Shown: positions 1-34,857 of the stretch, piece by piece
Layout of the letters: the number at the start of each line of letters is the position of its first letter
Position numbering within the stretch: position 1 is the first letter of the stretch
DNA from: Nitrososphaerales archaeon
GTDB taxonomy: Archaea; Thermoproteota; Nitrososphaeria; Conexivisphaerales; UBA164
Assembly (NCBI GenBank): GCA_023256355.1
Contig: JAGDXJ010000038.1
Location: forward strand, 1-34,857
Length of the DNA stretch: 34,857 nucleotides
Direction of reading: 5' to 3'
The notes under the pieces: model-generated
Database searches by the model: none
What the model was told of the DNA's origin: nothing
What the model saw: the letters and a program-made list of their open reading frames with translations, nothing else
Program-made: the position numbers and the translations under genes

Positions 1-2
1 TC

Positions 3-173
3 CTGCCGGTTCCAAGAATTTACAAATCCGCTTCGGGTTCTGAAGTGCTAGACGTTTTTAAAATGAGCGATGCGCAGGTAGTTGCTGTAGTAAATGAACG
101 CGGGGAGCTTGTAGGAACAATACTGGAAAAAGAAGTTCTCAGATATATACTAAAAGGAGAAAAAAAGACTTAA
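3..173 (+). CDS. CBS-domain protein, C-terminal fragment (truncated by window edge)
   Basis: Frame 3 reads LPVPRIYKSASGSEVLDVFKMSDAQVVAVVNERGELVGTILEKEVLRYILKGEKKT then stop; ends with a CBS-like VVNERGELVGTILEKEVLR motif. Confidence 0.75.
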   Translation: MPVPRIYKSASGSEVLDVFKMSDAQVVAVVNERGELVGTILEKEVLRYILKGEKKT

Positions 174-196
174 GGGATGTTAGGGGTTTGGGGGAT

Positions 197-240
197 AGCG
201 GCATGGGAAGCTCACGCGCTTTAGCGTTAGAGGATGTTAC
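197..240 (+). mobile_element. Solo IS200/IS605-family right-end-like hairpin (relic)
   Basis: GGGAAG-CTCACGC-GCTTTA-GCGTTAG-AGGATGTTAC: stem with one mismatch, TTTA loop and GGGAAG/AGGATGT flanks typical of IS605 right ends; no transposase or TnpB ORF adjacent. Confidence 0.5.
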
Positions 241-300
241 AAAGTCCATTTAAAATTAAGTTAAGAAAGGTTAAATTACCCTTTTTGTTTAATTTTTACC

Positions 301-1629
301 ATGAAGGTTATAGTTGTTGGTGGCGGAGCCGCTGGGATGAGCGCTGCTTCAAGAGTCAGGAAACTTTTACCGCAATCCGAGGTAAAGGTTTTTGAGGAAT
401 CTTCCTATGTTTCTTATGCGCCTTGTGGCCTCCCGTACTATGTAGAAAACCTCGTTGGAGACATAAACGACCTTGTAACGTACACACCAGATTTTTTTAG
501 AAAAGAAAGAAACATCGATGTTCGTATAAACACCAGAGTTACGAAAGTTGATTTGAACGCTAAAGAAATAACACGAGTTTCAGATGAAGGAGAAAAAACA
601 GAAAGTTTTGATTACCTAATACTGACTACAGGGGCCATTCCGTTCGTTCCCGACAAAAAATGGTTAGAAATAAATCACGTTTATGCTCTGCGCCATCTAG
701 AGGATGGGGAAAGACTAAGAAAAGATCTGCAGGGCCTTAAGAACATAGCAGTTATAGGAGGGGGCTATGTAGGCCTTGAGATGGCAGAAGCGCTATCAAA
801 AATAAATAAAAACGTCACTGTGTTTGAAATGAAGCGTTTAATGCCAAATCTTGATCCGGATTACAGCCAGTTTATAAGGCAGGAAATGGAAAAGAAATCC
901 ATAAAGGTTGTTGAAGGTTTTACAGTTAGAGCGCTTGAAAATACAGGCGAAAAGGTAAGAGTTGTGGGCGACTCAGAACAGCCGATTTTTGACGCCGCTG
1001 TACTTGGCTTAGGCGTAAAACCAAACGTAGAGCTTGCTAGATCGATGGGTCTGAAGATTGGCGAAACAGGGGCCATATGGGTTGATGAAAATATGCGTAC
1101 AAGCAATCCTAGCGTTTACGCAGCAGGCGATAACGTAGAGGTAAACGACCTGGTAATAAAAGGAAGAAAGAGGTATGCGCCATTTGCTCCAGAAGCTAAC
1201 AAAGAGGGATACGTTGCAGGTTCTAATATAGGCAACCAAAATATCAAGTTTCCAGGGAGTGCAGGAAGTTCTATCACAAAATTTTATGATACTGAAATAG
1301 GTGTAGTTGGGATAAGCGAAGAAGACGCTAAGAAATATGGAATCGATGTCTTCCCTGTTAAGATCAGACATAACGCAAAAGCGAGCTATTATCCTCCTCC
1401 TGAAGAAGTTTATATGAAAGTAATATTTGATAAAAAAAGAAGGGTGCCTTTAGGAGCTCAGGTTATAGGAAAAAACGTGTGGGGTCGCGTGGCTTATCTA
1501 TCACTGGCCATAGAAAATGAAATAACCGTTGATAAAATGTTCTTTTCAGGCGTTCCATACGCTCCGCCTTTTGCTCCAGTCTGGGATTCTTTGATCGTAG
1601 CTTCGAGGATATTTTATGAACGCGTATGA
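301..1629 (+). CDS. FAD-dependent pyridine nucleotide-disulfide oxidoreductase (CoA-disulfide reductase / NADH oxidase family)
   Basis: N-terminal VVGGGAAGMSAASRVRK, YAPCGLPYYV single redox Cys, second GGGYVGLEMAEAL Rossmann motif, YAAGDNVEV. Confidence 0.88.
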   Translation: MKVIVVGGGAAGMSAASRVRKLLPQSEVKVFEESSYVSYAPCGLPYYVENLVGDINDLVTYTPDFFRKERNIDVRINTRVTKVDLNAKEITRVSDEGEKTESFDYLILTTGAIPFVPDKKWLEINHVYALRHLEDGERLRKDLQGLKNIAVIGGGYVGLEMAEALSKINKNVTVFEMKRLMPNLDPDYSQFIRQEMEKKSIKVVEGFTVRALENTGEKVRVVGDSEQPIFDAAVLGLGVKPNVELARSMGLKIGETGAIWVDENMRTSNPSVYAAGDNVEVNDLVIKGRKRYAPFAPEANKEGYVAGSNIGNQNIKFPGSAGSSITKFYDTEIGVVGISEEDAKKYGIDVFPVKIRHNAKASYYPPPEEVYMKVIFDKKRRVPLGAQVIGKNVWGRVAYLSLAIENEITVDKMFFSGVPYAPPFAPVWDSLIVASRIFYERV

Positions 1630-2173
1630 GCTAGCTGACATAAAGAAGCTTAGAAAAGCTTTGGGGCTTTCGCAGAGGGATCTAGCAAAGCTTTCCGGTC
1701 TAAGTCAATCCTATATAGCTAAGGTGGAAAAAGGTCATATAGATCCGAGTTACAGCAATGTCCAAAAAATATTCAAAGCGCTTGAAAATGTAAGATCTTT
1801 GAACGTAAAGGTAGCAGCTGAGATAATGACAAGAGATCTTAAATATGTAAAACTCGGTTCAAGGGTCATAGATGCTATAAAGATAATGCAAGATAATTCA
1901 ATAAGCCAGGTACCAGTCCTCACTGAAGATGGTAAGGTGGTTGGAACGATAAGCGAGTCTAACCTTGTACAGCATATGCTAAAAGGTAAAGATATTAAAA
2001 AAATTCAGGAAAGCAAAGTTGATGAGTTTATGGATCCTCCATATCCGATAGTTGATGAATCGACTCCGATAAATTTGATTATGGCTATCTTGACTTTTTA
2101 TAATGCTGTTCTTGTATCACATCAGGGAAAAGTGATAGGTATAATAACCCGTTCTGACATACTTAAAGGATAA
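1616..2173 (+). CDS. HTH (XRE-type) transcriptional regulator with C-terminal CBS domain pair
   Basis: LRKALGLSQRDLAKLSGLSQSYIAKVEKG HTH, then EIMTRDLKYVKLGSRVIDAIKIM...VPVLTEDGKVVGTISESNLV and a second CBS. Confidence 0.9.
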   Translation: MNAYELADIKKLRKALGLSQRDLAKLSGLSQSYIAKVEKGHIDPSYSNVQKIFKALENVRSLNVKVAAEIMTRDLKYVKLGSRVIDAIKIMQDNSISQVPVLTEDGKVVGTISESNLVQHMLKGKDIKKIQESKVDEFMDPPYPIVDESTPINLIMAILTFYNAVLVSHQGKVIGIITRSDILKG

Positions 2174-2174
2174 G

Positions 2175-3359
2175 ATGATTATCAGTGCCAAAAAGATCCC
2201 AAAATATGAACCCTCCATGGAATTTGTGGAAAGAAAAGGAAAAGGACATCCGGATACGATATGTGACGGAATAAGCGAAAATCTCAGCGTATCCCTGAGC
2301 AAATATTATATCGAAAAAACCGGAAGGATACTGCATCATAACGTTGACAAAGCAATTCTGGTAGGTGGTCAGGCAAGAGCCTGGTTTGGTGGAGGAGAAG
2401 TTGTAGAACCCATATATCTTATGCTAGTAGGAAGGGCTATCGGAAGGCTTGACAAAGAAGACGTAGTCCCTATTGGAAGATTAGCTATAACAGCAGCCAA
2501 ATCTTACATAAAAGAAAACCTCAGGTACCTTGATCCTGAAACACATATAATAGTGGATTACAGAATAAAACAGGGAAGCGTCGATCTTGTAAAGAACTTT
2601 GAAGCAGGTAACGATATTCCTCTTGCGAACGATACAAGCTTCGGCGTTGGATTTTACCCGATGACAGATTCTGAAAGGCTTGCACTTGAAGTAGAAAAAT
2701 TCATAAACTCAAAAGAAGGCAAGGAACTTTTCCCGCAGGTAGGTGAAGACATAAAAGTGATGGCGCTAAGACATGAAAACGAAATCAAGCTTACAATAGC
2801 TGCGGCGATGATATCAAGTCTGATAAAAAGTAAAGAAGACTATCTGGAGGTAAAGCGTCAGCTAACTATCAAGCTCCTTGAACTGTCTTCACAGATAACA
2901 AAAATGAAGGTAGACCTTACAATAAACGGCGCCGATAAGCCTGAAAAGGATATATACTATCTGACGGTAACGGGCACCAGCGCAGAAAACGGCGACGATG
3001 GGCAGGTTGGAAGAGGGAACAGAGCTAACGGGCTTATAACGCCTTTCAGACCTATGTCGCTTGAAGCTACAGCAGGAAAAAACCCGATAAGCCATACCGG
3101 TAAACTCTATTATGTTTTGGCAATGGATATAGCAAAAAAGCTGGTTGAAGAAAACAAACATATATCGAGCGCTAACGTTTACATGCTCAGCCAGATTGGA
3201 TCTCCAATAACTGAACCACAATCGGTTTATGTTGAAGCGAGCGCAGACATTTCGGATGAGGCTGTGAGCAGCTATGCTGAAAGCGTTGTTAAAGATAGTC
3301 TGCAGGAAGCGCCTAAACTCTGGTTAAAAATACTGGAAGGAAACGTTTCACTCTATTAA
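2175..3359 (+). CDS. mat: Archaeal-type S-adenosylmethionine synthetase
   Basis: [65 protein letters not shown]. Confidence 0.96.
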
Positions 3360-3360
3360 A

Positions 3361-4068
3361 ATGAAAATATATTTTGAATTACCCGAGATTTATTTATCAA
3401 ATTTTGAGAGAGTAATAAATTATACTGTTACATTAAAAAGCCTGATAGACGGCATTTTTGTTCCAGATCTACCTCTGAAAAAACCAACTATAGATGCTTG
3501 CGCTCTGATAGGCGTTCTGAAAGATAAAATAAGCAAAAAAGAAATAATAATAACCCAGTCTGTAGGCCATAGAAGTCTGGCAGCAAACAAGTCTCGTTTA
3601 CAGTGTATAAAAAAGATGGGCATAAAAAGCGTTCTCTTGGTGCAGGGACCTTATACTTTTACTAAAGTTAAAGATGTTTTAGATTACGCTTCTTCAAGGT
3701 TCAGAATAGGTGCTGTTTTTAATGAAAAAACATTAGAATCGCGAATAAAAGGCGGGGTTAAATTTTTTGTGACACAGGTTTTTCCTGATGTAAAAGAATT
3801 AGGGTCGGTCAAGAAAATTTCTGATCTTGATTTATTTTTGCTCATAGGGATTTCAAATAAAAAAGAAGATTATCTAAAGTTAAAAGAAAAGGGTTTTAAT
3901 GTACCAGAAGAAATTCTAAAATCTGATGAACCTTTAAAGTCCGTTAAAAGCTACTATGCTACTGTAGCAGATCATATAGGTAAAAACCCAGATATATATG
4001 CTATACCCTTAACAAAAGAGATCGATTACTTACATGTGTACGATTTTGTTAAAAACATCAAAAAATAG
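3361..4068 (+). CDS. Compact methylenetetrahydrofolate reductase (MetF)-like TIM-barrel protein
   Basis: SVGHRSLAANKSRLQCIKKMGIKSVLLVQG and GGVKFFVTQVFPDV resemble MTHFR motifs; starts directly after the SAM synthetase stop. Confidence 0.6.
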   Translation: MKIYFELPEIYLSNFERVINYTVTLKSLIDGIFVPDLPLKKPTIDACALIGVLKDKISKKEIIITQSVGHRSLAANKSRLQCIKKMGIKSVLLVQGPYTFTKVKDVLDYASSRFRIGAVFNEKTLESRIKGGVKFFVTQVFPDVKELGSVKKISDLDLFLLIGISNKKEDYLKLKEKGFNVPEEILKSDEPLKSVKSYYATVADHIGKNPDIYAIPLTKEIDYLHVYDFVKNIKK

Positions 4069-4264
4069 GTTTTAATAATTAAAAATTTTTGTTTAATTGT
4101 TGCGATTAGCGAAATTATCAATTTTATATAAAAAACAGCGATAATTTTTGAATAAATATTACATCTTAACCTTCAATTTTTTATATATTTTTTATAATTG
4201 TTTTTATTTTATAAAAATATTTTATTATAAAATTAATTTTTAATAATCATTTTAAACACTAAAA

Positions 4265-4273
4265 TTTATAAAA
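4265..4273 (+). promoter_or_regulatory. TATA box of ilvB operon
   Basis: TTTATAAAA about 26 nt upstream of in-frame ATG at 4295. Confidence 0.65.
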
Positions 4274-4294
4274 TGTATTTTTTATATGATAGTA

Positions 4295-5971
4295 ATGGCG
4301 TCTTATTTAAGTGGAGCTCAAGCCTTAGTAAAGGCATTAGAAGGGGAAAAAGTAGAGGTAATATTTGGCATACCAGGAGGAGCTACGCTGCCCTTTTATG
4401 ATGCTTTGAAGGACTCGAACATCAAACACGTTCTGGCGAGGCATGAGCAATCTGCCGCCCATATGGCAGACGGCTACGCAAGAGCTTCTGGCAAGGTGGG
4501 TGTTTGTACTGCAACTTCAGGGCCAGGTGCTACAAACCTGCTGACCGGCATAGCTACAGCATACCTTGATTCGTCTCCGGTGGTCGCTTTAACAGGTCAG
4601 GTTGCAAAAAGTTACATAGGTAAAGACGCATTTCAAGAAATAGACACAGTGGGCATCTACAGCCCTGTTGTAAAATATGCGTTTCAGCCTCTTTCGGCTT
4701 CTGAAATACCGTTCGATGTAAAGGCCGCTTTCTATATCTCCAGCACAGGAAGGCAGGGACCAGTGCTTATAGACCTGCCAAAAGATGTACAAACGGAAAC
4801 AGCTGAAATCGAGTTCCCTGAAAGAATAGAGATTAAAGGTTATAGACCGTACATAAAACCAGATCCAGAAGCAGTAAAAGAAGCGGCAAAACTGATCATA
4901 CAGGCGCAGAAACCGGTGATTCTGGTAGGTGGAGGAGCAGTAAAGTCGGAAGTTGGTCCCCTGGTATTAGAACTTGCAGAAATGTTCATGATTCCCATAG
5001 CAAGCACATTGATGGGTAAAGGAGCAATCCCTGAAAATCATTTCCTGTCTGTCGGTCCCATTGGAATGCACGGTACATATCATGCAAATACCCTAATAAT
5101 GGAAAGCGACCTGATTATTGGAATAGGGGTCAGGTTTTCTGACAGAACTACGATGGATACTAGAGAATTTACAAAAGACAGAATGATATTGCACTTTGAC
5201 ATAGATCCAACTGAAGCTAGAAAAAACCTCGTCAATGAATTTCCAGTAATAGGAGATTTGAAAGAATCGCTGAGCATTCTGATTTCAGAAATAAAAAAGA
5301 TGATGCCGTACATAAAAAGTTCTCCATGGCACAAAAGAGTTAAGGAACTAAAGGATTATTACGATGACAGAATTTTCGGAGAAAACGTAATGAGCCCACT
5401 TATCGTAAAGAAAATCAGGGATATACTTGGTCCAGATGATATCGTGACTACAGAAGTTGGCCAGGCACAAGCATGGGCTGAGCTGTTTTATAAGGCATTA
5501 AAACCCAGAACTTTCATAACCAGCGGTGGTTTGGGCACCATGGGTTTCGGATTTCCAGCGGCAATAGGCGCAAAAGTTGCAAAATTTGATAAAACTGTAG
5601 TGGACATTGCAGGGGACGGAAGCTTCTTGATGACCTCTAACAGCCTGGCTACTAGCGTTGCAGAAGGCATACCGGTGGTGGCGGTTATCCTGGATAACGC
5701 GGTGCTAGGCATGATAGCTCAATGGCAGAGAATTGTGTATAACAACAGGTACATAGCATCATCTCTAGGAGAAACTCCTAACTTTCCGGCGCTTGCAAGA
5801 GCTTATGGCGCTGAAGGTGTCAGGGTAAACGGTCTTGAGGATTTTGTTAAGTACTTTAAAGAAGCTGTTAGAAGCGAAGTTACCTATGTTATAGACGTCC
5901 CGATATCGCCAGAAGAAAACGTTTTCCCATTCGTTCCGTCTGGAAAAAGTTTGAGGGAAATGATAGTATGA
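4295..5971 (+). CDS. ilvB: Acetolactate synthase large subunit (TPP-dependent); ORF track opens at 4286
   Basis: GIPGGATLPFYDAL, HEQSAAHMADGYARASGKVGVCTATSGPGATN, GDGSFLMTSNSLAT. Confidence 0.95.
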   Translation: MASYLSGAQALVKALEGEKVEVIFGIPGGATLPFYDALKDSNIKHVLARHEQSAAHMADGYARASGKVGVCTATSGPGATNLLTGIATAYLDSSPVVALTGQVAKSYIGKDAFQEIDTVGIYSPVVKYAFQPLSASEIPFDVKAAFYISSTGRQGPVLIDLPKDVQTETAEIEFPERIEIKGYRPYIKPDPEAVKEAAKLIIQAQKPVILVGGGAVKSEVGPLVLELAEMFMIPIASTLMGKGAIPENHFLSVGPIGMHGTYHANTLIMESDLIIGIGVRFSDRTTMDTREFTKDRMILHFDIDPTEARKNLVNEFPVIGDLKESLSILISEIKKMMPYIKSSPWHKRVKELKDYYDDRIFGENVMSPLIVKKIRDILGPDDIVTTEVGQAQAWAELFYKALKPRTFITSGGLGTMGFGFPAAIGAKVAKFDKTVVDIAGDGSFLMTSNSLATSVAEGIPVVAVILDNAVLGMIAQWQRIVYNNRYIASSLGETPNFPALARAYGAEGVRVNGLEDFVKYFKEAVRSEVTYVIDVPISPEENVFPFVPSGKSLREMIV

Positions 5972-6462
5972 AAAAAGAAAGGGTGTTTTTTATAACCGTT
6001 GCAGATAAGCCAGGAGTGCTTTTTAAAATAACTAATATATTCCGACGCAGAAACTTTAACATAGAGAGCGTTACAGTTGGCAAAACGCTGGCAAAGGATG
6101 AATCGCAGATAGTAATAACTATAAATGCTGACGACGAAGAAGCGGATAGCTTTGCGAGAATGGTCAAAAAGCTGATAGATGTTTATGAAGTTGTTGAAGC
6201 GCCAAAAGACTCATGCTATGCTCAGGAGCTTTTGCTGGCTAAATTAGAAGGCGATCCAGATGGGTTGCAAAAGATAGCTGAAAATTATGGCGCGCAGTTG
6301 ATAAAAAATGGCACACTGATATTAAAGTATGTCGGTGAGCCTGCGAATGTCGAAGAGTTGATAAAAGATCTTTCCCAGTTCAAGATAATACATATATCGA
6401 GGACAGGGATAACAGCTGTGGTGAAAGAAGATGGTAAAGATATATTACGATTCGGACGCTGA
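5968..6462 (+). CDS. ilvH: Acetolactate synthase small (regulatory, ACT) subunit
   Basis: ADKPGVLFKITNIFRRRNFNIESVTVG ACT motif; ATGA overlap with ilvB. Confidence 0.93.
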   Translation: MKKERVFFITVADKPGVLFKITNIFRRRNFNIESVTVGKTLAKDESQIVITINADDEEADSFARMVKKLIDVYEVVEAPKDSCYAQELLLAKLEGDPDGLQKIAENYGAQLIKNGTLILKYVGEPANVEELIKDLSQFKIIHISRTGITAVVKEDGKDILRFGR

Positions 6463-7420
6463 TTTAAACAGCATAAAGAATAAAACCGTAGCTATAATAG
6501 GCTACGGAAGCCAGGGAAGAGCTCACGCTTTAAATCTAAAGGATTCAGGGATAAATGTAGTTGTAGGAGTAAGAGAAAATGGTAGATCATGGGAAGCAGC
6601 AAAAGCAGATGGATTTAACCCGAAAAACATAGAAGAAGCTTCACGGGTTGGGGATCTTATCGCTGTGCTCATACCTGATACGGAGCATGGTGTAGTTTAT
6701 GATAAATACATTAAGAACAACTTAAAAGAGGGCAAAACGTTGCTTTTTGCTCACGGTTACAGCATAAGGTTCGGACTGATCAAACCCCCGCGTTATGTTG
6801 ATGTCGTGATGGTAGCCCCAAAATCCCCGGGTCCAAAACTAAGAGAATCATTCTTGCAGAATTTTGGAGTACCGTCTCTGATAGCTGTTCATCAGGATTA
6901 TTCCGGCAAAGCAAAAGATACAGCTCTGGCATACGCAAAAGGCTTGGGATCAACCAAAGTCGGTGTACTTGAAACCACTTTTGCGGATGAAACAGAGGAA
7001 GACCTGTTCGGCGAACAGGCAGTATTGGTTGGCGGCCTTATGTATCTGATTAAGAACGGGTTTGATGTGCTGGTGGAAAACGGTTATCCGCCAGAACTTG
7101 CATATTTTGAAGTATTGCACGAAATGAAACTCATCGTGGACCTTGTCTATTCTTCAGGGCTTACTGGTATGTTAAAAGCAGTAAGTGATACTGCAAAGTA
7201 CGGAGGTATAACACGGGGTAACATAGTTATAGATGAAAGTGTGAAAAAAAGGATGGAAAAGCTTCTCGCTGAAATTAAGAACGGGAGCTTTGCTCAAGAG
7301 TGGACCGGAAATCCCGAGCAGAGCAAACAGAAACTTGAAAAAATGATGAACGATATAGAAAACCTTGAGATTGAGAAAATAGGCAAAAAAATTAGAAAAC
7401 TAGCTGGATTGGAGAAATGA
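6431..7420 (+). CDS. ilvC: Ketol-acid reductoisomerase (class I)
   Basis: IIGYGSQGRAHALNLKDSG, AHGYSIRFG, MVAPKSPGPKLRESF, DETEEDLFGEQAVLVGG. Confidence 0.96.
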   Translation: MVKIYYDSDADLNSIKNKTVAIIGYGSQGRAHALNLKDSGINVVVGVRENGRSWEAAKADGFNPKNIEEASRVGDLIAVLIPDTEHGVVYDKYIKNNLKEGKTLLFAHGYSIRFGLIKPPRYVDVVMVAPKSPGPKLRESFLQNFGVPSLIAVHQDYSGKAKDTALAYAKGLGSTKVGVLETTFADETEEDLFGEQAVLVGGLMYLIKNGFDVLVENGYPPELAYFEVLHEMKLIVDLVYSSGLTGMLKAVSDTAKYGGITRGNIVIDESVKKRMEKLLAEIKNGSFAQEWTGNPEQSKQKLEKMMNDIENLEIEKIGKKIRKLAGLEK

Positions 7421-8907
7421 ATAGGAAAGTATACGTTTTTGACACAACTCTAAGGGATGGAGAACAAACTCCGGGTGTTAGCCTGAGTATAGATGATAAA
7501 TTTGAAATAGCAAAGGCTCTCGATGTCCTTGGGGTAGACATAATCGAGGCTGGCTTTCCTGCAGCTAGCGAAGGAGAATTTAATGCAGTAAAAAGAATTG
7601 CAAATGCCGGGCTAAGGGCCAAGGTAGCCGCTCTGGCAAGGTTAAACCCCGGTGATATGGAAACAGCTCTTTCTACGGGTATAAAGAGGATTCACGTGTT
7701 TATTGCGACGTCTGACATTCATCTTCAATATAAACTCAAGAAAAGCAGACAGGAAGTTCTTCAGATAATAAAAGAAAACATAGGCTATCTAAAAGATAAA
7801 GGTGTTGAGATAGAATATTCCGCTGAGGACGCAACAAGGACAGAAAAGGAGTTTTTGCTTCAGGCTTTCTCAAAAGCTGCAGAAAGCGGGGCTTCCGTTC
7901 TTGACATTGCAGATACAGTTGGCATAGCATCTCCCAGCCTGATAAAAGAATTAGTTACAGCTGTAAAAAAAGAGATCCCTGACAAAAGGGTAAGCGTACA
8001 TGTGCACAACGATCTAGGCCTTGCAACTGCGAACACGCTGGCCGCTATTGAGGCGGGCGCAGATCAATTTCATGGTACTGTTAATGGGATAGGAGAAAGG
8101 GCAGGCAACGTTAGCATAGAAGAAGTGGTAGTTGCTCTTAAGGTCCTTTATAATATTGAAACGAGTATAAATCTAGAAAAGATTTACGAAACATCCAAAA
8201 TCGTAGAAAAACTTACTGGAATAAGGATAGCTAAAAATAAGCCAATAATCGGGGAGAACGCTTTTGGTCATGAAAGCGGTATTCACACTCATGGTATACT
8301 GAACAATCCAAGGACTTATGAACCAATAAGCCCTGAAATGGTTGGAAGAAAACGATGGTTTATGGCCGGAAAGCTTTCTGGAAGTCATGGCATAGCTGCG
8401 CAGCTTAAAGAAATGGGCATCCAGGTTAACGATCAGCAGCTCCAGGAAATAGTTAAGAAAGTTAAAGCTCTAGGGGATGCAGGTAAGCACGTAACAGATG
8501 CTGATCTTTACGCTATAGCAATGTCAATAACCGGAAGCTCACCTCAAAAATACCTGAACCTTAAAGGTATAGTTTCAGTAACAGGCATGAATATTTCTCC
8601 TACGACGTCCATAAGAATAAGCTTCAAAGAAAAAGACTTTGAATCTTCCAGCACCGGTATTGGACCGGTTGACGCTTCGCTTAAGGCAATTCAAAAAGCT
8701 CTTGAAGGAGTGCTTAAAGTAAACCTGATAGAATACAGTATAGATGCTATAACAGGCGGTTCCGACTCTCTGGCGCAGGTAAGCGTAAAAGTTGAAGATG
8801 AAGAAGGTCATATTGCATCTTCTACCGCTACCGGTCCAGATATAGTCATGACGAGCGTAGAAGCAATGATAGATGGTATTAATAAGCTGCTATTAAAAAG
8901 GGTATAG
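7417..8907 (+). CDS. leuA: 2-isopropylmalate synthase (LeuA family; citramalate synthase not excluded)
   Basis: FDTTLRDGEQTPGVSLS, HVHNDLGLATANTLAAIEAGADQFHGTVNGIGERAGN, C-terminal regulatory domain; between ilvC and leuB. Confidence 0.9.
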   Translation: MNRKVYVFDTTLRDGEQTPGVSLSIDDKFEIAKALDVLGVDIIEAGFPAASEGEFNAVKRIANAGLRAKVAALARLNPGDMETALSTGIKRIHVFIATSDIHLQYKLKKSRQEVLQIIKENIGYLKDKGVEIEYSAEDATRTEKEFLLQAFSKAAESGASVLDIADTVGIASPSLIKELVTAVKKEIPDKRVSVHVHNDLGLATANTLAAIEAGADQFHGTVNGIGERAGNVSIEEVVVALKVLYNIETSINLEKIYETSKIVEKLTGIRIAKNKPIIGENAFGHESGIHTHGILNNPRTYEPISPEMVGRKRWFMAGKLSGSHGIAAQLKEMGIQVNDQQLQEIVKKVKALGDAGKHVTDADLYAIAMSITGSSPQKYLNLKGIVSVTGMNISPTTSIRISFKEKDFESSSTGIGPVDASLKAIQKALEGVLKVNLIEYSIDAITGGSDSLAQVSVKVEDEEGHIASSTATGPDIVMTSVEAMIDGINKLLLKRV

Positions 8908-8913
8908 TAACAG

Positions 8914-9933
8914 ATGAAATACAGGATAGCCTGGATGAAAGGAGATGGTATAGGACCTGAAATTTCTGATGCTGCAATCAGGGTGCTAACTCTTTTAGGA
9001 GATATTTACGGTATAAATTGGGAATTAAATTTTTACGAGATGGGGGATGAAACAAAAAAGAAATATGGTACAGCTTTACCTGAAGAAACGATTGAAGGAA
9101 TAAAATCGTCAGATCTGGCTATCAAGGGGCCAGTTGGTGAAACAGCATTTGAAAGCATAGTTACGCTGCGCCTTATTTTAGATCTTTACGCCAACATACG
9201 TCCAGCAAGAAGCTATAAAGGGGTTCCATCAGTTAAGCCTATAGATGTCGTAATAGTCAGGGAAAATACAGAAGATCTTTACAAAGGAATAGAATTTAAA
9301 ATAAACGACACAGCAGTAGCGTTGAAAATATTTTCAGAAAAGGGCACAAAAAGAATAGCCAGAATAGCTGCAATGTACGCGCTTAACAGAAAAAAGAAGG
9401 TAACCATAGTGCACAAGGCAAACGTAATGCGTATCACGGATGGCTTTTTTAGAGATATCGCGAGACAAGAACTGGAAAAGTTTAGAATTCAAGTTGATGA
9501 AAAATACGTCGATGCCATGAGCATGGCACTCATAAGAAACCCTCAAGATTTTGACGTAATTTTAACTCCTAACGTTTATGGGGATATCCTCAGCGATGAG
9601 GCTGCTCAGATCGCAGGCGGGTTGGGTTTTGCTGGTTCGGCCAATATAGGAGACAGCTTTAACCTTTTTGAACCGGTTCACGGTTCAGCGCCAGACATAG
9701 CAGGTAAAGGCATTGCGAATCCTTATTCTATGTTCAATGTTATTTTAATGGCGCTTGAATATTTATACATTAAGAAAAATGATGTTAACGCACAGAAAGC
9801 GAGCGAGGCTCTTGGGAAATCCATAGAATCTTGCATAAGCAAAGGGTTTTTAACGCCAGATGTAGGGGGTAAGTTTAAAACTGGCGATATCACAAACTAT
9901 CTGGAACAAGAGCTGAAAGCTTATGCCAGATGA
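8914..9933 (+). CDS. leuB: 3-isopropylmalate dehydrogenase (isocitrate/isopropylmalate DH family)
   Basis: WMKGDGIGPEI, YANIRPARSYKGV, VRENTEDLYKGIE, TPNVYGDILSDEAA, EPVHGSAPDIAGKGIANP. Confidence 0.9.
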   Translation: MKYRIAWMKGDGIGPEISDAAIRVLTLLGDIYGINWELNFYEMGDETKKKYGTALPEETIEGIKSSDLAIKGPVGETAFESIVTLRLILDLYANIRPARSYKGVPSVKPIDVVIVRENTEDLYKGIEFKINDTAVALKIFSEKGTKRIARIAAMYALNRKKKVTIVHKANVMRITDGFFRDIARQELEKFRIQVDEKYVDAMSMALIRNPQDFDVILTPNVYGDILSDEAAQIAGGLGFAGSANIGDSFNLFEPVHGSAPDIAGKGIANPYSMFNVILMALEYLYIKKNDVNAQKASEALGKSIESCISKGFLTPDVGGKFKTGDITNYLEQELKAYAR

Positions 9934-10534
9934 CATAGAAACGATGAAGAACAGGCTAAAGGAGATTAACGGTGAGCTTGACAAGCTTATGCAGGAAGTA
10001 AAAGAACTTAAGGTACAAAGAGAACAAGTAACTTATGAATTATCGAAGATCAAGGTGCCTAACATAAGAGTAAATGAAGAAGAGATAAAAAGGCTTGAAA
10101 GCCTTTTGAAAAGGCTTGATGATGAAGTTCAAACAAAGGTTCTTAAGCCCGATGAAGAAAGAAGAATTTTTGAAAGAATCAAAGAAACGGAAAAAAGGTT
10201 GAGCGGCTTAAGGTCTGTAAAAAGTTCTCTTGATAAAAGCCAGGAACTTAGAAACAGGCTTAACGAGATAAAGAAAAGGTTAAGTGAACTCCATGAGCTC
10301 ATAGAGCCGCTTTTAAAAGAAAAAGAAAAGCTAAAGAACGAAATGCAGAAGCAAATAATTCTGGAAAAGTTAAGGAGGTATAAAGAAAAAGAGAAGGAAA
10401 AAGGATACAACATAAACTTAAAGTTTGAAAAAATAAACAAAAATGAAGTAAAAGAAGCAATAAAAAAGAAACTTGAAAAAGGCGAACCTGTATCTCTGGA
10501 AGAATTGAAGGTGCTTTATGATGAAAGACAGTAA
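9923..10534 (+). CDS. Long coiled-coil protein (possibly COG1340-like)
   Basis: Heptad-rich, Lys/Glu/Leu-rich along nearly the whole length; overlaps both neighbours by a few nt. Confidence 0.7.
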   Translation: MPDDIETMKNRLKEINGELDKLMQEVKELKVQREQVTYELSKIKVPNIRVNEEEIKRLESLLKRLDDEVQTKVLKPDEERRIFERIKETEKRLSGLRSVKSSLDKSQELRNRLNEIKKRLSELHELIEPLLKEKEKLKNEMQKQIILEKLRRYKEKEKEKGYNINLKFEKINKNEVKEAIKKKLEKGEPVSLEELKVLYDERQ

Positions 10535-11114
10535 GGTGCTCTCATTTGACCTTTGTGGAACTTTAAACGAATGTCAAGTTTACAACAGTATGTGGTATGA
10601 AGTTCTGCCTGAAATGTATGCTGAGTTAAACGGTATAAGCTTTGAGGAGGCAAAAAATGAGCTAATCAAAGCATACAATCAGCTCGGTCCTAATAGGCTC
10701 GAATGGTACCTTCCAAGTTACTGGATAAATAAATTCGGTTTAAACTATCAGGAGTTTCTGAAAAAATGCAGAAACATAAAGGTTAGCGTTCCTTCAAATT
10801 TAAATAAACTAAAAGGGAAATACAGGCTTATTCTTTCTACCAACGTTTCGAAAGAAGTTCTTGAATTTTCTCTTTTGAACAGCGTTTTTGACTACATTTA
10901 TTCTTCTGTTGACATGGGATACCCAAAAAAAGATGAAAGGTTCTGGAAAGAAGTAATCAAAAATGAAAACCTGCGACCACACGAACTAATACATTTCGGT
11001 GATGATTATGTTTATGACTACCTTATTCCTTCATCTCTTGGTGCTAGAAGCAAGCTTTCAAACGTAAACAATTTGGGTTTTAACGTTTTTTACATGCTGG
11101 GAATTAGGCTTTAG
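10518..11114 (+). CDS. HAD-superfamily hydrolase-like protein
   Basis: SFDLCGTLN (motif I, second Asp replaced), LILSTNVSKEV (motif II), KKDERFWKEV (motif III), HFGDDYVYDY (motif IV). Confidence 0.8.
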   Translation: MMKDSKVLSFDLCGTLNECQVYNSMWYEVLPEMYAELNGISFEEAKNELIKAYNQLGPNRLEWYLPSYWINKFGLNYQEFLKKCRNIKVSVPSNLNKLKGKYRLILSTNVSKEVLEFSLLNSVFDYIYSSVDMGYPKKDERFWKEVIKNENLRPHELIHFGDDYVYDYLIPSSLGARSKLSNVNNLGFNVFYMLGIRL

Positions 11115-11140
11115 ACTAATTTTTTTATTATCAAAGGCAT

Positions 11141-11150
11141 ATTTATAAAG
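11141..11150 (+). promoter_or_regulatory. TATA box of HMG-CoA synthase gene
   Basis: ATTTATAAAG about 26 nt before ATG 11172. Confidence 0.6.
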
Positions 11151-11171
11151 CCAATCATTTTTGTTGTATAT

Positions 11172-12194
11172 ATGCGTCTGAATTCAGCCATACTGGGTTA
11201 CGGTGCTTACGTTCCGAAGTACAGGATAAGCACAGAAGAAATAGCAAGGATTTGGGTTGGTGAAGGATCTGGTCCTAACAGGATGAAAGCGGTAGCTTCC
11301 TACGACGAAGACGCGTTAACAATGGCTTACGAAGCAGCTTCGATAGCTCTAAAAATGGCAAACTATCCTGAGATAGAGGCTATACTGGTTGGATCTGAAT
11401 CAAAGCCATATGCTGTAAAACCAATGGGTTCTGTTTTGAGCGACATTCTCGGCTTTAACAAGATACTGGGCGTTGACCTTGAGTTTGCATGTAAAGGTGG
11501 TACAGAAGCGGTTCAGATGATAAGCGGCATGATAACATCAGGAGTCATAAAACACGGTCTTGCGATAGGATCTGATACCGCACAGGGTAGACCATCTGAT
11601 GATCTGGAATATACAGCGGCTAGCGGTGCAGGTGCAGTAGTGCTAGGCCAGCCAAACGGTAAAGAAATAGCTAAGATAACTCATTCAGTAACTTTTGTTA
11701 CAGATACTCCGGACTTTTGGAGAAGGCCAAAAGAGCATTATCCGATGCATCTTGGAAGGTTCACCGGCGAACCGGCATACTTTACCCATATCATGTCAAG
11801 CGTTAAACTCTTGTTTGAAGAAACAGGGTATAAGCCATCAGACTTTAATTATGCAATATTCCATCAACCAAATCCAAAGTTTCCAGTAGAAGTAGGTAAA
11901 AGACTCGGGTTCAAGGATGAACAGTTGAAACCAGGACTGCTTAATGACGAGCTGGGTAATTCTTATTCCGCAAACACGCTGGTGGCTCTGAGCGTCGTAC
12001 TCGACGTTTCAAAACCAGGAGACAAGATTCTTTTATCAAGTTTCGGCAGCGGCGCTGGAAGCGACACTTTTGTAATAGAGGTTGTATCAAAAGCAGACGA
12101 TGACGATTATATACCTTTGCGCGAAAAGTTAAAGAATTATGTGGAGATTGATTACGCGACTTATTCAAAGTGGAGGAATAAAATAATAAGGTGA
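11172..12194 (+). CDS. Hydroxymethylglutaryl-CoA synthase (archaeal)
   Basis: GYGAYVPKYRISTEEIARIWG-like start, DLEFACKGGTEAVQ, FHQPNPKFP, GNSYSANTLVALS; followed by thiolase and DUF35. Confidence 0.95.
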   Translation: MRLNSAILGYGAYVPKYRISTEEIARIWVGEGSGPNRMKAVASYDEDALTMAYEAASIALKMANYPEIEAILVGSESKPYAVKPMGSVLSDILGFNKILGVDLEFACKGGTEAVQMISGMITSGVIKHGLAIGSDTAQGRPSDDLEYTAASGAGAVVLGQPNGKEIAKITHSVTFVTDTPDFWRRPKEHYPMHLGRFTGEPAYFTHIMSSVKLLFEETGYKPSDFNYAIFHQPNPKFPVEVGKRLGFKDEQLKPGLLNDELGNSYSANTLVALSVVLDVSKPGDKILLSSFGSGAGSDTFVIEVVSKADDDDYIPLREKLKNYVEIDYATYSKWRNKIIR

Positions 12195-13336
12195 TAAAGA
12201 TGTCAAAAGTATATATAAAATCTGTAGGTGTAGTACCTGTAGGGGAACACTGGAACAAATCACTTACAGACCTTATGGTTGAGGCTTCGCTTAACGCCTT
12301 AAAAAATGCAGGAAACGTGAAGATAGACAGAATAGTTGTGGGAAACATGATGTCCGGTTACTTAAATAATCAGGAACATCTGGGGGCGCTTTTAGCAAGC
12401 GCGCTGGGAATGAAAGGTACTGACGCTCTAAAAGTGGAAGCCGCATGCGGGTCAGGCGGTATGGCGGTTCATGAAGGTTATGTTTCGGTAAAATCAGGTG
12501 AATTTGAAAATGTACTTGTGGTTGGAGTTGAGAAGATGAAAGATACAGATACATCAGTTTTGACTAAGGCTTTGGCTATGGCGGAAAGCGCAGAGTTTAC
12601 TCAAGTGGTTGGAGCATCTTTTATATCCCTTAATGCTTTGTTGATGAAGATGTACATGAACAGGTACAACGTTCAGGAAGAGTATTTGGACAACTTCCCG
12701 GTGATAGCACACAAAAATGCAGTTACTGCGCCGCACGCACAGTTCAGGAAAGCCTTTACTCTTGAAGACGTAAAACGGTCTCCTTATCTTGCTGAACCCA
12801 TAAGGCTTTTGAGCAGCGCCCCTTCGAGCGATGGCGCGGCAGCTGTTGTGTTGAGCTCGAAACCTTCAGATGTGGAGATTCTAGCCTCAGAAGTTTCTAC
12901 CAATGAGCTGATACTGTCGCAGAGGGAAAACCCTCTCAGGTTTGAAGCTACAGAAAAGGCTTTCAAAAAAGCTGTAGAAAAATCCAGTATAGATCCCGCT
13001 AAAGTAGATTTTCTTGAAATTCACGATGCTTTCCCGATTGTAGCGGCATTAAGCCTGGAAGCTATGGGATATTCAGAGGAAGGCAAAGCCGGTTATGATG
13101 CGGCAAAAGGTAAATACAATTTTGAAGGGGACCTGCCTATACTGACTTTTGGAGGGCTTAAAGCGAGAGGCCACCCAGTAGGTGGTACGGGAGCATACCA
13201 AGTTGCTGAAGCTTATATGCAGCTTTCGGGAACTGCAGGCAAAAATCAGGTACAGGGAGCAAAGGTTGGAATTACGCAAAACGTTGGTGGAGTAGATACA
13301 ACTTCTGTAGTTCATGTCATGAGGAGGGTGAGCTAA
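12191..13336 (+). CDS. Thiolase family acetyl-CoA C-acetyltransferase (archaeal HMGCS-associated); ATG at 12200 is an alternative start
   Basis: VEAACGSGGMAVHEGY, EIHDAFPIVAALSLEAMGY, GGLKARGHPVGGTGAYQVAEA. Confidence 0.93.
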   Translation: MIKMSKVYIKSVGVVPVGEHWNKSLTDLMVEASLNALKNAGNVKIDRIVVGNMMSGYLNNQEHLGALLASALGMKGTDALKVEAACGSGGMAVHEGYVSVKSGEFENVLVVGVEKMKDTDTSVLTKALAMAESAEFTQVVGASFISLNALLMKMYMNRYNVQEEYLDNFPVIAHKNAVTAPHAQFRKAFTLEDVKRSPYLAEPIRLLSSAPSSDGAAAVVLSSKPSDVEILASEVSTNELILSQRENPLRFEATEKAFKKAVEKSSIDPAKVDFLEIHDAFPIVAALSLEAMGYSEEGKAGYDAAKGKYNFEGDLPILTFGGLKARGHPVGGTGAYQVAEAYMQLSGTAGKNQVQGAKVGITQNVGGVDTTSVVHVMRRVS

Positions 13337-13337
13337 G

Positions 13338-13727
13338 GTGATACCCATAGCTTATTGGAGAAACAGAAAACTTTATACAAGGCTTATTGGTAGCAGGTGC
13401 AAAAAATGCGGTGCTGAATACTATCCGCCAGTAAAGGTTTGTAAAAAATGTGGATCAGCTGAAATAGAAGAAAAAGAGATGCCAAAGACCGGAACGATAG
13501 TTTCTTTTACAAAACTTACTGAGCCTCCTGTGGACTTTAAAGATTATGCGCCGGTATATCTTGCCATGATAAGGCTGGATAACGGAATACTGGTTTTGGG
13601 ACAGCTGGCAGATGCAGAAAGCGAAGAAATAAAGATAGGAGCTAAAGTTACGGCTACGATCAGAAAATGGACAGAAGACGGACAAAGCGGGATAATTTAT
13701 TACGGCTATAAATTTAAAATAATCTAA
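13338..13727 (+). CDS. DUF35 OB-fold / zinc-ribbon protein, scaffold of the thiolase-HMGCS complex
   Basis: CKKCGAEYYPPVKVCKKCGSAEIEE rubredoxin-like zinc ribbon followed by OB-fold; gene order. Confidence 0.92.
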   Translation: MIPIAYWRNRKLYTRLIGSRCKKCGAEYYPPVKVCKKCGSAEIEEKEMPKTGTIVSFTKLTEPPVDFKDYAPVYLAMIRLDNGILVLGQLADAESEEIKIGAKVTATIRKWTEDGQSGIIYYGYKFKII

Positions 13728-13732
13728 AAAGT

Positions 13733-15649
13733 TTATTTGCACTTTCCGTTATTTTTTGCTTCAGATAGTTCATCCAGGCTTATTATGTATTCTGCATGGC
13801 TCCAGACAAGAGGAGATACAGAAATCGGCCCTCCATCGTATGGATTTATCTGTTCTGAAAGCACCCCAGATCTTTGGCTGTGATCTAAAACCCACTTTAT
13901 AAGAGAAAGCGCTTTTTCACAGTCCCCAGTAGCTATATAATATCTTGATGACCAAAGCGTTGTTATTATCCATGGGTTACCGGGTATTTCTTTGTCGTCC
14001 TTGATTCTTTGATACATATCACCTTCATATCTTGCGAGCCCGCCTGTATTTTTAACCCACAACCGGTTCATTATTACGTCCATGTTGGCCTTTACCTTTG
14101 GGTCTGCTGGATCTTTCATTCCAAACAGAAAAAGGGCCATGTTTTGCGAATCAACCGTAAAATCAGGCCTTCCGTTTATTATTGCCCTTGCATAGTATCC
14201 TTTTTCAGGTGAATAGAAATGTGTTTCATAGGCTGAAGCCATTTTATTTGCGACGCTAAGGTATCTTTCAGAAACGTCATCTTCTTTAAAAACGTTTGCA
14301 AATTTTGAAGCCGCCACAAGAGCTGCATATACTGTAGAAACCGTATATGTATGAATACCAAACCGTTCTTCCCAAAGGTCATAGGATTCTTTTGGAAGCC
14401 CATCTTCGTTAACAAACGAAGCCATAAAGTCTGCAGCTTTTTTAATTAGTTTCTCATACAACGGGAAGAAATATTCAACGTCCAGCGATTTAAGATAATA
14501 CTGCCATAGCGACCAGATCACAAGTGCAGTTTCATCTTCCTGAATTGGTATTATCGGCTTTCCTCCTATTATCCTTGGTATCCAGCTGCTTGCCATGTTA
14601 CCGTCTGGCAAGTATTTGTGGTGAAAATACCCGCTATCGGTAACAGTTGAAAGAGCGAATTCAAAGAACTTTCTAGCAGCGCTAAAATGATATGTTTTTG
14701 TTAAAGCATAAGTAGCTAACGCTGCATCTCTGGGCCAGACATAATAATAACCATCTTTACTTTTTTTAAGAATATCGCTGTCTGAAGATGCCATAATAGC
14801 TCCTTTGTTGTTCATGTGAATTTTTATGATAAATTGTGATTTTCTGAATAAAGAAAGCATATCCTGTGTAGCCTGAATGTTTCTCTTTTCGTTCCAAACC
14901 GTCCAGTAATTTTTTGTTCTTTTATACATATCATTTAGAGCATTAAAGGAAAGCCTTCTCCTGATGGACTGAAGAGAATCAAGGTCTTCCTGTGCTATTA
15001 TAAAGTAATACATTACCTTTGTTTCTTCAGGCAATAAAAACATAGTATGTCCTATTACAGAATCTACAGAACCTATAGCTACAGCATTAAACGACAGTTT
15101 CCCATCTTCAGCATCCTTCCAAGTCCCTTCATAACCGTCAAACCCCTTGATTCCAACTGCGTACTGATCAATGCTGTTTCCGTACTGATCAAGAGTTGAC
15201 ACTAAAAAAAGCCTTTTGTTCTTGTAATGAATTATAGAATTTAAATGCGGTTCATAAAAAGCAGTATCACCTATGTCGTTTCCGTATATATAAAAATCCT
15301 GATGGAAGAACAGTTTTATCTCCAGTGAAGCGTTACCTTTGTTTGTTATGGTAATCTTTTTTGAATAAACATCATCGTAAATATCCACAAAATCATTGTT
15401 TACTATTTCCAGTGGATTTATGGATAATTTAACTTCAGTTACCATAGTATCATCTAAATAATCCATGTTAGTTATGATATCATGCGTTATCCACTTAAAC
15501 CCCCCATCTACAGCTAAACCAAACCTAAACGGATGTCCAACTGCATGATTTTCAGCCTGATCGTGAGCGTAGTAAAGATCTACTATTCTGTAGTCTTTAT
15601 CAAAGCTTAACAGAAGTCTATTGTTACCTATTGGTAGAAAACGAACCAT
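13733..15649 (-). CDS. Glycoside hydrolase family 15 (glucoamylase or trehalase type), no evident signal peptide
   Basis: YYYVWPRDAALATYAL, PKESYDLWEERFGIHTYTVSTVYAAL, LSEQINPYDGGPISVSPLVWSHAEYI. Confidence 0.9.
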   Translation of the reverse strand: MVRFLPIGNNRLLLSFDKDYRIVDLYYAHDQAENHAVGHPFRFGLAVDGGFKWITHDIITNMDYLDDTMVTEVKLSINPLEIVNNDFVDIYDDVYSKKITITNKGNASLEIKLFFHQDFYIYGNDIGDTAFYEPHLNSIIHYKNKRLFLVSTLDQYGNSIDQYAVGIKGFDGYEGTWKDAEDGKLSFNAVAIGSVDSVIGHTMFLLPEETKVMYYFIIAQEDLDSLQSIRRRLSFNALNDMYKRTKNYWTVWNEKRNIQATQDMLSLFRKSQFIIKIHMNNKGAIMASSDSDILKKSKDGYYYVWPRDAALATYALTKTYHFSAARKFFEFALSTVTDSGYFHHKYLPDGNMASSWIPRIIGGKPIIPIQEDETALVIWSLWQYYLKSLDVEYFFPLYEKLIKKAADFMASFVNEDGLPKESYDLWEERFGIHTYTVSTVYAALVAASKFANVFKEDDVSERYLSVANKMASAYETHFYSPEKGYYARAIINGRPDFTVDSQNMALFLFGMKDPADPKVKANMDVIMNRLWVKNTGGLARYEGDMYQRIKDDKEIPGNPWIITTLWSSRYYIATGDCEKALSLIKWVLDHSQRSGVLSEQINPYDGGPISVSPLVWSHAEYIISLDELSEAKNNGKCK

Positions 15650-15779
15650 ATAGCAGTTTATAGATTACATTACTTTAAAACTCTTATTGTTGGTTAAGTT
15701 GTGTGCAGGTAAAAATGTTTTAACATCTAGATAAAATTTTCATAAAAACAAATAAGCGTGCACCATAAACAGCATTATC

Positions 15780-17570
15780 GTGTTAAAATATAACGAATGG
15801 TTAATAACTAACAAAAAAGGTAGTTACGCTTCGTCATCATCAACATTTGCAAACCTCAGAACTTATCACGGGCTTTGTGTTAAAAGGGATCAGAATAATT
15901 ATGAAGGAAAAGTTTTACTTTCAAAGCTTTATGAAGAATTTGAAATAAATGGTAAAAGCTACAGCATTGATACCAATTATTATTTAGACACCATACATCC
16001 AGAAGGGTTTAAGCATTTGATAGATTTTAACCACGATCAATTTCCATGGTTTGAATTTGACGTAGCTGATTCTTTAATAACCAAATCGCTTGTCATTGAC
16101 CCGGATAAAGACTGGCTTGTGATCAGGTATGAATTTATAGGCCGGTTGCCCGATAAGATTTACTTGCATCCTCTTTTTGCTTTTAGAAGCTTTCACTTAG
16201 CTTTGAGGAAGAGAGAAATAAACATGAAAACATTTCAATCAGAAAACGGATACAGCTTTAGGATAGGAGATGATTTTGTTACTATCTATGTCAAAGGTAA
16301 TTTTATAAAAGATAGCACATGGTTCTATAATTTTCTTTATCCGATAGATAAGGAAAGAGGTTCAAATTGCGTTGAGGACCTTTATCACGAAGGATATTTT
16401 GTTATAAAGCCCATAGAGAATTTTCTTGAAGTAAAAATATCATGCGAAGAAGCAGAGCCTCAAAATTTTGAAGTTATAAAAAGAAGGATGTTATCGAACA
16501 GGTCTTCTTTTAAAGGCGAACTTAACGGCGTTGCAAAGGCTTCAACGTCTTTTTTGCTGTACGATGATGTAATAGCTGGGTTTTACTGGTTCGGACCATG
16601 GACAAGAGACACGATGATCTCTTTACCGGGTCTGCTGCTCGTTACAAAAAGGTTCAAAATCGCTAAAAACATACTAGAAAAATATTCAAGGCTTGCAGAA
16701 AAAGGAATATTACCTGTATCATTGGTTGATCCTAACAACATAGCTTCAGCCGATTCTTCCTTATGGTTTATTTATGCCCTTTACAAATATTATATCTACA
16801 CTGGTGACAAAAATACATTAAAAAAGTTATTACCTTCAGCAGTTTCTGTTTTGAATGCTTACATAAAAGGCAATGATTTTTTCGAAATTAAAGGTTCTTT
16901 AATCTACGTTAAAAAGCCTCAATTGACCTGGATGGATGCAAGAACAGGCAATACCATCTTTACACCCAGGACCGGTATACCGGTTGAAGTCAATGCCCTC
17001 TGGTACAATGCGTTAGCAACTTTAGACTATTTTTCTAAAGAGTTAAGTATTAACATGCCTGAGTACGTCAAAACGCTTCAACAAAAGGTTAAAGAAGAGT
17101 TCATTCAGAAATTTGTTCGCGGAAATAAAGTTTTGGATACTGTCGAACCAGAAGATGATAGTTTGAGGCCTAATTTTATAATTGCCTTTTCTTTGCCTTT
17201 TCCTGTTTTGGACAATTTTTCGGACTATAAAAAAGTGGTGGACGACAAGCTGTTAACTCCTTTCGGTCTTAGATCTCTTTCCCCTGATGATCCAAATTAT
17301 ATCGGAAAGTATGAAGGCGATCGATACCAGAGAGATCGCGCATACCATAACGGTTCTGTATGGCCATGGTTAGCTGGTCCTTATATAACAGCGTCGGTTA
17401 GAAGTGAAAACGAGAAAGAGACCTTGTACGAATATTTTAAACCGCTGATTAAAATGAAAATGATCCCAGAAATATTTGATGGAAATGAACCTCATATACC
17501 TCGTGGCTGTATAATGCAAGCATGGAGTTATGGCGAGATTTTAAGGGCATATGCTGAAGACCTTACTTAA
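15780..17570 (+). CDS. Glycogen debranching enzyme (amylo-alpha-1,6-glucosidase type, GH133); GTG start
   Basis: NKKGSYASSSSTFANLRTYHGL N-terminal motif; GPWTRDTMISLPGLLL; WMDARTG; RDRAYHNGSVWPWLAGPY. Confidence 0.9.
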   Translation: MLKYNEWLITNKKGSYASSSSTFANLRTYHGLCVKRDQNNYEGKVLLSKLYEEFEINGKSYSIDTNYYLDTIHPEGFKHLIDFNHDQFPWFEFDVADSLITKSLVIDPDKDWLVIRYEFIGRLPDKIYLHPLFAFRSFHLALRKREINMKTFQSENGYSFRIGDDFVTIYVKGNFIKDSTWFYNFLYPIDKERGSNCVEDLYHEGYFVIKPIENFLEVKISCEEAEPQNFEVIKRRMLSNRSSFKGELNGVAKASTSFLLYDDVIAGFYWFGPWTRDTMISLPGLLLVTKRFKIAKNILEKYSRLAEKGILPVSLVDPNNIASADSSLWFIYALYKYYIYTGDKNTLKKLLPSAVSVLNAYIKGNDFFEIKGSLIYVKKPQLTWMDARTGNTIFTPRTGIPVEVNALWYNALATLDYFSKELSINMPEYVKTLQQKVKEEFIQKFVRGNKVLDTVEPEDDSLRPNFIIAFSLPFPVLDNFSDYKKVVDDKLLTPFGLRSLSPDDPNYIGKYEGDRYQRDRAYHNGSVWPWLAGPYITASVRSENEKETLYEYFKPLIKMKMIPEIFDGNEPHIPRGCIMQAWSYGEILRAYAEDLT

Positions 17571-17599
17571 AGCAAAAACGTTATTTTATGGGCACAGAC

Positions 17600-18451
17600 C
17601 TAGAAAGATATGTTTTTAATATCAAATCTGAAAGAATAAGTCCCTTCATATTCAGTTTTAACAGCAAAAAGGCTTCCCCCAAGGTCATCCGGTGAATCTG
17701 CAGAGGTTATGAACAAGGTCTTAAGGTCTTTGTCCCCAAAATTGCACGAAGATGTATTTTTTGCTGGGACTTTTATTTCAATCAGTTTTTTATTTTCATC
17801 TGGATTCCAGCGAATTACCTTACCCCCTCCCCACATAGCTACCCAAAGCATGCCTTCTTTATCAATTGTCATGCCATCAGGAACGCCTTCTTCATTTTTT
17901 AAATCAGCAGCAACTCCTGCATATTTTAGGTTCATCATTCTGTCATATTCATACGTCGTTACCTTTTTTGTCGGTGAATCTATAATGTAAAAAACTTTCT
18001 TTTTTGTGTTCCATGCGAGGCCGTTTGAAATTGTCATTTTTTCCAAAATTTTTTTGAAATTCTTACCGTTAAAAGAATAAAGAGATCCAATCGGTCTTTT
18101 TTGATCAAGATCCATTGTGCCAATAATTATTAAACCATCGGGGCTAACTTTTCCGTCGTTAAACCTTGTATTAATGTTGTTTTCTACTTCTGCTAATTTT
18201 TTTACCTCTTTACCGTTATCTATAAGATAGAGCGAATGACCAGCGCTAGCAATTATTTCTTCTTTATTTGTTAAAAAAACGGCTGACACCATTTCCGGCA
18301 TATCGATGTGCGTTATTTCTTCTCCAAAAGTCCTTGATGTATAAATTTTTTTGTCCTCTATGTCAACCCAGTAAATCAAATCTTTTATCTCGTCGTATAT
18401 AGGACCTTCCCCTAGCTTGTTTATCTTTCTGTAAATTGTCTTTACTTCCAA
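17600..18451 (-). CDS. SMP-30 / gluconolactonase / regucalcin family lactonase
   Basis: LGEGPIYDEIKDLIYWVDIEDKKIY, NDGKVSPDG, SNGLAWNTKKKVFYIIDS. Confidence 0.88.
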   Translation of the reverse strand: MEVKTIYRKINKLGEGPIYDEIKDLIYWVDIEDKKIYTSRTFGEEITHIDMPEMVSAVFLTNKEEIIASAGHSLYLIDNGKEVKKLAEVENNINTRFNDGKVSPDGLIIIGTMDLDQKRPIGSLYSFNGKNFKKILEKMTISNGLAWNTKKKVFYIIDSPTKKVTTYEYDRMMNLKYAGVAADLKNEEGVPDGMTIDKEGMLWVAMWGGGKVIRWNPDENKKLIEIKVPAKNTSSCNFGDKDLKTLFITSADSPDDLGGSLFAVKTEYEGTYSFRFDIKNISF

Positions 18452-18461
18452 TTCGTTTATT

Positions 18462-18491
18462 TTTAAGCTTTAACGTAGATTTAAGCTTTAA
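18462..18491. repeat. Tandem pair of TTTAAGCTTTAA in the lactonase/gluconate-dehydratase divergent promoter region
   Basis: Identical 12-mers at 18462-18473 and 18480-18491. Confidence 0.7.
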
Positions 18492-18551
18492 AAACAATTA
18501 AATAAAATTAAATTAATAACACGTTTATACCAGAATTATAATTATAAAGTC

Positions 18552-19739
18552 ATGAGCAAAATACAGAAAATAGAACCCATAGTTTTAGGAGAAAAAAGCG
18601 GTCCAGCTACATGGGCTTCATTGATGATACTTGTGCGCGTTGAAACTTCTGATGGTATGGTAGGTTATGGTGAAGCTGTGCCAACCCTGAGGATTGGTCC
18701 AGTTGTTGAATCGATCAGAGAAGTTTCGAAAGTTTATGTTGGGAAAGATCCGTTTGAAATTGAAGCTAATATGAAGGAATGGGAGAAACATGATTTTTAC
18801 CTTCACAGCTCCTTTGAGTCAACTACGGCGCTAAGCTCTGTCGATATTGCCTTGCATGATATATTAGGTAAATACCTAAAGGAACCAGTTTACAAGCTAC
18901 TGGGGGGCAAAGTTAGGGACAAGATTCCTGTTTACGCAAATGGATGGTACAGCAACTGCAAAACCCCGGATGATTTTTCAGCTAAGGCTAAAGATACAGT
19001 GAACAAGGGCTATAAAGGGCTTAAGTTTGATCCATTCGGAGGAGAATGGGATTCTATTTCCGATGAAGCTCTCAAGAAAGCATCTGAAATCGTAAAAAGC
19101 ATAAGAGAAGCTGTGGGAGACCATGTTTATCTTATGATCGAGCATCACGGCAGGTTTAATCCAGATGCCGCTGTAAAAATAGCAAATGAACTTTCACAGT
19201 ATGATCCGCTTTTTATGGAAGAGCCTGTTCATCCATGGAATATGATGGGTTTAAGGGATTATAGAGCTAAATCATCAGTTAGAGTCGCGCTTGGAGAAAG
19301 AATAATATCAAAAGAACAGGCTCTTGAATATATATCTGAGGACCTTGTTGATGTGCTGCAGCCAGATATATGTAACATCGGTGGCTTTACAGAATTAAAG
19401 AAGCTTTCTGCGTTAACAGAAGCTTATGGAGTGCTATTGGCGCCTCACAACGCATTCGGTCCTGTTCAAAACGCGGCAACAATTCAGTTTGATGCATGGG
19501 TTCCCGGTCTTTTAATTCAAGAATCTTTCTATGATTATTTTCCTGAGTGGAAAAGAAATCTTGTAAAAAACATGACGCCGGTAGTCAACGGATACTATGA
19601 GGTTAAAGATGGTCCAGGTCTTTCCTTAGAAATTGATGAAAGTGTTCTAGAAAGCTACAGGACAACTGGAGAAGAAGAGTTTAACCCAAATGAACCTGTA
19701 TGGGTAGTCAGAGGGACGTGGTTAACTAGGACCATCTGA
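18552..19739 (+). CDS. Enolase/mandelate racemase superfamily sugar-acid dehydratase, likely D-gluconate dehydratase
   Basis: GEAVPTLRIG, SVDIALHDILGKYLKEPVYKLLGGKVRDKIPVYANG, KGLKFDPFG, MEEPVHPWN, ALGERI, DICNIGGFTELKK, APHNAFGPVQ; embedded among ED genes. Confidence 0.85.
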   Translation: MSKIQKIEPIVLGEKSGPATWASLMILVRVETSDGMVGYGEAVPTLRIGPVVESIREVSKVYVGKDPFEIEANMKEWEKHDFYLHSSFESTTALSSVDIALHDILGKYLKEPVYKLLGGKVRDKIPVYANGWYSNCKTPDDFSAKAKDTVNKGYKGLKFDPFGGEWDSISDEALKKASEIVKSIREAVGDHVYLMIEHHGRFNPDAAVKIANELSQYDPLFMEEPVHPWNMMGLRDYRAKSSVRVALGERIISKEQALEYISEDLVDVLQPDICNIGGFTELKKLSALTEAYGVLLAPHNAFGPVQNAATIQFDAWVPGLLIQESFYDYFPEWKRNLVKNMTPVVNGYYEVKDGPGLSLEIDESVLESYRTTGEEEFNPNEPVWVVRGTWLTRTI

Positions 19740-20814
19740 TTATTCTTTTTATTTCTCCTTTTCCATCACCATTAAGTGCTTCTACACTTTTTTCAGGAAC
19801 GTCTTCATCAGTAATTATTTCTTCTAAAAGGTTTCCATAAATCTCCTTCCACATAGAAAGATAGTTTAACGCTTCGACATAATGTTGTTTTGCTCCGTCT
19901 ACAGTTCCGAAAACAGTTATGTTTTTTTCAACTGCTTCAGTCAACATTTCTCCGGTTATGTTTATGTTTCCCGCTAATGTTGTCCCAAATAATATCTCTA
20001 CTCCGTTATATTTGAGTGCCTGAAGTCCCTTTCCAACTATTTCTGGCCTACCGGTTGTGTCCACAAAGATGTCAGATATCAAGCTTTTTACATCGATTTT
20101 AATCGCATCTTCCTGAATAAAATCCGCGCCAATCCTTTTGCATATGTTTGAAGCAACACCTTCTTTATCGCTCCTCGATATCAAGGTAACTTGAAACCCG
20201 TGAGTAATGAAGAGCATAGAAAAGAGAATTCCTATAGGACCTGCACCTATTATGGTTACTTTTTTGCACCAGTATGAACCGTCTGAACATGTTTTTACAG
20301 ACCTGTTAGAAACGGTTTGATAAACTTCGTATGCTTTTACCAGATTTTTTAAAGGTTCGGTCAAAACGGCTAGCTTGCCCAGATTTTTATCTTTTACCTT
20401 TACGAGGTATTCTTCTTCATCTATAAAATATTCTCTCATAAACCCATCTTTGCCTCTTATTCCCGCTTCTACAAAATCTCCATCTTCACAGTTATCCTGC
20501 CTTCCTATTTTACACTGGATGCATTTTCCAGGCCTCCTAACAATAGGAACAACTAGATCTCCAGGTTTTAAGGACTTAACTTTTTCACCTGTATCCATAA
20601 CCTGTGCAAGCCCTTCATGACCCAGCACCAGTAAGTCTTTGTCAGCTTCAGGTCTTGCGAAATTAAGTAGCCCATTTATTATGCCCCTGTCAGTTCCGCA
20701 GATCCCCGTATAAAGGGTCTTTAAAAGAACCTGTTCGTTTACTGGTTTGTCAGGAGGCATAACTTCTGTCAGAAAGGCGCCTTTTTGTCCTATCTTTACT
20801 GCAATGCCCTTCAT
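19726..20814 (-). CDS. Glucose 1-dehydrogenase, zinc MDR family
   Basis: GICGTDRGIINGLLNFA, VLGHEGLAQVMDTG, CIQCKIGRQDNC, TEPLKNLVKAYE, IIGAGPIGILFSMLF. Confidence 0.88.
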   Translation of the reverse strand: MKGIAVKIGQKGAFLTEVMPPDKPVNEQVLLKTLYTGICGTDRGIINGLLNFARPEADKDLLVLGHEGLAQVMDTGEKVKSLKPGDLVVPIVRRPGKCIQCKIGRQDNCEDGDFVEAGIRGKDGFMREYFIDEEEYLVKVKDKNLGKLAVLTEPLKNLVKAYEVYQTVSNRSVKTCSDGSYWCKKVTIIGAGPIGILFSMLFITHGFQVTLISRSDKEGVASNICKRIGADFIQEDAIKIDVKSLISDIFVDTTGRPEIVGKGLQALKYNGVEILFGTTLAGNINITGEMLTEAVEKNITVFGTVDGAKQHYVEALNYLSMWKEIYGNLLEEIITDEDVPEKSVEALNGDGKGEIKRIIRWS

Positions 20815-20816
20815 AT

Positions 20817-21665
20817 TTATACAACCTCATCAAGAAGTTTTTCCTGTGACTCTTCTAAATCGTTTAATGGGAAAGGCATGTAATTTTTTGGATTGGCTTC
20901 TTTTAACACTTTTTTTCTAAAAAGATAATAATACGGCTTTGGAAACTCATAAAGCGCCAAATTTTTCATGATTTTGACAATTTCTCCGTGTGCGTCAACC
21001 GACCTTTCGTCATAAACTTTAACTATTTTATCTGAAAAATTGGATGTTCCACATACGCCCCCTGCGGCCCCTACACTAACTGATGGGAGCAAAAGATCAT
21101 CCTGTCCCTGATATACGTAAAAGTCTTTTGGCAGTTCATTTAAAAACATTTGAAAAGTTCTTAGATCACCAGAACTGTCCTTTAGCCCTTTAACGTTGCT
21201 GTTTTCTCTTATCAGCTTTGTCAACGTTTCAGGAATTATTGCATTGCCAGTAAATTGAGGTATGTTGTATATAATTATTGGCATATCGATCTTCGATACC
21301 CTATTTAGGTAGGAAAGTATGGTTTCCTGGCTTATTTTAAAATAGAACGGCACAACTACAACAGCAGCATCATAACCCAGATCTTTTGATGTCTTGATCA
21401 TCTTCAAGGTTTCTTCAAAATTGTTTCTGCTTACCCCTGCGTAGGCCGCAATCCCTGAAGGCTTACGTTTGATCGTCGCTTCAAGCATCGTTTTATGTTT
21501 ATCAAAGCTAAAGAAGGCAAAAAGCCCAGTAGAACCCATCGGGAATATGCCTTTTACTCCAATATTTTTTAAAAATGTTAAGAGTGAATCAAGATCTTCT
21601 ACGTTTATATCGCCGTTTCTTACAGGAGTTATCATTGGTGTGATGATACCTTTTACCAAGCTCAT
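20817..21665 (-). CDS. 2-keto-3-deoxygluconate aldolase (DapA/NAL family); ORF track extends to TTG at 21674
   Basis: GIITPMITP, MGSTGLFAF, IIYNIPQFTG, VKGLKDSSGDL (Schiff-base Lys), adjacent to glucose DH. Confidence 0.85.
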   Translation of the reverse strand: MSLVKGIITPMITPVRNGDINVEDLDSLLTFLKNIGVKGIFPMGSTGLFAFFSFDKHKTMLEATIKRKPSGIAAYAGVSRNNFEETLKMIKTSKDLGYDAAVVVVPFYFKISQETILSYLNRVSKIDMPIIIYNIPQFTGNAIIPETLTKLIRENSNVKGLKDSSGDLRTFQMFLNELPKDFYVYQGQDDLLLPSVSVGAAGGVCGTSNFSDKIVKVYDERSVDAHGEIVKIMKNLALYEFPKPYYYLFRKKVLKEANPKNYMPFPLNDLEESQEKLLDEVV

Positions 21666-21719
21666 AACACACAATTGTTTTTTAACAGATTTACACGTTT
21701 CTAAACAAACAAAAAATGA

Positions 21720-22331
21720 TTACTTTAAACAATCTTTAATTCCTTTTAGAATCAAGTACATCGCTACAGCTCCTGGATCTAAATGCCCCCTGCTGTTTTC
21801 TCCATAGTAGCTTGCCCTTCCGATGGTTGCGACCATATTTTTTGTTGAGTTCATACCTTCTTCAGCCGCTTTTAAGGCTCTGTTTAAAACGGTTTCTACC
21901 TGTCCTTTTTCTTCTAGGTTTTCAGTAAAAGGATAGAGCACATCCAAAAAAGTTTTTTGTCCTCTTTTAGCGCCTCCCAGTTCTTCGACAGTTTTTATTG
22001 CTTCTTCAAACATTCGTTTAAGCTCATTTATCGTTAACTCTTTTTTTCCTTTTGATATCCTTCCCATAGCTACCAGCATAGAGCCAAAAAGCGTTCCAAA
22101 TGTTCCAGAAGCTTCTTCCATTATGGTCTTTCCTGCTTCATCCAAAAGTTTCCATATCTCGTTAGAATTTAAGTCTTTATCTAGGGCTCTAAAGCCTCTG
22201 CTTATGTTCACACCAAAATCAGAGTCTCCAATTTCCGAATCCAGGTCAGTAAGCAGCCTTTCATTTTTCTGGATTTCCGTGGAAGCATGCTTTAGAAAAC
22301 ATCTGAAGAATTCTGCATCAAAATTCATCAA
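21720..22331 (-). CDS. dhaL: Dihydroxyacetone kinase DhaL-like (nucleotide-binding) subunit
   Basis: LTDLDSEIGDSDFGVNISRGF, EEASGTFGTLFGSML, GHLDPGAVAM. Confidence 0.88.
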   Translation of the reverse strand: MMNFDAEFFRCFLKHASTEIQKNERLLTDLDSEIGDSDFGVNISRGFRALDKDLNSNEIWKLLDEAGKTIMEEASGTFGTLFGSMLVAMGRISKGKKELTINELKRMFEEAIKTVEELGGAKRGQKTFLDVLYPFTENLEEKGQVETVLNRALKAAEEGMNSTKNMVATIGRASYYGENSRGHLDPGAVAMYLILKGIKDCLK

Positions 22332-23347
22332 GACATCACCGTACTGGCCATAGGAATGGTCTTTACCACAGGCGTAAGAGCCGGCGCAGAAAACAATCTT
22401 TTCATTTCTTCATCAACTTTCAAAATTGCAACTCTGGTGCCCTGCATTTCTATAGATGTTAAAAACTCTCCTACCCAGCTTGCATACGTTTTAAGTCCCA
22501 AGCCATTAAGGTAATTCATTACGTCTCTGTAAAAAACAAGTTTTTCCATGTAGGGTGTTCCCCCTGTCCCCTGTACAACTGCTATTATTTCATCTCCTTT
22601 TTTTACATTCAAATCTTCAACAAGCTTATCGACCATAATTTTTGCCAGCTCCGCAGAAGGAACATACTTTATCCTCTGTACACCGGGTTCTCCATGGATG
22701 CCTATACCAAATTCTATTTCGTCTTCTTTAAGTTCAAAAGAATACTTTCCAGCCGCTGGAACGCTGCAGGGTGTCAGAGCCACCCCTATATCTCTACCAT
22801 TATCTATTACCTTCTGGGCTATCCGTTTAACTTCTGCTATTTCCATACCTTCTTCAGCAGCGGCTCCAGCGATCTTGTGTGCAAGAACAGTAATCGTTGT
22901 GCCCCTTCTCATTTGTTTATCTTTAAGGGCAACATCATCATTAGATATAACGAGTTCTGTTTTTATACTATCATCCTCAGCCAGCTTCATAGCTGCCTTA
23001 AAATTTATCTTATCACCTGTATAATTCATTATTACAGAAAGAACGCCTTTTTCCGTTGCAACCGTTTTCATTGCCTGATAAATCTGCATAGTTGAAGGGG
23101 ATGTAAAGACAGCACCCGCTATCGCAGCGTCCAACATCCCGTAACCTACAAAGCCGCCATAAGCTGGTTCATGCCCGCTGCCCCCTCCTGTAATTATAGC
23201 CACCTTGTCTTTTTTCCTGTATTTTCTGTATATGTTATTGTACTTTGGATCTAGTTCTATAAGTTCTGGGAAAGCCATGACCAAGCCTTCAAGCATTTCA
23301 CGCACTTCTTCTCCAGGTTTGTTCAAAATCTTTTTTATCATAGTCAT
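22328..23347 (-). CDS. dhaK: Dihydroxyacetone kinase DhaK-like (substrate-binding) subunit
   Basis: TGGGSGHEPAYGGFVGYGMLDAAIAGAVFTSPS, MNYTGDKINF, GIGIHGEPGVQ; overlaps dhaL start. Confidence 0.92.
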   Translation of the reverse strand: MTMIKKILNKPGEEVREMLEGLVMAFPELIELDPKYNNIYRKYRKKDKVAIITGGGSGHEPAYGGFVGYGMLDAAIAGAVFTSPSTMQIYQAMKTVATEKGVLSVIMNYTGDKINFKAAMKLAEDDSIKTELVISNDDVALKDKQMRRGTTITVLAHKIAGAAAEEGMEIAEVKRIAQKVIDNGRDIGVALTPCSVPAAGKYSFELKEDEIEFGIGIHGEPGVQRIKYVPSAELAKIMVDKLVEDLNVKKGDEIIAVVQGTGGTPYMEKLVFYRDVMNYLNGLGLKTYASWVGEFLTSIEMQGTRVAILKVDEEMKRLFSAPALTPVVKTIPMASTVMS

Positions 23348-23355
23348 ACTATGAT
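23337..23355. promoter_or_regulatory. Operator-like palindrome on the dhaK start codon
   Basis: ATCATAGT-CAT-ACTATGAT, perfect 8-bp arms, centred on the dhaK start codon (CAT on + strand). Confidence 0.45.
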
Positions 23356-23472
23356 CAAGCTAGGTATTATTTTTTTATGTAAAAAAGAACATGTAAGAAC
23401 CGGAATCCTTTTTTTATTTATAAAAAAGCAAATTCAAAAAAGCTTAAATAAACTATCATAATAAGCTTCATT

Positions 23473-24426
23473 ATGGATTTAGGGTTTCTTAAATTCAGGT
23501 TATCAATGTATTTAACATTGGTTCTTATTGTAGGCTTTACAGCGCTCTTTATCGGCTTCATTTTGTCTTTAGCGGGAATAACCAACATTTTTATCATAAC
23601 GGGTTTTGTTGCAATCATCAACATAGTAGAGTGGCTTTATGGACCAAAGCTCATTGACCTGATCTATCATGTCAGGGAGGCAAAACCTGGGGAATTGCAG
23701 GAAGTTCGCGACGCTATACACAGGATTTCAGAGAGAGCTGGAATTAAAGAGCCTAAACTCATGATAGCTGATATAGATATGCCCAATGCTTTTGCATACG
23801 GTTCTCCAGTAACAGGTAACAGAGTAGCTGTAACAAGAGGTCTTTTAAGAATACTAAATACACAGGAAATAGAAGCTGTCTTGGGTCATGAACTGGGTCA
23901 TATAAGGCACAGGGACGTACAGGTTATGCTTTTTGTTTCTGTTCTGCCAGCAATTCTTTACTATATAGCTTATACGTTTATGCTGAGCTCTTTCTTCGAT
24001 GAAAGAGGAAACGCCAGCGTTCTGGCCATAATCGGATTCTTATCCTTTATAGGATATTTTATACTTAACCTGTTCGTTCTAGCCTTCAGTAGGAGCCGGG
24101 AAACCTATGCAGATATACACGCCACTCAAGTCGTGGATGACGGAGCTAAAAAGCTGAGGGGAGCGTTGGCTAAGCTTTACATTTATTCTTATGTGGTTCA
24201 TAACAGGAAACCAAAAGAAGCAAAAGTTACATCTACAACTAGAGCTCTTTTCATAATAGATCCATCTTCGTTAAACCCGGATGACCTGAAAAATCTTTCA
24301 ATGGAAGAAGCTATAGAATACGTTTCATCCAGAAAGATGAGTACATTGGAAAAGATTGAAGAATTATTCTCAACTCATCCGAACATAATAAAGAGATTGA
24401 ATCTTTTAAAGAAATTGGAGAATTAG
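23473..24426 (+). CDS. htpX: HtpX-like membrane zinc metalloprotease (M48)
   Basis: VLGHELGHIRHRDVQVML plus several hydrophobic segments, SRSRETYADIHAT. Confidence 0.93.
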   Translation: MDLGFLKFRLSMYLTLVLIVGFTALFIGFILSLAGITNIFIITGFVAIINIVEWLYGPKLIDLIYHVREAKPGELQEVRDAIHRISERAGIKEPKLMIADIDMPNAFAYGSPVTGNRVAVTRGLLRILNTQEIEAVLGHELGHIRHRDVQVMLFVSVLPAILYYIAYTFMLSSFFDERGNASVLAIIGFLSFIGYFILNLFVLAFSRSRETYADIHATQVVDDGAKKLRGALAKLYIYSYVVHNRKPKEAKVTSTTRALFIIDPSSLNPDDLKNLSMEEAIEYVSSRKMSTLEKIEELFSTHPNIIKRLNLLKKLEN

Positions 24427-24427
24427 A

Positions 24428-24718
24428 ATGAAAGAAAAAGATAAGCAGATAATCTGGTTAGATTATTTTGACTCTAGTTTAAGCAAAAGCAACGGAAGAA
24501 AAGTACCTAAATCTTTAGCCTTATCTACTCCAAGGCCTGAAAGCATAGAAGAAGGTTTAAAGAGGCTGGGATTAAAATATGAAGTTCATCAAGCCAGGCA
24601 CCCTAAGAGACACTGGAAGCTAACATACTATTTTCAGGTCGAGAAGAAGATGAAGAAGCAACAGCTCTTGAGAAAATTATCAGAAACCGTTAAAGGTATT
24701 AAGACTTTTTCTCATTAA
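24428..24718 (+). CDS. srp19: Signal recognition particle 19 kDa protein
   Basis: IIWLDYFDSSLSKSNGRKVPKSLALSTPRPESIEEGLKRLGLKYEVHQARHPKRHWK. Confidence 0.93.
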   Translation: MKEKDKQIIWLDYFDSSLSKSNGRKVPKSLALSTPRPESIEEGLKRLGLKYEVHQARHPKRHWKLTYYFQVEKKMKKQQLLRKLSETVKGIKTFSH

Positions 24719-24893
24719 GCCACCAGTTAAGGTACTCCTTTTTTGTATCAAGTTTTTGTTTTAATCTTTTTTTATCGGAAAGTTCAATAAGCTGTTGCTT
24801 TGATACATACAGTCCACACTTTTTACATACATACATTTTAGTAGAGATTTCATAAAAAAGGGGTCCGCCGCATTCAGGACATGTATAATCCAT
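24699..24893 (-). CDS. Small zinc-ribbon protein (64 aa)
   Basis: MDYTCPECGGPLFYEISTKMYVCKKCGLYVSK: CxxC...CxxC. Confidence 0.75.
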   Translation of the reverse strand: MDYTCPECGGPLFYEISTKMYVCKKCGLYVSKQQLIELSDKKRLKQKLDTKKEYLNWWLNEKKS

Positions 24894-25020
24894 GTAAAAG
24901 GGTGTTATACCATCTTATTTTAATTTTTTCCCAAAACTTATGAAATATATTAAAGGGATAAATAGGTTAAAAAAAGCTACGTAAATAATTATTTTCAAAT
25001 TTTTTATGCATTAAAATACT

Positions 25021-25039
25021 TAAAGATGAATCATCTTTA
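25021..25039. promoter_or_regulatory. 19-nt palindrome, candidate transcription-factor operator
   Basis: TAAAGATGA-A-TCATCTTTA, 9-bp perfect arms, just upstream of ATTATAAAAA TATA-like box. Confidence 0.5.
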
Positions 25040-25112
25040 CTGCTGATTATAAAAATCCGTTTAATGTTAATTAAAACAGCGCAAAACTTTAAAATCCTTG
25101 TACAAACTAACT

Positions 25113-25310
25113 ATGAGTATGAATAAACAGCTGTTGAACTCGTTTAAGATTAACGATAAGGTCAAGACTGACCTAAACGTTGAAGGGACAGTAGTAAATT
25201 ACGTGGAAATTCAGGGGAAAATATACATAAAGATTAAGTGGAAAAACGGAACATTTGGGGTTTATGGTCCAGAAGAAGTTAAAAGGTACAACATAAAAAA
25301 GGTGGCGTAG
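25113..25310 (+). CDS. Small beta-rich conserved hypothetical protein; ORF track opens at TTG 25098
   Basis: MSMNKQLLNSFKINDKVKTDLNVEGTVVNYVEIQGKIYIKIKWKNGTFGVYGPEEVKRY; TATA-like CTTTAAAAT about 25 nt upstream of ATG 25113. Confidence 0.65.
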   Translation: MSMNKQLLNSFKINDKVKTDLNVEGTVVNYVEIQGKIYIKIKWKNGTFGVYGPEEVKRYNIKKVA

Positions 25311-25318
25311 CTTAGAAT

Positions 25319-26449
25319 TTGAGCGGAAGCCCGTTTAATCTACTTTTTGGTTATACGCCTAACTCCCCAATTCAGTTTATAATTTATATGATTATAATCT
25401 GGGTCCCATATATCATCCTTATTGTTTATGGCCAAAGGTTACAAAGTTATGCTATAATTGCTGATATTAACAGGTATCTTACCAAATTAAAATACGACGC
25501 GGATCAATCAAGGTCAAACCTGATGTCTTACCTCCAAAGAAAAGGGGTATCTGGAGATGGTCAGAAAGTTATTGAAAATATGATTGAAATACAAACTATA
25601 TTCCCTGTTAATTTAGATCCTGTAGGAATAGTTAAAAAAATGGAACACATAATAAGGGTGCAGGATGAAACAATAAAATACAGGATAAAAGAAATAATGA
25701 AAAATGCCAACGAAATAGAGAGGACTGCGGTGTTAAACATGCTCGAAATAGCATCAGCTTTGGATTACGTCTATAAAGTTGTAAGACACTTTTACCTCAT
25801 AGGTAAAAAATTTCCGGACAACATCTACCTTTTAGCTCAGTTACAGATGATACTCCCAAGCATAGTCAAGCAGGCCGACGCTTATCTCTCAGCTATGAAC
25901 GCTCTTGAAAAATCTCTTCCCTTGGGGGATGCTATAGGTCCTATGGTTGTAGCAGAATGGTTAAGAGATAATTCTAAGGTTGATTTGGATGAGGAAACAG
26001 TTTATGGAGAAACAACTATAAACAACAGAAGAGTTGCCATCATAAAAGCAAAAGGGCCAATGGCTAACGTAGGCAATCCTGATAAGGCCCTGCAGCTTCT
26101 TTTAGACGGTCCGTTTAAAGATGCTTCTGCAATAGTAATGATAGATGCAGCGCTAAAGCTGGAAGGAGAGCAGTCAGGGGATGTTGCAGTTGGCATAGGA
26201 GCTGCTATAGGAGGTATTGGAACTGAAAAGTTTAACATCGAAAAAATAGCTGCCGAAAAGAAGATACCTCTATATGCGGTTATAATAAAAGAATCCTTGT
26301 TTGAAGCTATAGCTGTAATGACCAGAGATATAGCTGAAGCTGCAAAAAAGGCAAGAGAAGCTGTTACTGACGTCATCAACAAAAACGTTCCAGAAGGCGG
26401 TTCAGCGATAATAATAGGAGTTGGAAATACTCTAGGTGTTGCTCAATGA
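25319..26449 (+). CDS. DUF1512 family archaeal membrane-anchored protein, unknown function (TTG start)
   Basis: N-terminal hydrophobic helix QFIIYMIIIWVPYIILIVYG; VGIGAAIGGIGTEKF and IIIGVGNTLGVAQ C-terminus. Confidence 0.75.
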   Translation: MSGSPFNLLFGYTPNSPIQFIIYMIIIWVPYIILIVYGQRLQSYAIIADINRYLTKLKYDADQSRSNLMSYLQRKGVSGDGQKVIENMIEIQTIFPVNLDPVGIVKKMEHIIRVQDETIKYRIKEIMKNANEIERTAVLNMLEIASALDYVYKVVRHFYLIGKKFPDNIYLLAQLQMILPSIVKQADAYLSAMNALEKSLPLGDAIGPMVVAEWLRDNSKVDLDEETVYGETTINNRRVAIIKAKGPMANVGNPDKALQLLLDGPFKDASAIVMIDAALKLEGEQSGDVAVGIGAAIGGIGTEKFNIEKIAAEKKIPLYAVIIKESLFEAIAVMTRDIAEAAKKAREAVTDVINKNVPEGGSAIIIGVGNTLGVAQ

Positions 26450-26631
26450 TGAAACAAAAAACGCCTCAGGTGAAGTATTTTAGCGTAGAGGAGTGTCCTA
26501 AATGCGGATACAAGATAAAAAGAGAGTTTAAAGAAGGTGATTATGTATTAAAACAGTCAGGGCTTTGCCCTCGAGATAACACGCCAATGATAATAAGCAT
26601 GATTTATGCCGAAGAGCAGAAAACAAAGTAA
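26446..26631 (+). CDS. Small zinc-ribbon-like protein (61 aa)
   Basis: ECPKCGYKIKREF...GLCPRDN; start overlaps DUF1512 stop (ATGA). Confidence 0.65.
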   Translation: MMKQKTPQVKYFSVEECPKCGYKIKREFKEGDYVLKQSGLCPRDNTPMIISMIYAEEQKTK

Positions 26632-26849
26632 GAAATTCTAACTAACTGTCAAAAATTTTGGTTTGCAGCTTTTTCTAGCTTTAGCAAGAGCATAAAATAT
26701 GATTTGGTAAAATCCAACGGGTAAAGTTCATACAATCCATCTTTAGCTTAAAGCTAAGGCGATTCCGCAATAAACATTAACATCATAACCAAGATTGTCA
26801 CCCTCACAAAGTTAAAAGTTTATAAAACAAAAAAATCAAACATTTACAA

Positions 26850-27512
26850 ATGAAAATTGCAATTTTAGGCGGAACAGGCGATCTTGGGAAAGGCCTCGCT
26901 CTAAGGCTTGCTAAGATGAACGAAGTAATAATTGGCTCTCGTGAAAAGGAAAAAGCAGAAAAAATAGCTGAGGAATATAAAAAAGAAGCAGAGAAGTATG
27001 ACCTAAATCTTAAGTTTATTGGGCTAACAAATCAGGAGGCAGTTGAAAGTTCAGACAAAATAATTATAAGTGTGCCTCATGAAGTTCTACCTCAGTTTTT
27101 GATTACATTGAAGAATTATGAAGGTAAACTCTTTATATCTCCAATAGTACCCATGACAAAGACGAAATTCGGCTTTTCATATGAACCTTTTAGAATAGGA
27201 GATAAAGAAGTGTCTGCCGCAGAACTCATAAGGTCAACTCTTCAGGGAGCGAGAGTTGTTTCCGCTTTTCATACTGTGCCAGCAATGAAGCTTTCTGACC
27301 TTAACGCTAAGTTAAATTACGATGTGCTTGTAGCAGCTGAAGATCGAGCAACTTTTGCTGATGCTGCTGAAATCATTTCAAGCATTGAAGGACTCAATCC
27401 TCTTTATGCGGGTAAACTCTACGTTTCAAAGTATCTTGAGTCATTAACGCCTCTTCTGTTAAACATAGCTCTGAACAATGGTCTTCATGCTCCGAGCTTA
27501 AAGATAGTTTAA
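26850..27512 (+). CDS. npdG: F420-dependent NADP oxidoreductase (NADPH:F420 reductase)
   Basis: MKIAILGGTGDLGKGLALRLAK, VIIGSREKEKA, SDKIIISVPHEV, ARVVSAFHTVPA. Confidence 0.88.
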   Translation: MKIAILGGTGDLGKGLALRLAKMNEVIIGSREKEKAEKIAEEYKKEAEKYDLNLKFIGLTNQEAVESSDKIIISVPHEVLPQFLITLKNYEGKLFISPIVPMTKTKFGFSYEPFRIGDKEVSAAELIRSTLQGARVVSAFHTVPAMKLSDLNAKLNYDVLVAAEDRATFADAAEIISSIEGLNPLYAGKLYVSKYLESLTPLLLNIALNNGLHAPSLKIV

Positions 27513-27513
27513 A

Positions 27514-28350
27514 ATGAGCATAGGTTTAGCTTTAAGGCCTGAGGTCTTTAAGCCGGTAGAAATTTTAAGAATATCAGAAAACATACTTTCTGAATATTTT
27601 TTTATTCCAGACGTTTCAAAGGATCTCGACCCGATACAGCTCTCTTTTTCTATACTGTTAAAAAACAAAGAAACGATGGCCGGGCCAGGTGTTATCAGGA
27701 TAAACGAGTTGCAGCTTAACGAACTCATAAGACAGATAAAAACAATCAATGAAATAGTAGAAAACAGATTCTTCCTGGGAGTTGGGCTGGGTTCTGTAAG
27801 AGAAGACGTTTCCCAGGCAATTTTTAGTATGAGAGAAAAAATTTTAAAAATTAAGCAAGAAACAAACATCAAAATTATGGTTGCAACTTTAAGGGAAGGT
27901 TTGGCAAAAAGAGTTAGGGATATAAGCGACGGAATTATACTCAACTTTTCAACGTTTGAACATGCAAGAAGGGTTTCGTCAGTTTTTAAAAACGAAAACA
28001 GAAAAGTCATTTCTTATTTTAAAATCTTTATTGCGCAAACGCAAGATGCGGCCATCCATTTGGCAGTCAGTGAGTTGCAAAAATATGCCTCTTTTCCTCA
28101 GTATTATGAGCTATTTAAAAAGGAGGGTGTTATAGAAGATATCACAGCGCTGTATTCAAAGAGAGAAGAAGCGATCAGAAACCTTCAGGCTAAAGGAGTA
28201 ATAGCTATAAATCCTTCGCCCGATTTTATCAAAAACGTTTCAGACGTTTTTTATAAGAATGGTATAGATGTGCTCGCGCTTTATCCTTATTTTTCGCCAG
28301 CATACACTTATGATAAAAGATTTGCTTTTTTAAAAGAAGTATTTTCATGA
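27514..28350 (+). CDS. Luciferase-like, putative F420-dependent oxidoreductase (divergent)
   Basis: Paired with F420 reductase; RFFLGVGLGS motif; TIM-barrel-like layout. Confidence 0.65.
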   Translation: MSIGLALRPEVFKPVEILRISENILSEYFFIPDVSKDLDPIQLSFSILLKNKETMAGPGVIRINELQLNELIRQIKTINEIVENRFFLGVGLGSVREDVSQAIFSMREKILKIKQETNIKIMVATLREGLAKRVRDISDGIILNFSTFEHARRVSSVFKNENRKVISYFKIFIAQTQDAAIHLAVSELQKYASFPQYYELFKKEGVIEDITALYSKREEAIRNLQAKGVIAINPSPDFIKNVSDVFYKNGIDVLALYPYFSPAYTYDKRFAFLKEVFS

Positions 28351-28422
28351 AATTTCTAAAAATTAAGTTAATAAAAGGAATATGTTTAAAAACCCTGAAT
28401 GTTTAATCATTTTGAACGATAT

Positions 28423-28965
28423 TTGAAATTTCCAATATGTACTTTTGATGCAAAAGTTGGAGTATTATGTCCGAAGTGTGAGGAGAGATTAAGAAACGGA
28501 GAGATAACAGAAGCTGACGTTAAAGTATCTTTTATTCTTGCTAAACTTGCAAATCAGCTTCCGGCTCTTGATAAATTAACGCTTAAGAGAGCCTACAAAG
28601 TAGGCGATGATTATGTTCTTTTATTCAATCAAGGGGAGGCAAAGATTGTTTTAAGCAACAAACAAATAATCACAAAACTGAGGGAAGCGCTGGGCAATGT
28701 TTGGATTACAGAACAGACTTCAGATACAAGACAGTTTTTAGAAAATTTGATGTATCCAATTAGGCTTTTGACAATAAACATAGTGTGGCTGCCCGATGGT
28801 TCAAGGCATATCAAGGCAATAATAGCTGGTCAAGAAACATATAATTTACCCGTTGATTTAAATAAAGTTAAAGAAATAACAAAAATTATAACGGGGGACG
28901 AGATAGTATTTGAGTTTGAAAAAGGAAGGTTCACCAAAAAGAGTTCAGTCGCTAGAGCTAGGTAA
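28423..28965 (+). CDS. NusA-like KH-domain RNA-binding protein; ORF track opens at ATG 28399
   Basis: MKFPICTFDAKVGVLCPKCEERLRNGEITEADVKVS; KH-like C-terminus; sits upstream of aspS. Confidence 0.65.
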   Translation: MKFPICTFDAKVGVLCPKCEERLRNGEITEADVKVSFILAKLANQLPALDKLTLKRAYKVGDDYVLLFNQGEAKIVLSNKQIITKLREALGNVWITEQTSDTRQFLENLMYPIRLLTINIVWLPDGSRHIKAIIAGQETYNLPVDLNKVKEITKIITGDEIVFEFEKGRFTKKSSVARAR

Positions 28966-30160
28966 AAACGAAGGAAAGTACGTGGAGCTTCACGGATGGG
29001 TACACGATATAAGAATCCTTGGTAAATTAACGTTTTTAATAATTGGCGATCCTTACGGTTATTATCAGGCAGTACTAAAAGGCGAATTAGCACAAAAAGG
29101 TTCTTCAATATCAAGACAGAGCTATGTAGTTTTAAGAGGAAACGTTGTTAAAAGCAGTTCAAAAATAAATCCATATGAGGTTCAGGTTGATTTCTTTGAA
29201 ATCGTAAACGATGCTGATAAGGTTCTTCCTTTAGATCCAGCGTCAAAAGTACAGAGCGAACTGATGACAAGGGTAAACAACAGACCGCTTGACCTCAGAG
29301 ATTCTGAAGAAAGAAAAATATTTTTGATGCGCGCTGATGTTTTACGTATAATAAGGGATTTTTTAGTTCAAAATGGATTTATTGAAGTAGATACGCCAAA
29401 AATAATTGCAACAGCATCAGAAGGGGGAGCAGAACTTTTTAAGGTTGATTATTTTGGAAGGCCGGCATATCTAGCACAGAGCCCGCAGCTTTATAAAGAA
29501 GAGTTAGTTTTAGCTCTTGGTAAAGTTTTTGAAATTGCCCATTATTTTAGAGCAGAAAAATCAAACACTGTAAAACATCTCAATGAGTTCACAAGCGTTG
29601 ATATAGAATCGGCCATGATGGAAAAGTTTGACGTAATGAAAATTCTTGAAGAGCTAATAAAGCACATTCACAGCTTATTAAAAGCTAGTGGTTATCAGGT
29701 CAATGAGCTTAAAGATCATTTTCCGGTATATACATACGAACAGGTATGTAATAGCACGGGGGTAAAATTCGGTGAAGATCTAACAACAGATGTATTGAAC
29801 GAATTTGGTAAAGATAAAGAATTTTACTTTATAATAGATTGGCCCCTTTCATTAAAGCCATTTTATACAATGCCAAAAGGAGAAAAATTAAGCGAATCAT
29901 TTGATTTAATGTATAAGGGTCTTGAATTAGCCTCTGGTGGACAAAGAATACATAAATACGATCTTCTGGTCGAGAGATTAAAGGCTAACAACCTAAATCC
30001 AGAAAGTTTTTCAGAGCACCTGAAAGTTTACAGATGGGGAATGCCTGTCCACTCAGGATGGGGATTAGGTTTCGACAGGCTTATGATGGTATTGACTGGC
30101 AGAAGCAACATACGAGAAGTTGTTCTTTATCCTCGTGACTCAAAACATTTAGCTCCTTGA
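28910..30160 (+). CDS. aspS: Aspartyl-tRNA synthetase (archaeal type)
   Basis: OB-fold VELHGWVHDIRILGKLTFL, class II motif FIEVDTPKIIATASEGGAELF, YLAQSPQLYKEEL, FRAEKSNTVKHLNEFTSVDIE, GWGLGFDRLMM. Confidence 0.96.
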   Translation: MSLKKEGSPKRVQSLELGKNEGKYVELHGWVHDIRILGKLTFLIIGDPYGYYQAVLKGELAQKGSSISRQSYVVLRGNVVKSSSKINPYEVQVDFFEIVNDADKVLPLDPASKVQSELMTRVNNRPLDLRDSEERKIFLMRADVLRIIRDFLVQNGFIEVDTPKIIATASEGGAELFKVDYFGRPAYLAQSPQLYKEELVLALGKVFEIAHYFRAEKSNTVKHLNEFTSVDIESAMMEKFDVMKILEELIKHIHSLLKASGYQVNELKDHFPVYTYEQVCNSTGVKFGEDLTTDVLNEFGKDKEFYFIIDWPLSLKPFYTMPKGEKLSESFDLMYKGLELASGGQRIHKYDLLVERLKANNLNPESFSEHLKVYRWGMPVHSGWGLGFDRLMMVLTGRSNIREVVLYPRDSKHLAP

Positions 30161-32962
30161 TTTTTTTATCTTTAAAAATGCCAAAGACCTCTTTCTTTCT
30201 GTTTCCATCAGAGAATAATAAAACATTTCATCGTCCTGCATTGCGGCCAGCTCGTCTCTTGTATTTTTAGGTATGTCAAAACAGAGAGTTATAGCTCCGC
30301 GTCTTCCGTATTTTTTTAAAAACTCCATAACTTTTTTTGCATCATCAGAATATTTTTTATTTCTCAAGATATTCTCTCTTACAAAGTCTTCACCTTCATC
30401 TAAAAGTGCTATTTCGGTAGATCCGCACTGTTCACACCTTGGAGGATCACCCAGATAATAAGGCTGGACGGTGTATACAGCACCACACGAAAAACAGTAA
30501 GCTGTTTTTACACATCCAAGGCTTCGCGCCTTTCCTCCTTCAATTATAAGCCTTTTAAGCCTAGAGGGATCTATTACTTCGCCTTGTCTCGCCATTTCCT
30601 CTATTCCTATAAGAGCTATAGGCGAAGGTTCATCGAGCTCACCAAAGTTAATCAGCGCTTTTTTCCCGGTTAATAAATCGTTAATCAACTCATGTACAGC
30701 TTTCCAGTCAAGATCCTGTTCAAGCATAGTTCTCATGGCTTCCTCATATACAGGCGTCCCTTTGAGAGTTTCCGCTAAAACTTTAGCTTCAGAAAGCGTT
30801 ATCATTTTTTCATGTTCAATAATGCCCATTTTTCTTGCCGCTTGAATTAACCTTCTTCTGAAAATTCCTGTGTTTTCACAAGACCTTTTAGCTAAATCCT
30901 CTAAGTCATAATTAGCTAGGTTTTTGAAAATTTTTTCAAGAATTCCCGAATCTAAGCCAGAAATTTCAAGTATTATTCTGTAAGGATCGTTCTTTACTTT
31001 AACGGGCCTTGTAGTTTCTTCACTTATAAGATGAGCAAGCATTCTTGCGAGGGTTCTGTTTCCAAGAAGCCCTATGTGTGTATGGATTATCAGGTATGGG
31101 TTATGCGATTCTAAAGTTATTATATGGTCAGAAGGAACCTCTAAACCTCTTTTAACCTGCAGAGCTATTTCTATAAGAATGTTTTCAGCAGATTCGTCAT
31201 CTAGCGGGAAGTATTCTTTAAGAAATTCTTTTGCTTTTTCTATATCTCCTTTCTTTATGAAATCAGCAAGCATTCCCCTTATTTTTCCTACTTCCTGAGC
31301 CACTTCTTTTATTACTGGTATTTCTTCACCTATCCAGCTAGGTATAGCTCCTAAAGGATCTTTAGCCGCTTTGGCATATACTCTGTTTTTAACGACGTTG
31401 GTTATAACCCAAGCATTACCGGCAAGAATGAATTTTGTCCCTATTTCACCATATTCAGAAATGAAACTTTCATCAAGCTGGCCGATGGGTTCGTCATTAT
31501 CCTCGTTAATAACTATATAGTTAACTTCCTCCGGAATCATGCTCAAGTTTGAAAAATAATATTCGTAAAGTGGTCCAGCTCTTGATGGCTTCATTGCAGC
31601 TCCTTCTTTGTACCTTAGCAACGGCGGTTTTCTATCATTCATAAAACTAATTATTTTATTGAGTTCGTTTAATGAGAGATCTTTATATGGGTATGTTTTT
31701 TTAAAGATATCTAAAAGTTCATCAGCTTTGAGAACCAGATTTTCCATCATCAATCCCGCTATCTGTTGCATCATCACATCAGCAGGCTTTTCAGGTATTA
31801 TTATTGGCTCAACCTTTCCTTCCATGCCCATTTTTGCCAAAACTGAAGCTTCGAGAGCATCGTCTGCGTCCTGAACTATTATGACTCCTTTGCTAACCTT
31901 TTTTAAGCTGTGACCGCTTCTTCCAGTTCTTTGAATGAGCTTTGAAGCCTGTCTGGGAGAATTATACTGAACTATAAGGTCTAAGTCTCCTATGTCTATT
32001 CCAAGTTCTAAGCTTGAAGTGCATATAACGCCTGAAATTTTGCCGTACTTAATCCCAGTTTCAGCATTGCTGCGTGTTTCTGCTGAAAGGCTTCCGTGAT
32101 GAATCGCTATGGGATAGGTTGGATCAATAATCCTGATCTTGCTTGCAAGGGACTCAGCTTCGCTTCTTGTATTTGTAAAAATAAGTGCTTTTTTACCTTT
32201 GACTTCCTTTAATAATTCTTCAAGCCTTACTGTTAAATCTGGAAGTAATGGCCCTTCAGTTTTGTCTTTAGCTTTATGATATACTATTTTAAACGAAAAA
32301 AGTTTTTTTGGAAAAGCAGAAATTACCCGAATATCTTTTCCTGATTCGACTAAAAATTTTGCAACCTCGTTTGCGTTTCCAACAGTTGCGGATAGACCTA
32401 CTATCTGTAAATCATTTTTTGTAAGTCTTTTTAGTCTCTGCAAACTAACTGCGAGCTGCGTGCCCCTTTTATCATTTGCCAGTTCATGCACTTCATCAAC
32501 TACCACGTGCCTCACGTTCTTTAGAAGTTCTCTGAGCTTCTTGGCGACAAGAATTATCTGCAATGTTTCAGGAGTTGTTATAAGCAAATTTGGCGGCGCT
32601 AGAACCTGCTGTCTTCTCTCTTCTTTGCTCGTATCGCCATGCCTTACAGCCATTCTAAAATCAAGCCTTTGGGCCCACCAGCTCAACCTATCTAACAGAT
32701 CTCTGTTCAAAGCTCTAAGTGGTGTTATGTAGAGCATGGTAAGTCCATTTTTTCCATTTTTAAGCATAAGGTCAAACAATGGAAGCATTGCAGCCTCAGT
32801 TTTTCCAGACCCGGTAGGGGAAATTAGCAAAGCATTTTCCCCATTAAGTATAGCGGGTATGGCAAGTTTCTGAATTTCAGAGGGTTCTTCTAACCCTCTC
32901 TCTTTTAATAAAGCTTTTATTGGTTCACTTAAAGCTTCAAATCCACCTTTATTTTCATACAT
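30149..32962 (-). CDS. lhr: Lhr-family DEAD/DEAH-box superfamily 2 helicase
   Basis: SPTGSGKTEAAMLPLFD, VVDEVHEL, GLSATVGN, IQRTGRSGHS; C-terminal CFSCG...CEQCG zinc ribbon. Confidence 0.94.
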   Translation of the reverse strand: MYENKGGFEALSEPIKALLKERGLEEPSEIQKLAIPAILNGENALLISPTGSGKTEAAMLPLFDLMLKNGKNGLTMLYITPLRALNRDLLDRLSWWAQRLDFRMAVRHGDTSKEERRQQVLAPPNLLITTPETLQIILVAKKLRELLKNVRHVVVDEVHELANDKRGTQLAVSLQRLKRLTKNDLQIVGLSATVGNANEVAKFLVESGKDIRVISAFPKKLFSFKIVYHKAKDKTEGPLLPDLTVRLEELLKEVKGKKALIFTNTRSEAESLASKIRIIDPTYPIAIHHGSLSAETRSNAETGIKYGKISGVICTSSLELGIDIGDLDLIVQYNSPRQASKLIQRTGRSGHSLKKVSKGVIIVQDADDALEASVLAKMGMEGKVEPIIIPEKPADVMMQQIAGLMMENLVLKADELLDIFKKTYPYKDLSLNELNKIISFMNDRKPPLLRYKEGAAMKPSRAGPLYEYYFSNLSMIPEEVNYIVINEDNDEPIGQLDESFISEYGEIGTKFILAGNAWVITNVVKNRVYAKAAKDPLGAIPSWIGEEIPVIKEVAQEVGKIRGMLADFIKKGDIEKAKEFLKEYFPLDDESAENILIEIALQVKRGLEVPSDHIITLESHNPYLIIHTHIGLLGNRTLARMLAHLISEETTRPVKVKNDPYRIILEISGLDSGILEKIFKNLANYDLEDLAKRSCENTGIFRRRLIQAARKMGIIEHEKMITLSEAKVLAETLKGTPVYEEAMRTMLEQDLDWKAVHELINDLLTGKKALINFGELDEPSPIALIGIEEMARQGEVIDPSRLKRLIIEGGKARSLGCVKTAYCFSCGAVYTVQPYYLGDPPRCEQCGSTEIALLDEGEDFVRENILRNKKYSDDAKKVMEFLKKYGRRGAITLCFDIPKNTRDELAAMQDDEMFYYSLMETERKRSLAFLKIKKSRS

Positions 32963-33012
32963 TTACAAACTCATAAAACGACCCATAATATATAAATAAT
33001 TTATTAAAATTG

Positions 33013-33060
33013 TTGTTAACTAGCGCTGGGTTTTATATTGATATTAAGCTTAGTTAACAA
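33013..33060. repeat. 10-bp inverted repeat in lhr/glnA divergent intergenic region
   Basis: TTGTTAACTA (33013-33022) and TAGTTAACAA (33051-33060), 28-nt spacer. Confidence 0.55.
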
Positions 33061-33218
33061 ACCTGGCTCAATCAATCTATAATAAAAAATTAGCAAAGTA
33101 GTGTTTTTACCATAAGAAAGTATACCGTAAACAACGTTTATTAACTTTGGTCATACTTTAAACTGATTTTTAATTTTATCATTAATATAATTTAACTGTT
33201 CATTTTTTAACCGTAAGC

Positions 33219-33227
33219 TTTATAAAA
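33219..33227 (+). promoter_or_regulatory. TATA box of glnA
   Basis: CTTTATAAAA about 30 nt upstream of ATG 33253. Confidence 0.6.
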
Positions 33228-33252
33228 CATTCAAATTTAAATACAATGCATA

Positions 33253-34698
33253 ATGCCCTACGTTATAGAAGATGGAAAAAAAGTACCCAGGAACATAACA
33301 TTAGACGAGGTATTAAAATCTCTTAAAGAGGTCAAATTTGTCAACATGCAATTTTCAGATTTAAGGGGAAAACTTCAGCACTTTTCTATTCCATCATATG
33401 AGATAAATGAAAACGCTTTCAAAGAAGGTTTTCCAAAGGTCGATGGCAGTAGCATAATGGGCTTTACTGATATCGATGATTCTGATCTTGTTTTTATACC
33501 AGATATAACTACATTTTCAAAAATTCCATGGAATCAAAAAGAAGCTAGATTTATGGGGGGTATAATGTCTGAAATGAGCACGGTTAGATTAGACAGCGAT
33601 TCAAGAGCGGTTGCTGAAAGCGTTCAGAAATTCCTTACAGAAAAGGGTTTAACTGCATTTTTTGGACCAGAAGTTGAGTTTTTTGTTTTTGACGATGTAA
33701 GGTTTGATGCTGAGTATGGTTACAAACAGTATTATAAGGTCATTTCTAATGAGGCGCCATTTTCCCAAAACCCCTTAAAAATGAGGGAAAAAGAAGGATA
33801 TTATCCTGAAACTCCCATTGATTCTTTAGCAGAATACCGTAACGCTGTTTCTGAATATCTTTACTCTTTTGGTTATTTACCCTTGGTCCATCATCATGAA
33901 GTAGCTGCTGTTGGACAGGTTGAAATAAATTTTGAAAAAGAGACTTTGGTTGGCGCTGCTGATGGAATTTTAACCGTAAAGTACGTCGCATCAAACACTG
34001 CAAGCATGATGGGGAAATATGCTACTTTTATGCCTAAACCAGTGTTCGGAGAAAATGGAAGCGGCATGCATGTTCATGTAAGTATATGGGAAGGTAACGG
34101 ATATAATGCAAAGCAGAACCTTTTTTATGATGAGAACGACAGTTATGCTGAGCTCAGTCAGACAGGCAGGTACTTTGTGGGCGGTCTTTTAACGCATAGC
34201 AGTTCCTTAGCGGCCATTGTAGCTCCGACGACAAACAGTTACAAGAGGTTAGTGCCAGGCTACGAAGCTCCTACATTTATAGCATGGAGCAGAGGAAACA
34301 GGAGCGCCAATGTTAGAATACCTGCTTACAGAAAGGCTTCCCCTTCTGAAAAGAGAGTAGAATTCAGAACTCCTGATCCGAGCTGCAATCCTTATCTTGC
34401 ACTATCAGCTATATTGCTCGCAGGTTTAGACGGCATCAATAAAAAGATAGATCCTGGAGATCCTGTTGATAAAAACCTTTACGAGTTGTCAGAATCGGAG
34501 CTGAGAAATTATAACATTAAAAAGCTGCCTGGAAGCTTAAAAGAAGCGATCGAAGAACTTCTCTCAGACAATCAATACCTTAAACCATTCTTTTCAGACA
34601 CTCTACTTGAAAAATATATAAAAATAAAGTATAATGAATACTATTCAGTAGCAGCCAGGCCTCATCCTTATGAGTTTAAACTGTATTTTGATTTTTAA
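33253..34698 (+). CDS. glnA: Glutamine synthetase type I
   Basis: FVNMQFSDLRGKLQHFSIP, DGSSIMGF, GPEVEFFVFD, HHHEVAAVGQVEINF, GSGMHVHVSIW, NSYKRLVPGYEAP, EFRTPDPSCNPYLALSAIL. Confidence 0.96.
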   Translation: MPYVIEDGKKVPRNITLDEVLKSLKEVKFVNMQFSDLRGKLQHFSIPSYEINENAFKEGFPKVDGSSIMGFTDIDDSDLVFIPDITTFSKIPWNQKEARFMGGIMSEMSTVRLDSDSRAVAESVQKFLTEKGLTAFFGPEVEFFVFDDVRFDAEYGYKQYYKVISNEAPFSQNPLKMREKEGYYPETPIDSLAEYRNAVSEYLYSFGYLPLVHHHEVAAVGQVEINFEKETLVGAADGILTVKYVASNTASMMGKYATFMPKPVFGENGSGMHVHVSIWEGNGYNAKQNLFYDENDSYAELSQTGRYFVGGLLTHSSSLAAIVAPTTNSYKRLVPGYEAPTFIAWSRGNRSANVRIPAYRKASPSEKRVEFRTPDPSCNPYLALSAILLAGLDGINKKIDPGDPVDKNLYELSESELRNYNIKKLPGSLKEAIEELLSDNQYLKPFFSDTLLEKYIKIKYNEYYSVAARPHPYEFKLYFDF

Positions 34699-34729
34699 AC
34701 TATCGGGGTTAAGGAAACTTCTGTCCACT

Positions 34730-34738
34730 TATATAAAA
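34730..34738 (+). promoter_or_regulatory. TATA box of downstream ncRNA candidate
   Basis: TTATATAAAA in the glnA 3' intergenic; about 25 nt upstream of the structured region. Confidence 0.5.
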
Positions 34739-34747
34739 CATATTAGT

Positions 34748-34857
34748 CAGGTCAACAAAAGATGACCTGAGTGGGGAGTAGGGGCGGAAGTCCCCTTCCA
34801 CAAGCTTTAGATAGCCCCTTACAGAAATGTTTTTGAAGCCTTCTGGTCATGATTTTT
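34748..34857 (+). ncRNA. Unassigned structured RNA candidate (about 95-110 nt)
   Basis: ATGACC (34762-34767) pairs with GGTCAT (34845-34850), enclosing AGGGGC (34780-34785)/GCCCCT (34814-34819) and GGAAG-TCCC-CTTCC (34786-34799); ends in GATTTTT; G/C-rich against AT-rich intergenic background. Confidence 0.5.

Follow-up and report, generated by a model that had tools for sequence, protein, structure and literature searches.

The window, a stretch of 34,857 nucleotides analysed at its full length, is one contig (G000:C41) of a draft archaeal metagenome-assembled genome of 1.19 Mb that is 82% complete. Four genes on its minus strand are arranged head to tail in the order dhaK (22328..23347; 339 aa), dhaL (21720..22331; 203 aa), a gene for an aldolase of the DHDPS superfamily (20817..21674; 285 aa) and the gene for glucose dehydrogenase (GDH; 19726..20814). 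The first two share 4 nt, and gaps of 45 nt and 2 nt separate dhaL from the aldolase gene and the aldolase gene from that of GDH. Translation of the aldolase more likely starts at an ATG that lies 9 nt downstream of the listed TTG. DhaK and DhaL are encoded by two open reading frames (ORFs) in different frames and do not form a single-chain fusion. The initial annotation, which had placed a two-subunit DhaKL directly upstream of kdgA, was correct on this point, and the gene order is identical in a sister genome (G004; 91%-complete draft). The probability of same-strand adjacency of two given genes by chance is ~0.0008 per genome of 1300 genes. The nearest named match of DhaK comes from Conexivisphaerales archaeon 4229S_bin6 (89% identity), and the window is accordingly assigned to an archaeon of this order; Conexivisphaerales have been placed in the class Nitrososphaeria (PMC10833072). 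Judging from the known habitats of the order, both species with DhaKL probably live in hot springs.

DhaK matched Pfam Dak1 with 371 bits, far above the cut-off, and scored slightly below the cut-off of the NCBIfam DhaK1 equivalog (379 vs 406 bits). DhaL was likewise far above the cut-off of Pfam Dak2 (161 bits) and exceeded that of the NCBIfam DhaL equivalog (172.6 vs 138.3 bits). Its AlphaFold model (pLDDT 92) resembles E. coli DhaL (3pnl_B) with a TM score of 0.96. The key residues reported in the initial annotation are all present: in DhaK, the triose-binding subunit, these are GHEP at 58, NYTGD at 108 and GIHGEPG at residues 216-222 (with the substrate His); in DhaL, the nucleotide-binding subunit, they are the three Mg-binding Asp residues D31, D36 and D38, which are invariant in the DhaL alignment. 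The DhaL motif reads GDSDFG, where PTS-type DhaL has GD(A/G)DHG. Between the window and G004, DhaK is 88.5% identical with a pN/pS of 0.10, and DhaL 75% identical with a pN/pS of 0.21. These ratios, which are rough as synonymous sites are close to saturation, are similar to those of the remaining genes of the operon, indicating that both subunits are under purifying selection. Of 250 genomes of the class, only two encode DhaK; both belong to the window's genus and carry the gene in the ED operon.

The KDG aldolase, gluconate dehydratase and GDH of the non-phosphorylative ED pathway are all encoded at the locus. The best solved relative of the aldolase is the KDG/KDPG aldolase 4uxd (204 bits vs 115 for the next), which we take to be a Picrophilus torridus protein, and its orthologues stand in ED operons. 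GDH, a Zn-dependent MDR enzyme with a Glu_dehyd_C domain (Pfam PF16912), adjoins the KDG aldolase in five of five related operons. Convergent with GDH lies the gene for an enolase-type gluconate/galactonate dehydratase (18552..19739, plus strand), which is 64-67% identical to the sister-genus copies and scored 595 bits against NCBIfam NF040790, below the cut-off of 750. Since the NCBIfam equivalog cut-offs were not reached, aldolase and dehydratase were assigned by homology and operon context. An SMP-30/gluconolactonase protein (17600..18451, minus strand; Pfam SGL, 243 bits) likely hydrolyzes gluconolactone. A GH15 glucoamylase-type enzyme (13733..15649, minus strand; Pfam GH15), which is also present in the sister-genus ED clusters (71-73%), would supply glucose, and an archaeal glycogen debranching enzyme (15780..17570, plus strand) scored over the cut-off of NCBIfam TIGR01561. 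From this gene set, including the 4uxd-like aldolase, we read the cluster as a glucan-to-pyruvate ED operon. Two further rows of ORFs in the window were noted by inspection. Positions 11172-13727 hold HMG-CoA-synthase-like, thiolase and zinc-ribbon OB-fold ORFs in the usual archaeal mevalonate order, and positions 4286-9933 hold a branched-chain amino acid biosynthesis row (acetolactate synthase large and small subunits, ketol-acid reductoisomerase, and isopropylmalate-synthase-type and isopropylmalate-dehydrogenase-type enzymes).

Three further genera of the family have orthologues of the KDG aldolase (47-51%). In four genomes from two related genera (G005, G006, G008 and G009), an aldehyde dehydrogenase gene lies directly upstream of kdgA with a 4-nt overlap. 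The encoded enzyme is closest to the D-glyceraldehyde dehydrogenase 5izd (688 bits; next family 373), presumably the T. acidophilum protein. Against the D-glyceraldehyde dehydrogenase equivalog NCBIfam NF040792 (cut-off 760), the G008 copy scored above the threshold with 762.5 and the G005 copy just below it with 753.5. No orthologue of this NAD(P)-dependent dehydrogenase was detected in the five genomes of the window's genus, where the best matches reached 36-38%, compared to 85-100% among its owners. DhaKL and glyceraldehyde dehydrogenase are mutually exclusive at this one operon position. In the third other genus (G010, L055:6239-10156), the slot upstream of kdgA contains neither. The presence of dhaKL in the slot of the D-glyceraldehyde dehydrogenase points to D-glyceraldehyde as the probable substrate of DhaKL, and we infer flux through such a route. 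We regard this argument as strong on anatomical and not on statistical grounds, since the gene was replaced only once, in a single genus. Immediately past the G008 ED cluster stands another S/M/L gene set for a molybdenum hydroxylase (L051:13412-16990).

A search for the EIIA-man domain, the core of DhaM, gave no match in 11 genomes of the family, including both DhaKL genomes, with positive controls from E. coli, Bacillus, Caulobacter, Lactococcus and Haloferax volcanii. This agrees with the initial annotation, which had noted that no DhaM is present; a homologue elsewhere in the genome was likewise not found in the two drafts (82% and 91% complete). If both genomes had a single-copy DhaM, the chance that it is missing from both drafts would be ~0.18 x 0.09 = 1.6%. 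Among 398 sampled Thermoproteota genomes, 9 contain DhaK. DhaM adjoins DhaK in five of these, and the genomes with no adjacent DhaM are G369, G525, G499 and that of the window. At the G286 locus (L079:4887-12885), DhaK, DhaL, DhaM, HPr and EI stand in a row, with an aquaporin, GlpK and a GlpA-like gene divergent; this is a classic PTS glycerol/DHA operon with a complete archaeal PTS for DHA.

In the phylogeny, the window DhaK is nested within a clade that holds DhaM-linked (DhaKLM) Thermoproteota proteins (support 100/100). Its identity to crenarchaeal DhaKLM members is 55-70%, with 66-70% for the nearest three. A recent transfer of DhaKL from bacteria is not supported, as the bacterial matches found are at 38-46% and those of Thermoproteota reach up to 70%. 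The window DhaL, in contrast, is only 33-40% identical to all its Thermoproteota relatives, and its stem in the tree measures 2.2-2.9 substitutions per site, compared to 0.4-0.5 for DhaK. A long DhaL stem and a short DhaK stem are as expected if DhaL alone changed partner. Two DhaL motifs are shifted (GDxDHG to GDSDFG, and GGAxGPLYG to SGTFGTLFG), while the PTS-like GRASY...GHLDPG motif is retained. The simplest reading of these sequences is that a PTS-dependent kinase lost DhaM and that its DhaL was re-tuned to exchange ATP, which would make ATP the phosphoryl donor of DhaKL. Phe replaces the His of GDxDHG in 5/5 DhaM-less archaeal DhaL proteins and in 0/13 DhaM-linked ones. However, the motif change is no proof of ATP use, because nine DhaM-less bacterial DhaL proteins keep the His and the window DhaL keeps GHLDPG. 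DhaKL without adjacent DhaM and with Phe in GDxDFG is also seen in G525 (L082:7362-9023), G499 (L083) and G369 (L081:7441-9175). The DhaKL genes of G525 and G369 have sugar-acid epimerase, isomerase or class II aldolase-like genes as neighbours, and no glycerol genes. Forcing the window pair together with G525/G499 was rejected by DhaL (AU p 0.007; a test weakened by the long DhaL branch) but not by DhaK (p 0.065), so that more than one archaeal loss of DhaM is partly supported.

Enzymes that could act on the product of DhaKL are encoded in the genome. A type II GAPDH is present with PGK beside it, as is a GAPN-like aldehyde dehydrogenase (370 bits to T. tenax GAPN 1ky8; 525 vs an NCBIfam cut-off of 780). 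Therefore, glyceraldehyde-3-phosphate can be used. By our arithmetic, the net yield per glucose would be 0 ATP via GAPN and 1 ATP via GAPDH/PGK, as against 0 for the glycerate route. The check for a KDG kinase called for by the initial annotation covered three PfkB kinases of the genome, which has two weaker PfkB matches (C40 and C8) besides; none of the three is a KDG kinase equivalog, and all match ribokinase-type models only.

On the basis of these results, we consider it probable that DhaK-DhaL is a DhaM-independent two-subunit triose kinase that, in an ED operon for glucose degradation, has taken the place of the NADP-dependent D-glyceraldehyde dehydrogenase. The main competing explanation is that the glycerate branch, consisting of a molybdenum glyceraldehyde oxidoreductase and glycerate 2-kinase, is still the main route, and that DhaKL serves in side salvage of triose. 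A genome without the glycerate branch, for which the initial annotation had recommended a search, was found only in part: the NADP-type glyceraldehyde dehydrogenase is absent, but a MOFRL-type glycerate kinase (G000:C13; 220-242 bits vs equivalog cut-offs of 670/550) and the large subunit of a glyceraldehyde-oxidoreductase-like molybdoenzyme (G000:C18; 416 bits vs a cut-off of 790) are both present, and we dropped the notion of a missing branch. With these genes persisting, glycerate could still be made. The G004 orthologue of the large subunit has as its best PDB relative 4zoh, an archaeal glyceraldehyde-oxidoreductase-like protein, and in that genome the two genes are about 6 kb apart. On the other hand, G002, a 92%-complete genome of the same genus, has both genes but neither a KDG aldolase orthologue nor DhaK; in this genus the two genes are therefore not tied to the ED operon. 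Moreover, the molybdoenzyme, whose score is far from its cut-off, is common to genera that also own the NADP-dependent glyceraldehyde dehydrogenase. Taken together, we consider a main route through glycerate unlikely, though it is the most credible of the alternatives. The idea that the glycerate kinase of the genus is unusually divergent, and hence no ED enzyme, was discarded, as the kinases of other genera are likewise only 35-40% alike. Those of the sister genera also fall below the NCBIfam equivalog cut-offs. Note that the S, M and L subunits of the molybdoenzyme lie a few kb from the MOFRL glycerate kinase in both G004 (L067:643-11106) and G002 (L068), with a peroxiredoxin and an antiporter in between.

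Somewhat less likely still is that DhaKL is a true DHA kinase for glycerol-derived or external DHA that came to lie in the ED operon by chance. The family name would suit such a function, and the closest relatives (G286 and G477) belong to operons for glycerol uptake that also encode aquaporin and GlpK. However, DhaKL occupies the glyceraldehyde dehydrogenase slot and is kept there in two species, and a GlpK above its cut-off is present in the genome, so glycerol can be used without need of DhaKL. That the kinase phosphorylates another intermediate, such as KDG or a tetrose/tetrulose, in the manner of the bacterial four-carbon sugar kinases of the family, appears very improbable. DhaM-less DhaKL of alphaproteobacterial plasmids is indeed found in sugar-alcohol operons, for example beside D-threitol dehydrogenase, but the window DhaK is distant from these proteins in the tree, the operon makes no tetrose and DhaK binds short carbonyl sugars; a role as KDG kinase would leave the loss of the glyceraldehyde dehydrogenase unexplained. 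Equally little credence is given to an alternative to ATP as phosphodonor, be it a distant DhaM substitute, PEP or polyphosphate. The PTS origin of DhaK and the GHLDPG motif that DhaL shares with PTS-type proteins would be consistent with such a donor, but the lack of an EIIA-man domain across the 11 genomes argues against it.

In the pathway that we propose, glucan would be degraded to glucose by the GH15 and debranching enzymes. Glucose would then be oxidized by GDH, the lactone opened by the lactonase and the product dehydrated to KDG, which KDG aldolase would split into pyruvate and D-glyceraldehyde. The triose would be held covalently on the DhaK His, and DhaL would pass on the gamma-phosphate, most likely of ATP, to yield glyceraldehyde-3-phosphate. 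The latter would be oxidized either by GAPN or through type II GAPDH together with PGK. The kinase itself would derive from a Thermoproteota DhaKLM system after loss of DhaM. Known DHA kinases act on both DHA and D-glyceraldehyde (PMC3863723), and so does human triokinase (PMC6429413). The suggestion of the initial annotation that DhaKL takes the glyceraldehyde released by KDG aldolase, in a new ED branch, is thus supported in part: it gains from the slot swap (four genomes, two sister genera), the absence of DhaM and the lack of a KDG kinase equivalog among the three typed PfkB kinases; it is weakened by the presence of glycerate-branch genes.

The proposed route can be set against known systems. 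The non-phosphorylative ED pathway of Thermoplasma and Picrophilus (KDG aldolase, NADP-dependent glyceraldehyde dehydrogenase and glycerate 2-kinase) uses the same type of KDG aldolase (4uxd). Its type of glyceraldehyde dehydrogenase is found in the same operon of the sister genera, whereas in the window this gene is replaced by dhaK-dhaL. The semi-phosphorylative pathway of Sulfolobus and Thermoproteus, which has a KDG kinase, likewise ends in glyceraldehyde-3-phosphate and GAPN or GAPDH/PGK, with the same net ATP yield, but phosphorylates KDG before aldol cleavage; in the proposed route the triose would be phosphorylated after cleavage. The PTS-dependent DhaKLM systems of Thermoproteota, Haloferax and E. 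coli share fold and catalytic residues with the window DhaKL. In contrast to these, the window has no DhaM, a fast-evolving DhaL (GDSDFG, SGTFGTLFG) and a glucose rather than a glycerol operon. The ATP-dependent enzymes human TKFC, which acts on D-glyceraldehyde (PMC6429413), and C. freundii DAK would be matched in ATP-type function, but are fusions, whereas the window has separate DhaK and DhaL genes with sequences nearer to PTS-type proteins.

In the archaeal ED branches described so far, either KDG or glycerate is phosphorylated, and glyceraldehyde is oxidized by a dehydrogenase or an oxidoreductase (PMC2063504). Among the papers covered by our search, which included few from subscription journals, none links a triose or glyceraldehyde kinase to an archaeal ED pathway, and we regard the route as probably a novel form of this pathway. 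According to a 2013 paper, ATP-dependent DHA kinases are found in eukaryotes and in some bacteria, and PEP-dependent ones in bacteria and archaea (PMC3863723). Because archaea are thus credited only with the PEP-dependent family, an archaeal DhaM-free kinase would also bear on how enzymes that hold ADP as coenzyme and enzymes that use ATP as substrate interconvert. In its broadest form, for which we see the chances as evenly balanced, our proposal is a third, post-cleavage ED branch in which an ATP-dependent DhaKL, formerly a DhaKLM that lost DhaM and took over the slot, makes glyceraldehyde-3-phosphate; several archaeal lineages may share this switch from PTS to ATP, each with a His-to-Phe change in the metal-site motif of DhaL. 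Archaeal ED pathways are classed by the compound that receives phosphate, which is KDG in the semi-phosphorylative and glycerate in the non-phosphorylative type. If our reading is correct, glyceraldehyde would be a third such compound, and the route would join the energy yield of the semi-phosphorylative pathway to the sugar-acid chemistry of the non-phosphorylative one.
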